From: an uncultured Gammaproteobacteria bacterium
GTDB taxonomy: Bacteria; Pseudomonadota; Gammaproteobacteria; UBA4575
Assembly (NCBI GenBank): GCA_951812785.1
Contig: OX638335.1
Location: 1,755,653-1,819,652, forward strand
Reading direction: 5' to 3'
Length of the DNA: 64,000 bases
In this document: piece by piece, positions 1 to 64,000 of the stretch
Layout of the letters: each line of letters begins with the position of its first letter
Position numbering within the stretch: position 1 is the first letter of the stretch
Program-made: the position numbers and the translations under genes
The notes under the pieces: model-generated
Told to the model about the DNA's origin: nothing
Seen by the model: the letters and a program-made list of their open reading frames with translations, nothing else
Databases searched by the model: none

Positions 1-531
1 GAGCAAGAAAAACACCAGCAGAGGCATCAGAATCAAATACACAAGTATCGTGATCAGACCCACTACCGAAGCAAGCGGTTTAGAAATAAGTGCCTGCCCA
101 AAATTTACAAGTTCTCCACGAATAAATACGATCATATCGTGCACTTGTTCTTCATTAATTAAGCTGGGGAATCTTTCTGGCAGCTGCATAAGTAACTGCT
201 GCCCTTGGCTCACCATTATTGGCAGGTCTTTGAAAAACTCTGTGAGTTGTTTGGACAATACTGGGATAAATACAAATAGTAACAGTAGCAATACAGCCAT
301 AAATATTGAAAAAACAATAAATAGCGCAATAATTCTTGGGCTTTTACTTTTCTGTAATAGTGTGACCGCGCCTTCTAATAAATATGCGACAACAATACTG
401 GCCAGCAAAGGAGCTAAAATTGTCCCGGCAAATACAATGACTGCCAGCCCGCTCAACAAAAAAAGCAGTAAAATAACAACCTGTGGATCTGAAAAATGGC
501 GGGTATACCAAGCTCGCAAATAATCAAACAT
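1..531 (-). CDS. AI-2E family transporter / PerM-like permease (3' part cut by window edge)
   Basis: The reverse strand reads from an ATG at 531 to the window edge without a stop, giving 177 residues that begin MFDYLRAWYTRHFSDPQ. Long hydrophobic stretches near residues 17-45 and 55-80 are followed by a soluble loop and then another hydrophobic stretch (about 145-177). This is the N-terminal architecture of the AI-2E exporter/PerM (UPF0118) family, whose members have about 350 residues, so roughly half is missing. It is an inner-membrane protein. Members have been linked to autoinducer-2 export or Na+/H+ antiport, and the substrate here cannot be told. The LysR gene lies upstream on the same strand, 68 bp away. 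Confidence 0.8.
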   Translation of the reverse strand, partial: MFDYLRAWYTRHFSDPQVVILLLFLLSGLAVIVFAGTILAPLLASIVVAYLLEGAVTLLQKSKSPRIIALFIVFSIFMAVLLLLLFVFIPVLSKQLTEFFKDLPIMVSQGQQLLMQLPERFPSLINEEQVHDMIVFIRGELVNFGQALISKPLASVVGLITILVYLILMPLLVFFLL

Positions 532-599
532 AGAGAACTAACAACCTAACTTGAAACAATATAATATTATGGAGAAGCGCCGAAACACGCAATACGGGA

Positions 600-1529
600 T
601 TAGTCTTCTGATTTTGTAGCAGCCAAATTATTAGATGCATCACTACAGTATGTGCGCGCATAATCGAGCAGTTTTTCCATCGCACGTAATCTGAATTTTT
701 GTCGCTGGCGTACAAATGAAAATGATCTTTCCATTGGAGGATCCAGCCTAACCGCAACCAAAGTGCCTAATTTCAATTCTTTTTCAAGCGTGGCTAGTGA
801 AGCAATTGATATCCCCATTCCCGCCTCGACCGCACCTTTGATTGATTCGGGACTTCCCAACTCAAGTGATACATTCAAATTGTTGCGATCCAACCCTAAT
901 TTGACCATATGATCCATAATCACTTCACGCGTTCCAGAACCTTCTTCTCGGCATATAAATGGAAAGTTCATCACTTCTTCAAGTGGGATAGATTTTCGAT
1001 CAGCAATTTCATGTCCCGGTGGCACTACTACAACCAGTTGATCGACACGACATACTTCAACCAGTAAATTCTTATTGGACACAGGTCCTTCCACAACACC
1101 AAGATCAATCATGCTATTTTCAACTATAGACACAATCCCTTCAGTATTAGACACCTTTAACCTTAAATTAATTTCTGGGTATTCGACGGTAAACCCACGC
1201 AATAGCGCGGGCAACATATATTCAGCAATAGTAGTACTAGCGCCCATGGTTAACGCACCGCTCACATCACCCGTCAGTTCTTTAAGCGTGTTTTCCATTT
1301 CTGCGTACAGAGAAAATATCTCCTCAGCATACTCGTAGGCTTTGCGACCAGCTTCCGTTAACGTAACACGATTATGAGTTCGATCAAATAAACGGGTATG
1401 AAAATGATCCTCAAGTTGACGCACTTGAAACGTTACCGCTGGTTGAGTCATATGCAGAGTTTCAGCTGCTTTAGTAAAGCTCAGTAATCGTGCAACCGTA
1501 TAAAAAACTTGGAGCCGGCGGTCAGCCAT
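600..1529 (-). CDS. LysR family transcriptional regulator (CysL/YeiE-like)
   Basis: The 309-residue product starts MADRRLQVFYTVARL. It has an N-terminal winged helix-turn-helix (about 1-60, with the LysR signature around SFTKAAETLHMTQPAVTFQV) and a C-terminal effector-binding domain resembling two periplasmic-binding lobes (about 90-295). I chose the ATG at 1529 over an in-frame start at 1586 because AAGGA lies about 10 bp upstream of it and LysR proteins normally begin just before the HTH. Overall similarity, including CREEGSGTREV in the effector domain, suggests the CysL/YeiE branch. Members of that branch regulate sulfite reductase or related redox genes. The target here is unknown, and the dsr operon is 60 kb away. 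Confidence 0.88.
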   Translation of the reverse strand: MADRRLQVFYTVARLLSFTKAAETLHMTQPAVTFQVRQLEDHFHTRLFDRTHNRVTLTEAGRKAYEYAEEIFSLYAEMENTLKELTGDVSGALTMGASTTIAEYMLPALLRGFTVEYPEINLRLKVSNTEGIVSIVENSMIDLGVVEGPVSNKNLLVEVCRVDQLVVVVPPGHEIADRKSIPLEEVMNFPFICREEGSGTREVIMDHMVKLGLDRNNLNVSLELGSPESIKGAVEAGMGISIASLATLEKELKLGTLVAVRLDPPMERSFSFVRQRQKFRLRAMEKLLDYARTYCSDASNNLAATKSED

Positions 1530-1763
1530 AAACAATATTCCTTCGTGGATTCCCTGTGTTTTTGTGAGTATATCACTGCTATACACTACTATGATGCTTG
1601 AAATTTATCCAGATCCTTACCATTTCAACGACACAGCGGTTTTCTCTTGTCGCTGATATCGACAATTCCGTCATATCCAATCTACTTTATCGATGCCTGG
1701 CTCATTGGGATTAGCAAAGCTTCTGCTACAATTTATCTATATTACGATATGGGAGCTTTAATC

Positions 1764-2213
1764 ATGTGGAAATCAAGAGCAATTGTTGAGATTGCCTTGG
1801 CATCAATTTTCATTGCGACAAATGCCAATGCACAGGCCTATAAATGGATAAGCCCAACGGGCAACACCATCTATAGTCAAACACCACCTCCGATTGGAAC
1901 CTCGTTTGAATTGGTAGACGATTCAAGTATCGCTTCTAGCAACTATGATGTATCCAGCACTAAAGATTTGAAAAAAAACTTGATCTCATCCCGTGAAGCG
2001 CGTGAAAAGAAAAAAGCCGAGCAACAACAGATCGCTGCAAGCAATCAGATTAAACGAGAAAATTGCGCACAAGCAAAAACAAATCTCACTTCTCTCACGA
2101 GTCGTGGCCAAGTCACTATTAAAGAAGGCGAGCTATACCGCAAACTGACCGAAGAAGAACGCCAAGACCGCATAAAATCAGCCAATCAAAGCATCGAAGA
2201 ATTTTGCAATTAG
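1764..2213 (+). CDS. Secreted DUF4124 domain protein
   Basis: The 149-residue protein has a clear Sec signal peptide, MWKSRAIVEIALASIFIATNA, with likely cleavage after NANA. The mature part opens with AYKWISPTGNTIYSQTPPP, the typical DUF4124 start (Y-K-W ... G ... Y-S-x-x-P-P). A lysine- and glutamine-rich, probably coiled-coil, segment follows at about residues 70-100. GGGAG eight bases before the ATG at 1764 decides the start; a longer upstream reading has no ribosome site. DUF4124 proteins are small periplasmic or envelope proteins of unknown function common in gammaproteobacteria. Confidence 0.78.
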   Translation: MWKSRAIVEIALASIFIATNANAQAYKWISPTGNTIYSQTPPPIGTSFELVDDSSIASSNYDVSSTKDLKKNLISSREAREKKKAEQQQIAASNQIKRENCAQAKTNLTSLTSRGQVTIKEGELYRKLTEEERQDRIKSANQSIEEFCN

Positions 2214-2327
2214 GCAAAGTATTTCTAGGCTCATTTTAGTATTTGCATGGTTAAGCTTGCTTGGCGACTAAATCTGGTATTTACTGGCGCGCATTTCGCC
2301 AATATTCACTAATATAATTGTTACTAA

Positions 2328-4043
2328 ATGCGCGTTTCTAACTTCCCACTTTCGACCTTAAAAGAAATCCCTTCTGATGCTGAAATTATCAGCCATCAGT
2401 TAATGCTAAGAGCAGGACTTATCCGCAAACTAACCTCTGGTATGTATAGCTGGCTACCATTAGGCTTACGCGTATTACGAAAAGTAGAAGCCATTATTCG
2501 TGAAGAAATGAATAATGCAGGCGCGCTTGAATTATTAATGCCGTCTGTTCAGCCCGCAGAGCTTTGGCAGGAATCAAAACGCTGGGAACAATATGGGCCT
2601 GAATTATTACGTTTTCATGACCGGCATCAGCGTGAGTTTTGTTATGGACCGACGCATGAAGAAGTTATCACTGATATAGCGCGACGAGAAATTCGTTCTT
2701 ATAAGCAACTACCTGTCAATTACTACCAAATCCAAACCAAATTTCGCGATGAGATTCGACCCAGATTCGGAGTCATGAGAGCGCGCGAATTTATTATGAA
2801 AGATGCTTACTCATTCCATGAAACTCAAGAATGTTTAGAAAGCACTTATCAACGCATGCATCATGCCTACACCAATATCTTCAGCCGATTAGGGTTAGAG
2901 TTTCGCCCAGTTGACGCTGACTCAGGCTCAATTGGAGGTAACCGCTCACATGAGTTTCATGTCCTGGCCAAGTCAGGTGAAGATGCTATCGCGTTCTCTA
3001 ATAGCAGTGACTACGCAGCCAATGTTGAATTAGCCCCTATAGCATACCAGCCAAATACAAACCCAAGTTCAAAAGCCTCTATCGAAAAAATAGCCACACC
3101 AACTGAAAAAACGATTGAAGAAGTCAGTAAGGCACTACATGTCGATAGTAAACAATGTATCAAAATGCTAATTGTTAAAGCTGAAAACGAAGGTGTAATT
3201 GCATTTGCTCTACGCGGCGACCACGAATTAAATACCGTCAAAGCTGAAAAGGTTGAAGATGTCTTTAAGCCACTCACACTAGCCAGTGACGCCGATATCG
3301 AATCATGCCTATCTTCTACTAAGAAAGGATTTATAGGTCCGCTCGAACTTCCATGTAGGGTGATTGTGGATCATGCCGCTGTTGCCTTAGAAAATTTTGT
3401 CTGTGGTGCTAACGAAGCTGGATTCCACTTTAAAAATGCTAATTGGCCCGATATAACAACCCTTGAAAAGGCTGATCTAAGAAGCATTCAAGAAGGAGAC
3501 CCAAGTCCTGATGGTCGAGGCCATATTCAAATTAAACGTGGCATTGAAGTCGGCCATATTTTCCAACTGGGTGAGAAATATAGTCGCGAACTCAACGCCA
3601 GTGTATTAGATCAGAATGGCAAAGATAAAATCATGACGATGGGGTGTTATGGTATTGGTGTTTCGCGCGTTGTCGCTGCCACCATTGAGCAAAACCATGA
3701 CGAGCAAGGAATTATTTGGCCACTTTCGTTAGCCCCGTTCCAGCTCTCCATTATCCCTATTAACATGAACAAATCTGAAGTTGTCAAATCATACTGCGAA
3801 GAAATCTATCAACAGCTCACAGAAAAGGGCATAGAAATACTTTTTGACGACCGTAATCTACGTCCAGGGATGATGTTTGCGGATCATGAACTGATTGGCA
3901 TCCCTCACCGCCTAGTGATTAGTGAACGCGGCTTAAAAACAGGCAGTCTCGAATATAAAGCCCGCACAGACGAAAATAGCCAAAATATTAAAGTATCTGA
4001 TATTGAAAATTTTTTACTAAACGTAATTACCTTAAATAATTAA
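2328..4043 (+). CDS. proS: Proline--tRNA ligase
   Basis: The 571-residue protein has the expected length for the bacterial type ProRS. Class II motif 1 is in the region following [14 protein letters not shown]. Motif 2 lies around [19 protein letters not shown] and motif 3 near [13 protein letters not shown]. An inserted YbaK-like editing domain (about residues 225-380), which clears mischarged alanyl-tRNA(Pro), separates motifs 2 and 3. The C-terminal anticodon-binding domain follows (about 470-565). It charges tRNA(Pro) in the cytoplasm. The gene stands alone, and the downstream 260 bp contains a hairpin leader and the next gene's ribosome site. Confidence 0.97.
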
Positions 4044-4069
4044 GGTTGAATTCACTGGCGACTAAAACA

Positions 4070-4110
4070 ATAAGTTCCTATACTATATTTTAGTGTGTAA
4101 AGGAACTTAT
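4070..4110 (+). promoter_or_regulatory. Inverted repeat (10-bp arms) enclosing a ribosome binding site
   Basis: ATAAGTTCCT at 4070-4079 is perfectly complementary to AGGAACTTAT at 4101-4110, with 21 AT-rich bases between. The right arm contains the AAAGGA ribosome site and overlaps the ATG (4109) of a 21-codon reading frame. A hairpin would therefore mask that start. The element lies downstream of proS and about 190 bp upstream of the ligand-binding protein gene, so it may act in either transcript. The repeat is certain; a regulatory role is inference. Confidence 0.45.
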
Positions 4111-4174
4111 GAAATCACAATATAATAATATATTAAGTTATTTTGTATTGCTATTCTTACCATTTTACGAATAA
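4109..4174 (+). CDS. Possible 21-residue leader peptide or small membrane peptide
   Basis: The ATG follows AAAGGA at a suitable distance. The peptide has a polar start (MKSQYNNILSY), then a hydrophobic run FVLLFLPFYE before TAA at 4172. Its start lies in the right arm of a perfect inverted repeat. It could be a leader peptide for the downstream binding-protein gene, a small membrane peptide, or chance; no homologue is known to me. Confidence 0.2.
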   Translation: MKSQYNNILSYFVLLFLPFYE

Positions 4175-4303
4175 ACTCCCACCTAAGGCATCTGTTATTT
4201 CTTTCAATAGATGTTTAAACGCGTGTAATGTGAAGTTATGCGCAATAATAAATTAGTAATAAGTAAACACTTAAACTTCCTTTTGTTAATCAGGAGCATA
4301 TAT

Positions 4304-5647
4304 ATGAAGATGAGAGTAATATTACTGGCAAGCGCATTGTTGGCAATGGTCGGCATGAGTAGCGTAGTCAGCGCAGAAGATACAATGTACGTCCCAATTC
4401 CAAGTTATCGTGTGGGCCCATATGCAGCGGGTGGTACAGGCTACTTTGGTGGAATCTTAGACTATTATAATTTATTGAACTCACGTGGTGGTTTAAACGG
4501 CGTGAAACTAATTTGGTCTGAGTGTGAAACTGAGTATTCAGTTGAGCGTGGCGTAGAGTGCTACAAACGATTGAAAGATCGTGAAGGTGGCGCTGTATTC
4601 TTCGACCCACTATCAGTCGGTATTTCAACTGCACTGATCGAAACAGGTCGCGCAGACAAAATGCCAATTATCGCGGTTAACCACGGTAAAACAGCGGGGC
4701 AACGTGGCGACATTTTCCCATACTACTTTATGCCAGGCATCAACACTTATGATGAGCACTCCATTATGGTGCACTACATTGGTGGTTTAGAAGGTGGCAT
4801 GGACAACCTTAAAGGCAAGAAGATTGCCATGTTGTACCACGGATCACCATATGGTCGCGAAGCCATTGATTTCATGGACAGCATGTGTGAGAAGCACGGA
4901 TGTTCACATGAAGCAATCGAAGTCCCTCACCCAGGTAACGAGCAGCAATCACAATGGCTGAAGATTCGTAAATCAAAGCCTGACTACGTATTACTACGTG
5001 GCTGGGGTGTGATGAATCCAGTAGCGATGCAGACGGCTAAGCGTATGGGTTACCCAGTAAGCCGTTTGATCGGTAACATCTGGTCTAACTCTGATGAGGA
5101 CGTAATCCCAGCAGGTAGCTCAGCAGACGGCTACCAAGCGATTACAACTCACCCAGCGGGTACAGACTTCAAAGTGGTTCAAGACATCATTTCTGATGTA
5201 TATGCCGCAGGTAACGGAGACCTACAAGATAAGTCACGTTTAGGGTCTGTATATTGGAACTTAGGAGTACTTGCTGGTGTTGTACATACAGAAGCACTAA
5301 GAATTGCTCAAGAGCGATTTGGTAACCGTGCATTGACTAGTTCAGAAGCTCGTTGGGGCTTTGAGAACTTAACGCTAACTGCAGCACGTATCGAAGAGTT
5401 AGGCGCAACTGGTCTAGTGCCAGAGTTAAACTTGAACTGTATGGACCATGTAGGCGGTCACTTAGCTAAGTTCCAGCAATGGGATGCAAGTGCACGTCAG
5501 TGGAACATCGTGTCAGATTGGATTGAAGGTGATGTGCCATTATCACAAGCGATCATTGATGCAAGTGCAGAGAAGTATGCGGCAGACAACGGTATCGAGA
5601 GACGCCCTTGTGATGCTAACAACAATGACGATGACTTCGATATTTAA
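4304..5647 (+). CDS. Orphan periplasmic ligand-binding protein (ABC type, Leu/Ile/Val or urea-like)
   Basis: The 447-residue protein starts MKMRVILLASALLAMVGMSS, a signal peptide with cleavage probably after VVSA. The start at 4304 is fixed by AGGAG about 8 bases upstream. The mature part has the type I periplasmic-binding fold: YRVGPYAAGGTGYFGGILDY, then GGLNGVKLIWSECETEYSVERG, and later KKIAMLYHGSPYGREA and PDYVLLRGWGV. It resembles LivK/UrtA family proteins for branched-chain amino acids, amides or urea. No permease or ATPase gene is next to it, and an efficient terminator follows, so it is a single-gene unit. The C-terminus is very acidic (NNNDDDFDI). The ligand is unknown. Confidence 0.85.
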   Translation: MKMRVILLASALLAMVGMSSVVSAEDTMYVPIPSYRVGPYAAGGTGYFGGILDYYNLLNSRGGLNGVKLIWSECETEYSVERGVECYKRLKDREGGAVFFDPLSVGISTALIETGRADKMPIIAVNHGKTAGQRGDIFPYYFMPGINTYDEHSIMVHYIGGLEGGMDNLKGKKIAMLYHGSPYGREAIDFMDSMCEKHGCSHEAIEVPHPGNEQQSQWLKIRKSKPDYVLLRGWGVMNPVAMQTAKRMGYPVSRLIGNIWSNSDEDVIPAGSSADGYQAITTHPAGTDFKVVQDIISDVYAAGNGDLQDKSRLGSVYWNLGVLAGVVHTEALRIAQERFGNRALTSSEARWGFENLTLTAARIEELGATGLVPELNLNCMDHVGGHLAKFQQWDASARQWNIVSDWIEGDVPLSQAIIDASAEKYAADNGIERRPCDANNNDDDFDI

Positions 5648-5667
5648 TTCGAATTCATAATCGAATC

Positions 5668-5698
5668 AAACCGGACTCTTTTGAGTCCGGTTTTTTTT
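5668..5698 (+). terminator. Rho-independent terminator
   Basis: An 11-bp perfect stem (AAACCGGACTC / GAGTCCGGTTT) with a TTTT loop runs into T8. It lies about 20 bp after the stop of the ligand-binding protein gene. It is the clearest intrinsic terminator in the window and suggests a strongly expressed single-gene transcript. Confidence 0.93.
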
Positions 5699-5755
5699 CG
5701 TCTGCGTTTTCATAAAATCTAATATAATTAACTTAAAGATTCTCTTTAAATAAAT

Positions 5756-6542
5756 ATGAGTATTCCACCAAATCGTAGCGTACTAATCACCGGGTGTTCA
5801 TCAGGCATTGGTTACCAAGTTGCCAAAGACTTACTCCAGCGCGGCTATAAAGTAATTGCTAGCGCACGTCATCAAGGCGATGTGGACCGACTAAACAATG
5901 AAGGCATCCTTAGAATACTCAGAAGGCTCTCTTTATGGCCTGTTTAATAATGGCGCTTACGGACAGGCTGGCGCAGTAGAAGACCTCACACGCGAAGCCA
6001 TAAGCTTACAATTTGAGACAAATGTCGTTGGCACGATGGAATTAACCAACTTAGCCATTCCTGTCATGCGCCAGAATGATGGTGGACGTATTATTTTCAA
6101 CAGCTCTATCCTTGGGTTCATCGCACTAAAATTTAGAGGTGCTTATACCGCGAGCAAATATGCCATTGAAGGATTTGCTGATACTTTAAGGCTCGAATTA
6201 CGTGGCACAAACATCGCCACTAGCTTAATCGAACCGGGTCCTATAGCAACCAAGTTCAGAGTCAACAGCTATAAGATGTATCAAAAATACATAGACCGGG
6301 ATAGCAGTCGATTCAGGCAAGAATACTTAAACTCAGAAAAACGCTTACTTAAAAAAGGCGCTGCTGTTCCCTTTACGTTACCAGCATCTGCTATCACACC
6401 CAAGGTAATTCATGCGCTTGAAAGTCGCCGGCCCAAGCCACGTTACTATGTCACTAAACCAACTTATACCTTAGGCTATATGAAACGAATACTCAGCAAT
6501 AGGCAATTAGATAAATTATTACTTAAGGTTTCTGATAGCTAA
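5756..6542 (+). pseudogene. Short-chain dehydrogenase/reductase, broken by internal deletion and frameshift
   Basis: The first part (5756-5947 frame) gives SVLITGCSSGIGYQVAKDLL, the Rossmann dinucleotide motif TGxxxGIG. The frame then changes near 5900. The second part (readable from 5898) gives LYGLFNNGAYGQAGAVEDL, the SDR N-N-x-G/A motif, and later GAYTASKYAIEG with the catalytic YxxxK and a normal C-terminus. Compared with typical SDRs of about 275 residues, roughly 17-20 codons between the end of the third strand and the NNGAYG segment are missing, and the two halves are in different frames. One protein cannot be made without frameshifting. It is either a recent pseudogene or an assembly fault. 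Family members are NAD(P)-dependent oxidoreductases of undefined substrate. Confidence 0.82.
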
Positions 6543-6543
6543 T

Positions 6544-9120
6544 TTAATGTTTCCCAAAGTTTGGCTGACCTTCATGCATATCAACTTTAATGACATCACC
6601 CGCTACATACTTTCCTTCTAATAAATCTTTTGCCAAGGCATCCTCCAAATATTGCTGGATAGCTCTTTTTAACGGTCGTGCACCATAGATAGGATCAAAC
6701 CCTGCATTACCAAGATAAGCCAAGGCATCATCAGTCACCTCAATGTCAATTTCACGCTCAGCCAAGCGTTGTCTCAAACGATTCAACTGAATTTTTGCAA
6801 TCTCTTGTATCTGCTGTTTAGTCAGTGGTTTAAACACGATCGTGTCATCGATTCGATTAATGAACTCAGGTCTAAAATGTTGACCTACCACATCCATCAC
6901 TGTTGATTTAATCTCATCATAATTTTGAGATGCAGATAACTCTTGTATTCGGTCACTACCAAGATTAGACGTCATAACAATCACCGTATTTCGAAAATCT
7001 ACCGTGCGTCCATACCCATCAGTTAAACGACCATCGTCTAATACTTGTAATAAAATATTAAATACATCGGGATGTGCTTTCTCAACTTCATCGAGCAGTA
7101 CAACGCTATAGGGTTTACGTCTAACGGCTTCTGTCAAATAGCCACCTTCCTCGTAGCCCACATAACCTGGAGGTGCGCCTACTAGGCGCGCAACAGAATG
7201 TTTCTCCATAAACTCAGACATGTCGATACGCACAATCGCTTCTTCTGTATCAAATAAAAATTCCGTCAATGCTTTAGTTAATTCAGTCTTACCCACTCCT
7301 GTAGGGCCTAACATTAAAAATGACCCATTAGGGCGATTAGGATCAGCAAGACCTGCACGAGACCGTCTTACCGCATTTGAGACCGCTGTAATTGCCTCAT
7401 TCTGCCCAACTACTCTGCGTTGCAGATAGCTCTCCATCTCCAATAGCTTTTGTTGTTCACCTGACAGCATCTTATTGACAGGAATGCCCGTCCACTTGGA
7501 AACCACTTCTGCAATTTCATTATCACTCACGTTATTGCGCAGTAATTGTGTTTGCCTATTTTCATTACCGGCGGCATGTGCAATTTTTTCCTCTAATCCA
7601 GGAATCACGCCATATTGAATCTCTGACATTTTTGCCAAATCACCTGCACGCCTGGCCGCGTCCATTTGAATTCGTGCTTGTTCCAACTCTTCTTTGACAT
7701 GGTGTGCACCTTGTAACGTCGCTTTATCAGCTTTCCAGATTTCCTCTAAATCAGAATAGCTTCGGGATAATTCTTCAATTTCATTTTCAAGAATTTCCAA
7801 ACGCTTTAAGGATGCATCATCAGACTCTTTCTTTAACGCTTCTCGTTCAATTTTTAATTGAATAAGTCGTCGATCCATGCGGTCCATTTGCTCTGGCTTA
7901 GAATCAATTTCCATACGGATTTTTGAAGCAGCTTCATCCACCAGATCAATTGCTTTATCTGGCAACTGACGACCGGATATATAACGGTGTGACAAAGTTG
8001 CTGCAGCGACAATCGCAGGATCTGTTATTTCTACACCATGGTGTAATTCATAACGCTCTTTTAAACCACGCAGAATTGCGATGGTATCTTCCACTGAAGG
8101 TTCATCAACAATAATTTGCTGGAAGCGTCGTTCTAATGCTGCATCTTTTTCTATGTATTCACGATATTCATCCAGCGTTGTAGCACCCAAACAATGTAGC
8201 TCACCACGTGCGAGCGCTGGCTTTAACATGTTACCAACATCCATTGCACCTTCTGCTTTGCCAGCACCCACCATGGTATGCAGTTCATCGATGAATAATA
8301 TAATTTGGCCTTCTTGCTTAGCCAAATCATTCAACACAGCTTTCAATCGCTCTTCAAATTCACCACGGAATTTCGCACCTGCAATTAATGCACTTAAATC
8401 CAATGAAAGTAGCCGCTTGCCTTTAATCCCTTCTGGCACTTCACCATCAACAATTCTTTGTGCTAGACCTTCAACAATGGCCGTTTTACCTACGCCAGGC
8501 TCACCGATTAACACAGGATTGTTTTTTGTGCGACGTTGTAACACTTGTATAGAACGACGTATTTCATCATCCCGCCCAATAACAGGATCCAATTTTCCTT
8601 GCTCGGCACGCTCAGTTAAATCAACTGTATATTTTTCCAGTGCGTCACGTTGCTCTTCCTGGTTCTGGTTCTTTACCGATTCACCTTTACGTAAGCTTTT
8701 AATTGCTTTTTGAATATTAGATTTGTTTGCGCCGAGTTGTTTAAACAATGCACCCACAGCACCTTTATCTTCTAACACAGCAACAGAAAAAGCTTCACAG
8801 GCAATATACTCATCACCCCATTCATGGGCCACTTTTTCGGTCATATTCAACAATCCTGAAAGACTCAATGAAATATGCACTTCCCCACCCGCACCGCTTA
8901 CTTGTGGTAGTGATTCAATATGCTTTTGTAACTGAGCAGCGAGTTGTTCTACGTCAACACCTGCATTTGCATAAATGTTATAAACCCCACTGCCTTGATG
9001 TGCCAGCATCGCTTGCAATACATGCGAAGCCTCTAACATTTGATGATCATGTCGCACAGCCAAAGACTGCGCTTCTTGTAGGACTGCTTGAAATGTTGTG
9101 GTTAACTTATCTGTTCTCAT
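6544..9120 (-). CDS. clpB: ATP-dependent chaperone ClpB
   Basis: The 858-residue protein has full family length. In order: an N-terminal Clp repeat domain (1-145), AAA1 with Walker A GEPGVGKT (about 205) and Walker [14 protein letters not shown], a long coiled-coil middle domain (about 410-525), and AAA2 with Walker A GPTGVGKT (about 605) and arginine-finger regions. It is a hexameric disaggregase that works with DnaK to rescue aggregated proteins. It follows pgeF and rluD on the same strand, a classical order, but has its own heat-shock promoter just upstream. Confidence 0.98.
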
Positions 9121-9151
9121 TGGCTTAAAATATAGTTTTAAGATGCTATCT

Positions 9152-9179
9152 ATTTGGGGACGAGATGGAAAACTTCAAG
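9152..9179 (-). promoter_or_regulatory. Sigma-32 (RpoH) heat-shock promoter for clpB
   Basis: On the minus strand CTTGAAG (rc of 9173-9179) is followed after 13 bases by CCCCAAAT (rc of 9152-9159). This fits the RpoH consensus CTTGAAA-N11-16-CCCCATnT closely. The -10 element lies about 32 bp from the clpB ATG at 9120, leaving a short leader. Confidence 0.8.
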
Positions 9180-9188
9180 GGCAAATAA

Positions 9189-9911
9189 TTAACGCCTCGC
9201 AATAATCGTTACCATTCTGCCTGTGACTGAATGGCGGCGATAAGAAAAAAACTGCTCCTCATCGCTATAAGTACAATAAGACCCGCCGTATATATTCAAT
9301 ATATCAGCCGCTTTGAGAACAATCTTTGCTGCTTGATATATATCAAGATTCCATTTACCTGATTTAATCGCTTTAAAGCAGGACTCAAAATCAGCATTAC
9401 GCTTGATATAGTCTTTAAAAACATCTTCACCCACCTCAAATGATTGCGGACCAATTGCTGGCCCTAACCAAACATGGGTTGGTTTAATGTAATGAGACAT
9501 GACATGAATAGTATTTTCTATCACGCCATCAACAAGACCGCGCCAACCTGCATGGGTTGCGCCAATACATTCACCATTGTCATCAGAAAATAATAGCGGT
9601 AAACAGTCGGCGGTTAATACGGCACAAGCAATATTTTTACTCGTTGTGAATGAAGCATCGGCTTCAATATTGGCTGCATCCATGGTAATAGTACTGTGCG
9701 TCTGTTTCAGCCATTTAACATCAATGCTTCCACCTAAGTATTCGTTGATACGATGGCGATTACTTAATACATCATTGTGATTATCGCCAACATGCAAGGC
9801 TAGATTAAATTCATTGTACGGCTCTGAGCTTACGCCCCCCATTCTGGTCGTAGTGAAAGCTGTCACTTTATTCTGTAGAGGCCAATCAGGATAAATCAAC
9901 TGAAGGCTCAT
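9189..9911 (-). CDS. pgeF: Peptidoglycan editing factor / multicopper-type purine nucleoside phosphorylase family protein
   Basis: The 240-residue protein of the YfiH/PgeF (laccase-domain) family has typical length. Conserved zinc/active-site segments are visible: LKQTHS (His), AVLTADCLPLLF (Cys) and IGATHAGWRGLVDGV (His). Family members correct peptidoglycan precursors carrying the wrong first residue and have purine nucleoside phosphorylase or adenosine deaminase activity. The start overlaps the rluD stop by 4 bases (ATGA, 9908-9911), so the two are translationally coupled. Confidence 0.93.
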   Translation of the reverse strand: MSLQLIYPDWPLQNKVTAFTTTRMGGVSSEPYNEFNLALHVGDNHNDVLSNRHRINEYLGGSIDVKWLKQTHSTITMDAANIEADASFTTSKNIACAVLTADCLPLLFSDDNGECIGATHAGWRGLVDGVIENTIHVMSHYIKPTHVWLGPAIGPQSFEVGEDVFKDYIKRNADFESCFKAIKSGKWNLDIYQAAKIVLKAADILNIYGGSYCTYSDEEQFFSYRRHSVTGRMVTIIARR

Positions 9912-10864
9912 AAAGGTGAATGCTCTCTAAGCTTAGTTAATAAGTCACACATATCATCAGGCATATCAGCATTCCATTTCATTGCTTGGCGCGTAACAGG
10001 ATGCTCAAATGCAAGTTCAAATGCATGCAAAGCTTGGCGCAGAAATGAACACAAACAATCATTTAATTCTTTTGGCACATTCGCCACTCGCTGGATACGA
10101 GGCGCGTACACAACATCACCGATTAATGGATGTTTTTTAGCGGACAAGTGCACACGAATCTGGTGCGTACGGCCTGTTTCTAATTTGGCTTCAACCCAGG
10201 TATGTCGTTTAAACTTTTCAACAATTTTGTAATGCGTAATGGCAGATTTACCCCTTTCTGAGATTGCCATTTTTGTCCGGTCATGAGGATGACGGCCAAT
10301 AGGTTCATCTATCGTCCCTCCAGAAATCATATGCCCTCGCACAACTGCGTGATAACGTCGCTCCACCAAGTGCTCCTGCAACATATTAGTTAACCCAGTG
10401 TGAGCAACTAGAGACTTAGCCACTACCATAATTCCACTGGTATCTTTATCAAGGCGATGGACAATCCCGGCTCGCGGAAGTGATGATTGTTGATCGCTAT
10501 GGTGAAGTAATGCATTCATTAAAGTGCCCGTATGATTTCCGGCACCGGGATGCACTACCAGACCTACAGGCTTGTCAATAACCATCAAATGATCATCTTC
10601 AAACACCACGTTAATGGGGATATTTTCTGCAATATGTTGGGTATTTTGATCCTCCTGCACAGGATTCAAAATGACCTCCTCTCCACCAGAAACACTAAAA
10701 CGACTCGCCATGAATTCGCCATTCACTGTGATTAAGCGCTTCGTGATCCACGACTGTATTTTTGCCCGCGAATATTCGGGCAGAAGCATCGCTAATGAGC
10801 GGTCAAGTCTTAACCCGACATGATCTATGGGAATAGTAATCGTTTGTGTAATTTTTTCAGACAT
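9908..10864 (-). CDS. rluD: 23S rRNA pseudouridine(1911/1915/1917) synthase RluD
   Basis: The protein has an N-terminal S4 RNA-binding domain (about 12-75) and a RluA-family catalytic domain. The catalytic motif is GIVHRLDKDTSGIMVVAKS, with Asp in HRLDKDTSG. RTHQIRVHLSAKKHPLIGD marks the family's conserved C-terminal motif. RluD modifies helix 69 of 23S rRNA. I prefer the ATG at 10864 (MSEKITQTITIPIDH) because it fits the family; a GTG at 10879 in the same frame is the alternative. The gene is divergent from bamD, the usual gammaproteobacterial arrangement. Confidence 0.95.
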   Translation of the reverse strand: MSEKITQTITIPIDHVGLRLDRSLAMLLPEYSRAKIQSWITKRLITVNGEFMASRFSVSGGEEVILNPVQEDQNTQHIAENIPINVVFEDDHLMVIDKPVGLVVHPGAGNHTGTLMNALLHHSDQQSSLPRAGIVHRLDKDTSGIMVVAKSLVAHTGLTNMLQEHLVERRYHAVVRGHMISGGTIDEPIGRHPHDRTKMAISERGKSAITHYKIVEKFKRHTWVEAKLETGRTHQIRVHLSAKKHPLIGDVVYAPRIQRVANVPKELNDCLCSFLRQALHAFELAFEHPVTRQAMKWNADMPDDMCDLLTKLREHSPL

Positions 10865-10926
10865 GTCGCTCGAAATCACGTGTGTAAGGTATACTTGCCA
10901 TCAATATAGTTAACCAATTTGCCAAG

Positions 10927-11811
10927 ATGAATCGTAACTTCCGATATTTAGAATTAATTTGCCTCCTCTGCCTGGTACTGACAACAGGCTGCTCTACCGT
11001 CAAGGGATTGTTTGGTGCTGACGAAGATGAAGAGCCTACGATAAGTGAGGATATCTCTGCTCGTCAACTTTATACCAAAGCCAATAGTGAAATGCAGGGT
11101 AATCGATTCACTGATGCTATTGAAAGCTACACTCTTCTAGAGTCTCGTTATCCGTTTGGGCGTTATGCACAGCAAGCTCAGCTTGAACTTACGTTCTTAT
11201 ATTATCGCCAAAACAATACGGATGCAGCGATTAGCAGTGCAAATCGTTTTATTAAGCTGAACCCTCAGCACCCTAACGTCGATTATGCGCACTACATGAA
11301 AGGGTTGGCCAATTTTGATAAAAGCAAAACATTCATGAACTTCATCTTACCACGTAATCCATCAGACAAAGATCATGCACCACTCATTGCCGCATTTGAT
11401 ATCTTCAACAACTTGATACAAAAATATCCAGATAGTGATTATGCGGATGATGCCAAACAACGCATGATTTATTTACGCAATGAATTAGCCGAACATGAAC
11501 TCACTGTTGCAGATTTCTATATGCGTAGAGGTGCATACGTTGCTGCCGCTAACCGCGCAAAGTATGCGATGGAAAAATACCAGGGCGCACCAGCCATGCC
11601 TCAAGCGGTATATACGCTTGAGCTTGCCTACCGACAACTTGGCATTAATGACTTAGCATACGACACACACAAAGTATACGCGGCTAATTTCTTAGGTGAT
11701 GATGGAAAGGTGCTTAATCCTAGCTACGCAACTACAAAAATAAGTTGCGCGACAAATGTCTGGGACAGAATATTAGAAAAACTTAGCTTAAAAACATATT
11801 ACTGTAATTAA
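10927..11811 (+). CDS. bamD: Outer membrane protein assembly factor BamD
   Basis: The 294-residue lipoprotein has a signal peptide ending in lipobox LTTGC (Cys about 22), then tetratricopeptide-like repeats: ARQLYTKANSEMQGNRFTDAIESY, LESRYPFGRYAQQAQLEL, and ANRFIKLNPQHPNVDYAHYM. BamD is an essential partner of BamA in inserting outer-membrane beta-barrels from the periplasmic side. It is somewhat longer than the E. coli protein (about 245) because of a C-terminal tail after about residue 250. It is divergently placed to rluD with only about 60 bp between starts. The adjacent nadE converges on it, leaving 2 bp between stops. Confidence 0.95.
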   Translation: MNRNFRYLELICLLCLVLTTGCSTVKGLFGADEDEEPTISEDISARQLYTKANSEMQGNRFTDAIESYTLLESRYPFGRYAQQAQLELTFLYYRQNNTDAAISSANRFIKLNPQHPNVDYAHYMKGLANFDKSKTFMNFILPRNPSDKDHAPLIAAFDIFNNLIQKYPDSDYADDAKQRMIYLRNELAEHELTVADFYMRRGAYVAAANRAKYAMEKYQGAPAMPQAVYTLELAYRQLGINDLAYDTHKVYAANFLGDDGKVLNPSYATTKISCATNVWDRILEKLSLKTYYCN

Positions 11812-11813
11812 AC

Positions 11814-13454
11814 TCAGTCTTCTTTTAGATACCTCAATACGCCTGAAGTAATTGGATAACGTCGATCCTTTCCAAACGCTCGCTTCGTGATCTTAATCCC
11901 AGGTGGTGCTTGTCGACGCTTATATTCGTTTTGGAACACCATTTCGATGGTTCTTGAGACTGTTTTTTCCTCAAAACCTTGTGCCACGATTTGACTGCGG
12001 CTTTTATCTTGCTCAATGAACATTTCGAGAATTGCATCAAGCACATGATAGGGAGGCAGACTATCTTCATCCTTTTGGTCTGGTGCTAATTCTGCACTAG
12101 GCGGCCTATCAATAATTCTACTCGGAATTACATTCGTCAGCGTATTTCTATAACGCGTTAAATCATAAACCAATGTTTTAGGCACATCTTTTAGCGGCGC
12201 AAATCCCCCTGCCATATCTCCGTATAAAGTCGCATAGCCAACTGCCATTTCACTTTTGTTACCTGTTGAAATAACCATTTGACCAAACTTGTTAGAAAGA
12301 GCCATCAGTAACACTCCCCTAATGCGCGCCTGTATATTCTCTTCGGTTGTGTCTTTTTGCACCGATTCAAATAATGCCGCCAAAGAACTTTCAAGCGCTT
12401 CGACCAAGCTATCAATCTCAATAACGGAGTATTTAACTCTAAGATTAGCTGTTAATTGTTGCGCATCATCTAAACTCATTCCTGATGTATACTTGGATGG
12501 CATCATTACCGCATGGACTTTATCAGCACCCAAGGCATCAACAGCAAGTGCCAGCACTAGCGCAGAATCTATACCTCCTGAAAGACCAACTAACCCGCCA
12601 TTAAAGCCATTCTTATTGACATATTCCTGCAAACCGTAAACCAGCACGCCATAAACAGACTGAATATCACTGCTTATAGGACATATTGATTGTTGCGTTA
12701 TTAGATCTTTACTTTGTTTGTCGAATTCAACCAGATGTAAGCCTTGCTGACATTCACCCAATCGAAATAATATATTTTGACTACGATCCATTGCAAACGA
12801 TCCACCATCAAATACCAATTCATCTTGCCCACCTACTTGATTGACATAAATAACCGGCAAATCATTTTCTTTCACTCGCTTTGCTACTTGAGATTCTCTT
12901 TCAACCTGTTTACCCACATGGTACGGACTTGCATTAATATTAATAACAACTTGCGCACCCGCCTCTTTAGTTAAACGTAGTGGCTCAACATTCCAAATAT
13001 CTTCACAGATCGTTAGCCCAACTATCACACCTTTTATATTAATCACACAGGGATTATCTCCCGAAACAAAATATCTCTTTTCATCAAAGACGTTATAGTT
13101 TGGCAGTGCCATTTTATAATACTTACCAATGACTTGTGTATCTTGAATTACCATTGCAGCATTATATTGCTTTCCATTTTCGCTCCAGGGCAACCCTAAT
13201 ATCACAGAAACACCAACAGCTTCCTGTTGTATTTTAGTCAATGCTGATTCAATCCGTCTGCGTATATTTGACCTGTATAACAGATCTTCAGGAGGGTACC
13301 CAATTAAGGCGAGCTCAGTAAATACAATACAATCAGCCTTTAATTGCAACTTTGCATGACGAATACTACTTACGATAATTTCGCAATTACCTTCAATATC
13401 ACCCACTAAAAAATTGAGTTGATTAATTACAATTTTCAAATTTGGATTAGACAA
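11814..13454 (-). CDS. nadE: Glutamine-dependent NAD+ synthetase
   Basis: This two-domain enzyme has an N-terminal nitrilase-type glutaminase domain (about 1-250), with catalytic Cys in VIVGLTICEDIWN, and a C-terminal ATP pyrophosphatase synthetase domain with the P-loop GLVGLSGGIDSALV. It makes NAD+ from nicotinate adenine dinucleotide, glutamine and ATP. I placed the start at a TTG (13454) preceded by GGGGT, giving MSNPNLKIVINQLNFLVGD, which matches the family's N-terminus. A GTG at 13511 would add 19 residues but has no ribosome site. At 546 residues the length is normal. Confidence 0.93.
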   Translation of the reverse strand: MSNPNLKIVINQLNFLVGDIEGNCEIIVSSIRHAKLQLKADCIVFTELALIGYPPEDLLYRSNIRRRIESALTKIQQEAVGVSVILGLPWSENGKQYNAAMVIQDTQVIGKYYKMALPNYNVFDEKRYFVSGDNPCVINIKGVIVGLTICEDIWNVEPLRLTKEAGAQVVININASPYHVGKQVERESQVAKRVKENDLPVIYVNQVGGQDELVFDGGSFAMDRSQNILFRLGECQQGLHLVEFDKQSKDLITQQSICPISSDIQSVYGVLVYGLQEYVNKNGFNGGLVGLSGGIDSALVLALAVDALGADKVHAVMMPSKYTSGMSLDDAQQLTANLRVKYSVIEIDSLVEALESSLAALFESVQKDTTEENIQARIRGVLLMALSNKFGQMVISTGNKSEMAVGYATLYGDMAGGFAPLKDVPKTLVYDLTRYRNTLTNVIPSRIIDRPPSAELAPDQKDEDSLPPYHVLDAILEMFIEQDKSRSQIVAQGFEEKTVSRTIEMVFQNEYKRRQAPPGIKITKRAFGKDRRYPITSGVLRYLKED

Positions 13455-13760
13455 AGAAACCCCATCTATTTTTAACGACAATATACCTAATATACTAAAT
13501 GATATAGTCACAAAATATTGCTGCTATAACATACTGTTTACCATACTCACACACTCTATGACTATTTCGAATCCAAAAAATCACCATGTTCGTCACAGAG
13601 CCGATTAAAAAGAATCACTCCAATCTTGATCTCTACAGTTACTTAACATTTACCAATTCACAATTGCAGCTCCATATCGACTCAAGAAGTTCAGCCTGGA
13701 ACGACAATCTCTGTTGCTAACCGCCGATTTAGACCACATAAAACCATTTACCAACCTTTT
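13455..13760. other. Noncoding stretch upstream of the pilin gene
   Basis: This AT-rich stretch lies between nadE and the tandem repeat. I see no convincing gene, RNA or promoter. It probably contains the 5' region of nadE on the minus strand, and nothing else can be supported. Confidence 0.4.
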
Positions 13761-13810
13761 ATCTCCTTTTATCTCCTTTTATCTCCTTTTATCTCCTTTT
13801 ATCTCCTTTT
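13761..13810. repeat. Tandem repeat: five exact copies of a 10-bp unit
   Basis: The unit ATCTCCTTTT is repeated five times without mismatch, with partial units (CCTTTT before, ATAG after) at either end. The period of 10 is close to one DNA helical turn. The minus strand reads AAAAGGAGAT, a run of Shine-Dalgarno-like sequence. It lies about 185 bp upstream of the likely pilin start. Such arrays change copy number by slippage. Confidence 0.95.
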
Positions 13811-13944
13811 ATAGCAATATCCTTTTTAAATGAAGTATTGTTTCGCATGGATCTATATTAAATGTTCATTCCCTGGCACAAACTTGGACTAAGTCTATCC
13901 AAAATTGGAATTCAGTGTAATCCAGAGCGTGCAAGGAAGCATGG

Positions 13945-14565
13945 GTGGATATGAATGCTTTAACTATGTTCACTCAACCACGAGGAATTACAAATGAAAA
14001 AATACAACAAGGTTTTACCTTGATTGAATTAATGATCGTTGTTGCGATCATAGGTATCCTAGCAGCGGTTGCATTGCCTGCTTACCAAGATTACACGATT
14101 CGCGGCCGTGTAACCGAGGGAATCAGTCTTGCAGCTGACGCAAAATTATTAGTGGCGGACAATGCTGCTAACGCATCGCCTGATGTAGATGGTGGCTTAG
14201 CTTCAGGATTCCGTACAGGCGCAATCAATACAGTTGGTGCAACTTGCTCCGCTGCAGGCACTTGCATCTCTAATCTTGGTGATGCTAATGGTACTGGACA
14301 AGGTTCTGCAAATGTCTCATCTATTCGGGTGACTACTGCAACTGGTATTATCCGTGTAGATTTCACTACTCGTGTTGATGTTGCCACCCAAAACCAGTTG
14401 TTCTTTGTTCCTTCATCCCTCAATGCTCCACTTGCAGTCGGCACCCCTCCACAAGGTCCAATTATTTGGCATTGTTTCGCTGCTGGTAAAGCAACTCAAG
14501 GAGCCATTGTTAATCCTGGTGCAACACTATTAGCCAAGTACGCCCCTGCAAGCTGTAGAACTTAG
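13945..14565 (+). CDS. pilA: Type IV major pilin (reading frame of the leader questionable)
   Basis: The core is an unmistakable type IVa pilin: [25 protein letters not shown] with Glu5 of the mature protein, cleavage by PilD after Gly, then [13 protein letters not shown] and a globular domain of about 170 residues with four Cys, the last three residues before the stop being CRT. In-frame translation can start at 13945, giving an unusually long leader ([23 protein letters not shown]). The better start is ATG 13994, which has GAGG at 13982-13985, but it is followed by six A and reads MKKYNKVLP then stops at 14023. With one more A it would read [13 protein letters not shown], a textbook leader. 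Either the tract is slippery or phase-variable, or one base is missing. Downstream lies a TfpZ-like gene. Confidence 0.88.
13982..14002 (+). promoter_or_regulatory. Ribosome site, ATG and A6 tract of pilA
   Basis: GAGG (13982-13985), an 8-bp spacer and ATG (13994-13996) form the best translation start in this region. The six A at 13997-14002 put this ATG out of frame with the pilin by exactly one base. The peptide as written is nine residues long and ends at 14021-14023. Confidence 0.7.
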
Positions 14566-14618
14566 TAAGTATTCAAAGACGGCTTGGAGAGCAATAAGTT
14601 CAATACTATAAAATATTC

Positions 14619-15389
14619 ATGTTAAGCCGCAAAGTTGAAAATCGGTTCCAAGCTTTTTTAATACATCTTATATGTTCTATTTTTATCGCTGCATTATTAT
14701 TAGCGCTTGTTTTTTTGATCTGGTATCCAGGCGCATTAGCTCAGGCTATTGGCGCAGATAAAATATTCTTGATGGTTTTAGGTGTAGATGTATGCTTAGG
14801 CCCTCTTCTTACTTTGGTTGTATATAACGCTAAGAAGAAGGAGCTAAAACGCGACCTTTTCATTATCTTTACACTTCAAATAGGGGCACTACTTTATGGT
14901 CTGTATACTGTGGCCATTGTTCGGCCAATATACATAGTATTTGAAGTAGATCGCTTTCAGTTAGTTTATGCCAATGACTTAAGTGAAGAACAACTAAGCG
15001 AGGCTACTCGCGATGAATTTAAATCAGCCCCTCTATTAGGGCCTAAATGGATTTCTTCAAAATTGCCTGACGATATCGAAGAACGCAATGCTTTTATGTT
15101 TAGTGTACTTGATGGAAGTAGCGACCTTGCCAAAACGCCTAGATACTACATTTCGTATCAGGAATCTCAAGCAGAAATAATCGCCCATATGGAGCCATTA
15201 ACCTCACTAAAAGACTACAACCTATCAAGACTGACTGATTACTCCAACTTAATTAGCCGATACCCACTTGGTTCATCAAATGTTGGGTTTCTGCCTCTCA
15301 AAGGCCATGCCATGGACCTTACTGTTATTTTAGACCACTCAAATGCTGAAGTACTTGAAATCGTTAAATTGCATCCATGGGAGAAATAA
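14619..15389 (+). CDS. TfpX/TfpZ family type IV pilin accessory protein
   Basis: The 256-residue inner-membrane protein has hydrophobic segments at about 14-36, 46-68 and 80-100, then a periplasmic domain of about 150 residues. Its position directly after the pilin gene and the segment GADKIFLMVLGVDVCLGPLLTLVVYN match the TfpX/TfpZ (FimB-like) accessory proteins found next to pilin genes in Pseudomonas, Acinetobacter and relatives. There they aid pilin assembly. A 53-bp gap from pilA suggests cotranscription. The reading frame is intact, unlike its pilus neighbours. Confidence 0.75.
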   Translation: MLSRKVENRFQAFLIHLICSIFIAALLLALVFLIWYPGALAQAIGADKIFLMVLGVDVCLGPLLTLVVYNAKKKELKRDLFIIFTLQIGALLYGLYTVAIVRPIYIVFEVDRFQLVYANDLSEEQLSEATRDEFKSAPLLGPKWISSKLPDDIEERNAFMFSVLDGSSDLAKTPRYYISYQESQAEIIAHMEPLTSLKDYNLSRLTDYSNLISRYPLGSSNVGFLPLKGHAMDLTVILDHSNAEVLEIVKLHPWEK

Positions 15390-15686
15390 TAAATTTCAGT
15401 ACACATCAGTAAAAACTTGCCTGAGTTGGAACTGCCATAGCTGGCCGATATCAAAACACACAGTAAGTAACGGAAGAATTAACAAATATACAGGCATTAT
15501 GCAGACTATTCGCATTAGCAAATTGGTAGCATTATTACTTTATAAAGTAGACACCTATCCCCTCTATTGTGCATCTAATCTAATTTAATCCTTAATTTGT
15601 CAATTACCCAAACACATTTTACTCATACTTTGCTAGCATGACGCTTTAACATCCAATTAGTTACTCAAGTAGAGAAACACCCATTC
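15390..15686. other. Noncoding stretch between the pilin accessory gene and pilB
   Basis: No gene is supported. The clear features are a perfect 14-bp palindrome TACTTTATAAAGTA at 15536-15549 and, near the right end, a weak purine-rich site (AGAGAAAC) before the pilB ATG. The pilBCD promoter is probably here, but I cannot place it. Confidence 0.4.
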
Positions 15687-17351
15687 ATGACAACACCAGC
15701 ATTATCACTAAGAATAGGTGGATTAGCACTTCGTTTAATCAACGATGGACTAATATCGGAAGAAAAAGCGCGTGAGGATCAAACTTCGCTCGCCAGCGAA
15801 TTAGCCAGCTGCGCATCTCTAGAATTTGGTATCCCACTACTCGATTTAGATGGCCTGGATCTAGATTCAATTCCAATCAACTTGGCCCCAGAAAAGCTGA
15901 TTCGCCAACATCACGCTCTACCTGTCCAGAAGCGTGGGAATAGATTATTTGTCGCCATATCCGACCCAATGAATTTAGTAGCGCTTGATGAATTCAAATT
16001 CAACACTGGTATTTCTACAGAACCGGTTCTAGTCGAAGAAGACAAACTAGATAGAATCTTAGATAAAGCTTTAGAAATGGGCGATACCTCACTATCCACG
16101 GATGGGCTGCTAGATGATGATCTAGATAATTTAGAGTTCTCTGATACCGATGATGACCATAGTGATGATGCAAGGGAATCTGATATTGATGACACACCTA
16201 TTGTACGATTCGTCCATAAGGTGTTATTAGATGCTATTAATAAAAAAGCTTCTGACATCCATTTCGAGCCATATGAGCACATATTTCGCGTTCGCTTCAG
16301 AATCGACGGCATCCTAGAAGAAGTAGCAAACCCACCTATAACTCTTGGACCAAGAATCAGCGCACGCCTTAAACTGATGTCACGATTAGACATTTCCGAG
16401 AGACGAGTTCCTCAAGATGGCCGTATTAAAATGCAGCTTTCTAAAAAGCGTGCTATCGACTTTCGTGTAAGTACATGCCCGACTCTATTCGGGGAAAAAA
16501 TTGTATTACGTATTCTTGACCCGAGCAGTACCATGCTTGGGATTGATGTTCTAGGCTATGAAGAAGAACAGAAGCAGCTCTACTTAAACGCACTTGCTAA
16601 ACCTTATGGCATGATACTAGTTACTGGCCCTACAGGCTCTGGTAAAACTGTTTCACTATATACCGGTCTAAATATTCTTAATACGCCCGATCGCAACATC
16701 TCAACCGCTGAAGATCCTGCTGAGATTAATATGCCTGGAGTTAATCAAGTAAATGTAAAGCCTAAGGTTGGACTCACATTCGCTTCTGCTCTTCGCGCTT
16801 TTTTACGCCAAGATCCAGATGTCATCATGGTAGGTGAGATTCGTGATCTTGAAACAGCTGAAATTGCTATTAAGGCAGCACAAACTGGTCACCTAGTACT
16901 ATCAACACTACATACTAATGACGCTCCTCAAACGCTCACTCGTTTAACTAATATGGGTGTTCCTCCTTTCAATATTGCCTCTGCAGTGTCATTAATAATA
17001 GCCCAGAGACTAGCAAGAAAACTTTGTGGTCTCTGTAAAGCAGTTGACGACATACCACAAGATGCGCTACTTGAAGAAGGCTTCAAAAAATCTGATCTAA
17101 ACAATCTAACCATTTATAAACCTACTGGTTGCGATAAATGTACAAATAGCTATAAAGGGCGAGTAGGTATACACCAAGTCATGCCAGTATCTGAGGCAAT
17201 GGGCAGAATAATCATGGAGGGTGGCAATTCCTTGCAATTAAGTGACCAAGCTGCAAAAGAAGGTGTTGCCGACTTACGACTCTCCGGACTTAGAAAAGTT
17301 AAGGATGGGATTATCAGCCTCGAAGAAGTGAATCGTGTGACCAAAGATTAA
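15687..17351 (+). CDS. pilB: Type IV pilus assembly ATPase PilB
   Basis: The 554-residue protein has a type II/IV secretion N-domain (residues about 1-130), then the hexameric ATPase. Walker A is GPTGSGKT (about 315), the Asp box is KASDIHFEPYEH, the Walker B region is RQDPDVIMVGEIRDLETAE, and the His box is LSTLHTNDA. A zinc tetracysteine follows: CGLCK and GCDKC. PilB powers pilin extension at the inner membrane. The N-domain looks about 15-20 residues shorter than in Pseudomonas PilB, between LISEEKAREDQT and SLASELASCASLEFGIP. This suggests an in-frame deletion, though the ATPase core is complete. pilC starts 3 bp after the stop. Confidence 0.94.
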   Translation: MTTPALSLRIGGLALRLINDGLISEEKAREDQTSLASELASCASLEFGIPLLDLDGLDLDSIPINLAPEKLIRQHHALPVQKRGNRLFVAISDPMNLVALDEFKFNTGISTEPVLVEEDKLDRILDKALEMGDTSLSTDGLLDDDLDNLEFSDTDDDHSDDARESDIDDTPIVRFVHKVLLDAINKKASDIHFEPYEHIFRVRFRIDGILEEVANPPITLGPRISARLKLMSRLDISERRVPQDGRIKMQLSKKRAIDFRVSTCPTLFGEKIVLRILDPSSTMLGIDVLGYEEEQKQLYLNALAKPYGMILVTGPTGSGKTVSLYTGLNILNTPDRNISTAEDPAEINMPGVNQVNVKPKVGLTFASALRAFLRQDPDVIMVGEIRDLETAEIAIKAAQTGHLVLSTLHTNDAPQTLTRLTNMGVPPFNIASAVSLIIAQRLARKLCGLCKAVDDIPQDALLEEGFKKSDLNNLTIYKPTGCDKCTNSYKGRVGIHQVMPVSEAMGRIIMEGGNSLQLSDQAAKEGVADLRLSGLRKVKDGIISLEEVNRVTKD

Positions 17352-17354
17352 TTT

Positions 17355-18401
17355 ATGGCAGCTACAAATTCAATCACCTTCTTATGGCAAGGTTTAGACC
17401 GAAAAGGATCTAAAGTCAAAGGAAAAGCACAAGCCTCTAGTGCAATCATTTGAGATTATTGGACGAGGTCATGACAACCCAAATATGCAAGATCTAATAC
17501 TTAGTATCAAATCAGATGTTGAAGGTGGTACGAGTTTAGCTGATGCATTAGAAAAAAACCCCAAGTATTTGGATGCACTTTTTTGTAATTTAGTGGGTGA
17601 AGGAGAGCAGTCAGGTGCTTTAGAGTCACTACTAGACAAAATAGCAACTTATAAAGAAAAAACTGAAGAGCTAAAGGCCAAAGTTAAAAAAGCATTATTT
17701 TATCCAGTCGCAGTGCTAATTGTAGCATTCATAGTTTGTGTGATCTTACTAATTTTTGTTGTACTACAATTCCAGAGTATTTTTGAAGGATTTGGAGCTG
17801 ATCTACCAGCATTCACACAACTAGTAGTAAACTTATCAGAATTTATACAGGCAAAGTGGTGGGCAGTTTTCCTCGGGGTTGGCGCATCAATATTTGCCTT
17901 TACGTATGCGAAACAACGTTCACCTACAATGCGCAGAAATTTAGATCTCATATCTCTTAAAATTCCAATAATTGGCAGCATATTAAAAAATCTGCCATTG
18001 CGCGATTTGCCCGAACACTTGCCACTATGTTTGCGGCTGGTGTCCCGCTAGTTGAAGCTATGGAATCTGTTGCAGGGGCAACTGGTAATGCGCTCTACTA
18101 TGAAGCGACCACGAAAATGAGGGATGGCGTATCTACAGGCACCCGACTCCAACAAAGCATGAAGCAGACTAGAGTGTTCCCAAACATGATGGTGCAAATG
18201 GTAGCGATTGGTGAAGAATCTGGTTCTTTAGACGGAATGCTAAGTAAAGTCGCCGATTTTTATGATGCTGAGGTAGATAATTTAGTCGACGGCTTGAGCA
18301 GCTTACTTGAACCAATGATCATGACAATACTTGGTGTACTTGTAGGTGGATTAGTCATCGCTATGTACCTACCAATCTTCAAAATGGGTACGGTTGTTTA
18401 A
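17355..18401 (+). pseudogene. pilC: Type IV pilus inner-membrane platform PilC, broken in three pieces
   Basis: Piece 1 (17355-17453) reads MAATNSITFLWQGLDRKGSK... and stops at TGA 17451. Piece 2 (from about 17440) begins QSFEIIGRGHDNPNMQ and runs to about 17990 in another frame. Piece 3 resumes in the first frame as FARTLATMFAAGVPLVEAME through MYLPIFKMGTVV. About 55 codons normally lying between the N-terminal QASS region and LVQSFEIIG are missing, which shifts the frame. The second shift lies exactly at an A6 tract (17985-17990); one added A would restore LKKSAIARFARTL. The remaining parts are highly conserved, with both GspF domains recognisable, so decay is recent or the sequence is faulty. 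PilC recruits PilB and is needed for piliation. Confidence 0.88.
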
Positions 18402-18409
18402 TTCAAGAC

Positions 18410-19273
18410 GTGCAAATTATAAACTTACTAAGCATTAATCCAACTTTCTTCATTGGATGTAGCTTTGCGCTGGGGTTACTGATCGGCAGTTTTTTAAATG
18501 TAGTAATTACCAGACTCCCTATCATCCTCGAAAGAGGATGGAAAAGTGAATGTCAGCAATTACTTGAACTAGAAGATATAGACAACAATGTGAAAAGCAC
18601 ATTCAATTTAGTCACCCCTCGCTCACAATGTCCTTCTTGCAAGCATCCAATTAGCAGCTTAGAAAACATTCCCGTGCTAAGTTACTTAATCCAAAAAGGC
18701 AAATGTCGTCACTGCGGAATACATATTTCTACACAGTATCCTCTAGTCGAATTTTTTACTGCAGTGCTCACAGGTTTTATCGCATTCAAATTTGGCTTTA
18801 GCTGGCAAACTTTACTCGCTATGATTTTAGCGTGGAGTTTAGTTACACTTTCGATAATAGATTTTAAGACAACTCTACTTCCAGATAATATAACCTTACC
18901 AATTCTTTGGCTAGGGATTATTGCCAACTACTTCCAGTTATTTTGCTCGCTTGAAGACAGTATATTGGGCGCAATATTTGGTTACTCATCTTTATGGCTA
19001 GTCTTTCAAATATTCAAACTGATTACTGGCAAGGAAGGTATGGGGTATGGTGATTTCAAATTATTTGCACTACTCGGCGCATGGCTAGGATGGCAATATT
19101 TGATCGCAATCATACTAATATCATCTGTTGTTGGTAGCATCATTGGCGTTACATTAATCGTAACAAAGGCTTTAGGTCGAGATGTCCCAACGCCTTTTGG
19201 TCCCTATTTAGCATTAGGCGGTATTATATGTTTGCTCTGGGGCCCCGAAGTTAAATCCATCCTTGCGGTGTGA
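18410..19273 (+). CDS. pilD: Prepilin leader peptidase / N-methyltransferase PilD
   Basis: The 287-residue polytopic membrane protein has an N-terminal methyltransferase domain with the cytoplasmic tetracysteine motif (SQCPSCKHPI and GKCRHCGIHI). The peptidase domain has the two catalytic aspartates in SIIDFKTTLLPD and the GxGD motif GMGYGDFKLFA. It cleaves prepilins after Gly and methylates Phe1. It starts with GTG 8 bp after the pilC stop and is intact. It can also process type II secretion pseudopilins, which may explain why it survives beside a damaged pilC. Confidence 0.95.
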   Translation: MQIINLLSINPTFFIGCSFALGLLIGSFLNVVITRLPIILERGWKSECQQLLELEDIDNNVKSTFNLVTPRSQCPSCKHPISSLENIPVLSYLIQKGKCRHCGIHISTQYPLVEFFTAVLTGFIAFKFGFSWQTLLAMILAWSLVTLSIIDFKTTLLPDNITLPILWLGIIANYFQLFCSLEDSILGAIFGYSSLWLVFQIFKLITGKEGMGYGDFKLFALLGAWLGWQYLIAIILISSVVGSIIGVTLIVTKALGRDVPTPFGPYLALGGIICLLWGPEVKSILAV

Positions 19274-19284
19274 ATTGTAATCGC

Positions 19285-19881
19285 ATGTTACGCATAGGTC
19301 TTACTGGTGGAATTGGTTCAGGCAAAACCACTATCAGCAATCTATTTCATTCTGTCCACAATATTCCAGTGATTGATGCTGACGAGATTAGCCGAGAATT
19401 ATTATTACCCTCAGGAAAAGCGTACCATGAAGTAATCAATTTATTCGGGTCTAGCTGCGTGCTTGAATCAAAGCAAATTGACCGTAAATTTTTGAGAGAA
19501 AAGATATTCATTAATGAAGATTTACGCATTTTGCTTGAGCAGATTATTCATCCTAAAGTACAAGCTGAAATCACATCTCAAATTGAATCAATAAATTCGA
19601 GGTATTGCATAATCGTGATACCTCTATTAATCGAGTCGAATATGCAATCGATAGTGGATCGAATTCTAGTGGTTGAAACCAACAAGCAAAATCAGCTTAA
19701 TCGTGTAGCTACTCGGGATCGGTGCGATAAAGACCATGTAGAAGATATTATTAAGTCACAAATTGACTCAAACGAACGACTTAAACATGCTGATGACATC
19801 ATCACTAACAACGGTGAACCTGAAGATTTGATCCTGCAAATTCGCCAACTTCATCAAAAATACTTGGCTTTAGCCATTTAG
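19285..19881 (+). CDS. coaE: Dephospho-CoA kinase
   Basis: The protein starts MLRIGLTGGIGSGKTTISNLF with the Walker A loop GGIGSGKT. The family's IDADEISRELL and HP(K) segments (LEQIIHPKVQAEI) follow, then VIPLLIESN and a lid with RVATRDRC. It catalyses the last step of coenzyme A synthesis. I chose the ATG at 19285; a GTG at 19270 that overlaps the pilD stop is the alternative. Position after pilD is conserved in gammaproteobacteria. Confidence 0.94.
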   Translation: MLRIGLTGGIGSGKTTISNLFHSVHNIPVIDADEISRELLLPSGKAYHEVINLFGSSCVLESKQIDRKFLREKIFINEDLRILLEQIIHPKVQAEITSQIESINSRYCIIVIPLLIESNMQSIVDRILVVETNKQNQLNRVATRDRCDKDHVEDIIKSQIDSNERLKHADDIITNNGEPEDLILQIRQLHQKYLALAI

Positions 19882-19891
19882 CCGCTTCATA

Positions 19892-20671
19892 ATGTGCATA
19901 ATGTCTTCTTTAGTCCATTTTGAGCAACCCCTTAATGAGCGTATTCGTACGTTTATACGTGTCGAGCAACTATATAATCGCTGCATCTACTACATGGAGA
20001 AAGAAGATGCCTTAGATAGCCATTCAGCACTATCGGCACTACTTGAATTAATAGGTTTAGTCTCACGTGGAGACCTAAAAAGAGAATTAATGAAAGAGGT
20101 GAAAAGACAACTCACTAACCTCCAGAAATTACACAGCATCCCGAGTTTAGACCAGGATAAATTAGAGCATTTAACCTCTGAACATTCAGGGTTAATTAAT
20201 GAACTGGACATCCAACCAGGACAGCTAATAACTCATTTAAAAGATAATGACTTTATTAATAGTATTAAGCAACGCGCAGCCATCCCTGGAGGTACCTGCT
20301 ATTTTGATTTACCTGCCTACCATTACTGGCTGACACAGCCTTCCAACAAACGTAAAGAAATCATCCGGACATGGTTACAACCTTTCGTAGTTGCACATAA
20401 AGCAGCGGTCCATTGCTTGGAGTTAATTAGAAGCAGCACGGAAATTGAAAATTGTGCAGCACCAAAGGGTTTTTATCAAAGAAACCTTGATCAACATCAA
20501 CCCAATCAATTAATTCGTGTGTTAGTAGACATCAGTGATGCATGCTTCCCGGAAATTAGCGCAGGTAAACATAGATTTTCTATTAGGTTCTTAGAGCAGC
20601 CAGACCCGAACAAATATCCCAAACAAGTAGAACGAGATATTAATTTCAAAATTGCTTGTTGCGCCTTTTAA
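19892..20671 (+). CDS. zapD: Cell division protein ZapD
   Basis: The 259-residue protein has the family's opening HFEQPLNERIRTFIRVEQL and the segments QPGQLITHLKDNDFINSIKQRAAIPGGTCYFDLPAYHYWL. ZapD binds the FtsZ C-terminal peptide and bundles FtsZ filaments. The start could instead be the ATG at 19901 (MSSLVHFEQPL), nearer the usual N-terminus. It normally precedes yacG; here the convergent Nudix gene follows at once and overlaps by 4 bp, and no yacG is seen. Confidence 0.93.
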   Translation: MCIMSSLVHFEQPLNERIRTFIRVEQLYNRCIYYMEKEDALDSHSALSALLELIGLVSRGDLKRELMKEVKRQLTNLQKLHSIPSLDQDKLEHLTSEHSGLINELDIQPGQLITHLKDNDFINSIKQRAAIPGGTCYFDLPAYHYWLTQPSNKRKEIIRTWLQPFVVAHKAAVHCLELIRSSTEIENCAAPKGFYQRNLDQHQPNQLIRVLVDISDACFPEISAGKHRFSIRFLEQPDPNKYPKQVERDINFKIACCAF

Positions 20672-21609
20672 TCCATAAAAGCGCGAATCGCAGCGATGCC
20701 TTGCGCACCATGCACTATTGCATTCTGGTAGTCGTTTAAACCCATCCCACCCAAAGCATACACAGGGCTATTTGCCATAAAACATAATCGACTGAAACGA
20801 CTCCAGCCAAGAATATCTGCGTACGCGTGACTGTTTGTTTGATTCACTGGCCCAATCAACATACACCTCACCCCAAGATTATTAGCCATTTTTACTTCTT
20901 CCTCACTATGGCAAGAAGCCGAAAAAAAATCTAATCCTTTATAATGAGATAACTGACTATTCACATCGCGCAATCGATGGCTATTAAGATGAATTCTATG
21001 GCCAGAAATTTCTGTTGTCCACGCCAAGCTACAATTACAAATTAACTTTGCTCCAAATTCCGCACATAAATCTCTAAGTTTGTTCGCATTAGAAATATAG
21101 GTGTTCTTATCTGCTCTATAAGCGCGATATTGAATCAGTGCTATCCCAGCTTGGAGTTGCTTCTTAACAATCAGAAACAGTCGCTCTTTAAGTACATCTT
21201 GATCAGCGATCATATAATTAACTGGCATCGTCAAAGCATCAACTATCGCTCTATTAGCAGGGGGAAGTTTGAGAGTTGCTAATTTAGATTGCGACACCCA
21301 TTGAAGCTCTTGTGCTTCGACTGATTCCACTTGGCCAGAAAAATTAGTGACTTTAAATATTTGAAAGTGGAGCTGCCTATCTTGGTATTGATATTGCAGT
21401 TCGACAAGCTTTAACATTGAGTAAGCACGTATTCCAAGCTCCTCGTACAGTTCTCTTCTCAAAGCTATTTTAAATGATTCTTGTGGAGTTACTTTGCCGC
21501 CAGGAAATTCCCAGAACCCCTCCAAGTGAGTGCCCGCTTTTCGCTTTCCTACCAACACCTGCTGTTGTTGATTTTCGATAACTCCTATGGAGATACGTTT
21601 TTGAATCAT
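20668..21609 (-). CDS. Nudix hydrolase (MutT type) fused to a thiamine phosphate synthase-like domain
   Basis: Residues 1-130 form a MutT domain with a full Nudix box, GGKVTPQESFKIALRRELYEELGI (pattern G-x5-E-x7-REL-x-EE-x-G). Residues about 140-313 resemble ThiE/TenI: IALIQYRAYR, then LICNCS, HLNS, and finally VYALGGMGLNDYQNAIVHGAQGIAAIRAF. The fusion is common in gammaproteobacteria next to argJ/secA. The MutT half removes 8-oxo-dGTP in relatives. The ThiE half lacks obvious conservation of the diphosphate-site residues, so thiamine synthase activity is doubtful. Confidence 0.88.
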   Translation of the reverse strand: MIQKRISIGVIENQQQQVLVGKRKAGTHLEGFWEFPGGKVTPQESFKIALRRELYEELGIRAYSMLKLVELQYQYQDRQLHFQIFKVTNFSGQVESVEAQELQWVSQSKLATLKLPPANRAIVDALTMPVNYMIADQDVLKERLFLIVKKQLQAGIALIQYRAYRADKNTYISNANKLRDLCAEFGAKLICNCSLAWTTEISGHRIHLNSHRLRDVNSQLSHYKGLDFFSASCHSEEEVKMANNLGVRCMLIGPVNQTNSHAYADILGWSRFSRLCFMANSPVYALGGMGLNDYQNAIVHGAQGIAAIRAFMD

Positions 21610-21642
21610 TAGCTATAAATGCTCAACACATACTGACTTTCG

Positions 21643-22860
21643 TTAGCTACGATAATCAGCGTTAATGCTCACATACTCATGGGTTAGATCGGTAGTCCAC
21701 ACTGTGTGCTGCGCCAGCCCCAGGTTCAGCTGAATTTTAATTTCAATTTCTTCCGCCTGCATTGCTTGCTTGCCAGCCTGTTCGGTATAACTCATAGCAA
21801 GTTCTCCTCGCTCCATCACCACGATACCATTTATATATAAACTAGCTTCAGATAACTGCAAATCTTCATCAGCACACTTGCCCGCCGCAGCCATGATGCG
21901 GCCCCAGTTTGGATCACTGGCAGAAAGTGCTGTTTTAACTAAAGGTGAATTTGCAACTGAATACGCAACTGTTTTTGCTTGCTTGATATAACCTGCCAGC
22001 TCAATACACACGGTAACAAATTTTGTTGCTCCTTCGCCATCACGCACAATGGCTTGAGCTAGCATTTGCATCAGCCAACACAAAGCTTGCTTAAATTGAT
22101 CTTTCTCATCTAGAGTAATGGATTCATAGCTAACTTTAGATCTTCCTGTCGCTACTAACACACATGCATCATTAGTAGAAGTATCACTATCTACCGTGAT
22201 TGAATTAAATGACTGATCTGCTGCTTGGCACAGCAGTTCTTGTAATATGCAACTGGGGATTTCCAGATTTGTTGCTACATATGACAGCATAGTTGCCATA
22301 TTCGGCTGTATCATCCCTGAGCCTTTGGCAATACCAGTAACGCATACATCTTTGCCTGCGATATTTATTTTCTTACTATAAGCTTTCGAAACCGTATCAG
22401 TCGTCATGATAGCTTTTGCTGCGAGCAACCAATGATCTTCTGATAAACCGTTACTCATCGATAGCAATTGATTCTCAATCTTACTTACATCAAGTACTTC
22501 ACCAATCACACCTGTCGAAAAAGGTAATACTTGTTGCGGCATCACATTAAAATGCTCTGCCACCGCTTTTGTTGTTGCAATAGCTGCATCCATACCTAAT
22601 TGGCCAGTACCCGCATTGGCATTGCCGGCATTAATAATTAAATAACGCGGCGCATTATCTTTAAGGTGCTTTTTAGCTAGCGCTACAGGTGCCGCACAGA
22701 ATTTGTTTTGAGTAAACATGGCGGCAACATTAGATTGTTGTGCAATTTCTATTAATACAACATCATCTCGCCCGACGTATCGAATGCCTGCACTTGCTGT
22801 TGCCAAGCGAACACCGTCAACACTATAAGCTTGCGTTGGCTCAGTAAGTTTAACTGCCAT
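21643..22860 (-). CDS. argJ: Bifunctional ornithine acetyltransferase / N-acetylglutamate synthase
   Basis: The 405-residue protein has the family's autocleavage site around GSGMIQPNMATMLSYVATN, where the Thr of MATML becomes the nucleophile and N-terminus of the beta chain. FCAAPV and NAGNANAGTG near the N-terminus are also typical. ArgJ recycles acetyl groups in arginine synthesis. It is placed directly after secA (23 bp gap) on the same strand, the usual gammaproteobacterial order. Confidence 0.96.
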   Translation of the reverse strand: MAVKLTEPTQAYSVDGVRLATASAGIRYVGRDDVVLIEIAQQSNVAAMFTQNKFCAAPVALAKKHLKDNAPRYLIINAGNANAGTGQLGMDAAIATTKAVAEHFNVMPQQVLPFSTGVIGEVLDVSKIENQLLSMSNGLSEDHWLLAAKAIMTTDTVSKAYSKKINIAGKDVCVTGIAKGSGMIQPNMATMLSYVATNLEIPSCILQELLCQAADQSFNSITVDSDTSTNDACVLVATGRSKVSYESITLDEKDQFKQALCWLMQMLAQAIVRDGEGATKFVTVCIELAGYIKQAKTVAYSVANSPLVKTALSASDPNWGRIMAAAGKCADEDLQLSEASLYINGIVVMERGELAMSYTEQAGKQAMQAEEIEIKIQLNLGLAQHTVWTTDLTHEYVSINADYRS

Positions 22861-22883
22861 GCTGGAACCTCAAAGATAGAAAG

Positions 22884-25613
22884 TTAAGACAGCTTCCCAT
22901 GACAGTGTTTAAATTTCTTCCCTGAACCACATGGACATGCTTCATTTCGACCTACTTTTTTATCTGCACGAACAACGGGGTCTGATTTAGGAGCATTTGC
23001 TGGTTGCTCATTACGTTGTGGTGGCGCTTCACCAGGGTGAAGAATATCTGCTGCCTGCTCATGCTGAAGTTGCAGATCTTCTGTGTCAGGCACTTTAACT
23101 GGCGTAATTGGCGCCACTTCCTCAGGTGACTGAAATTTCACATGGCATAGAAATGAAATTGTATCTTGCTTGATTTCTTCCAGCATTTGCTGAAACATTT
23201 CAAATGCTTCTCGCTTGTATTCTTGTTTAGGATTTTTTTGTGCATAGCCGCGCAATCCAATACTCTGTCGCAAATAATCCATAGCAGCCAAATGTTCTTT
23301 CCACTTTGAATCTAGAACTTGCAGCATAACGTCTTTTTCTAGCTTATGCATCATTTCGTCGCCTAGCAATTGCTGCTTTTCATCGAGCAAGCTTTTCACT
23401 GACGCATGTATGCGCTCACGTAACGGCTCTTCATACAAATTATCATCACGATCTAACCAATCTTGAATGGGCAACTCAACATTCACTTCTTTATGCAATG
23501 CTTGAGTAAGATCATCGACATCCCATTGTTCTGACATGCTATTTGGCGCAATAAAATTATTAATAATATTCGTCACCACATCAAAACGAATATCTTCAAT
23601 ACCCTCAGAAATATCCTCTGTACTCATTAGCTCACTACGCTGCTCGTAAATGACCTTACGCTGATCATTTGCCACATCGTCATATTCAAGCAAATTTTTA
23701 CGAATATCAAAGTTATGCGACTCCACTTTACGTTGCGCATTTTCGATTGCTTTTGACACCCAGGGATGCTCAATTGACTCACCTTCCTCCATGCCTAGCT
23801 TTTGCATCAAAGTACGTACACGATCAGGTGCAAAAATTCTCATCAGATTATCTTCTAAAGAAAGATAAAATCTGCTTGAACCTGGATCACCTTGTCTCCC
23901 CGCACGTCCACGCAGTTGATTATCAATACGTCTAGACTCATGCCTTTCTGTACCGATAATATGTAATCCACCCGCATTTAAAACGTCATCATGATGTTGC
24001 TGCCAGTTAGATTTCATTTCCTCCACTTGGCTAGACTCTGGCGCATCTCCTAACTCAGCAATCTCAGCCTCTAAGTTCCCGCCTAATACAATATCAGTAC
24101 CACGACCCGCCATATTAGTGGCAATGGTCACAGCGCCAGTTTTACCTGCTTGCACAATGATTTGTGACTCGGAAGCATGATGCTTTGCATTCAACACTTT
24201 ATGTTCAACATTTGCTTTATCAAGCAATTTTGAAAGATGTTCAGATGCTTCAATCGAAGCAGTACCCACTAAGACAGGCTGCCCTCTTTGCATGCACTCT
24301 TTTACATCCTCAATAATCGCTTCGAATTTTTCTTGTAAGGTTAAGTAAACAAGATCACCGCGATCTTCACGCACCATATCTCTGTGTGTAGGTACTACAA
24401 CAACCTCTAAACCATAGATCGATTGAAATTCAAACGCTTCTGTATCTGCTGTGCCGGTCATTCCGCTTAGCTTTTCATATAAACGAAAATAGTTCTGGAA
24501 AGTAATTGACGCTAAGGTCTGATTTTCATTTTGAATGTTAGCGCCTTCTTTAGCTTCAACCGCTTGATGCAAGCCTTCAGACCATCGGCGCCCAGGCATA
24601 GTACGACCTGTGAACTCATCAACGATAATCACTTCGCCATTGCGAACAATGTAATCGACATTCTTTTGAAATAACACATTAGCGCGTAATGATGCATTGA
24701 TATGGTGTAGTAAACTAATATTGGCTACATCATATAGAGAGTCTTGTTCTGCTAATAAGCCTGCTTCTGTCAATAAATCTTCAATGTGTTGATGACCCTG
24801 CTCACTGAGAAATACCTGCTTAGATTTTTCATCGATAAAGTAATCACCTTCACTTTCTTCGGATGCTTGCCGAATCAAATCTGGGACTATCTTATCGACC
24901 TTAAGATACAAATCAGAGTTATCATCAGTCGGGCCAGAAATAACTAATGGTGTTCTTGCTTCATCAATTAATATTGAGTCGACTTCGTCGACCACAGCAA
25001 AATATAGATCACGCTGGGCACGCTGATCTGTAGAAAATTTCATGTTGTCACGCAGATAGTCGAAACCAAACTCGTTGTTTGTGCCATAAGTGATATCGGC
25101 TGAATATGCTGCCTTACGCTCTTCATCAGTCAACCCTCCCACAATCACACCAACAGTCAGACCAAGGAAGTTATATAGCTTACCCATCCATTCGGCATCA
25201 CGCTTCGCGAGGTAGTCGTTGACTGTAATAACATGAACGCTTTTACCTACAATTGCATTCAGATACACAGGCAAAGTAGCAACAAACGTTTTACCTTCAC
25301 CGGTTCTCATTTCGGCAATGTTGCCATCGTTGAGTACCATGCCACCTATTAATTGGACATCGAAATGTCTCATCCCCAATACACGCTGACCTGCCTCACG
25401 CACAACTGCAAATGCCTCTGAAAGCAATGACTCTAATTCAGCACCCGCTTGAAGCCTATCTTTAAATTCTTGAGTTTTTTGAGTCAACTGCAAGTCGCTC
25501 AAACTCTTCATAGAGTCTTCTAATTGATTAATTTGGGTGACATGTTTTTTGTAACGAGATAATACTCGCTGATTACGACTACCGAAGATTTTTTGTACAA
25601 GCTTTCCGATCAT
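22884..25613 (-). CDS. secA: Preprotein translocase ATPase SecA
   Basis: The 909-residue protein has full length. NBD1 has Walker A MRTGEGKT (about 102-109) and the DEAD-like box [16 protein letters not shown]. The preprotein-binding domain, NBD2 (with [15 protein letters not shown] and [12 protein letters not shown]) and the helical scaffold follow. The C-terminus carries the zinc-binding SecB/ribosome contact [14 protein letters not shown]. SecA drives Sec-dependent export at the inner membrane. There is about 190 bp of noncoding DNA upstream, probably its promoter. Confidence 0.98.
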
Positions 25614-25802
25614 TTTAAGGTTCAGGCAATTTATAAATAAAAATTAATTAAATTATATGACTTCAGAATAAATGGCTTTCAATGCATAATCATAAAGAAA
25701 TAACGCCACTGAAGCTCCGCCGCATATATTGAATATGTATGGCTACTTTAGCAACCAAATTAAAGTAGAAAAGATATCGCTAGAATGTAAGCTTAATCAG
25801 GA

Positions 25803-26693
25803 TTATTTGACTTGTTTAGAGTTGATAAACTTCATGGGGTCTACAGACACACCATTTTTAAGCACTTCGAAGTGAACATGTGGTCCGGTTGACCTACCAG
25901 TACTACCCAATTTTGCAATTACCTGACCCTTTTTAACAGTCTGGCCAATTTTTACTGATAATTGAGCATTGTGCCCATAACGTGTGACATAGCCATTGCC
26001 ATGATCAATTTCAACTATGTTCCCGTAGTCTGCTTGATTATTTGCCTCAGTAACAACACCACCTGCCACTGAGATTACGTCAGAATAGTACTTGCCCGCA
26101 AAATCAACACCACGATGGAATTCCTGCTTGCCTGAAAATGGGCCTGCACGTTTACCAAAATAGGATGAAACCCAGCCTTTTTTAATCGGACGTCCCTGAG
26201 GATAAATTTCTTCTCTAAGATTTCTATCAGTCAGCATGACGTCTAATGTATACAGCTTATTTTCTTGACTCTTTAGCTGAGATGATATGGTTGCTAGCGT
26301 CTGCTCCATACTGGCTAGTACGTCCCGATTAGCTACATTGCCATAAGTATCTGGGCCACCAAATCCTGGTGGTTCGGTGAAATCTATTTCCAAATCGGTT
26401 AAATCCGCCATATTCATCAACTTATTACCGAGTGCATCTAAACGATTGATATGTGCTTGATAATAGGAAATTTTCTGAGTCAGTGCTTCTATACTTGCAT
26501 CACTCTCTAGTCGCACAAGCTCTAATTGATCCTGCTGATTTTTAATGTCATACTTCCATTCTTCCACAATATCTTCATGACCATATTCAACACCTAGCCA
26601 GTAGCCTACGCTTATGAATGTGCTCACGAGAGCGATTCCTATTACGATAGCTAATAGGTATTGTTCAGAGCTAAAGTAGCGTACGCTATACAT
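25803..26693 (-). CDS. M23 family membrane-anchored peptidoglycan endopeptidase
   Basis: The 296-residue protein has an N-terminal membrane anchor (about 12-33), a coiled-coil segment (about 42-95) and a C-terminal LytM/M23 domain. Zinc ligands are visible in FHRGVDFAGKY (H, D) and GPHVHFEVLKNG (H-x-H). It is probably an active metallo-endopeptidase or an activator acting on septal peptidoglycan. This class is typically found between secA and dciA/lpxC. It is divergent from dciA. Confidence 0.9.
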   Translation of the reverse strand: MYSVRYFSSEQYLLAIVIGIALVSTFISVGYWLGVEYGHEDIVEEWKYDIKNQQDQLELVRLESDASIEALTQKISYYQAHINRLDALGNKLMNMADLTDLEIDFTEPPGFGGPDTYGNVANRDVLASMEQTLATISSQLKSQENKLYTLDVMLTDRNLREEIYPQGRPIKKGWVSSYFGKRAGPFSGKQEFHRGVDFAGKYYSDVISVAGGVVTEANNQADYGNIVEIDHGNGYVTRYGHNAQLSVKIGQTVKKGQVIAKLGSTGRSTGPHVHFEVLKNGVSVDPMKFINSKQVK

Positions 26694-26821
26694 TACGGCT
26701 CCTAGAGCAGGTTAAAGTGATTAATCTCATGATTTATTTGGTTAGTTTAAACTATGTTGTCAATATACCTTACTTGTAACTATAACTTGCATCACCCTAG
26801 GTAGGTAGATATCAGGCAAAC

Positions 26822-27229
26822 ATGATGAAATCCTCAATGCACCCGATACATGCCCTGATTGATGCCAAACTGTTGAGTCGAACGAAAAATATACAGTCTT
26901 TAACAAACAGCCTGCATAGCCGGCTCTCTTCAGAACTACGTCAACATTGTTGGGCCATTGATATTATCGGCAATACTCTAATTCTAATTACCGATAGTCC
27001 TGAAAGAGCGACCATAATACGCTATCAGCAGCATGAGTTGTTGAAGCAGGTTAATGAAGAATTTACTGAATCTTTAGAAGCTCCTGTTAGACGCATGAGA
27101 GTGAAAGTTGATTACACTTTATCCGTATTGACCAGTCCTACCAATTCGTCTGAAAGTAGAACTGAATCAGAATTATCCAGAGCAAAAGGCCACTGTCGAC
27201 AGATGTTGTCTTATTTAAAAGACAACTAA
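26822..27229 (+). CDS. dciA: DciA-like DUF721 protein (replicative helicase loader)
   Basis: The 135-residue protein has the DUF721 core: LRQHCWAIDIIGNTLILITDSPERATIIRY followed by LLKQVNE. DciA loads the DnaB helicase in bacteria lacking DnaC. The position between the M23 gene and lpxC, on the opposite strand to both, is the usual one. The C-terminal tail is polar and probably disordered. The gene converges on lpxC with a 5-bp gap. Confidence 0.8.
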   Translation: MMKSSMHPIHALIDAKLLSRTKNIQSLTNSLHSRLSSELRQHCWAIDIIGNTLILITDSPERATIIRYQQHELLKQVNEEFTESLEAPVRRMRVKVDYTLSVLTSPTNSSESRTESELSRAKGHCRQMLSYLKDN

Positions 27230-27234
27230 ATTAA

Positions 27235-28155
27235 CTAAGCGGCTGTAGCCGTTGCAGTCTCTGCATACAAAATAGGCACATCATTAGATTGCTCCTCAAA
27301 GGTCAACTCCTCCCAAGCCGTTGGGTCACTTAATAACGTGCTTAATAGTATGTTGTTAAGCTCATGACCAGACTTATAACCTTTAAATGAGCCGATCAAG
27401 CTGTGCCCGAGCAAATACAAATCCCCGATCGCGTCCAATATCTTGTGTTTAACAAATTCATCTTCATAACGAAGCCCATCTTCATTAAGGATTTTTTGAT
27501 CATCCACCGCAATCGCATTATCTAAACTACCGCCTAGTGCGAGATTTTGCGCACGCAAATATTCAAAATCACGCAAAAAACCAAATGTACGTGAGCGACT
27601 AACTTCCTTGACGAAAGAAGTCGATGAAAAATCTATTTCCGCTGACTGTGGTCCCGCTTGAAAAACTGGATGGTCAAAATCAATAGTAAATGCGACTTTA
27701 AAACCGTCATAAGGATGAAACTCAGCCCAACGATCTTGATCAGTCACGCGTACATGTTTCTTAATTCGAACAAATTTCTTAGCAGAATCTTGTTCTTGAA
27801 TACCCGCAGACTGCAATAAGAATACAAATGGCCCTGCGCTACCGTCCATAATCGGCACTTCTGGCCCTGACAATTCAACATATAGATTATCTATTCCAAG
27901 ACCTGCAATAGCCGATAACAAATGTTCAACTGTAGACACTTTAACACCATCTTTTTCAAGCGTGGTAGAGAGTTGAGTGTCGCCAACGTTTTCTATGCAT
28001 GCCTTAATTTCTGCAGAATCTTCAATATCTGAGCGCACAAATATAATGCCAGAATTTACTTTGGCTGGCCTTAGAGTTAAGTCAATTTTCTCTCCCGTAT
28101 GCAGACCCACACCACTTGCACGAATAATATTTTTTAGTGTTCTTTGTCTTATCAT
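27235..28155 (-). CDS. lpxC: UDP-3-O-acyl-N-acetylglucosamine deacetylase
   Basis: The protein has the two repeated alpha/beta domains of LpxC. Zinc ligands are in [14 protein letters not shown] (His) and [17 protein letters not shown] (H-K-I-L-D). It performs the committed step of lipid A synthesis, so the cell has a lipid A outer membrane. I chose the ATG at 28155 with AGGGA upstream over a TTG two codons earlier. The promoter region (28162-28322) contains a Fur-box-like sequence. Confidence 0.97.
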
Positions 28156-28213
28156 TATCAAAATCCCTGAATTTTTATTGGCAAGTCCATAACACTACAG
28201 AAAGCTGCACAAT

Positions 28214-28228
28214 TAAGAATCATTATCA
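28214..28228. promoter_or_regulatory. Fur-box-like sequence upstream of lpxC
   Basis: TAAGAATCATTATCA matches the 7-1-7 Fur consensus TGATAATnATTATCA at 12 of 14 specified positions, with a perfect right half. It lies 59-73 bp upstream of the lpxC ATG at 28155. Binding is not shown; AT-rich DNA gives chance matches. Confidence 0.35.
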
Positions 28229-28322
28229 ATTAGATTGAGGAGGTTTGCCACCCTCAAGCAATTATCTAATGTGCGACTAGGCAAACGCATTAATTCCCAG
28301 ATTTCCCTGCTGATTTGGCATG

Positions 28323-29480
28323 TTAGTCTGCTTGTCTGCGTAAAAATGCCGGGATATCCAGTAAATCTTCGTTATAAGACCCATCAGAAGCATTTTTCAT
28401 TTCTGCTTCTTCTGCACGCAGTTTTGCGGGACGCTCTAACTCCTTAAAATTACTTTCTTTTTCAAAGCTTGTAATCGCGGGTTCGACTAAAGCCACCTTG
28501 GCAGCAGGTGATGCCATAACATTCTGAACACCGAGTCCTGTTGCTACCAATGTAACGCGTAGTTTATCTTCCATAGACTCATCTATTGAGGTGCCAACAA
28601 CTACCGTAGCGTCTTCAGATGCTAATTCCTCAATATGAGAACCCACCTCGGCGATTTCATTCATACCGATATTTGGCCCCGCTGTAATATTGACTAATAT
28701 ACCGCGTGCACCGGTGATATTTATATCTTCCAAAAGAGGACTTGATATTGCAGCTTCTGCCGCTTCACGAGCACGCTCTTCACCAATGCCAGTACCAGAG
28801 CCCATCATTGCCATACCCATTTCTGACATGACCGTACGTACATCTGCAAAATCCACATTGATCAAACCCGGGCAGGTGATCAACTCAGCAATCCCTTGCA
28901 CCGCACCTAACAACACATCATTAGCAGCACGAAATGCATCTAATAAACTAGTGTTCTCGCCCAACACCGTTAATAATTTCTCGTTAGGGATTATTATTAG
29001 CGAATCAACTTGACTAGAAAGCTCTTCAATTCCGCGATTAGCAATTTGAGTACGTTTAGCACCCTCAAAAGGAAACGGCTTAGTGACAACTGCCACTGTT
29101 AAAATACCTAACTCTTTTGCTACCTCAGCAACAATTGGTGCAGCGCCCGTACCAGTTCCGCCACCCATCCCCGCAGTAATAAACAACATATCGGCACTAC
29201 CAATGACATCATGAATACGATCACGATCCTCTAATGCTGATTGGCGACCAATTTCAGGATTAGCACCGGCACCCAGGCCTTTAGTAATTTCAGTGCCTAA
29301 TTGCAGAGTAGATTTAGCATTTGTTTTCTGTAATGCCTGCGAATCTGTATTAGCACAAATGAAATCCACCCCATCAATTTCGGCATTGACCATGTGTTGA
29401 ACCGCATTGCCACCGCCGCCACCGACACCGATTACTTTTATTACTGCACTCTGACCATACGCATCTATTAGTTCAAACAT
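28323..29480 (-). CDS. ftsZ: Cell division GTPase FtsZ
   Basis: The 385-residue protein has the tubulin signature [13 protein letters not shown] (about 104-116), the T7-loop NVDFADVR region, and the C-terminal conserved peptide ending [14 protein letters not shown], the docking site for FtsA, ZipA and ZapD. It polymerises into the division ring. GGAG lies 8-9 bp before the ATG. The last gene of the dcw cluster, it is followed by 161 bp before lpxC. Confidence 0.98.
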
Positions 29481-29518
29481 TTTGTATCTCCTCTAGTCAT
29501 CGGGATTAGCCCGAAAAA

Positions 29519-30754
29519 TTAAAAATTACCTTTAACCCAATTTTTTACTTTCCCAAATACAGCAGACAATCCTCCACTGTTATGTTTCTTGTGTTCTGAA
29601 GATTGCTCACTAAGATGTCCAAACAATAACAACCCAACACCTGTTGCATGTATAGGGTTGCGCACAACATCTATCAAACCCGTAACGTATTGCGGCACAC
29701 CTAAACGTACTGGCATATGGAACACCTCTTCGGCTAATTCAATGACCCCTTCCATTTTTGAGCTCCCGCCAGTGAGAACAATTCCCGCGGCAATTAAGTT
29801 TTCATAGCCACTTTTTCTTAACTCAGCCAATATCAAAGACATCAATTCCTCGTAACGTGGTTCAACCACTTCCGCTAATGTTTGTCTTGCCAATCTTCGT
29901 GGTGCTCGATCACCTACGCTTGGCACCTCAATCACTTCATCTGCATTGGTTAATTGACGCAATGCACAGGCATACTTAATTTTAATTTCTTCCGCATACT
30001 GTGTTGGGGTACGCATGGCAATAGCCATATCATTTGTGACTTGATCACCTGCAATTGGAATTACCGCAGTATGTTTAATCGCGCCTTCTGTAAAGACTGC
30101 AATATCAGTAGTGCCACCACCTATATCAACCAAACAAATACCAAGCTCTTTTTCATCTTCAGTTAACACAGCACAACTTGATGCCAGCTGTTCCAAAATA
30201 ACGTCATCAGCTTGCAATCCGCAGCGCTCAATACACTTGATAATATTTTGCGCAGCAGAGACGGCACCTGTTACCAAGTGCACTTTCGCCTCCATGCGTA
30301 CACCCGACATACCTACTGGCTCGCGAATACTTTCTTGCTGATCAATAATAAATTCCTGCGGCAACACATGAAGAATTTTTTGGTCTGCAGGAATAGCCAC
30401 AGCTCTTGCTGCATCAATCACTCTCTCTACATCACTCTCCAGCACTTCGCGATCTCGAATAGCGACAATGCCGTGTGAGTTCATACTCTTTATATGGCTA
30501 CCAGCAATACCCGCATATACTGAGTGAATCCGACACCCCGCCATTAACTCTGCTTCTTCTACGGCGCGCTGAATTGACTGCACAGTGGATTCAATATTAA
30601 CCACAACTCCCTTCTTCAAGCCTCGCGACGCATGAGTCCCTATGCCAATAATTTCCAGTTCATTGTCATCACTCACTTCTGCCACTATCGCAACAATTTT
30701 TGAAGTGCCGATATCTAGCCCTACAATCATTCCGTTTTCAGATTTTCTGCTCAT
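29519..30754 (-). CDS. ftsA: Cell division protein FtsA
   Basis: The 411-residue actin-like ATPase has phosphate loops GLDIGTSKIVAIV (N-terminal) and LVDIGGGTTDIAVF, an adenosine motif near VLTGGSSKMEG, and a C-terminal amphipathic helix (KVKNWVKGNF) for membrane attachment. It tethers FtsZ to the membrane and recruits later division proteins. It is followed by ftsZ after 38 bp. Confidence 0.97.
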   Translation of the reverse strand: MSRKSENGMIVGLDIGTSKIVAIVAEVSDDNELEIIGIGTHASRGLKKGVVVNIESTVQSIQRAVEEAELMAGCRIHSVYAGIAGSHIKSMNSHGIVAIRDREVLESDVERVIDAARAVAIPADQKILHVLPQEFIIDQQESIREPVGMSGVRMEAKVHLVTGAVSAAQNIIKCIERCGLQADDVILEQLASSCAVLTEDEKELGICLVDIGGGTTDIAVFTEGAIKHTAVIPIAGDQVTNDMAIAMRTPTQYAEEIKIKYACALRQLTNADEVIEVPSVGDRAPRRLARQTLAEVVEPRYEELMSLILAELRKSGYENLIAAGIVLTGGSSKMEGVIELAEEVFHMPVRLGVPQYVTGLIDVVRNPIHATGVGLLLFGHLSEQSSEHKKHNSGGLSAVFGKVKNWVKGNF

Positions 30755-30777
30755 ATCTATTTATGAATATAAATTAA

Positions 30778-31521
30778 TTACCCATTCCAACGAACTGCGA
30801 ATCCATTACTATGGCGAAGATCTATACTCGCGATCGCCTCGCGCTCTGCTTCAGTAAACATTGCAAATGAATTTAAACAGCGCTCAATTTGTTTATCTGT
30901 TTGTTCCCTACCAACATTGATTAACATTCCACTCATCAAAGTGATTTCTTTGTCGTAACGCGCGTCTTCTTTAAGCTTTAAAATCCCTGATCCCTCTTCC
31001 TTAAAACGTGCACTATATTTGTAATACAAATCAATCAAGTGTTGCTCTCTTCCTTGCACACTTTGCAGCAATGGCAGCGAAACATATTTTTGCGCGTCCT
31101 CCACGTAGAACAATTCTGCATATTTGTTAATCAAATGATTTTCACCCCAGCGAAAATATGGTTGCTGTTCACTTATTTCTATCACTAACTTGCTCGGCCA
31201 TTGACGTTTTATATTTGCTCGATACACCCATGGAATATCATTTAATTGATCTTCAAACGAACTCAGATCAACAGTAAAAAACCCATCATGCATGTAGTTC
31301 TCAGTAATAGTTCGAATTTCTGATTTACTCACTTTATTCAACACACTCTGAATCTCTATTGTCTTAATGGAGACATCTTCAATTTTTTTAGTCACCCATA
31401 TCCCAGCAATAACCACTAGAGCAACTACAATCAACTTGCCAACCTCACGAAAATCAATGTGGGTTACTTCACTGCTATCACAAGTAACACGATGTTGATT
31501 TCTTTTTATTCTTTTTGTCAT
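30778..31521 (-). CDS. ftsQ: Cell division protein FtsQ
   Basis: The 247-residue bitopic protein has a short cytoplasmic basic N-terminus (MTKRIKRNQHR), one transmembrane segment (about 29-45), and a periplasmic POTRA domain followed by the beta domain (PWVYRANIKRQWPSKLVIEISEQQPYFRW). FtsQ links early and late divisome proteins. It lies between ddlB and ftsA, as usual. Confidence 0.95.
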   Translation of the reverse strand: MTKRIKRNQHRVTCDSSEVTHIDFREVGKLIVVALVVIAGIWVTKKIEDVSIKTIEIQSVLNKVSKSEIRTITENYMHDGFFTVDLSSFEDQLNDIPWVYRANIKRQWPSKLVIEISEQQPYFRWGENHLINKYAELFYVEDAQKYVSLPLLQSVQGREQHLIDLYYKYSARFKEEGSGILKLKEDARYDKEITLMSGMLINVGREQTDKQIERCLNSFAMFTEAEREAIASIDLRHSNGFAVRWNG

Positions 31522-31534
31522 CAGCCACTACTAC

Positions 31535-32458
31535 CTAATTAAATGTCGTATCCAAAATATTCAAAACCAACTGATCAAAATTAATCCCTACGCTTGCTGC
31601 TGCCATCGGTACAAGACTGTGATCAGTCATGCCTGGCACCGTATTCACTTCAAGGAACCAATATCGATCATCTGCATCGACCATCACATCGACACGCCCC
31701 CAGCCCGTTGCTGACGTCGCATTAAACGCGTTTAATGCTTCAGCTTTTAATGCATTCTCTTCAATTTCACCTAAGCCGCAGGGAAGGATATATTGAGTAT
31801 CGTTAGCCTGATATTTTGCTTCAAAATCATAAAAGTCATGCGGCGTTTCAAGCTTAATTACTGGCAATGCAACGCCATTTAATATAGCTACCGTGTATTC
31901 ATCTCCATTCACCCATTGCTCTGCCATCAAAGCACCTTGGTATCTATGCGAATCTTGCTTAGCTGCTATAAATTCTTGCTCATTATTGACTTTATGAATC
32001 CCCAAGCTAGAACCTTCTAATGATGGCTTGACCACAAATGGCACTCCTACAGCCGACACAACTTGCTGATAATCAACAGACTTATCAATCGATATAAATT
32101 TTGGTGAATACACGCCAGCGGTAGTCCATAGCTTTTTAGTCATCACTTTATTCATACATATACTTGAGGCCATTACATCGCTTCCAGTATATGGCAGGTC
32201 GAGTATTTCTAGCCTCCCTTGCATGGTGCCATCTTCACCACCACAACCATGTAAGGCAATAAACACTCGATCAAAACTATTTGCTTGTAAATAGCTAAAA
32301 ATATTTAGATCGACATCAACGCCGTAAGCGTCAACACCACTATTTAATAGTGAATTCAAAACAGCCGTGCCACTTTGCAAAGAGATCTCACGCTCACCTG
32401 AAGCACCCCCCATTAACACGGCAACTTTCCCATACTTTTCTACGTCCACCACTGTCAT
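31535..32458 (-). CDS. ddlB: D-alanine--D-alanine ligase
   Basis: The 307-residue ATP-grasp enzyme has VLMGGASGEREISLQSG at the N-terminus, FIALHGCGGEDGTMQG, and the C-terminal metal site WFLEVNTVPGMTDHSLVP. It makes the D-Ala-D-Ala dipeptide for MurF. The start overlaps the murB stop by 4 bases. Confidence 0.97.
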   Translation of the reverse strand: MTVVDVEKYGKVAVLMGGASGEREISLQSGTAVLNSLLNSGVDAYGVDVDLNIFSYLQANSFDRVFIALHGCGGEDGTMQGRLEILDLPYTGSDVMASSICMNKVMTKKLWTTAGVYSPKFISIDKSVDYQQVVSAVGVPFVVKPSLEGSSLGIHKVNNEQEFIAAKQDSHRYQGALMAEQWVNGDEYTVAILNGVALPVIKLETPHDFYDFEAKYQANDTQYILPCGLGEIEENALKAEALNAFNATSATGWGRVDVMVDADDRYWFLEVNTVPGMTDHSLVPMAAASVGINFDQLVLNILDTTFN

Positions 32459-33354
32459 TTAACTTCCTTATTGCCAAGAAATTTTACTTCTGGCACTAAA
32501 TCTATATTGCACTGTTGTTTTACTTTGTCTTGGACATGCTGCATTAATACTTCTATATCTTCTGCTGTCGCTTTATTTGCATTAATGATGAAATTTGCAT
32601 GTTTGCTAGATACACATGCACCACCAATAGCGAATCCCTTTAGCCCACAATGTTCTATCAAGCTAGCCGCATAACCGCACTCTGGATTCTTAAACACTGA
32701 ACCACAATTTTTTTTACCTATAGGTTGTGATTCTGCGCGCTGAGCAAGTAATTCTTTTATCGACACCACTTTAATTCCATGTTCGTCTAAATTGAGATCA
32801 AAGCTTGCCCCAACGAACCATTCGCCCTCAAAACTTTTTACATGGCGATAACCGTATTCATATTCGCTAACTTCGCGCGTTGAAATTTCTCCGCGCCGAT
32901 TTATCACATCCACATGTGTCACGTTTTGCCATGTTTGCCCACCAAATGCACCTGCGTTCATTGCTAGCGCACCGCCAACTGTTCCGGGAATGCCCGCCAT
33001 GAATTCCAAACCAACAAGACTCTTCGCTACCGTTGCTTTCGCCAGCTTTGCGCATGCCACACCTGCCTGGGCATAAACACTATGTCCATCAAAGCGAATT
33101 TGCTTAAGACCTGTTTGAGTGACAATCACAACACCTTCGATGCCGCCATCACGAATCAATACATTTGAGCCCAACCCCAACCATGTGAGCGGCATATTAG
33201 CTTCGGTATTAGCAAGAAAATAGCTTAGATCTTCAATATCTGCCGGATGAAATACGCATTGCGCATTCCCACCAACACCCCAAGTGTTATAGCGCGACAG
33301 CGACACATCAAATAATAATTTACCGCGTGTTTTAGGTGTATTAAACATAGTCAT
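32455..33354 (-). CDS. murB: UDP-N-acetylenolpyruvoylglucosamine reductase
   Basis: This FAD enzyme of type II MurB length (about 300) has N-terminal FAD-binding motifs (NTWGVGGNAQCVF and GLEFMAGIPGTVGGALAMNAGAFGG). KNCGSVFKNPE contains the catalytic Ser, and EVKFLG the C-terminal Glu. It reduces the enolpyruvyl group to give UDP-MurNAc. Its ATG at 33354 shares one base with the murC TGA stop. Confidence 0.97.
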   Translation of the reverse strand: MTMFNTPKTRGKLLFDVSLSRYNTWGVGGNAQCVFHPADIEDLSYFLANTEANMPLTWLGLGSNVLIRDGGIEGVVIVTQTGLKQIRFDGHSVYAQAGVACAKLAKATVAKSLVGLEFMAGIPGTVGGALAMNAGAFGGQTWQNVTHVDVINRRGEISTREVSEYEYGYRHVKSFEGEWFVGASFDLNLDEHGIKVVSIKELLAQRAESQPIGKKNCGSVFKNPECGYAASLIEHCGLKGFAIGGACVSSKHANFIINANKATAEDIEVLMQHVQDKVKQQCNIDLVPEVKFLGNKEVK

Positions 33355-34784
33355 CACGTTAACTTCACCTCCGCCTGCACTTGCTCATACAGAGATGATG
33401 CTAATTTACCAATACTGCCCGCACCCAAGGTAATCACAATGTCATTTGGCATCACGATTTTCGCCAAAGTAGAACTTAGTTGTTGATCACCCCCTAACAA
33501 CACCGCATCTAATTTCCCTCGTAGACGTAATGCATGAGCAAGCGCACGACTATCAGCATTGTTAATCAATTTTTCACCTGCGGAATAGACATTAAGCAGC
33601 AGCAGTACATCAACTTCATTTAACACAGCAACAAATTCATCAAATAAATCTCTTGTGCGCGTGTAACGATGTGGCTGAAAAACCGCAACAATACGTCTTT
33701 GCGGCCATCCATTACGTATACCATCCACTGTGGCTGCAATTTCTTTAGGATGATGCGCATAATCATCTATAAACTCAGCCTCACCACCATCAAGCGAAAC
33801 AGTGCCAATATGCTGCATTCTTCGCCCAATCCCAGCAAAATGTTTTAGTGCTGAGGCAATTTTTTGCGCTGGCACTTCAAACTCAAGACCTACTGCAATA
33901 CTCGCAAGCGCATTCAATACATTATGTTTTCCAGGTAGATTCAAAGTGAATGTCATTTGCTCTGAAATATTTTTACCATTAACCTTAAATGTCGTTGCCT
34001 CGCCATCATAAACAAGCTCACTAGCATGGAGATCTGCATCCTCACTAAACCCGTAAGTAATATAAGGACGCGCCACTTCTGAAATCAATCCTCGCACTAC
34101 TTCATCATCAATACACAATACTGCTAGACCATAGAATGGAATGTTATGCAGAAATTCTACGAATGCATTACGCAATTTTTCAAAGTCATTCTCATAAGTA
34201 GACAGATGATCCGCATCAATATTAGTCACCACCGAAACCACCGGTTGCAAATGCAAAAACGATGCATCACTTTCATCTGCTTCAGCAACCAAATACTCAC
34301 TGCGACCCAGCTGAGAGTTAGTGCCCACGCTATTTACTCGACCACCTACAATAAAAGTAGGATCCAATCCTGCTTCCGCCATCACTGTTGCAACCAAACT
34401 GGTTGTGGTTGTTTTGCCATGCGTTCCCGCAATTGCAATACCTTGACGAAACCTCATCAGCTCCGCCAACATCTCTGCGCGCCGAATAATCGGTATTCGA
34501 TGCTCTAACGCAGAGACAACTTCTACATTTTCAGGATCAATAGCAGACGACACTACTATCACATCCATATGTTCAATATTTTGCGCTTGATGCGTCGCAT
34601 ATATAGCTGCTCCTAGACTCTCAAGCCTAGTAGTTGTAGCATTAGGATGGTTGTCTGAACCAAATACATTGAATTCAAGATTCAGCATGACTTCAGCAAT
34701 ACCGCTCATACCCACACCACCAATTCCGACAAAAAATACATTTCGTACTTTTCTCATAGGAAGCGTTGGAATTACGTAATTCAT
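33354..34784 (-). CDS. murC: UDP-N-acetylmuramate--L-alanine ligase
   Basis: The 476-residue Mur ligase has an N-terminal UDP-binding Rossmann motif (FVGIGGVGMSGIAEV), the ATP P-loop GTHGKTTTTS (about 115-124), and the C-terminal domain with DDYAHHPKEI and QPHRYTRTRD. It adds L-Ala to UDP-MurNAc. It is coupled tightly to murB. Confidence 0.98.
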   Translation of the reverse strand: MNYVIPTLPMRKVRNVFFVGIGGVGMSGIAEVMLNLEFNVFGSDNHPNATTTRLESLGAAIYATHQAQNIEHMDVIVVSSAIDPENVEVVSALEHRIPIIRRAEMLAELMRFRQGIAIAGTHGKTTTTSLVATVMAEAGLDPTFIVGGRVNSVGTNSQLGRSEYLVAEADESDASFLHLQPVVSVVTNIDADHLSTYENDFEKLRNAFVEFLHNIPFYGLAVLCIDDEVVRGLISEVARPYITYGFSEDADLHASELVYDGEATTFKVNGKNISEQMTFTLNLPGKHNVLNALASIAVGLEFEVPAQKIASALKHFAGIGRRMQHIGTVSLDGGEAEFIDDYAHHPKEIAATVDGIRNGWPQRRIVAVFQPHRYTRTRDLFDEFVAVLNEVDVLLLLNVYSAGEKLINNADSRALAHALRLRGKLDAVLLGGDQQLSSTLAKIVMPNDIVITLGAGSIGKLASSLYEQVQAEVKLT

Positions 34785-35879
34785 CTATTTCTCACACACC
34801 ATCTGGCAACCGCAAGCACTCATGCATTCATCTGCAACTCTTTTACTAGCGTCACTTTGAACTAATTGTTTTGCTGCACAGGCCATATTTATTAGCTGTT
34901 GTGTGTTCCCAAGCAACGCGAATAATGTTTCAGCTAGTTTTTCTGCAGACATCTCAGCTTCAGACACAAGTTGTGCTGCGCCCGCTTTAACATAACTACA
35001 CGCATTTGCTGTTTGATGATCGTCAACCGCATAGGGGTAAGGTACCAGCACAGCACCCAATCCAACTGCAGCCACCTCAGCCAAAGTAATTGCTCCACTT
35101 CGGCATACAATGAGATCTGCCCAAGCGTACGCTTGATCAATGTCATCAATAAACTCATCAACTTTAGCTTGCAGATTATTTTCCTGGTAGCCCTCTAGCA
35201 CTACTTCTCGTCTGTTAGCACCAGTTTGATGCCACACTTCAACTTGCATTAAAGATGAAATAATTCCCAACGCTTGTGGAATAAACTTATTCAATGACGC
35301 AGCGCCTTGACTACCGCCGACAACAAGCAGCCGTTTGGTTACTCCTCGCCCAGTTAATCTTTGCTCAGGGTGTTCAACATGCATTAATTTACTGCGCACC
35401 GGATTACCGCAGTATTCTATTTTTCGCTTTTTGAATTGAATCGGAAACCCTGTAAACATAATGCGACTAAGTGGCGCTAGAATTCGATTAGTCAAACCAA
35501 CAATGGCGTTTTGCTCGTGAATAATTAATGGCTTTCCAAGTGCTACTCCGATTAACGCGCATGGCCCTGCGACAAACCCACCCATACCTAACAATGCGCA
35601 AGGTTTATGCTTCAACACTATACCCAAACCTTCATAAAGCGCTTTCAAAATAATTAATGGCGCACGCAGATACTGCAAGCCCTTACCCCTCAATCCCTGC
35701 ACACTCATTATAGCCAGTGAAAACCCTGCTGCAGGCACCACTCTTGACTCAATACCTTTATTTGTACCCACCCAAATAACTGGTACGCCGCGATCACGCA
35801 GTTCATTTGCTACTGCTAGCGCAGGGAAAACATGCCCCCCTGTGCCTCCTGCCAATATCATCACTGGTTGCATATCCAC
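34785..35879 (-). CDS. murG: UDP-GlcNAc transferase MurG
   Basis: The 364-residue GT-B glycosyltransferase has the Gly-rich loop MILAGGTGGHVFPALAVA, a second loop LLVVGGSQGAASLN, and the donor site RSGAITLAEVAAVGLGAVLVPYPYAVDDHQ. It converts lipid I to lipid II on the inner face of the membrane. It sits in its usual place between ftsW and murC. Confidence 0.98.
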   Translation of the reverse strand: MDMQPVMILAGGTGGHVFPALAVANELRDRGVPVIWVGTNKGIESRVVPAAGFSLAIMSVQGLRGKGLQYLRAPLIILKALYEGLGIVLKHKPCALLGMGGFVAGPCALIGVALGKPLIIHEQNAIVGLTNRILAPLSRIMFTGFPIQFKKRKIEYCGNPVRSKLMHVEHPEQRLTGRGVTKRLLVVGGSQGAASLNKFIPQALGIISSLMQVEVWHQTGANRREVVLEGYQENNLQAKVDEFIDDIDQAYAWADLIVCRSGAITLAEVAAVGLGAVLVPYPYAVDDHQTANACSYVKAGAAQLVSEAEMSAEKLAETLFALLGNTQQLINMACAAKQLVQSDASKRVADECMSACGCQMVCEK

Positions 35880-37073
35880 TTATCCCGCCTTCCGAGTATT
35901 AGTACGCCGCGGCCTATGTACGCGCCTTGCACCTTGCCGATTTACTTCCATATACACTCGCACTAGCAAACCAACTGCAATGCAACTCGCCAACAGGTTA
36001 CTTCCTCCCACGCTTATAAAAGGCATGCTCAACCCTTTGGTGGGCAACAACCCCATATTAACGCCAACGTGAATAGTTGCTTGCAAAGCAAACCAACTAC
36101 CACAGCCGTAAGCAATATGTTGCGCAAACATCATATGTTGCTTTTGAGCACTAGTCGCTAATGAAAAGCAGCGCCAAATAAACATAAAGTAAGTACACAG
36201 CAATATCGCTATACCAATTAGGCCCAGCTCTTCGGCCAACACGGCAAACACAAAATCGTTGTGTGCTTCTGTTAAATAAAATAATTTTTGAATACTGCCA
36301 CCCAAGCCTTCTCCAAAAATTCCACCGTTGCCGATAGCAATTAATGCTTGGGTTAATTGAAAACCGTCTCCCAGTGGGTCTTCAAATGGTCGCCAGAATG
36401 TAGTGACCCGCGACCAACGCTCTTCATTGTTCCGAGCAAGGAAATACATCACTAACACAGAAAATGCGGTTGATAATATAAATGGCGCCAAGCGCACCCC
36501 GCCCAGATAAAGCATCATAAAGACCAAAGCAGTTAACACCACTGTGGAACCAAAGTCAGGCTCCATCATCATCAACACCGCAATAACGCTAACTAATGCC
36601 ATTGGATTTATAAATGCAGAAAATTTTTTTTGCACATTGGTGCCGTGCCTAACAATGTATCCAGAGAGATAAACAATCATGGCTACTTTTGTAAACTCAG
36701 ATACTTGCAATGAGATCGGGCCCAACGCAATCCAGCGGCTACTAGCATTAACAGTTGTACCCAAACCAGGAATTAATACCATCACCAATAACACTATCGT
36801 CACTATTAATAAGAATGGTCCTAGCTGCTCCCAATAAGCCAGTCTAATTCGTGCAACTGTAAAAACACATAACACACCCAAAAGCAAAAACACCATCTGT
36901 TTTTTGACATGAAAGAAAGCATCAGCATGACTTTTATACCCGATCTCTACTGTGGTTGACATCATCATCGTGATGCCAATTCCACACAGAATCATCAACG
37001 CAAACAACATCTGCACATCGATAACGTTAGCAATAGATTCCTGCAAACTGATTTGTTTGGTGTCAGCAACCAT
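35880..37073 (-). CDS. ftsW: Septal peptidoglycan glycosyltransferase FtsW
   Basis: This 397-residue SEDS protein has about ten membrane segments. Family-typical motifs include ARIRLAYWEQLGPF, GAR-like NASSRWIALGPISLQVSEFTK, and the C-terminal GLLPTKGLSMPFISVGGSNLLAS. With FtsI it polymerises septal glycan. The stop is directly followed by murG, and its start overlaps the murD end by 11 bp. The C-terminal tail is basic (RRVHRPRRTNTRK). Confidence 0.97.
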   Translation of the reverse strand: MVADTKQISLQESIANVIDVQMLFALMILCGIGITMMMSTTVEIGYKSHADAFFHVKKQMVFLLLGVLCVFTVARIRLAYWEQLGPFLLIVTIVLLVMVLIPGLGTTVNASSRWIALGPISLQVSEFTKVAMIVYLSGYIVRHGTNVQKKFSAFINPMALVSVIAVLMMMEPDFGSTVVLTALVFMMLYLGGVRLAPFILSTAFSVLVMYFLARNNEERWSRVTTFWRPFEDPLGDGFQLTQALIAIGNGGIFGEGLGGSIQKLFYLTEAHNDFVFAVLAEELGLIGIAILLCTYFMFIWRCFSLATSAQKQHMMFAQHIAYGCGSWFALQATIHVGVNMGLLPTKGLSMPFISVGGSNLLASCIAVGLLVRVYMEVNRQGARRVHRPRRTNTRKAG

Positions 37074-38430
37074 TATTACCCTTTAACACACATTGTTTTA
37101 CAGATGATTGAAATGCTAATCCACGCTCTACGTAATTTGAAAACATATCAAAACTTGCACAAGCGGGAGAGAAGAGAACTGCTTCACCAGGCTTGACTCT
37201 TTGACACGCATACTCAACAGACGATGCTAAAGAACCTTGTTCAGCAACTTCTACAATATCTTTTAATGCATCGATAAACATTTGTTTGTCGCGCCCAAAA
37301 GCAATCACCAAATTAACTCGATTACGCACTGCATCAATTAATGCATCTAAACAGCCACCTTTATACACACCTCCCAAAATCAACACTATTGGACAATCTA
37401 ACCCAGTAATTGCTGAAACAGTCGCACCAATATTTGTACCCTTACTATCATCGATCCATTGCACATTATTGTTTTCCAGCACTAATTCACAACGATGCGA
37501 CAGTCCTTTAAATGTACGGATTGCTTCTATTGCTTTCGCTTGATCTTGTATAAAAGAATCAGTGAGCGCTAAAGCAGCCAAGGCATTTAACTCACCTGTC
37601 ACACCTATTAATGATAAGTCAGCAGTATTAATTAATCGCTGATTGCCGCGAACCAACCAACGACCCTCATCATCCTGCTTAACTCCATAATTGCTTTTTT
37701 GTGGCTCGTCTTGCCCAAAACTAAGTATTCCTTTTAAACTAGAAAAATATTCACCCAGATCTTCATCACGAGGAATAACTTTAAGCTCAGCATTAGCATA
37801 GATCGATTGTTTAATACTTGCGTACTCTTCAAAATTAGCATGCCGATCCAAATGGTCATCGCTCACATTAAGCACTACAGCGGCACGTGGACGAATAGAA
37901 CAGCATATCTCCAACTGAAAACTCGACAACTCTAGTACATAAACATCGATAGACTTATCATCAATTGAATCCAAAACAGGCTCGCCGATATTGGCACATG
38001 CTTTAGCATTAAGACCCTGACTTTCTAGGATCACCGCAACCAATGTAGTGACAGTACTTTTCCCGTTTGAACCAGTAATTGCGATATATGGTTTAGTTAC
38101 CTCACGTGCAAATAATTCAACATCACCTAATAGCTCAGCACCACGACTTACTTCTCGTTGAAACTCAGGTAAGTGTGGAGACACACCTGGACTCAACACG
38201 ATTACATCAGCTTCTTGCAACCATTGCTGATTGAATTTGCCAAAGCAGATTTGTGTATCAGATAAGATGTTTTTTATTTTTGCAGCATTAGGAGGCAGTC
38301 CACGACTGTCCATTATTCGAAAATGTTTATCCCTCGCTGACAAATACTCAACCGTAGACAAGCCTGACGCTCCTGCGCCAATAATCAAGTAATTCGTCAG
38401 ATCAGTTTTCATTGAATGATTTACGCTCAC
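37063..38430 (-). CDS. murD: UDP-N-acetylmuramoylalanine--D-glutamate ligase
   Basis: The protein has N-terminal LIIGAGASGLSTVEYL, P-loop ITGSNGKSTVTTLV, ELSSFQLE and the C-terminal ligase domain with DDSKGTN and LFSPACASFDMFSNYVERG. It adds D-Glu. The start is a GTG, with an in-frame ATG six codons later as an alternative. Confidence 0.97.
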   Translation of the reverse strand: MSVNHSMKTDLTNYLIIGAGASGLSTVEYLSARDKHFRIMDSRGLPPNAAKIKNILSDTQICFGKFNQQWLQEADVIVLSPGVSPHLPEFQREVSRGAELLGDVELFAREVTKPYIAITGSNGKSTVTTLVAVILESQGLNAKACANIGEPVLDSIDDKSIDVYVLELSSFQLEICCSIRPRAAVVLNVSDDHLDRHANFEEYASIKQSIYANAELKVIPRDEDLGEYFSSLKGILSFGQDEPQKSNYGVKQDDEGRWLVRGNQRLINTADLSLIGVTGELNALAALALTDSFIQDQAKAIEAIRTFKGLSHRCELVLENNNVQWIDDSKGTNIGATVSAITGLDCPIVLILGGVYKGGCLDALIDAVRNRVNLVIAFGRDKQMFIDALKDIVEVAEQGSLASSVEYACQRVKPGEAVLFSPACASFDMFSNYVERGLAFQSSVKQCVLKGNNGC

Positions 38431-38436
38431 CTACGT

Positions 38437-39519
38437 CTACCTAAGCTTCAATGTGGCTAAACCAATTAGCACCAAAATCACTGTAATAATCCAAAAGCGC
38501 ACAATCACTCTAGGCTCGGGCCAACCTCTTAATTCAAAATGGTGATGCAACGGCGCCATCTTAAACACTCTTTTCCCCGTTAATTTAAATGATGTCACTT
38601 GAATTATTACTGACAGAGTTTCAACAACAAACACGCCACCCATAATCACCAGCACTATTTCTTGACGAACTAAAACTGCCACTACACCCAACGCCGCACC
38701 CAGAGACAACGCACCAACATCCCCCATAAATACTTGAGCGGGATACGCGTTAAACCACAAAAAACCTAGCCCAGCACCAACTATCGATGCACAAAACACG
38801 ACCAACTCGCCCGCTAAAGGAATGTAAGGAATAGCTAAATACTCAGCAAATGCAGAGTGCCCACTAACATAAGCAAATACTCCTAATGCGCCTGCTACCA
38901 TCGCGGTAGGCATTATGGCTAAACCATCTAAGCCGTCAGTCAAGTTGACTGCGTTGCTTGAACCTACAATCACGAAGTAGGTCAACACGATAAACCAAGC
39001 ACCCATATCAATAACGATATTCTTAAAGAACGGCACATATAGATTGGTCTCAACAGGAACCACTGCTGTTTGGAAAAGCCACCAAGCAGCAATTAATCCA
39101 ACTGCAGATTGCAATCCATACTTAAAACGCGCAGATATACCTGCACTACCACCTTGAATTAATTTTTTAATATCATCAAAAGCGCCAATAGCACCAAATG
39201 AGAAAGTAACAAAGCACACCACCCAGATATAATGATTCTCTAAATTGCTCCACAACAATGTGCTAACCAAAATACTTAGCAATAAAAAAGCTCCACCCAT
39301 AGTTGGCGTGCCAGCCTTCAACAAATGAGTCTGCGGCCCATCCGAACGAATATTTTGTTTCACACTATAGTTTGACAAGCGACGAATCATCGTCGGGCCT
39401 ATAACAAAGCAAATGATCAACGCGGTTAATACACCTAGTATTGAACGTAAGGTCAAATACCCAAATACATTAAAAATGCTGTTATATTGTTCTAGATATT
39501 CAAATAAATATAGAAGCAC
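38437..39519 (-). CDS. mraY: Phospho-MurNAc-pentapeptide transferase MraY
   Basis: The 360-residue polytopic enzyme (ten segments) has the Mg/active-site motifs TPTMGG near the N-terminus, [19 protein letters not shown], and the signature [14 protein letters not shown]. It transfers phospho-MurNAc-pentapeptide to undecaprenyl phosphate, forming lipid I. Confidence 0.98.
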
Positions 39520-39531
39520 GCTAACCTCTTA

Positions 39532-40878
39532 TTAATGTATCGTTTCGTTTCCAATTAAGTAATTCACTACATCTTCCATATGCATGGCACGTGAACCTTT
39601 AACCAATATGCAACACCCCGAATTAACCTGATTACTAAGCACCTTACCTAACACCTCATGTTGATTAAAATGAAATCCATCCTCACCAAAACTCTTCACC
39701 GCATGCTTGGCAAGCACCCCCAAGCCAAATAGTTTCTTCACTCCAGCAGACTTTGCTTGCGCACCAATTTGCGCATGAATTGCTTCCGCCTCAATTCCTA
39801 ACTCACCCATATCACCCAACACCAACCACGGTTCTTTTTGCTGCGAGCACAACACCTCTATCGCTGCCTGCAATGAAGCAGGGTTAGCATTATAGGTATC
39901 ATCCATAACGGTAGAACCAGCAATGCCTGCTTTATACTGCAACCTACCTTTCACCTGATCAGCACTCTCAAGCCCTTGCTTGATATCTTGTAGACCTACA
40001 CCTAGCTCATAACTTGCGGCAATCACAGCAAGTGCATTACTTGCATTATGTTTTCCAGGTAGCGGCAAATTAATATCTAGCACTTCACCCCACGCACTAA
40101 CAGATAGGGTATTATTTTGTTTAATTTCTCCACGCACATTGGCGCTTACAGAGAACCCAAATGTGATGGTTTTTAGCCGCTTGGCTTTTTCTAACCACAC
40201 CTCAATATGATTATCATCGGCATTCAGCACGGCGACACCTGATGACTTAACACCATTAATGATTTCGCCTTTAGCTTGCGCTACACCAGCGACTGAGCCA
40301 AAGCCTTCTAAATGAGCTGGGCCTGCATTAGTAATAATTACAATATCTGGCTCAGCTAACCGACTAAGATGATCAATCTCCCCGAAATGATTAGCACCCA
40401 TTTCGATCACCGCAAATCTATTTTTTTCGCGCAAGGTTAGCAATGTCAGCGGCACACCTATATGGTTATTAAAATTGCCTTGGGTATAACAAGTACTACC
40501 AACGCGTGACAGCACGTTACTTAACATTTGCTTTACCGTGGTCTTACCATTACTTCCAGTCACAGCAATAAGCTTGGGATCAACTTTATTTTTCCAAGCT
40601 TGTGCCCAACGCGACAATCCTTTTAATGTGTCATCCACCAATACTTGGGGCAGCTTTGTGGCGACTGGCTTATGCACCAAAACGGCTTGCGCGGCTTGCT
40701 CAACACTTCCATCAATAAATTCATGCCCATCAAAACGATCACCTTCAAGTGCAACAAATAAATCACCTTTATGTAAATTTCGCGTATCAGTCGAGATAGC
40801 AGTAATAGCAACATCATCACCTTGCAATTCACCTTGAGCCATATTTGCAACTTCACTTAAATGCAACCAATTATCCAT
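39532..40878 (-). CDS. murF: UDP-MurNAc-tripeptide--D-Ala-D-Ala ligase
   Basis: The protein has P-loop VTGSNGKTTVKQML, FAVIEMGANHFGEID, and C-terminal MDDTYNANPASLQAA. It attaches the D-Ala-D-Ala made by DdlB. The ATG at 40878 follows GAGG with a 7-bp gap, so I prefer it to a TTG two codons upstream. Its 5' end overlaps the murE stop. Confidence 0.97.
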   Translation of the reverse strand: MDNWLHLSEVANMAQGELQGDDVAITAISTDTRNLHKGDLFVALEGDRFDGHEFIDGSVEQAAQAVLVHKPVATKLPQVLVDDTLKGLSRWAQAWKNKVDPKLIAVTGSNGKTTVKQMLSNVLSRVGSTCYTQGNFNNHIGVPLTLLTLREKNRFAVIEMGANHFGEIDHLSRLAEPDIVIITNAGPAHLEGFGSVAGVAQAKGEIINGVKSSGVAVLNADDNHIEVWLEKAKRLKTITFGFSVSANVRGEIKQNNTLSVSAWGEVLDINLPLPGKHNASNALAVIAASYELGVGLQDIKQGLESADQVKGRLQYKAGIAGSTVMDDTYNANPASLQAAIEVLCSQQKEPWLVLGDMGELGIEAEAIHAQIGAQAKSAGVKKLFGLGVLAKHAVKSFGEDGFHFNQHEVLGKVLSNQVNSGCCILVKGSRAMHMEDVVNYLIGNETIH

Positions 40879-42358
40879 TAGCAAGCCTCGTTAACACTTG
40901 TGTCGCCACATCGACATCATCAAATGCAATTTTCTGATTATTTACATCTTGATATTTCTCATGACCTTTACCAGCAATTAACACTGCATCATTCGCGCTA
41001 GCCATTTCTAACGCATTAACTATCGCATCCCCTCTATCGACAATGACTTTGTAATTATCATTTCCAATACAACCAGAGATTATTTGATTAATAATCTCTT
41101 GCGGATCTTCATTGCGCGGATTATCAGAAGTGATTACTGCAAAATCCGAATATCGCGAGGCCATCTCTCCCATCTGCGAACGTTTGCCCGCATCTCGATT
41201 GCCGCCACAACCAAAAACACAGATCAGTTTTCCTGAGCAGTGCGCACGCACCGCATTTAACGCTGAAAACAAAGCTGCCGGGGTATGCGCATAGTCAACA
41301 ATCACAACAACGCCAGTTTGGGAGGGCACAGCTTGCATGCGCCCAGGCACAGCCTCTAAACTATTTAGCGCTTCATCGATTTCTTGATAGCTCTTATCAA
41401 GACTCACCAAAATTGCTGCCACTGCCAACACATTAAGCACGTTAAATTGACCTAGCAACGGTACTTTGACATCAATTAATTGCCGTTTGATAGACAATTG
41501 CATCATTGTCGCATCAGGCAAATATTTGACATCCCGTGCATAAACATCAGCATCAACATTCGCCATGGAAAATGTAATCACATTCAACAAAGAAAATAGC
41601 TGTTCACTCCACTGACAACCTGTTGCATCATCAATATTAATTACTGCGTGCTTTGGCTGGCAGCCAAAAAATAAAGCTGCCTTAGCTTGAATATATTCAT
41701 CTACTGATTTGTGATAATCCAAATGATCACGCGTTATATTTGTTAATACCGCAGTATATATAGGTAAATTTTGTAGCCGCTTTTGCTGAATCCCATGCGA
41801 GGAAGCTTCTATTGCAACTGCTGCACACTTCAAACGATTAAACTTAAGATATTCTCTAGCAATTCGTGACACTGGTGGCGTGGTATGTGTAGCTACTGAA
41901 AGATTAGCCAGACGGCCATAACCCAAAGTTCCAACCAGTCCGCATGCTTCTTGCAATTTCTCTAGTGCTTGTGCAACCAAATGCGCAACAGATGATTTCC
42001 CATCTGTACCAGTAATAGCGATAGTCTTAATATCGTTATCGATTTCACCATAGAAACGCGTCACTATCTCATTTACATGATCAGTCAAATCATCACAACC
42101 AAACATAGGCACTTCACAATCTATTTTCGCATTCTCTACTAACGTTGACGTTTTATAAAATATCGCTACTGCGCCACTAGCAATAGCATCCTGAACATAA
42201 TCAATACCAGAGGTAGCAATAAATAAATCACCTCTCTCTACATCGCCACTGTACTCACTAACCCCTGTCACTCTCACATCTTTACAAGCATCAGCATTGA
42301 CCAAACCATCAAACAATTCGCTTAACAGCATGCCAGTTTGTGTTTCGCGCACACTCAT
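40871..42358 (-). CDS. murE: UDP-MurNAc-L-Ala-D-Glu--meso-diaminopimelate ligase
   Basis: The 495-residue enzyme has the meso-DAP specificity motif DNPRNEDP (about 413-420), so the peptidoglycan is the DAP type. The P-loop reads TGTDGKSS rather than the commoner GTNGKTS, a conservative variant. THTTPPVSR and EASSHGI are also present. It overlaps ftsI and murF by a few bases. Confidence 0.97.
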   Translation of the reverse strand: MSVRETQTGMLLSELFDGLVNADACKDVRVTGVSEYSGDVERGDLFIATSGIDYVQDAIASGAVAIFYKTSTLVENAKIDCEVPMFGCDDLTDHVNEIVTRFYGEIDNDIKTIAITGTDGKSSVAHLVAQALEKLQEACGLVGTLGYGRLANLSVATHTTPPVSRIAREYLKFNRLKCAAVAIEASSHGIQQKRLQNLPIYTAVLTNITRDHLDYHKSVDEYIQAKAALFFGCQPKHAVINIDDATGCQWSEQLFSLLNVITFSMANVDADVYARDVKYLPDATMMQLSIKRQLIDVKVPLLGQFNVLNVLAVAAILVSLDKSYQEIDEALNSLEAVPGRMQAVPSQTGVVVIVDYAHTPAALFSALNAVRAHCSGKLICVFGCGGNRDAGKRSQMGEMASRYSDFAVITSDNPRNEDPQEIINQIISGCIGNDNYKVIVDRGDAIVNALEMASANDAVLIAGKGHEKYQDVNNQKIAFDDVDVATQVLTRLANG

Positions 42359-44070
42359 TGCTCTCTTGGCCTCGCTACTAATAAGTCACGTTTTTTATCA
42401 TTAATAATATCAGGTGGTACATTCATTAAACGCAATGCACCTTCGGTGACTCGCGAAAAAAGAGGCGCTGCTACTTCTCCACCGTAATAACCATCCTTTT
42501 TAATCGGCTGATCAATTAACACAACAACAACTACTTCCGGCTTGTCGGCTGGCGCCATTCCAGCAAATAACGCAATATAATTATCTTTAGAATAACCACC
42601 ATTTTGGGATTTTCGTGAGGTCCCTGTTTTACCCGCAGCGCTATAACCCTGCATACTTGCACGGCTACCAGTTCCTTCTTTAGTAAGGACACCTTTCAGC
42701 ATGTTTCTAACCGCTTTTGCCGTTCTTCCTGACATGACTCGACGTCCTTCAGGAGATTGATCATTAATAACAAAAGAAGCAGGCAAGAGAACACCATCAT
42801 TTGCAATGACCATATAAGCACGCGCCAATTGCAATGCAGTAGTAGACATACCATACCCATAGGCTAATGTTGCACGTTGCGTTTTATTCCAATTAGTATA
42901 GCTAGCAAGCTTCCCTACACGCTCACCTGGAAACCCTGAACCTGTTAACTGACCAAAACCGACAGACTGATATTGATCCCACAGTTGTTTTTGTGACATT
43001 TTTAATGCCACCCGAACCGCACCAACATTACTTGATTTACTTAAGATAGTTTTCATCTCTACCACGCCATAATTCCTATGGTCGCTCACCAGCAAACTCC
43101 CCACATTAAAATAACCTGGCGCTGTATCAATCTTACTATCGATCTTATAAACACCACTTTCAATTGCTGCCGCAATCAGAAATGGTTTAACCGTAGAGCC
43201 TGGCTCGAATAAATCAGTGACAGCACGATTTCGAATCGAGTTTACTTTTGCATTTGAGCGATCATTTGGATTAAATGCAGGCAAGTTGGCCATCACTAAC
43301 ACTTCTCCATTATCAACAGACAGTACAACTACCGAACCTGCTTTAGCACTGTGACGAGTTACCGTACGTTTCAATTCTCTATAAGCTAAATACTGTATAC
43401 GTTTATCAATAGATAACTTTAGACTCTTCCCATGATGCGCTTCTGCCACCAAGCCAATATCGCCAACAACCGTACCCCTGCCATTCTTGAGCACTCGTTT
43501 TTTACCTGGCGAACCATGAAGCCATTCATCAAATGCCAGCTCAACTCCTTCCAAACCTTGATCATCGATGTTCGTCAGCCCTACCACATGTGCAGACATC
43601 TCACCCGTGGGGTAGTAACGTCGATATTCTCTTGCACTCGAAATCCCTCTAACTTTTTTCTGCTCTAGCTCATTTGCGATATTTGGAAATACATGACGCT
43701 TTACATATACAAATTGCTTATCTTTTCTTTTTTGCAGTTTTTCAGTAAGTGTATTTTTATTGAGGCCCAGCACACTTGCCGCATCTGCCACTGACTGTGG
43801 ATTTGCTAATGCCGTTTTTGGATGCGCCCATATTGAGTAAACCGGTGTACTAATCGCTAATGCTTCTCCATGACGGTCAGTAATCACTCCACGGTTAGCA
43901 GGTATTTCAACTGTACGTATGTGTCGATTTGAACCTTCTTCATTATAAAAATCAGCGTGTAAAAGCTGTAGCTGAGCCGCACGTGCAAACAACAACATAA
44001 ACATGCAGAAAACAGCAAATAAAAGCAGATATCTACGTCCGGCAAATACCTTTGCTTTAGATTTTTTCAT
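42355..44070 (-). CDS. ftsI: Septal transpeptidase FtsI (PBP3)
   Basis: The 571-residue bitopic class B penicillin-binding protein has a transmembrane segment (about 13-30) and a pedestal domain. Active-site motifs are SxxK in EPGSTVKPF, SxN in SKSSNVGAV, and KTG in AAGKTGTSRKS. It crosslinks septal peptidoglycan together with FtsW. Start and stop overlap the neighbouring genes by 4 bp each. Confidence 0.98.
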   Translation of the reverse strand: MKKSKAKVFAGRRYLLLFAVFCMFMLLFARAAQLQLLHADFYNEEGSNRHIRTVEIPANRGVITDRHGEALAISTPVYSIWAHPKTALANPQSVADAASVLGLNKNTLTEKLQKRKDKQFVYVKRHVFPNIANELEQKKVRGISSAREYRRYYPTGEMSAHVVGLTNIDDQGLEGVELAFDEWLHGSPGKKRVLKNGRGTVVGDIGLVAEAHHGKSLKLSIDKRIQYLAYRELKRTVTRHSAKAGSVVVLSVDNGEVLVMANLPAFNPNDRSNAKVNSIRNRAVTDLFEPGSTVKPFLIAAAIESGVYKIDSKIDTAPGYFNVGSLLVSDHRNYGVVEMKTILSKSSNVGAVRVALKMSQKQLWDQYQSVGFGQLTGSGFPGERVGKLASYTNWNKTQRATLAYGYGMSTTALQLARAYMVIANDGVLLPASFVINDQSPEGRRVMSGRTAKAVRNMLKGVLTKEGTGSRASMQGYSAAGKTGTSRKSQNGGYSKDNYIALFAGMAPADKPEVVVVVLIDQPIKKDGYYGGEVAAPLFSRVTEGALRLMNVPPDIINDKKRDLLVARPREQ

Positions 44071-44339
44071 TTTGATTTCAGCTCCAACATCACCACATCA
44101 GAATGACTCACTAGATGCATCCCCAACTCAGTATTAGCAATTTGCTCTATGCGTGCTTGATTAGACCAAGCACTCTCTTCTAGCAACAGTTGCTCCCATT
44201 CAGTTTGCAACTGTGATCCCGTTTCTTGTAACACCTGCAATTCAACAAAGTATCTTCTCTGCAAGTGCTTGCTATACACCAAACCAAAAGCACTAATAAC
44301 TACCAATAAATAAAAACCCAACAGTGCAACTAATTTCAC
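44067..44339 (-). CDS. ftsL: Cell division protein FtsL
   Basis: The 90-residue bitopic protein has a single membrane segment (about 3-22) followed by a periplasmic coiled coil (LQRRYFVELQVLQETGSQLQ). FtsL forms a complex with FtsB and FtsQ and activates FtsWI. Assigned by size, topology and position between rsmH and ftsI; sequence identity in this family is low. Confidence 0.9.
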   Translation of the reverse strand: MKLVALLGFYLLVVISAFGLVYSKHLQRRYFVELQVLQETGSQLQTEWEQLLLEESAWSNQARIEQIANTELGMHLVSHSDVVMLELKSK

Positions 44340-45268
44340 TTGAGCACTTTTTCAGCAATACGGAGACGCCCACTTCTAGCACGTGGATTTACTTTTAATT
44401 CTTGTTCGGAAGGACGAATGAGCTTTCCCACCGATTTCAAATGATCATTCAACTCTGGCATCACTGGTAATTTAGGCAATAAGTCCTGTTGCTTAGTATC
44501 ACGAATGAAACGCTTAACTATTCGATCTTCTAAACTATGAAAACTAATTACCGCTAAGCGCCCTCCACCATTTAAAAAATCAAATGCAGCATCTAATCCT
44601 TTATGTAGTGACTGCAATTCTTGGTTAATTGCTATTCTTATCGCCTGAAACGTTCCCGTCGCAGGATGTGTCCCCTGATAATTAGATGGATAACAGTCCT
44701 TGACAATTTCCGCCAATTGTTTGGTTGTCTTGATAGCAGAAACTTGTTGCTGATCAAATATCTTGTTGGCAATTTTTTTTGCGTGTCGCTCTTCACCAAA
44801 CTCAAATAATACTGTTATCAACTCTTTTGCAGAAACACTTGCCAACCACTCTGCTGCCGTGTCACCTGCACTTGTATTCATGCGCATATCTAACGGGCCA
44901 TCATGACTAAAACTAAAGCCTCTCTGCGCTTCATCCAATTGCGGAGAAGACACACCCAAGTCAAAAAAAATACCATCAACCTTAGCCAGCAAATCATGAT
45001 CTCTCCCTACTTCAGCTAGATTGGCAAATGTTTGATGAATTATCTTTACTCTTTCATCGCTGCCAAATTTTTGTTGCGCATATTCAATTGCGCTAGGATC
45101 TTGATCCAACAAAAATAGTTGTCCTTTGTTAGTCAGACCTTCGAGTAACAACTGACTATGCCCACCGCGCCCAAAAGTACAATCTATATAGGTGCCATCA
45201 CCTTTAATCCGCAAGCCTTGTATAGACTCATGTAGCAAAACGGGCACATGAGTTGAAGTCGCTGGCAT
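44336..45268 (-). CDS. rsmH: 16S rRNA m4C1402 methyltransferase
   Basis: The 310-residue SAM-dependent methyltransferase has HVPVLLHESIQGL, the SAM loop YIDCTFGRGGHS, GIFFDLGVSSPQLD, and AVISFHSLEDRIVK. It N4-methylates C1402 of 16S rRNA. RsmI, whose gene is broken at 46398-47128, 2'-O-methylates the same nucleotide, so this genome may retain only one of the two modifications. Confidence 0.97.
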   Translation of the reverse strand: MPATSTHVPVLLHESIQGLRIKGDGTYIDCTFGRGGHSQLLLEGLTNKGQLFLLDQDPSAIEYAQQKFGSDERVKIIHQTFANLAEVGRDHDLLAKVDGIFFDLGVSSPQLDEAQRGFSFSHDGPLDMRMNTSAGDTAAEWLASVSAKELITVLFEFGEERHAKKIANKIFDQQQVSAIKTTKQLAEIVKDCYPSNYQGTHPATGTFQAIRIAINQELQSLHKGLDAAFDFLNGGGRLAVISFHSLEDRIVKRFIRDTKQQDLLPKLPVMPELNDHLKSVGKLIRPSEQELKVNPRARSGRLRIAEKVLK

Positions 45269-45274
45269 GCGTAT

Positions 45275-45727
45275 TTAAACGCTTAAATGTTCTAGCGCAG
45301 ATTCATCTGCTGCTGAGTTTGCCTCTTCTTGCAACCACCCTTCACATGAGTCGTGCCATCTTGTTTGATCCCACAGCTCAAATTTATTGCCTTGTCCTAC
45401 TAAGCAAACATTCTTTTTTAGCCCAGCGAAATCACGTAGTTCTTGAGGAAGTAAAATCCGGCATTGACCATCCATCTCGCGTGGTTTAGCGTGTCCCAGA
45501 TAAAGTCGATGCCAGCGACGCACTTGCTTACCAACATTAGGCAATGCTCGAAGATCAGCTTCAAAACGCTCCCACTCGGGTAAAGGGTAAATGAGCAAAC
45601 AACGGTCAACATCAACAGTGATTACAATTTGTCCGCCACAGGCAGCATTGACGGCATCACGATACTCTGTAGGTACTGTAATGCGCGACTTTGCGTCAAT
45701 TGTTGTTGCGGTGATGCCTCGAAACAT
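45275..45727 (-). CDS. mraZ: Transcriptional regulator MraZ
   Basis: The 150-residue protein has two SpoVT/AbrB-like repeats: ATTIDAKSRITVPTEYRD (N-terminal) and the second, DGQCRILLPQELRD, centre. MraZ forms a ring and binds repeats in its own promoter to repress the dcw operon. The matching boxes lie immediately upstream. GGAAGAAC precedes the ATG. Confidence 0.97.
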   Translation of the reverse strand: MFRGITATTIDAKSRITVPTEYRDAVNAACGGQIVITVDVDRCLLIYPLPEWERFEADLRALPNVGKQVRRWHRLYLGHAKPREMDGQCRILLPQELRDFAGLKKNVCLVGQGNKFELWDQTRWHDSCEGWLQEEANSAADESALEHLSV

Positions 45728-45750
45728 TTTTGTTCTTCCACTCTGGAAAT

Positions 45751-45775
45751 ATCACTAAAAACCACTTTTACCCAC
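45751..45775 (-). promoter_or_regulatory. MraZ-binding repeats
   Basis: On the minus strand GTGGG, GTGGT and GTGAT are spaced exactly 10 bp apart (rc of 45771-45775, 45761-45765, 45751-45755), the known spacing of MraZ boxes (TGGGN with 5-bp spacers). They sit just downstream of the predicted start of transcription, which suits autorepression. Confidence 0.75.
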
Positions 45776-45783
45776 ATTTATAC

Positions 45784-45812
45784 ACTATAGAAATCAAGAG
45801 AGTAAAAAGCAA
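45784..45812 (-). promoter_or_regulatory. Sigma-70-type promoter of mraZ/dcw cluster
   Basis: On the minus strand TTGCTT (rc of 45807-45812), a 17-bp spacer and TATAGT (rc of 45784-45789) form a good sigma-70 promoter. It is immediately upstream of the MraZ boxes and 57 bp from the mraZ ATG. Confidence 0.65.
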
Positions 45813-45971
45813 GCTAAATTGGGCTGTTTGTCGAGAATTTTGCCTTGCAAGACAATTACTTACTGGATATTTATAGGAAAAATTTTAGCGGAAATTTATG
45901 CTAATTAAAGGCTTGTGGGTCTTTAGCGAGAAATTACTTTAACTTTGTGATATGGAAGAACGATTAAAGTA

Positions 45972-46330
45972 TGAGAGTCGGTCAATAAGCCGGGTTTTGT
46001 CGTGGACAATCATTCATCTGAGATGCCTGTCGCCAGACACCTTAAGCGACCTACCCGAGAACCATGTGGACCACATGCGGTTGAAAAACAACCCGTTCTC
46101 CTATTTGGTCTTGCTCCGAGCGGGGTTTACCATGCCGTTCATGTTGCCATCAACGCGGTGCGCTCTTACCGCACCATTTCACCCTTACCCATATAAATAC
46201 AGGCGGTTTATTTTCTGCTGCACTTTCCATGGGCTTACACCCTCCAGGCGTTACCTGGCGCCCTGTCCTATGGAGCCCGGACTTTCCTCTATTGATTTAA
46301 ACAACAGCGACTGCCTCGACCAACTCTCTA
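45972..46330 (-). ncRNA. rnpB: RNase P RNA (type A)
   Basis: The minus strand contains the universal conserved pieces of bacterial RNase P RNA: GAGGAAAGTCCGGGCTCC near the 5' end, then ACAGGGCGCCAGGTAACGCC, GGGTAAGGGTGAAATGGTGC, and AACCCGGCTTATTGACCG near the 3' end. Helix P1 pairs GAGTTGGTC near 46326 with GACCGACTC near 45975 (one G-U pair). The RNA is about 359 nt; exact ends are not certain. It processes tRNA 5' ends. Position between rsmI and mraZ is typical. Confidence 0.96.
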
Positions 46331-46337
46331 AGTAACT

Positions 46338-46365
46338 GTATCACTAAACGATTTGCGGTATCACT
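46338..46365 (-). promoter_or_regulatory. Direct repeat in rnpB upstream region
   Basis: GTATCACT occurs at 46338-46345 and again at 46358-46365, exactly 20 bp (two helical turns) apart, just upstream of the rnpB 5' end. It overlaps where the promoter must be. It could be an operator or chance. Confidence 0.3.
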
Positions 46366-46397
46366 GCCAAAAATCAATAGTTTAATTCCAGATCACG

Positions 46398-47128
46398 CTA
46401 GCCATTTGAATAGTACTCACTAGCTAAATCATACAAGATGTTCTTAGGCAAAGAGGTCAAACTCATCGCCAAACTAACTACATCTTTGTGACTCATTTTA
46501 GAAGCTACTTTAGAGAATAATAAACGCATATTTTGCAGCTCTATAGTGTTTTGTTCGCTGCCATCGGCCCCCTCAATGACCACAATAAATTCTCCTTTTA
46601 GCGCAATCGTTTCATTGTTTAGTTGCCCTAATATTTGCTGCACTTCGCCAGACACGATTTACTCATGCATTTTAGTTAATTCAGTTGTTGTAATCGGCTA
46701 GTCCGGGCAGAACGCTTAGGGGGCAGGAACCCCTCAAAGGAGAATCGAGTAATATTGAAATCATTAACAGATAAAGCAGTTATAGCGGCACACGCTCCAG
46801 GAATAGGCACAATCCCTACACCATGCTGGCAACACGCTGCAACTAACGAATGCCCAGGATCACTGACTAAAGGAGTGCCCGCATCGGTAACTAAAGCTAT
46901 ATCTCTACCTTGCTCGAGTTCGAGCAATAATTGTGGATCACGTTGCGAGGCATTATGTTGATGATACGAAATCAGCGGAGTGGAAATTCCATGAGCACTA
47001 AAAAGCTTCTTGGTCACGCGTGTATCTTCGGCAGCAACTAATGCCACTTTTTCTAAGATATCAAGAGCACGTAAAGTGATATCCTTAAGATTTCCAATTG
47101 GGGTTGCAACAATATACAGTGTGGCCAA
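46398..47128 (-). pseudogene. rsmI: 16S rRNA C1402 2'-O-methyltransferase RsmI, broken
   Basis: The 5' piece (47128 to about 46676) starts MATLYIVATPIGNLKDITLRAL and runs through ALVTDAGTPLVSDPG and FEGFLPPKRSARTSRLQQL, the family's N-terminal domain. The 3' piece (about 46690-46398) carries ELTKMHE, a TAA stop, then VSGEVQQILGQL...LKGEFIVVIEG and the C-terminal helical domain. About 35-40 codons between SRLQQL and the conserved ELTK are missing and the frame is shifted. A second, independent lesion is an in-frame TAA right after ELTKMHE. Two lesions make a true pseudogene more likely than a single sequencing slip. Divergent from lpoA, as in E. coli. Confidence 0.88.
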
Positions 47129-47179
47129 ATTTTCACCTCAAGACCTTAGTAACACGATTAAATTAAATAACAAAAATCC

Positions 47180-49066
47180 ATGAATAATAAAGTCCGACAC
47201 ACCATAGCACATTGCTTGATTTTGATTATATTCACGCTGTTTATAAGCAGCTGTGGCACAGGCCTGCAGACCAAGCCAGAAATGCAATCAGCTAACCCTG
47301 ATATCAGGAAGGCTGAAAAGTTTACCAAGCAAAGTCAATATCAAAAAGCAGCTGAAATTTACTGGCAAGTATCGCAAACTGAATCATCTCCGCAAAAAGA
47401 ACAGTTCCAACTACAAGCGGCCGAGCTATCTGTCTCAGCCGGCAATTACGATCTTGCCCAGCAGTATGTTAATTTAATTAACGAACAAAACTTAACATTT
47501 GAATTGATTCCTCGCAAACGCATTGCACAATCAAACATTGCTATACAGCAAGAGCATTTCAGCGAAGTACTATCTTTATTACCAGAACCACTCACGATGC
47601 GTGCACCTACGCACATGGCGGAGATTCTTGAATTGCGCGCCCAAGCGCTTAATGGTGTTGGCGATATACACGCTAGCTTAAAGACAAGAACGGAATTATC
47701 AAGTCATCTCAATAATGGCTCGAACGCTTCTTATAATCAAAATGAAATTTGGCGCTTATTAGCACTGGCCCGAAATGAAGAATTGGTCTCGTGGTTAAAC
47801 ATCAGCGGCCAGGAACTTACTGGGTGGATTGAACTTGCACAAACTAAACGTGCACCCTATTCAAGTATTGAACAACTTAATTATGCACTCAATGATTGGC
47901 GCAGCACTCATCCAAACCATCCTGCTTCAGATGATTTTCTCACTTCTATATTAGAAAGTTTTGAAAATTTCTTTTCAGTTCCAGAAAAAATTGCTTTATT
48001 GTTGCCAATAACAGGCCGCTACGCAAAGATTGCTGATGTGATTTATGCAGGCATCATTTCCGCAAGAGAATTACACACAGAAGATCAGTACGCTCCGCAT
48101 ATCGAACTATATGATACTGGCGATAACCCTATTGATATTCTTTACCACTACCAACGTGCAGTAGATGATGGTGCAGACTTTGTCATTGGTCCCTTAAAGA
48201 AAGAATCCGTAGAGTTGCTAGCCCAACAAACAAAACTACCCGTACCAGTGTTAACGCTTAACTATATTTCAGGCTACGCACAAGCACCGAGTAATTTATT
48301 TCAATTCGGCTTACTGCCTGAAGATGAAGCCACGCAGGTAGCTGAACGCGCCTCGCTAGACGAACACGTTAGTGCGATTATACTGACGCCTAGCGGGGAA
48401 TGGGGACAAAGATTAGCTAATGCATTCCAATCGCGCTTTGAACAGCTCAATGGAATTGTACTAGGCATTCAGCACTATAATTCTAGTAACACTGATTTTT
48501 CAACACCATTAAAGATAGCTTTACAACTAGATCAAAGTGAATCACGTTACCGCAAGCTGAGATCAACACTAGGACAGAATCTTGAATTTGAACCGCGAAG
48601 ACGCCAAGATGTAGACATGGTGTTTATGATTGCATCTCCTCGTACCGCTCGCTTAATTCGCCCTCAAATTAATTATTACTATGCGACAGATTTACCCGTC
48701 TATAGCACCTCACATGTATTCTCAGGCATTGAGAATGTGTCTAGAGATCAAGATGTGAATGGTGTTTTATATTGCGATATCCCTTGGTTATTAAAACCGT
48801 CCGCAGACCATGAAATTATGCGCGAATTACTAGAACTCGAAGCTGGCGGAACATACCAATTACTACCTAGATTTGCGGCACTCGGCATTGATGCCTACTA
48901 CTTGCCGCTCAAATTAGCTGAGCTTGCAGCATTACCTTATGAACGCTATAACGGCCTCACAGGAAAACTTAAAATTCAAGAGGGCAATAAAATTTTCCGC
49001 GAACTTAATTGGGCTAAATTTGTGAATGGTAAACCTACACTACTGCCACAATTCTCCAACGAGTAG
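47180..49066 (+). CDS. lpoA: Penicillin-binding protein activator LpoA (YraM)
   Basis: The 628-residue lipoprotein has signal peptide and lipobox LFISSC (Cys about 25). An N-terminal TPR-like half (about 40-250) is followed by a C-terminal periplasmic-binding-like half (about 270-600): KIALLLPITGRYAKIADVIYAGI, and FVIGPLKKESVELLAQ. LpoA sits in the outer membrane and activates PBP1A. Context rsmI|lpoA-yraN-diaA matches the E. coli order. Confidence 0.93.
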   Translation: MNNKVRHTIAHCLILIIFTLFISSCGTGLQTKPEMQSANPDIRKAEKFTKQSQYQKAAEIYWQVSQTESSPQKEQFQLQAAELSVSAGNYDLAQQYVNLINEQNLTFELIPRKRIAQSNIAIQQEHFSEVLSLLPEPLTMRAPTHMAEILELRAQALNGVGDIHASLKTRTELSSHLNNGSNASYNQNEIWRLLALARNEELVSWLNISGQELTGWIELAQTKRAPYSSIEQLNYALNDWRSTHPNHPASDDFLTSILESFENFFSVPEKIALLLPITGRYAKIADVIYAGIISARELHTEDQYAPHIELYDTGDNPIDILYHYQRAVDDGADFVIGPLKKESVELLAQQTKLPVPVLTLNYISGYAQAPSNLFQFGLLPEDEATQVAERASLDEHVSAIILTPSGEWGQRLANAFQSRFEQLNGIVLGIQHYNSSNTDFSTPLKIALQLDQSESRYRKLRSTLGQNLEFEPRRRQDVDMVFMIASPRTARLIRPQINYYYATDLPVYSTSHVFSGIENVSRDQDVNGVLYCDIPWLLKPSADHEIMRELLELEAGGTYQLLPRFAALGIDAYYLPLKLAELAALPYERYNGLTGKLKIQEGNKIFRELNWAKFVNGKPTLLPQFSNE

Positions 49067-49078
49067 TCTTATCACTAC

Positions 49079-50016
<938 letters not shown>

Positions 50017-50020
50017 ATTA

Positions 50021-51418
50021 GTGCCAACGACCCTTCCCAAAGAAATCATTGCTCAACTGAAAACCAGTTTTCCTACAGACAGTTTATTGCTAGACGCTGC
50101 AGATTGTTGGCCTTACGGTTACGACAATAGCAAAATGCATCATGCACCCGATGCCGTCGTATTACCTGACACTCATGAGCAGGTAGTGAATTGTATTCAG
50201 CTATGCAACCAATTCAAAATTCCACTGACCGCACGTGGGCGAGGCACAGGCACGACAGGCGCTTCTGTCCCAACTTCGGGCGGCATTGTCATATCTATGG
50301 AACGCATGAATAAAATTTTGAACTGCGATTTAGGCAATCGAAGTATACGCGTTCAAACCGGGGTCACTAATCTGGCATTACAAAATTATTTAAAAGAAAA
50401 AAAATTTTTCTGGGCGCCAGACCCAAGCAGCGCAGAGTTTTGCAGCATCGGCGGTAACTTGGCCTGCAATGCCGCAGGCCCTCGCGCAGTGAAATATGGC
50501 ACCACACGTGACAACATTCTCCAATTAAAAGCGGTGACAGGTGATGGACAGACCATTCACACCGGAAGTAAAACCACTAAAGGCGTCGTAGGTTTAGACC
50601 TGACTCGTTTAATTGTTGGCTCAGAAGGAACGTTAGCAATCATTACAGAAGCCGAATTAAAAATTCTTCCTCTTGCTCCTGAGAGAAATACTATTCGTGC
50701 GCTATACAGAAATCATCAAGGTGCATGTGAAGCGATACAAAATATCAGTTCACAGTTACATGTCCCTTGTGCAATTGAATTTATCGACCATCATGCCATG
50801 GAACTAATCCGCACGCACAGTGATGTATGTTTACCTGATAGCGCACACGCAATGCTAATGATTGAAATTGATGGTGACTCGGAATCACTCGAAATTAGCA
50901 CTGCTAAGATAGAACAAGCATTATCAAATCATCATCAAGTTGAAATTCAACGTGCAACAACCGATATTGAGAAACAGGCCCTTTGGCAAGCACGCAAGGC
51001 ATTGTCTCCTATCTTGCGCAATTTAGCCCCTAACAAAATAAATGAAGATGTTGTTGTCCCTGTGCCTAATTTAAGCAAATTGATTGATAAACTCGATTTA
51101 CTATCTGCTGACTACAACATACCTATTGTTAATTTTGGTCATGCAGGCAATGGCAACCTTCATGTCAACATTATGTATGATGCAGAAGACAGCTTGCAAA
51201 ATCAGAATGCACTCGCTTGTCTAAATAAGATTTTTGACGCCGTCTTAACACTCGATGGCACTATCTCAGGTGAGCATGGAATAGGCATAAGCAAACGCGA
51301 CCATATCGCTAAAGAAATTGGTGCCACTGAACTCAATTTAATGAGAAGCATCAAAGCCCAATTTGACCCTAATCAGATTTTAAATCCAAATAAAAGTTTA
51401 CCGCTGACTCACAGCTAA
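50021..51418 (+). CDS. GlcD-type FAD-linked oxidase (D-lactate/glycolate dehydrogenase family)
   Basis: The product has an N-terminal FAD-binding PCMH domain (about 35-215) with LTARGRGTGTTGASVPTSGGI and GGNLACNAAGPRAVKYGTTRD. A C-terminal FAD-oxidase domain carries the catalytic region NFGHAGNGNLHVNI and LDGTISGEHGIG. It oxidises 2-hydroxy acids (D-lactate or glycolate) and passes electrons to quinone or cytochrome. No glcE/glcF partners adjoin, which suggests a single-subunit D-lactate dehydrogenase. The GTG at 50021, 4 bp after the diaA stop, is likelier than a TTG at 49994 inside diaA. Confidence 0.87.
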   Translation: MPTTLPKEIIAQLKTSFPTDSLLLDAADCWPYGYDNSKMHHAPDAVVLPDTHEQVVNCIQLCNQFKIPLTARGRGTGTTGASVPTSGGIVISMERMNKILNCDLGNRSIRVQTGVTNLALQNYLKEKKFFWAPDPSSAEFCSIGGNLACNAAGPRAVKYGTTRDNILQLKAVTGDGQTIHTGSKTTKGVVGLDLTRLIVGSEGTLAIITEAELKILPLAPERNTIRALYRNHQGACEAIQNISSQLHVPCAIEFIDHHAMELIRTHSDVCLPDSAHAMLMIEIDGDSESLEISTAKIEQALSNHHQVEIQRATTDIEKQALWQARKALSPILRNLAPNKINEDVVVPVPNLSKLIDKLDLLSADYNIPIVNFGHAGNGNLHVNIMYDAEDSLQNQNALACLNKIFDAVLTLDGTISGEHGIGISKRDHIAKEIGATELNLMRSIKAQFDPNQILNPNKSLPLTHS

Positions 51419-51651
51419 AGCACCAGCACAAAAACCAAGTATATTGACGCTACCGCAAACACTGCTGCCATAGACACCGCAGCTACTTGAAAACTACTCT
51501 GGTGATTATGTTGGGTGTTAGCCTGCTCCAGGCTAGTAAAAGCACATGCAATCTGGCTACCAGATATAGCCTGTATTTCTTCGGGACGAGATTGTGCTTC
51601 AGCTTCCTGAGCTGAATTATTTTGAGTATCTAAACTTAGTTCAACGTTCAT
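51415..51651 (-). CDS. Small membrane protein of unknown function, downstream of dsrP
   Basis: The 78-residue protein has a polar, acidic/Gln-rich first half (about 1-50) and one C-terminal transmembrane segment (about 54-76, AAVSMAAVFAVASIYLVFVLVL) with no positive tail. A strong ribosome site, GGAGG, lies 6 bp before the ATG, so it is translated. It would be a tail-anchored protein with its soluble part in the cytoplasm or an N-out bitopic protein. It lies on the dsr strand, 184 bp past dsrP, with its own upstream hairpin and CRP/FNR-like site, and its end overlaps glcD by 4 bp. No known family recognised. Confidence 0.6.
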   Translation of the reverse strand: MNVELSLDTQNNSAQEAEAQSRPEEIQAISGSQIACAFTSLEQANTQHNHQSSFQVAAVSMAAVFAVASIYLVFVLVL

Positions 51652-51680
51652 ATATTACCTCCAAAGTATCAAAATTAAAC

Positions 51681-51708
51681 TCAAATGCTCGAAATAAGTA
51701 GCATTTGA
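51681..51708 (-). promoter_or_regulatory. Hairpin in the 5' leader of the small membrane protein gene
   Basis: TCAAATGCT (51681-51689) and AGCATTTGA (51700-51708) are perfectly complementary with a 10-base loop. It lies 30 bp upstream of the small gene's start on the minus strand. No T-tract follows in either direction, so it is not a terminator. Confidence 0.45.
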
Positions 51709-51785
51709 AATCAACGCTTATAATTTAGCGTGACAGAACAATTTGACGACAATTAATAGTTTTCTTTAGCGCTGAACAACTAAAG

Positions 51786-51801
51786 TGTGATGAATATCAC
51801 G
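51786..51801. promoter_or_regulatory. CRP/FNR-family site between dsrP and the small membrane protein gene
   Basis: TGTGA-N6-TCACG matches the CRP consensus TGTGA-N6-TCACA at nine of ten positions. It is centred about 140 bp upstream of the small gene's ATG and 42 bp past the dsrP stop. It suggests separate regulation of the small gene. Confidence 0.4.
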
Positions 51802-51835
51802 AATTGATCGACATGCAAAATTCACATGCCTTAGA

Positions 51836-53038
51836 TTATTTTTTTGCTTCGACGATTTTATCAGAAAGGCTATCTGGAAGAAATTCAAGCACCGCAACGC
51901 CCACTGTCACTAAGAGCAGTGATATTGCGATTCCTGCAATACCTAATAATATTTCCCAAATGCTAGGACAGTATTGACTGACTTCTCCATCAAAGAATGC
52001 ACTACTCACTTCCATGCCGGGAAATAACTCTAGTGGGAATGCTTGCCCACCGACAACAATAATGTATACCTGGGCAAAGCCACCCACAATCACCATTGCA
52101 CATGCTGCCATTAACGTTTTACGGCAATTTTTGGTTTGAGGCATATAGATTAATGCTAATGGAATTAATCCCCCAATCAGTACTTGGCCGACCCAAAACA
52201 ATGTCGTGTAGATACCACCATCAACAAGCAAGAACTTTTCAACCGCATGATGTTCAGTCGCATATAGATTGGTCACATGGTACACGGCAACAAAATACAA
52301 AATGCTGGCGATAAACACACCTAACAAATTACGTAATTTATTTAATACAAAGTCACCTAACGGACGCTGTGTCCATGTGTAGGATGCCAGTAGCACTAAC
52401 ACATAAAATGCTAATCCAAATGCAAAAGACATAATGATAAACATGGGTGCCAGCATTGCCGTGTCATAGACACTACGAGCGACTAAGAAACCAAAGATTG
52501 ATCCTGTACCCGTGGTGAGTATTAGACGCCAAATAAATACAAATAAGCCTGCTTTTTTACTGTATTTTTGCATACTGTGATCCATCATCGACCAGATGTA
52601 GACACCCACAATAGCAAAGAAACCAGTATATAAAATAATATTCCAGGCAAATATAGATTTAAAATTGTATTGAGTCATCGCCACAATTAATCGGTCAGGG
52701 CGACCAAGATCCAACACTAATACGGCTAATCCACCCGCTAATAATGCAACGGCAAGTAACGCCGACAGTCGGGCTAGTGGCTTGTATTCAGCCCTACCAA
52801 ACACAGACGCAATTGAAGCAACATTAAGTGCACCCGATGCCGCCACAATCAGAAAAATCGCAAACACATGAGGAAGCCCCCATACGATTTGATTATTCAT
52901 GCCTGTGATTACATGACCTTCTACCTCCATATGATGTGCTGACAACACACCGACTACAGCGATTAAAGCCAAACCAATAAGCAACATCCAGAATTTAGGT
53001 GAACGCGCTGCAATAGAACTATATCGTAAGGTATCCAT
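51836..53038 (-). CDS. dsrP: Sulfur oxidation membrane protein DsrP (NrfD family)
   Basis: The protein is integral, with about ten transmembrane helices, of the NrfD/PsrC family. GMNNQIVWGLPHVFAIFLIVAASGALNVASIASVFG and LVLDLGRPDRL are family marks. DsrP exchanges electrons between the periplasmic DsrJO proteins and the quinone pool in the DsrMKJOP complex. I prefer the ATG at 53038 (MDTLRYSSIAARSPKFW), with AAGGG upstream, to one at 53065 inside dsrO. It is the last dsr gene here; no dsrN, dsrR or dsrS follows. Confidence 0.95.
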   Translation of the reverse strand: MDTLRYSSIAARSPKFWMLLIGLALIAVVGVLSAHHMEVEGHVITGMNNQIVWGLPHVFAIFLIVAASGALNVASIASVFGRAEYKPLARLSALLAVALLAGGLAVLVLDLGRPDRLIVAMTQYNFKSIFAWNIILYTGFFAIVGVYIWSMMDHSMQKYSKKAGLFVFIWRLILTTGTGSIFGFLVARSVYDTAMLAPMFIIMSFAFGLAFYVLVLLASYTWTQRPLGDFVLNKLRNLLGVFIASILYFVAVYHVTNLYATEHHAVEKFLLVDGGIYTTLFWVGQVLIGGLIPLALIYMPQTKNCRKTLMAACAMVIVGGFAQVYIIVVGGQAFPLELFPGMEVSSAFFDGEVSQYCPSIWEILLGIAGIAISLLLVTVGVAVLEFLPDSLSDKIVEAKK

Positions 53039-53042
53039 GCTT

Positions 53043-53840
53043 TTACAACCCTTGATATCTAACACCGGTGTTCAACCCTAGATCAGCACGAATCTGTGTG
53101 CCGCCAAAGTCTTTTAGGCGTTTTGAAATTTCACTTTGTGGATCATTAAGATCACCAAATACTATCGCTTGATGGCCATCTTTTTCACACGCTTGCGCAC
53201 ATGCTGTCGTATTGTCTCCAGCATCTACTTTATGCACACACATATTACAGCTATCAACACAGCCTTTTCCGCGAGGGGTACTTGGTAGTTGATCTTCCAA
53301 CACTTCATGCACGAATGATCGCGCCTTATACGGGCAAGCCATCATGCAATAACGGCAACCAATGCATGTATGCATATTGACTAACACTATTCCATCTTCA
53401 CGTTTAAACGATGCCCCTGTTGGGCACACGTCAACACATGGCGGATGCTCACAGTGTTGGCACATGACAGGAAATGATTTTGTATTTTGCGTAGATGGAT
53501 CTTTAACAGTCAGTTTTCTAATCCATTGCGAATCTGTACTTGAGCCCTCTTCAGGCCATAAACCGTGTTCATCATTACACGCCGTGACACAAGCATCACA
53601 ATCTTCTGTACATTGGTTAACGTTTACTAACATCCCCCAACGCACTTTATTTGTCACTGCTTGATCTGCTGGCTTCGCTGAAGCAATCTGATAAAGCATC
53701 ACGCCCGGCGCGACGGCTAAGCCAGATGCCCCAACCAAACCTCCAATAAATGAACGCTTGCTTTGATCCGTTTTCTGCTCATCTGTGACTTGCTCAGACT
53801 TGCGTAATAATTTATATGCTTTATTGACGACGTTATTCAT
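53043..53840 (-). CDS. dsrO: Periplasmic iron-sulfur protein DsrO
   Basis: The 265-residue protein carries about 16 cysteines in four [4Fe-4S] ferredoxin-type clusters (CTEDCDACVTACN; CQHCEHPPCVDVCP; CIGCRYCMMACP; CNMCVHKVDAGDNTTACAQAC). An N-terminal Tat-like signal reads SKRSFIGGLVGASGLAVAPG. The twin-arginine motif is K-R instead of R-R, which could weaken or change export. It passes electrons between DsrJ and DsrP on the periplasmic side. It lies between dsrJ and dsrP with minimal gaps. Confidence 0.96.
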   Translation of the reverse strand: MNNVVNKAYKLLRKSEQVTDEQKTDQSKRSFIGGLVGASGLAVAPGVMLYQIASAKPADQAVTNKVRWGMLVNVNQCTEDCDACVTACNDEHGLWPEEGSSTDSQWIRKLTVKDPSTQNTKSFPVMCQHCEHPPCVDVCPTGASFKREDGIVLVNMHTCIGCRYCMMACPYKARSFVHEVLEDQLPSTPRGKGCVDSCNMCVHKVDAGDNTTACAQACEKDGHQAIVFGDLNDPQSEISKRLKDFGGTQIRADLGLNTGVRYQGL

Positions 53841-53857
53841 TTTGACTAGTCCGACAT

Positions 53858-54346
53858 TTACTGAGCTGACAATAGACTGGATTTCAAGATTAGTTCATTA
53901 GCACTGGACTTCATGTCTGCATGAGGATTAATTCCGTTGGCAGTATGTTGCTTAATCGCTTCTCGCACCGCTGACTCTGGGCGGTCTGCATGACATTGGA
54001 AACAATCTATACTAACCGCAGCATAACTATGGCAACTCGCACAGAAGTGCTCTTCACTATTTGAGTAACGCGCATATTCTCCATCTTTATTTGGAGTGAT
54101 ATGACAATCAATACAATTTTTTAGACTATGTTTCTCTGTACGTATGCCACGTAATACAGTTTCATCACGTTGATGTAATACAGTCTCAAAATGATTGGTA
54201 CGCATCCATACAGGATCCTCTACACACTGTTCTCCTTTAGGTGGAGGCACTTTGCTTCCATCCGCAATCACGACTGTGCTTATGGCCACTATTATTAGCC
54301 CTACAAAAACACGCCTAAGAATGTTTATATTTTTGACTCCAATCAT
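53858..54346 (-). CDS. dsrJ: Triheme cytochrome c DsrJ
   Basis: The 162-residue protein has an N-terminal membrane segment or uncleaved signal (about 11-30) and exactly three CxxCH haem sites: CIDCH, CASCH, CFQCH. DsrJ is a periplasmic subunit of DsrMKJOP that may take part in sulfur chemistry at its unusual haem. It is placed between dsrL and dsrO, the standard order. Confidence 0.96.
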   Translation of the reverse strand: MIGVKNINILRRVFVGLIIVAISTVVIADGSKVPPPKGEQCVEDPVWMRTNHFETVLHQRDETVLRGIRTEKHSLKNCIDCHITPNKDGEYARYSNSEEHFCASCHSYAAVSIDCFQCHADRPESAVREAIKQHTANGINPHADMKSSANELILKSSLLSAQ

Positions 54347-54384
54347 GATGAACTAATTTATTATGCTTTTAATTAATTACGATC

Positions 54385-56337
54385 TTAGTGATCGCCTAGC
54401 GCCATGTCGATATAACCAGTAGGGCATACATCAGCACAGATATGACAACCAATACACTTGTCATAGTTAGTATCCACATAACGTCCTGTGGTTGTTTTAT
54501 CCTTCTTAACTCGGAACACTGCATCTTGTGGACAGTAAATCACACAGTTATCGCACTCAAAACACATACCGCAGCTCATACAGCGACCCGCTTCTTCAAT
54601 CGCTTTCTCTTCGGTTAAACCAATCATACGCTCTTCAAAGTGACCCAATACCTCTTCTGAATCAGGCCCGTGCAAATCACGTAGCACGCGCGGCGTGAAT
54701 TCAAAATGGCCTAAGAACAATCTGTCTGAAGAAATAATTTCTTGCGCTGAGCGATCTTCGTAGTTATGTACTGAGAAACCAGCCGAATCGGTACCGCGGA
54801 TATCACCTGGTTGATAGTCTTCAGGCTCTAAACCAGTTTCTTGTAATTTCTCTAACAAGCTAAAGTGATGTACATCCACTTTAGGACGTTTAGAAAATTC
54901 TTTTTCATTGAGATAGAAATCAACACTGTCTGCACAGATAGATGCTTGGCCGATTGCAGTGGTTAGCAAGTGCGGGCGAATAATATCTCCACATACAAAA
55001 TGACCTTCTTTACCTGGGACCTGGTAATGCTTATCTGCATCAATCAAACCACGGCCATTATCAAATGCTTCAAGACCTGCTAAGTCACCACCTTGACCAA
55101 TTGCAGAAACAATCAAGTCACATTCAATATCGTATTCTGTACCTTCAACGGGCGTTGGACGACCGTCTTCTAGTGTACATTTAGCCATACGTAAAGCCGT
55201 TGCACGACCTTCGTCGTTCACAATCACTTCAACTGGCATTACACCATTGTCAATACGAACACCTTCATGAAGTGCATCATGTACTTCATGCTCAGCTGCT
55301 GTCATGCCTTCGCGCTCAAACAATGAAGTTAATGTGACTTCTGCGCCTTCACGTGCTGCTGCATAAGCTGCATCATGTGCCACATAGCCACCAATCACAT
55401 GCTCGGGTGCTTCTTTTTTATCTAACTTAGAAATTTTCCCTAAACGACGCGCCACAGACACAACGTCAATTGAAGTATCACCACCACCGACGCATACCAC
55501 ACGGTCAGCAGTGACTTTCAAAATGCCTTTGTTGAATGCTTCCAAGAACTTAACACCGGCAACACAGTTTGGTGCATCACCATTAAGGACTGGAAGACTG
55601 CGGCCAGATTGGCATCCTAACGCCCAAACAACAGCATCATATTCTTTTTCTACCTCTTCGATAGGAAGATCGCGACCGACACGCGTATTTAAACGCACTT
55701 CAATATCACCTAGATCTAAAATTCTTTGGATCTCTGCGTCAAGATAGTCACGTGGTGTTCGGTAACCAGGAATGCCGTACTTAAACATTCCTCCTAACTC
55801 ATCATGGTCATCAAAGATAATACCTGCATGGCCTTTACGGCGTAGCTGGTATGCTGCTGCCAGACCTGCAGGTCCACCACCAATAATGGCGATTTTCTTG
55901 CCACTTAATTTTACTGATGCTTCGTACTTATATCCTTCCGTTATTGCTGTATCGCCGATGTATTGTTCTACCGAGTTGATGCCAACAAAATCTTCTACAT
56001 GATTTCGGTTACATCCCTCTTGGCAAGGTGCTGGACATACTCGACCCATCATTGACGGGAATGGGTTTGCATCAGTTGAGCGACGGAATGCGTACTCTTG
56101 CATAGAGACACCTTCAGGTGGCGTTTCGATGCCACGAACAATATCTAACCAACCACGAATATCTTCACCTGATGGGCAGCTTCCCTGGCATGGTGGTGTA
56201 CGGTGAACGTAAGTAGGGCACTTATGAGATTTATCACCTTCAAATATTTGATCACCGAAGTTCCCCCATTGGTGGTCACCATCATCATACTTACGAAACG
56301 TAAGTATGTAAGACATGTCATCCTTTGATGTAGCCAT
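54385..56337 (-). CDS. dsrL: DsrL, NAD(P)H:acceptor oxidoreductase of sulfur oxidation
   Basis: The 650-residue flavoprotein resembles the GltD/NfnB small-subunit family. It has N-terminal Cys motifs for FeS clusters (CQGSCPSGEDIRGW; CPAPCQEGCNRNH), an FAD loop IIGGGPAGLAAAYQL, an NAD(P) loop VCVGGGDTSIDVVSVA, and a C-terminal diferredoxin (CMSCGMCFECDNCVIYCP; CIGCHICADVCPTG). It is essential for sulfur globule oxidation in Allochromatium and works with DsrAB. Its ATG follows AGGAG, directly after an inverted repeat. Confidence 0.96.
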   Translation of the reverse strand: MATSKDDMSYILTFRKYDDGDHQWGNFGDQIFEGDKSHKCPTYVHRTPPCQGSCPSGEDIRGWLDIVRGIETPPEGVSMQEYAFRRSTDANPFPSMMGRVCPAPCQEGCNRNHVEDFVGINSVEQYIGDTAITEGYKYEASVKLSGKKIAIIGGGPAGLAAAYQLRRKGHAGIIFDDHDELGGMFKYGIPGYRTPRDYLDAEIQRILDLGDIEVRLNTRVGRDLPIEEVEKEYDAVVWALGCQSGRSLPVLNGDAPNCVAGVKFLEAFNKGILKVTADRVVCVGGGDTSIDVVSVARRLGKISKLDKKEAPEHVIGGYVAHDAAYAAAREGAEVTLTSLFEREGMTAAEHEVHDALHEGVRIDNGVMPVEVIVNDEGRATALRMAKCTLEDGRPTPVEGTEYDIECDLIVSAIGQGGDLAGLEAFDNGRGLIDADKHYQVPGKEGHFVCGDIIRPHLLTTAIGQASICADSVDFYLNEKEFSKRPKVDVHHFSLLEKLQETGLEPEDYQPGDIRGTDSAGFSVHNYEDRSAQEIISSDRLFLGHFEFTPRVLRDLHGPDSEEVLGHFEERMIGLTEEKAIEEAGRCMSCGMCFECDNCVIYCPQDAVFRVKKDKTTTGRYVDTNYDKCIGCHICADVCPTGYIDMALGDH

Positions 56338-56355
56338 TACCTTGCTCCTAGTTAG

Positions 56356-56434
56356 AAAAGGGGTCAGAGCCCTTTTTTATCATTTACTCTAAAATAAATT
56401 AAAACTTCTCAAAAAAAGGGCTCTGACCCCTTTT
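56356..56434. repeat. Perfect 23-bp inverted repeat between dsrK and dsrL
   Basis: The left arm, 56356-56378 (starts AAAAGGGGTCAGAGCCC), and right arm, 56412-56434, are exact reverse complements separated by 33 AT-rich bases. The motif GGGGTCAGAGCCC resembles the terminal motifs of REP/BIME elements moved by RAYT transposases. The right arm ends one base from the dsrK stop and the left arm 18 bp before the dsrL ATG. In RNA it forms a very stable hairpin inside the dsr transcript. No transposase is in this window. Confidence 0.9.
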
Positions 56435-56435
56435 C

Positions 56436-57980
56436 TTAAGCCGCTTGTTCTGCGTCTTTTGTGTCTTCTTCATCACTCCCACCATCAGTTTGTCCGGTTA
56501 GAACAATGGCATTACTCACGAGCTGATGAACACTGACAATCTGATCCATTTGGAAATCGTAATATGGAAATATTTTTGAGAACTGGCTCTTACATATTGC
56601 GCAAATCGCAGCCATATGTGTCACACCATTTTGCTCTGTTACTTGCTTCAGTGCTTGCATACGCGGCATCGCACCTTTCACGCGCAATTCAATTAAATCA
56701 TCTGTTAATAAACCACCACCGCCACCACAGCAGTAAGTGCCTTCTTTAATTGAATGTTCGGGCATGTCGTAATAGTCATTACAACTCGCCTTAATAATGT
56801 CTCGTGGAATTGTAAATTGTCCGCCTGGTGTATCACCCATTCGTGATGCACGCGCGACGTTACATGAGTCATGATAAGTCAATGTCATATGATCATTTCC
56901 AGACTTATCCAACTTAATGGTTCCATCCTGTATGAAGCCATGCGTAACCTCGCAAATATGCTGAGGAACAGGATAGTTCGAGTCTAAGAAATCAAACGGG
57001 CCAGCCAATGTATTCAAGAAGCTATAAGCAACACGCCATGCATGACCACACTCTCCGAATACAATACGTTTCACACCTAAATCTAATGCTGCTTGACGAA
57101 TACGTAATGCTAATTTCTGCATGTTTTCGTAACTTCCAATAAACATACCAAAGTTAGCGGCTTCACTTGCATATGAACTCATCGTCCATGAAACATCTGC
57201 TTCATGGAAAACTTTTGCATAACCAATTAAGCCATCTATATGAGGCTCCGCAAAGAAATCTGCAGATGGTGTAATCAACAGCACATCAGCACCTTTAACA
57301 TCAAGCGGCAGTTTTACTTGAACACCTGTCTCGTCCTCTATGTCTTCTTCTAAACCTTCCAAAGTATCTATTAACGCTGGCTCTGGCAGTCCTAAATTAT
57401 TACCTAATACTTGTGCTTTACCAATAATTTCGTTGCAATATTTTTGACCTTTACCGACAGTATCCATAATCTCACGAGCAGCCATAGATATCTCTGCGGT
57501 ATCAATGCCATACGGGCAGTACACAGAACATCTTCGACACTGCGAACACTGATGGAAATAGGTATACCAATCGTCTAATACTTCTTCGGTAAGATCTTCT
57601 GCGCCGACTAATTTTGGCACTATCTTCCCAGCTAACGTGTAATAACGTCGATACACTTTGCGGAATAAATCTTGGCGCGCGACAGGCATGTTTTTAGGAT
57701 CAGTTGTTCCTAAATAGTAATGACACTTGTCAGTACATGCCCCACACTTCACACAGGAATCTAGGTATACCGATAGCGAGCGATATTTGTCAGTTAATTC
57801 ACCCATTTTTTCGATCGCAACTTCTTTCCAGTTATCGATCAACTCACCGGGATAGCCCAGTTTTGTTTGGAATTCTTCTTTCGCCACATAAGGTGCACTA
57901 TGTGCCATGGCATCTTTTTTCAACTTCGGAATTATTGGATAGTCTTTTAACTCCGGGACATCAAATTTAGCAGCGGCCAT
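56436..57980 (-). CDS. dsrK: DsrK, iron-sulfur subunit of the DsrMKJOP complex
   Basis: The 514-residue cytoplasmic-side protein has two [4Fe-4S] motifs (CVKCGACTDKCHYY and CSQCRRCSVYCPYG) and C-terminal HdrD-like CCG domains (HDSCNVAR; TYCCGGGGGLL; CAICKSQFSK). The noncubane cluster in this HdrD-like module is thought to handle the DsrC trisulfide/disulfide. It is a partner of DsrM. dsrM lies 21 bp upstream, and the inverted repeat abuts its stop. Confidence 0.97.
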   Translation of the reverse strand: MAAAKFDVPELKDYPIIPKLKKDAMAHSAPYVAKEEFQTKLGYPGELIDNWKEVAIEKMGELTDKYRSLSVYLDSCVKCGACTDKCHYYLGTTDPKNMPVARQDLFRKVYRRYYTLAGKIVPKLVGAEDLTEEVLDDWYTYFHQCSQCRRCSVYCPYGIDTAEISMAAREIMDTVGKGQKYCNEIIGKAQVLGNNLGLPEPALIDTLEGLEEDIEDETGVQVKLPLDVKGADVLLITPSADFFAEPHIDGLIGYAKVFHEADVSWTMSSYASEAANFGMFIGSYENMQKLALRIRQAALDLGVKRIVFGECGHAWRVAYSFLNTLAGPFDFLDSNYPVPQHICEVTHGFIQDGTIKLDKSGNDHMTLTYHDSCNVARASRMGDTPGGQFTIPRDIIKASCNDYYDMPEHSIKEGTYCCGGGGGLLTDDLIELRVKGAMPRMQALKQVTEQNGVTHMAAICAICKSQFSKIFPYYDFQMDQIVSVHQLVSNAIVLTGQTDGGSDEEDTKDAEQAA

Positions 57981-58001
57981 TTTTCTTATGCTCTATCTAT
58001 A

Positions 58002-58727
58002 TTATTTGGATGATTCCAGTTTAATTGCCCATGCTGAGATATGACGTTTCTCGCGTGGATTATCCACTTGATTACGTGTGGGGCTAAAAAATACTCCTGG
58101 CGCATGTAGCAATTTAGAAATTGGGAAAATCACCATTAATAAAATTACTAATGACAAATGTATGACTAGAATAATATCTGTAGGCATAGTTCTAATATCG
58201 AACACCATTAAACCTAGTAGATATGATTTCAAAGTGACGATATCTGTATGAGTAACAAACGTCATCAATGCACCTGTTGTTCCTATTCCGATAATAAGCA
58301 ACAACATCAAATAATCAGAAGGCGCTGATATATAGCGTACGCGATCAACAACGATGCGCCTTAGCAACAAACCACACAAACCAAAAAGCATTGCGATTGA
58401 TGCGTATTTTCCGAATGGTTGCAACAACGCTACCCACCACCATACGGGGTCAGTGAAATAACGTAAGTGCCGCAATAACACCAACAATAAACCAAAGTGA
58501 AATAACCATCCGAATAGCCAAATCCATTTATTGGACTTGAATAAACTTTCAAAAATTGTGATCTCTTTGAGCATACGAAACGCCACACCTGAACGGGTTG
58601 TTGGTGCTGGCGTAGTGGGAATCTTTAAAGGTGCTGGGGTCTTAATGTATTTGCGAACTTTATACGCGACACCAAACACTAAGATTGCCGTTGCGGCATA
58701 AAATAATATGGCAAATAAAATAGACAT
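58002..58727 (-). CDS. dsrM: DsrM, membrane b-type cytochrome of the DsrMKJOP complex
   Basis: The 241-residue polytopic protein of the NarI/HdrE family has about five transmembrane helices with histidines for haem b (WLFHFGLLLVLLRHLRYF; VTHTDIV; VIHLSLVI). It transfers electrons between DsrK and the quinone pool. It is separated from dsrC by 155 bp containing two hairpins. Confidence 0.95.
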   Translation of the reverse strand: MSILFAILFYAATAILVFGVAYKVRKYIKTPAPLKIPTTPAPTTRSGVAFRMLKEITIFESLFKSNKWIWLFGWLFHFGLLLVLLRHLRYFTDPVWWWVALLQPFGKYASIAMLFGLCGLLLRRIVVDRVRYISAPSDYLMLLLIIGIGTTGALMTFVTHTDIVTLKSYLLGLMVFDIRTMPTDIILVIHLSLVILLMVIFPISKLLHAPGVFFSPTRNQVDNPREKRHISAWAIKLESSK

Positions 58728-58785
58728 TATTTAATTAAGGTAAAAGATGCTTTGAAAATTTGGATTTTTCTGTGAGAGCGAGGAA

Positions 58786-58841
58786 GCGCTGCACAGAGAA
58801 TTTGAGCGTATAAATAATACGCGACAATTCGAGTACAGCGC
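58786..58841. repeat. Imperfect palindromic element between dsrC and dsrM
   Basis: GCGCTG (58786) pairs with CAGCGC (to 58841), GAATT with AATTC, and GCGTAT with ATACGC around an AATA loop region, making a nested hairpin of 56 bp. Mismatches separate the blocks. It looks like a degenerate palindromic mobile or mRNA-stability element in the operon. No copy elsewhere in the window was seen. Confidence 0.6.
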
Positions 58842-58853
58842 TGACAATGCTAT

Positions 58854-58877
58854 CGCTGAAAAAGACTATTTTCAGCG
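58854..58877 (-). promoter_or_regulatory. Hairpin directly after dsrC
   Basis: CGCTGAAAA (58854-58862) and TTTTCAGCG (58869-58877) form a 9-bp perfect stem with a 6-base loop, 5 bp past the dsrC TAA on the minus strand. An alternative pairing, AAAGAC (58861-58866) with GTCTTT (58879-58884), overlaps the same bases and the stop codon, so two exclusive folds are possible. It lacks a strong U-tract. It probably protects the 3' end of dsrABEFHC mRNA or attenuates readthrough. Confidence 0.6.
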
Positions 58878-58882
58878 TGTCT

Positions 58883-59215
58883 TTATACGCAGCCAGTAGG
58901 CTTAGGTAAGCCTGCGTATTTACACGCTTGCTTTGCAGGGCCATAAGGGAATAGTTCGTATAGGTACTTACTATTGCCTTTTTCTTTGCCAAGCTTCTTG
59001 CCAATCGCCTTTGTTAAAACACGTACTGCTGGAGCAATTTGATATTCTTCATAGTACTCACGCAGAAAATTAACCACTTCCCAGTGATCTTCTGTAAGAG
59101 GAGCGCCATCCGCATCAGCCATTGCTGTTGCAAGCTCAGGTCTCCATTGATTCAAATCTGCTAAGTAACCTTCTTCGTCAGTCTCGTAACTTTGACCATC
59201 AACTTCTATTGCCAT
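58883..59215 (-). CDS. dsrC: DsrC sulfur carrier protein
   Basis: The 110-residue protein ends CKYAGLPKPTGCV, with the two conserved redox cysteines at residue 98 (Cys B) and 109 (Cys A, penultimate), spaced by 10 residues as in bona fide DsrC. This marks it as the true sulfur carrier rather than TusE/RspA. It accepts persulfide sulfur from DsrEFH and presents it to DsrAB; the resulting forms are handled by DsrMK. GGAG lies before the ATG. Confidence 0.98.
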   Translation of the reverse strand: MAIEVDGQSYETDEEGYLADLNQWRPELATAMADADGAPLTEDHWEVVNFLREYYEEYQIAPAVRVLTKAIGKKLGKEKGNSKYLYELFPYGPAKQACKYAGLPKPTGCV

Positions 59216-59295
59216 GTGTTGTATCTCCTATCGTAGTATTGCTAACCGCAAATCTAGATTCTTGCAAGTGAGCAAGAACCAATAAACTTAATGAA

Positions 59296-59604
59296 TTAAA
59301 GCCAGGCTTGGACTGACTCATGCTCCGCTGCTAAATCGACAAAGCCACTGTAATCAACTACTTTGATACCCTCTGCAACATTATTTTCACTTAATCCTCT
59401 TGCTTTAAGATCTGGGCCTAGCACGTAAAAAGAAATGTTAGCCATTGCATCAGCAACATCTTTCGAATGCTTAGTCCCTTTCATTGCACCCACAACACCG
59501 TCTTCGGTTAGTAATACCGCACTACCCGCTTTAGCTAAGCGCAAACATGACTCAAGTGAATTTTTTTCAAATGGGCTTTTATTAACTGTATGTAGCATTG
59601 CCAT
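59296..59604 (-). CDS. dsrH: DsrH sulfurtransferase subunit
   Basis: The 102-residue protein of the DsrH/TusB family has Cys20 (SLESCLRLAKAGSAVLLTEDGV), the expected position for the family cysteine. It forms the DsrEFH heterohexamer that relays sulfur to DsrC. It is 12 bp after dsrF, in order E-F-H-C. Confidence 0.96.
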   Translation of the reverse strand: MAMLHTVNKSPFEKNSLESCLRLAKAGSAVLLTEDGVVGAMKGTKHSKDVADAMANISFYVLGPDLKARGLSENNVAEGIKVVDYSGFVDLAAEHESVQAWL

Positions 59605-59616
59605 ATACTTAATCCT

Positions 59617-60036
59617 TTAAAAACTAAATACGACGTCCTGCTGATCAATCACTTCAGCAAGTTCATCACGTGACACAAGATGAATAGAGTCTTTTTCGGC
59701 CCAATCATCATCTTCATCTTCGTATTTTAAATCTTGTAAATCATCTAAAGACAATCCACGCTCATCTAGCGATTCTTTTTCGATGTAAATCTTTTTAATG
59801 TCATAGTCACCCAATGCAGAATACGTTGGAGAAAAATTCTTCATCCCAATTTCTTCAGTACTTTGGTCTTTCATTAACTGATAAACACCATCGTCTGCAA
59901 ACACAAGACTGACGTCTTGATCAAATGCTGCAGCAATTAATACAACCTCTAATGATTCAAGCGCATAAATTGTTCCGTAAGGTGTCTTACGATTCATGTA
60001 CATGAATTTTTTTACGATTTGATCACCGTCGTCCAT
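59617..60036 (-). CDS. dsrF: DsrF sulfurtransferase subunit
   Basis: The 139-residue DsrF/TusC family protein has KKFMYMNRKTPYGTIYALESLEVVLIAAAFDQDVSLVFADDGVYQL. It has no cysteine at all, in line with its structural role in DsrEFH. A very acidic stretch (KYEDEDDDW) lies near the C-terminus. Confidence 0.95.
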   Translation of the reverse strand: MDDGDQIVKKFMYMNRKTPYGTIYALESLEVVLIAAAFDQDVSLVFADDGVYQLMKDQSTEEIGMKNFSPTYSALGDYDIKKIYIEKESLDERGLSLDDLQDLKYEDEDDDWAEKDSIHLVSRDELAEVIDQQDVVFSF

Positions 60037-60063
60037 AATAAACTCCTTGCTAGTCGCCTCTAG

Positions 60064-60456
60064 TTAATCGCCAAAGACAACCATACGGTCTGCCTGAATC
60101 CCAGCTTCAATTAACTGACCTAAACCAGAAATACGAAACCCTTCTGCCACGTTATGTGAAGTTTTACCGTTACGCTTAGCTTCATCTTCATCTAACATGC
60201 CGCGACGTTGAGCAGCAGCAACACACAATACTAAATCTACGCTGTGATCTTTTGCTAGCTCGGACCATTGATTAGGTATATGACGATCATCTTGTGGGGG
60301 TACCGCAAGTGATGTGCCGTTATTTACACCATCGTGATAGAAGAAGACACGGAAAATTTCATGCCCTTTTTCTATGGCTGCCTTAGCAAACTCATATGCC
60401 GAGTCAGACGCCTGGTGTGTATACGGGCCTTCGTTAACTAAAATTCCAAATTTCAC
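60064..60456 (-). CDS. dsrE: DsrE sulfurtransferase subunit
   Basis: The 130-residue protein starts MKFGILVNEGPYTHQASDSAYEFAKAA. The sulfur-binding cysteine is Cys78 in VDLVLCVAAAQRRGM, as in Allochromatium. The start is a GTG at 60456 with AAGGGAG upstream; a longer reading into dsrB is spurious. DsrE takes up sulfur and passes it to DsrC. Confidence 0.97.
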   Translation of the reverse strand: MKFGILVNEGPYTHQASDSAYEFAKAAIEKGHEIFRVFFYHDGVNNGTSLAVPPQDDRHIPNQWSELAKDHSVDLVLCVAAAQRRGMLDEDEAKRNGKTSHNVAEGFRISGLGQLIEAGIQADRMVVFGD

Positions 60457-60472
60457 TAATAACTCCCTTATC

Positions 60473-61546
60473 TTAGAAACGAATATGGGTTGAAGAGTTA
60501 AGGCTACGACGCGCACCTCTCCAGTTATCAATGTGGAACTTAGTAAATGGAAGTCCAGTTAATTCAAAGAATCGAGGCCAACCAACACGCTCAACCCAGT
60601 CGTTAATCCTCTCCCAATCACGTGCATCGTCTTTATATGCAGTCAAAATGCGTTTAACGATCGCTGTTGCTTCAGGCCAACGTGGCGGATTGTTTGGAAT
60701 CCCTGCTGCGACCAATTTTTGGAAAGTAGGTTTTCCACGAGCATTTGAGTGATTTCCACCCACCCAAATTGCTAATTTAGAATATTCTGCATCATTAATT
60801 TGCATTGGAGGACATGGTGGGAAGCAAGCACCGCAACAGATACACTTCTTCTCATCAACCTCTAGAGAAGGCTTACCATTGACCAGTGCTGGTCTAATCG
60901 CAGCCACTGGGCAGCGCGCGACTACTGAAGGTCGCTCACATACATTCGATACTAAGTCATGATTAATTTTCGGCGGCTTAGTGTGCTGAACGTTAATCGC
61001 GATATCGCCTTGGCCACCACAGTTAATTTGGCAACAAGATGTTGTCATGTGTACGCGATTAGGCATGTTATTTTCTTTGAACTCATCAATCAGCTCATCC
61101 ATCATGGCCTTAACAACACCCGATGCATCAGTGCCTGGAATATCACAGTGCAACCAACCTTGAGTATGAGAAATCATTGCAACAGAGTTCTTAGTACCAC
61201 CAACAACAAAACCTTCTGCTTCAAGCGCATCAATCATTGGTTGTACTTTTGCTTCGTCTGACACCATGTATTCGATGTTTGATCGAATAGTGAAACGCAC
61301 ATAACCATCAGCAAATTTATCACCAATGTCGCAAAGTGTACGTAGTGTGAATACATCTAGAATTCGTTGTGTTCCTGCACGAACAGTCCAAATTTGATCA
61401 CCATTTTTTGCTACGTGTAATAAAACACCTGGACGTGGATGTTCATGATAATCCCAGTCGCCATAGTTTTTGCGCATCACTGGGTGCATATATTGGAAGC
61501 CGTCTGGGCATCCTGATTCAATAGGTGGTCGATGATCTTGTGCCAT
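60473..61546 (-). CDS. dsrB: Reverse-type dissimilatory sulfite reductase beta subunit
   Basis: The 357-residue subunit has the sirohaem-FeS region (MTTSCCQINCGGQGDIAINVQHTKPPKINHD, C-x5-C...C-x3-C pattern with CER PSVVARCP) and a ferredoxin insert with CICCGACFPPCPPM. With DsrA it forms the alpha2beta2 enzyme that oxidises persulfide to sulfite. The complete sulfur-oxidation set dsrEFH and dsrL in the operon indicates the oxidative direction. Confidence 0.97.
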   Translation of the reverse strand: MAQDHRPPIESGCPDGFQYMHPVMRKNYGDWDYHEHPRPGVLLHVAKNGDQIWTVRAGTQRILDVFTLRTLCDIGDKFADGYVRFTIRSNIEYMVSDEAKVQPMIDALEAEGFVVGGTKNSVAMISHTQGWLHCDIPGTDASGVVKAMMDELIDEFKENNMPNRVHMTTSCCQINCGGQGDIAINVQHTKPPKINHDLVSNVCERPSVVARCPVAAIRPALVNGKPSLEVDEKKCICCGACFPPCPPMQINDAEYSKLAIWVGGNHSNARGKPTFQKLVAAGIPNNPPRWPEATAIVKRILTAYKDDARDWERINDWVERVGWPRFFELTGLPFTKFHIDNWRGARRSLNSSTHIRF

Positions 61547-61641
61547 GTTTTTTCTGTCTCCGAACTAGAAGCCTGCTTTCAATATGCAGGCTTTAGTGAC
61601 TTTAAATAAACGTAAGTAAAATTCTTTCTTTGAAGTGAAGG

Positions 61642-62904
61642 TTAGCTAGCTGCTGCTTTTTCTTCTGCCTTGCGGGTGAACCACTTTTCAGCTTCTTCAT
61701 CCCAACCATCCATACGCACGTATGAACTTTGACGAGGCTCGTTAACCATATTTGGATCGACCTCAATACCAACACCTTCTAAGAAGTTAACTAAGCCGAT
61801 ACGTTCAACCATCTCACCACAACGTTCGTGCTCTAAGCCATTCTCCGCCCAGAAGTCGATAGTTTCTTCGGCCATTTCAGTCAGCTTCTCGTAATCTTCT
61901 TCAGTGTCTAGCTTCATGAATGGAACAACGACTGTGCCCATCAAGTCACCAATCTTAAGCGTACGCTTACCACCAATCAGTATTGTTGCGCCTTTATCAT
62001 CACCTGGTGAAAGTGCTTTCACCATCACGTTCATGCAATGCATACAACGAACACAGTTACGATTATCAACATCCATGGTGTCGTCATCTTTCAATGACAA
62101 TGCCTTAGTTGGGCAACGAGTAATAACGTTGTCGATCACATACTCGCGGCCTTTACGCGCGACGAATTTTTTAACTTCTTCTTGATCCACTTTCATGTCA
62201 TCGCGCCATGTGCCAATGATGGCAAAGTCAGAACGCTCAATAGCGTTCATGCAATCATTACCACAACCAGACACTTTGAACTTAAACTTGTATGGAAGTG
62301 CTGGACGATGAACGTCATCAGTAAAGTTATTAAGCAGCGTACGGTGGATTTTCATCTCATCTAGACCAGACATTTCACAACGTGCTGCACCGACACATGA
62401 CATACCCGTTCGCACACATGGGCCTGCGCCGCCCAAGTCCCAACCGTATTCATTAATTTCATCAAAGAAGTGTTGGGTGTTATCAGTAGAAGTACCGATA
62501 AACATAATGTTGCCTGTTTGGCCGTGGAATGTAACTAGACCTGAACCCCATTTTTCCCAGCTATCACCAAGTTGGCGAAGCATATCGGTTGTGTAGTAGT
62601 TACCTGCTGGCGGCTGAACGCGGAGGGTGTGAAATTCTCTAGACTCTGGGAACGAATCGCCGACTTCTGAGAAGCGAGGAATAATGCCTGATCCGTATCC
62701 GAATACACTAACGGTCCCACCTTTCCAGTAACCTTTACGTGTTTCGTATGAGTGCTCTAACTGACCTAATAAGTCATTTGCCATACCACTGATTCGCTTA
62801 TCTTCATGTTTGTCACGAAGACGTTTAAAACCTGATATGAAACTAGGCCATGGTCCATTTTCTAACTCATCAAGCATTGGGGTATCATGATGCTGGTCAG
62901 CCAT
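61642..62904 (-). CDS. dsrA: Reverse-type dissimilatory sulfite reductase alpha subunit
   Basis: The 420-residue subunit has the sirohaem-[4Fe-4S] ligand pattern CVGAARC and CGNDC, and a ferredoxin-like insert with CPTKAL and NCVRCMHCMN. It heads the operon. AGGAG precedes the ATG at 62904. The presence of dsrEFH and dsrL establishes oxidative operation; the enzyme oxidises DsrC-bound sulfur to sulfite. Confidence 0.98.
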   Translation of the reverse strand: MADQHHDTPMLDELENGPWPSFISGFKRLRDKHEDKRISGMANDLLGQLEHSYETRKGYWKGGTVSVFGYGSGIIPRFSEVGDSFPESREFHTLRVQPPAGNYYTTDMLRQLGDSWEKWGSGLVTFHGQTGNIMFIGTSTDNTQHFFDEINEYGWDLGGAGPCVRTGMSCVGAARCEMSGLDEMKIHRTLLNNFTDDVHRPALPYKFKFKVSGCGNDCMNAIERSDFAIIGTWRDDMKVDQEEVKKFVARKGREYVIDNVITRCPTKALSLKDDDTMDVDNRNCVRCMHCMNVMVKALSPGDDKGATILIGGKRTLKIGDLMGTVVVPFMKLDTEEDYEKLTEMAEETIDFWAENGLEHERCGEMVERIGLVNFLEGVGIEVDPNMVNEPRQSSYVRMDGWDEEAEKWFTRKAEEKAAAS

Positions 62905-63289
62905 TCTTTATTCTCCTATTCGCCAGTTATTTAATAACTGGGGTTGTTTTATTCCACGCGCAGAACAGCCTAATTCCACCGGCTGTTTACGGGATAGCAG
63001 TCTAGAGTTGGCGAGTAAAGATCAAAATCCTACCTATGGGGTGCGGGGGGTTAGTCAAGTTATCTCAACAGGGATATAGCAACATAAATTTTTATGATAA
63101 CCCTGCTGAATCAAATAGCCCTGAATTATATTTTATGTTTATTAATCAATAAGTTATAAATTAATTCGATATATAACATTGGCTAACTGGGCTACCTTAA
63201 ATTAATCTTAGAGTTTAGCTTCAATAATATATAAACTCAGTAAAACGTTAACCAGCTCGCAACTATTTACACCTTACAAATAAACCATC
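62905..63289. promoter_or_regulatory. Divergent regulatory region of dsrA and the dioxygenase gene
   Basis: This 385-bp region holds several palindromes. One at 62923-62941 (CCAGTTAT-TTA-ATAACTGG) lies in the dsrA leader, and AACAGCC/GGCTGTT at 62964-62987 is a second hairpin. Further upstream, CATAAATTTTTATG (63083-63096) is flanked by CAGGG and CCCTG. On the minus strand a TTGACT (rc of 63053-63058) lies before a C-rich tract (CCCCCCGCACCCC) and then TAGGAT; spacing between hexamers is 20 bp, so a sigma-70 promoter is not ideal and an activator may be needed. No gene is supported here. Confidence 0.5.
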
Positions 63290-64000
63290 ATGTATGACTT
63301 TGAATCTGACTATTCACAGTGGCGCGAACTTAAATTAAGCCATCGCACTCAACAATCTAAGCTTGAGATCGTTCCAATTGCCAACCCTAATGCCTTATCT
63401 CAATCAGAGCTTGTTAGCCTAGCCACACTTTGTCAGAACGACAATTTTGCGATTTACCGCCTGGGTCAACCTTCACTCGCCAGTAAAGCCTCTATTCGCT
63501 CCATGACCAGTCAACTAGGCATGCTTAGCCTGGATCAGAATTTATGCGCCGATAATGATAGTATTTCTTCTATAAAAATCATGGAGTTAGGACATACACG
63601 TGGGTATATTCCTTATACGGCCAATGCACTTAATTGGCATACTGACGGCTACTACAACTCGTTGCATGAGCATATCCATTCATTCCTCCTGCACTGCATA
63701 CAAAACGCTGCTAAAGGAGGAAAAAATATGCTTATTAATCATGAGCTTATATACATACAACTATATGACAAAAGCCCAGCATTAATAACAGCGCTAATGC
63801 AAGCTGATGCACTCACTATTCCCGCCAATATTGAGGGTGGTGTAGAGCGACGTTCTGCTCAAAGTGGCCCTGTGTTTTATAGAGATCCTTCAATAAACAC
63901 GCTACAAATGCGTTATACCGCGAGATCTCGCAGCATTGAGTGGAAACAAGACACCGTTCTGCTACGCGCGGTTAACATGATTGAAGAATTACTTTCAGAT
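63290..64000 (+). CDS. TauD/TfdA-type Fe(II)/2-oxoglutarate dioxygenase (3' end cut)
   Basis: The 237 residues to the window edge have the iron-binding H-x-D in LNWHTDGYYNSLHEH (His about 117, Asp about 119), with YRLGQPSLASK and IEGGVERRSAQSGPVF following. It belongs to the TauD/TfdA/gamma-butyrobetaine dioxygenase family. The C-terminal His and Arg ligands lie outside or at the window edge. It is divergent from dsrA, so it may share regulation. The substrate could be a sulfonate but is not shown. Confidence 0.85.
   Translation, partial: MYDFESDYSQWRELKLSHRTQQSKLEIVPIANPNALSQSELVSLATLCQNDNFAIYRLGQPSLASKASIRSMTSQLGMLSLDQNLCADNDSISSIKIMELGHTRGYIPYTANALNWHTDGYYNSLHEHIHSFLLHCIQNAAKGGKNMLINHELIYIQLYDKSPALITALMQADALTIPANIEGGVERRSAQSGPVFYRDPSINTLQMRYTARSRSIEWKQDTVLLRAVNMIEELLSD

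Follow-up and report, generated by a model that had tools for sequence, protein, structure and literature searches.

A RAYT-associated, REPIN-like repeat of the GGGGWSAS class between dsrK and dsrL of an uncultured gammaproteobacterial sulfur oxidizer

The analyzed window, a stretch of 64,000 nucleotides, corresponds to positions 1755653 to 1819652 of the single 2.16-Mb contig; window coordinates are used for the dsr locus and contig coordinates for all other places. Two neighboring open reading frames on the minus strand encode proteins of 514 and 650 amino acids, and from their context and from family knowledge we take the upstream gene (56436 to 57980) to be dsrK and the downstream gene (54385 to 56337) to be dsrL. 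The spacer between them carries an inverted repeat whose arms (56354 to 56378 and 56412 to 56436) comprise 25 nt each, are 100% complementary, and are separated by 33 nt. A preliminary description of this DNA had reported mismatch-free arms of 23 bp at 56356 to 56434; the perfect pairing was confirmed, whereas the repeat proved to extend two bases further on either outer side. At its outermost position, the arm at 56412 to 56436 overlaps the final base of the dsrK stop codon TAA, and 16 nt lie between the other arm and the ATG of dsrL. In the sense of the mRNA, the region reads TAA-GAAAAGGGGTCAGAGCCCTTTTTTT...AAAAAAGGGCTCTGACCCCTTTTC-TAACTAGGAGCAAGGTA-ATG. In the dsr mRNA, the arm that comes first (AGAAAAGGGGTCAGAGCCCTTTTTT; 56412 to 56436, minus strand) represents one REP/TIR unit, and the second (AAAAAAGGGCTCTGACCCCTTTTCT; 56354 to 56378, minus strand) is its exact reverse complement. 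Each arm contains the 19-mer AAAGGGGTCAGAGCCCTTT, which is itself a small palindrome able to form a hairpin of its own (AAAAGGG-GTCAGAG-CCCTTTT, with GTCAGAG as the loop). This motif matches twice within the 64-kb window (0.35 matches expected), both times at dsrK-dsrL. Folding of the repeat (plus strand) gave −43.5 kcal/mol compared to −19.05 ± 3.05 kcal/mol for shuffled sequences (z = −8.0), none of 200 shuffles being equally stable. The Shine-Dalgarno sequence AGGAG of dsrL (56345 to 56349, minus strand), which is part of the conserved tail CTAACTAGGAGCAA, is unpaired and located outside the stem in the predicted fold of the dsr mRNA.

Copies elsewhere in the genome were counted by pattern searches, with the reversed sequence as a control. 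Allowing up to three mismatches, AAAGGGGTCAGAGCCCTTT was found in 14 distinct copies at 10 places of the whole genome, and the control gave none; for the 13-mer GGGGTCAGAGCCC, there were five exact matches, compared to none for the control. The genome thus does hold further copies, a point on which the preliminary description had made its proposal of a mobile repeat depend. Four of the ten places are inverted pairs, located at dsrK-dsrL, guaB-guaA (1620194 to 1620252), rpoA-rplQ (1422225 to 1422291; L006:1498-1564), and cas6-dsrC (1820717 to 1820796; 74 bp, approximately 1 kb past the end of the window), and the neighboring genes are co-oriented at all four. The rpoA-rplQ doublet, which has taken the place of the short spacer seen in relatives, has perfect arms of 29 bp with a private G-to-C change common to both. 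Doublet lengths in the genome range from 53 to 74 bp, and the interiors are mutually unrelated. A single unit is present at 350248 between ftr and folD. In this sulfur oxidizer, ftr, encoding formylmethanofuran formyltransferase, is thus adjacent to folD (L001:615-2462); in the ftr-folD gap of relatives, an apparent terminator hairpin takes the place of the repeat unit. At the fourth doublet (L005:795-1952), a second dsrC gene immediately follows cas6 (PF09559); this dsrC is also found in close relatives, behind a shorter spacer without the doublet. Furthermore, a variant repeat, AAAGGG(G/A)TCAGTACCCTTT, is found at 736645 to 736663 and 2031543 to 2031561 and matches the sequence 5′ of another RAYT gene (L253), so that a second repeat subfamily seems to be present in the genome.

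Comparison with related genomes revealed that the dsrK-dsrL site is empty elsewhere. Including the stop codon, the spacer measures 101 nt here versus 40, 40, 41, and 48 nt in four genomes of the same genus, all of which share the tail TAACTAGGAGCAA. Among the dsrK-dsrL spacers listed for other genomes (the four same-genus genomes, genomes of the same order, and a set of 80 loci), none contains the motif, in agreement with the insertion at this site claimed previously. The opposite pattern, a repeat lacking other copies in the genome and kept between dsrK and dsrL even in distant relatives, was found on neither count. The rpoA-rplQ spacer spans 80 nt compared to 18 nt in the closest relatives, the cas6-dsrC spacer 123 nt compared to 55 nt, and both of these doublets are absent from the relatives. 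The guaB-guaA doublet also occurs in genome G009, and genome G010 has a single unit there, the alignment suggesting that a deletion involving the two arms left only this unit. Because the dsr sites are empty in relatives and the gua doublet is shared with G009, the dsr copy is lineage specific and the gua copy older; presence or absence across genomes is the sound argument for a lineage-specific gain. TAA occurs on both sides of the dsrK-dsrL element, but the sister genomes possess both TAAs without it; no target site duplication marks the boundaries at dsrK-dsrL, and none is shared at the other doublet sites, in contrast to what a MITE of a DDE transposon would show.

The same distribution bears on the reading that the element is not mobile but serves dsr operons as a conserved cis-regulator or structured RNA. 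Its stable folding, its constant place in the operon, and the structured dsrK-dsrL spacers of unrelated sequence in some other lineages would fit such a role, but the element is absent from every relative's spacer listed, and the same sequence appears in unrelated operons and around RAYT genes. An Rfam scan returned no family at the gathering score; the matches listed, to generic long hairpins, scored far below it and are attributable to chance, and a structured RNA family was rejected on these grounds. With the empty sites rejecting a conserved dsr regulator and the distribution contradicting it, we consider this reading extremely improbable. Separately, two genomes of another genus (L074 and L075) carry an unrelated structured insert of approximately 100 nt at dsrK-dsrL (dG of −35 to −39), and strong hairpins are found in the dsrK-dsrL spacers of some Chromatiaceae. 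The junction may tolerate insertions repeatedly.

The A+T-rich interior of the dsrK-dsrL doublet (56379 to 56411) is unlike those of the other doublets and shows no significant similarity to the ancestral spacer as represented by the sister genomes (shuffle P of ~0.57). A retained ancestral spacer was consequently rejected for this site, only the guaB-guaA interior resembling the spacer of a relative; a cargo shared by the doublets was likewise rejected, as no significant similarity was found at dsrK-dsrL. The empty sites show the gain of a whole doublet, yet since the doublet interiors are unrelated, they do not prove movement as one unit, and two separate unit insertions possibly produced the doublet. 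The age of the insertion is only bounded, because the nearest genome without the dsr copy is already distant, with 41% of the four-fold degenerate sites of dsrL differing. Had two 25-bp arms drifted freely since that split, approximately 10 differences between them would be expected, compared to none observed. The preliminary description had taken the perfect arms as a sign of recent insertion, but they are no proof of recency, because the guaB-guaA doublet, already present before a deeper split from a same-genus genome (46% of four-fold sites differing), keeps nearly perfect arms with one difference within the core in this genome. Pairing of the arms may be kept by correction or selection.

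The genome contains five matches to PF01797 (Y1 transposase), and the repeat is associated with RAYT genes. The exact 19-mer was found in 23 of the 369 gammaproteobacterial genomes sampled (control, 0), and many of its copies in those 23 genomes adjoin RAYT genes; in other genomes, e.g., at L238, L241, L242, and L251, a Y1 HUH transposase gene is flanked on both sides by the repeat in inverted orientation. A RAYT of 187 amino acids is encoded at 1250362 to 1250922, and its repeat-flanked relatives elsewhere are 54 to 60% identical. Relatives were retrieved with the 187-residue protein (E ≤ 1e-60), and 17 from outside its own genome were examined. In 13 of these, the repeat with at most three mismatches is located 5′ of the start codon (exact in 8, with one to three mismatches in the others), the distance from its first base to that codon being approximately 73 to 91 bp; some have further copies farther out. 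Eight of the 13 repeat-bearing genes also possess an inverted 3′ copy (≤3 mismatches), mostly overlapping the stop codon. The sequence GGGGTCAGAGCCC is thereby tied to a specific RAYT group. The RAYT gene of the genome under study has a 5′ copy with three mismatches, the first base of which lies 101 bp before the start codon, but the protein loses homology after residue 164, whereas its relatives extend to approximately 230 residues. The tail after residue 164 of this broken gene (1250362 to 1251023) resembles L011:448-516. A second copy at 88.2 to 88.6 kb is a deletion remnant that retains 56 N-terminal and approximately 40 C-terminal residues together with a 3′ repeat with two mismatches (88601 to 88619); this internally deleted remnant adjoins an IS-type transposase. 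No cognate RAYT gene in intact form was detected in the genome, and the two copies present look broken. The transposase anticipated by the preliminary description is thus represented by a truncated RAYT with a decayed 5′ repeat copy, and the same repeat flanks relatives elsewhere.

A Y1 protein of 281 amino acids encoded at 1193.8 kb is intact and passes NCBI's REP-associated tyrosine transposase model, but its gene is flanked by a different repeat, GGGTCAGGTCTTGTTTC, and it was rejected as the mobilizer. Assignment by a RAYT tree was dropped; as most of its branches were unresolved, the link to the cognate RAYT rests on the flanking repeats. Another repeat of similar build (GGG-loop-CCCTTT), AGGGGACGCTACCCTTTAA, flanks a Y1 transposase fragment in inverted orientation at L023:1-1321, where a 690-bp tandem duplication is also found.

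Taken together, we consider it very likely (probability of roughly 90%) that a REPIN-like GGGGWSAS element spread by RAYT/TIRYT entered the dsrK-dsrL spacer after the split from the nearest sequenced relative. The enzyme responsible for the spread, in this genome or an ancestral one, would have been a Y1 HUH transposase of the RAYT/TIRYT type. The site shows a net gain of 61 nt, with approximately 20 nt of the old spacer replaced and the Shine-Dalgarno region of dsrL kept. Since truncation or internal deletion affects the cognate RAYT copies found here, the element probably cannot move now; possibly, a mobilizer comes from outside the transposase family searched.

In the dsr mRNA, the element is predicted to form a 25-bp stem (approximately −43 to −46 kcal/mol) reaching from the dsrK stop codon to 16 nt before the dsrL start, and we infer that it persists mainly because the spot tolerates insertion. 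Folding would cut the 98-nt spacer to approximately 16 unpaired nucleotides, and therefore the ribosome binding site of dsrL would remain accessible, a short distance from where dsrK ends. The corresponding unpaired stop-to-start distances are approximately 8 to 12 nt at guaB-guaA and a few nucleotides at rpoA-rplQ. Tolerance is favored because these folded distances are no longer than the spacers of relatives, which, with the stop codon excluded, measure 37 nt at dsrK-dsrL and 18 nt at rpoA-rplQ. At rpoA-rplQ, the Shine-Dalgarno-like CAGG of the relatives is gone from beside the start codon of rplQ, which lies a few nucleotides from the stem base, and for this reason coupling to rpoA may be of importance at this junction. 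A farther-reaching reading would be that doublets inserted between the end of one gene and the beginning of the following one are kept since a perfect stem cancels the inserted length and keeps the frames coupled, with the pairing itself under selection and the operon spacer tuning the ratios of the subunits of the sulfur oxidation complex; we regard this as quite unlikely.

Known REP biology allows effects on expression of either sign, and the three candidate effects of the predicted stem on the dsr mRNA or its translation would differ in sign. Firstly, the stem might serve as a useful regulator that blocks 3′ exonucleases arriving from the dsrL side, so that the dsrMK mRNA would outlast dsrLJOP and the subunit ratio would shift. 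A very stable stem predicted exactly at the 3′ end of dsrK is consistent with this, as is the analogy with E. coli, where Newbury is said to have reported in 1987 that REP stems stabilize upstream mRNA. However, since same-genus relatives have the same operon without the element, the stem is not needed for the dsr operon; moreover, the same kind of element resides in the unrelated operons guaBA and rpoA-rplQ, and REP effects can also be negative. We therefore treat this regulatory role as a tentative possibility only. Secondly, the first arm might act as a partial intrinsic terminator or a translation-sensitive attenuator (A4G3-loop-C3U7) lowering dsrLJOP transcription; a ribosome finishing dsrK would cover the first arm and prevent termination. 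The first arm alone folds at −10 kcal/mol, and a terminator scan listed a weak match to a terminator-like hairpin at 56440 to 56408 on the dsr strand, but that scan is not selective, as it found 12 such sites versus 9.7 expected. With only three strong G-C pairs, the U run inside the stem, and a pathway that requires expression of dsrL and the downstream genes, termination appears doubtful. Thirdly, the stem, which is predicted to begin at the dsrK stop codon itself, might slow the terminating ribosome and lower dsrK output, an effect opposite in sign to the excess of DsrMK over DsrL and later subunits foreseen in the preliminary description. E. coli REPs within approximately 15 nt of a stop codon have been reported to lower the output of the upstream gene, but the placement is the same at guaB and rpoA, which suggests that it is tolerated; we regard slowing as unlikely. 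The stem may equally well have no measurable consequence; should it have any, the most likely would be that the mRNA is processed somewhat differently at the 3′ end of dsrK.

Classical REPs are present in hundreds of copies per genome, and with 14 units and 4 doublets the copy number here is low compared to them and to REPINs. Both arms contain GGGGTCAG, which fits GGGGWSAS, and no GTAG or GGAG tetranucleotide head is found next to either arm. The earlier claim of a REP-like mobile element is thus upheld as regards a dispersed, RAYT-associated repeat, whereas by sequence the repeat belongs to the GGGGWSAS-motif type and not to the classical GTAG-headed REPs. Classified by sequence, the dsrK-dsrL element is a REPIN-like doublet in which two REP/TIR units of GGGGWSAS type face each other in inverted orientation. 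A full-text literature search, a weak test, did not find the exact GGGGTCAGAGCCC, and a text search for the motif gave only unrelated papers among the matches listed. The present case documents, with empty sites, how a RAYT-associated repeat entered core operons (dsr, guaBA, and rpoA-rplQ) of an uncultured sulfur oxidizer, and the occupied and empty sites provide natural with/without comparisons for the effects of REP stems inside operons.

RAYT-like genes flanked by GGGGWSAS terminal inverted repeats (TIRYTs, TIRtrons) were described by Di Nocera and co-workers in 2013, who also found GGGGWSAS repeats dispersed as singles, dimers, and clusters or groups (PMC3733652). The repeat studied here agrees with the TIRYT repeats (PMC3733652) in its fit to GGGGWSAS, its position flanking RAYT genes, and its dispersed singles and dimers, but differs in its low copy number and in doublets located inside operons directly after stop codons. 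A REPIN, as defined by Bertels and Rainey in 2011, is an inverted REP doublet that forms a hairpin and has a less conserved interior, the GI REPINs of P. fluorescens measuring 71 bp (PMC3116915). The doublets share with these the inverted arrangement of short palindromic units, the single long hairpin, a similar length (53 to 74 bp versus 71 bp for GI), ends that are better conserved than the interior, and the association with RAYT; unlike REPINs, they have non-GTAG ends and unrelated interiors and number 4 rather than hundreds. With E. coli REPs and BIMEs they have in common a hairpin between operon genes near a stop codon, whereas the GTAG head is missing, the transposase belongs to a different subgroup, and multi-REP mosaics do not occur in this genome. 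The element is accordingly not a new kind of system but a known kind of repeat, ordinary in type, which derives a modest interest from its operon positions and its link to RAYT.
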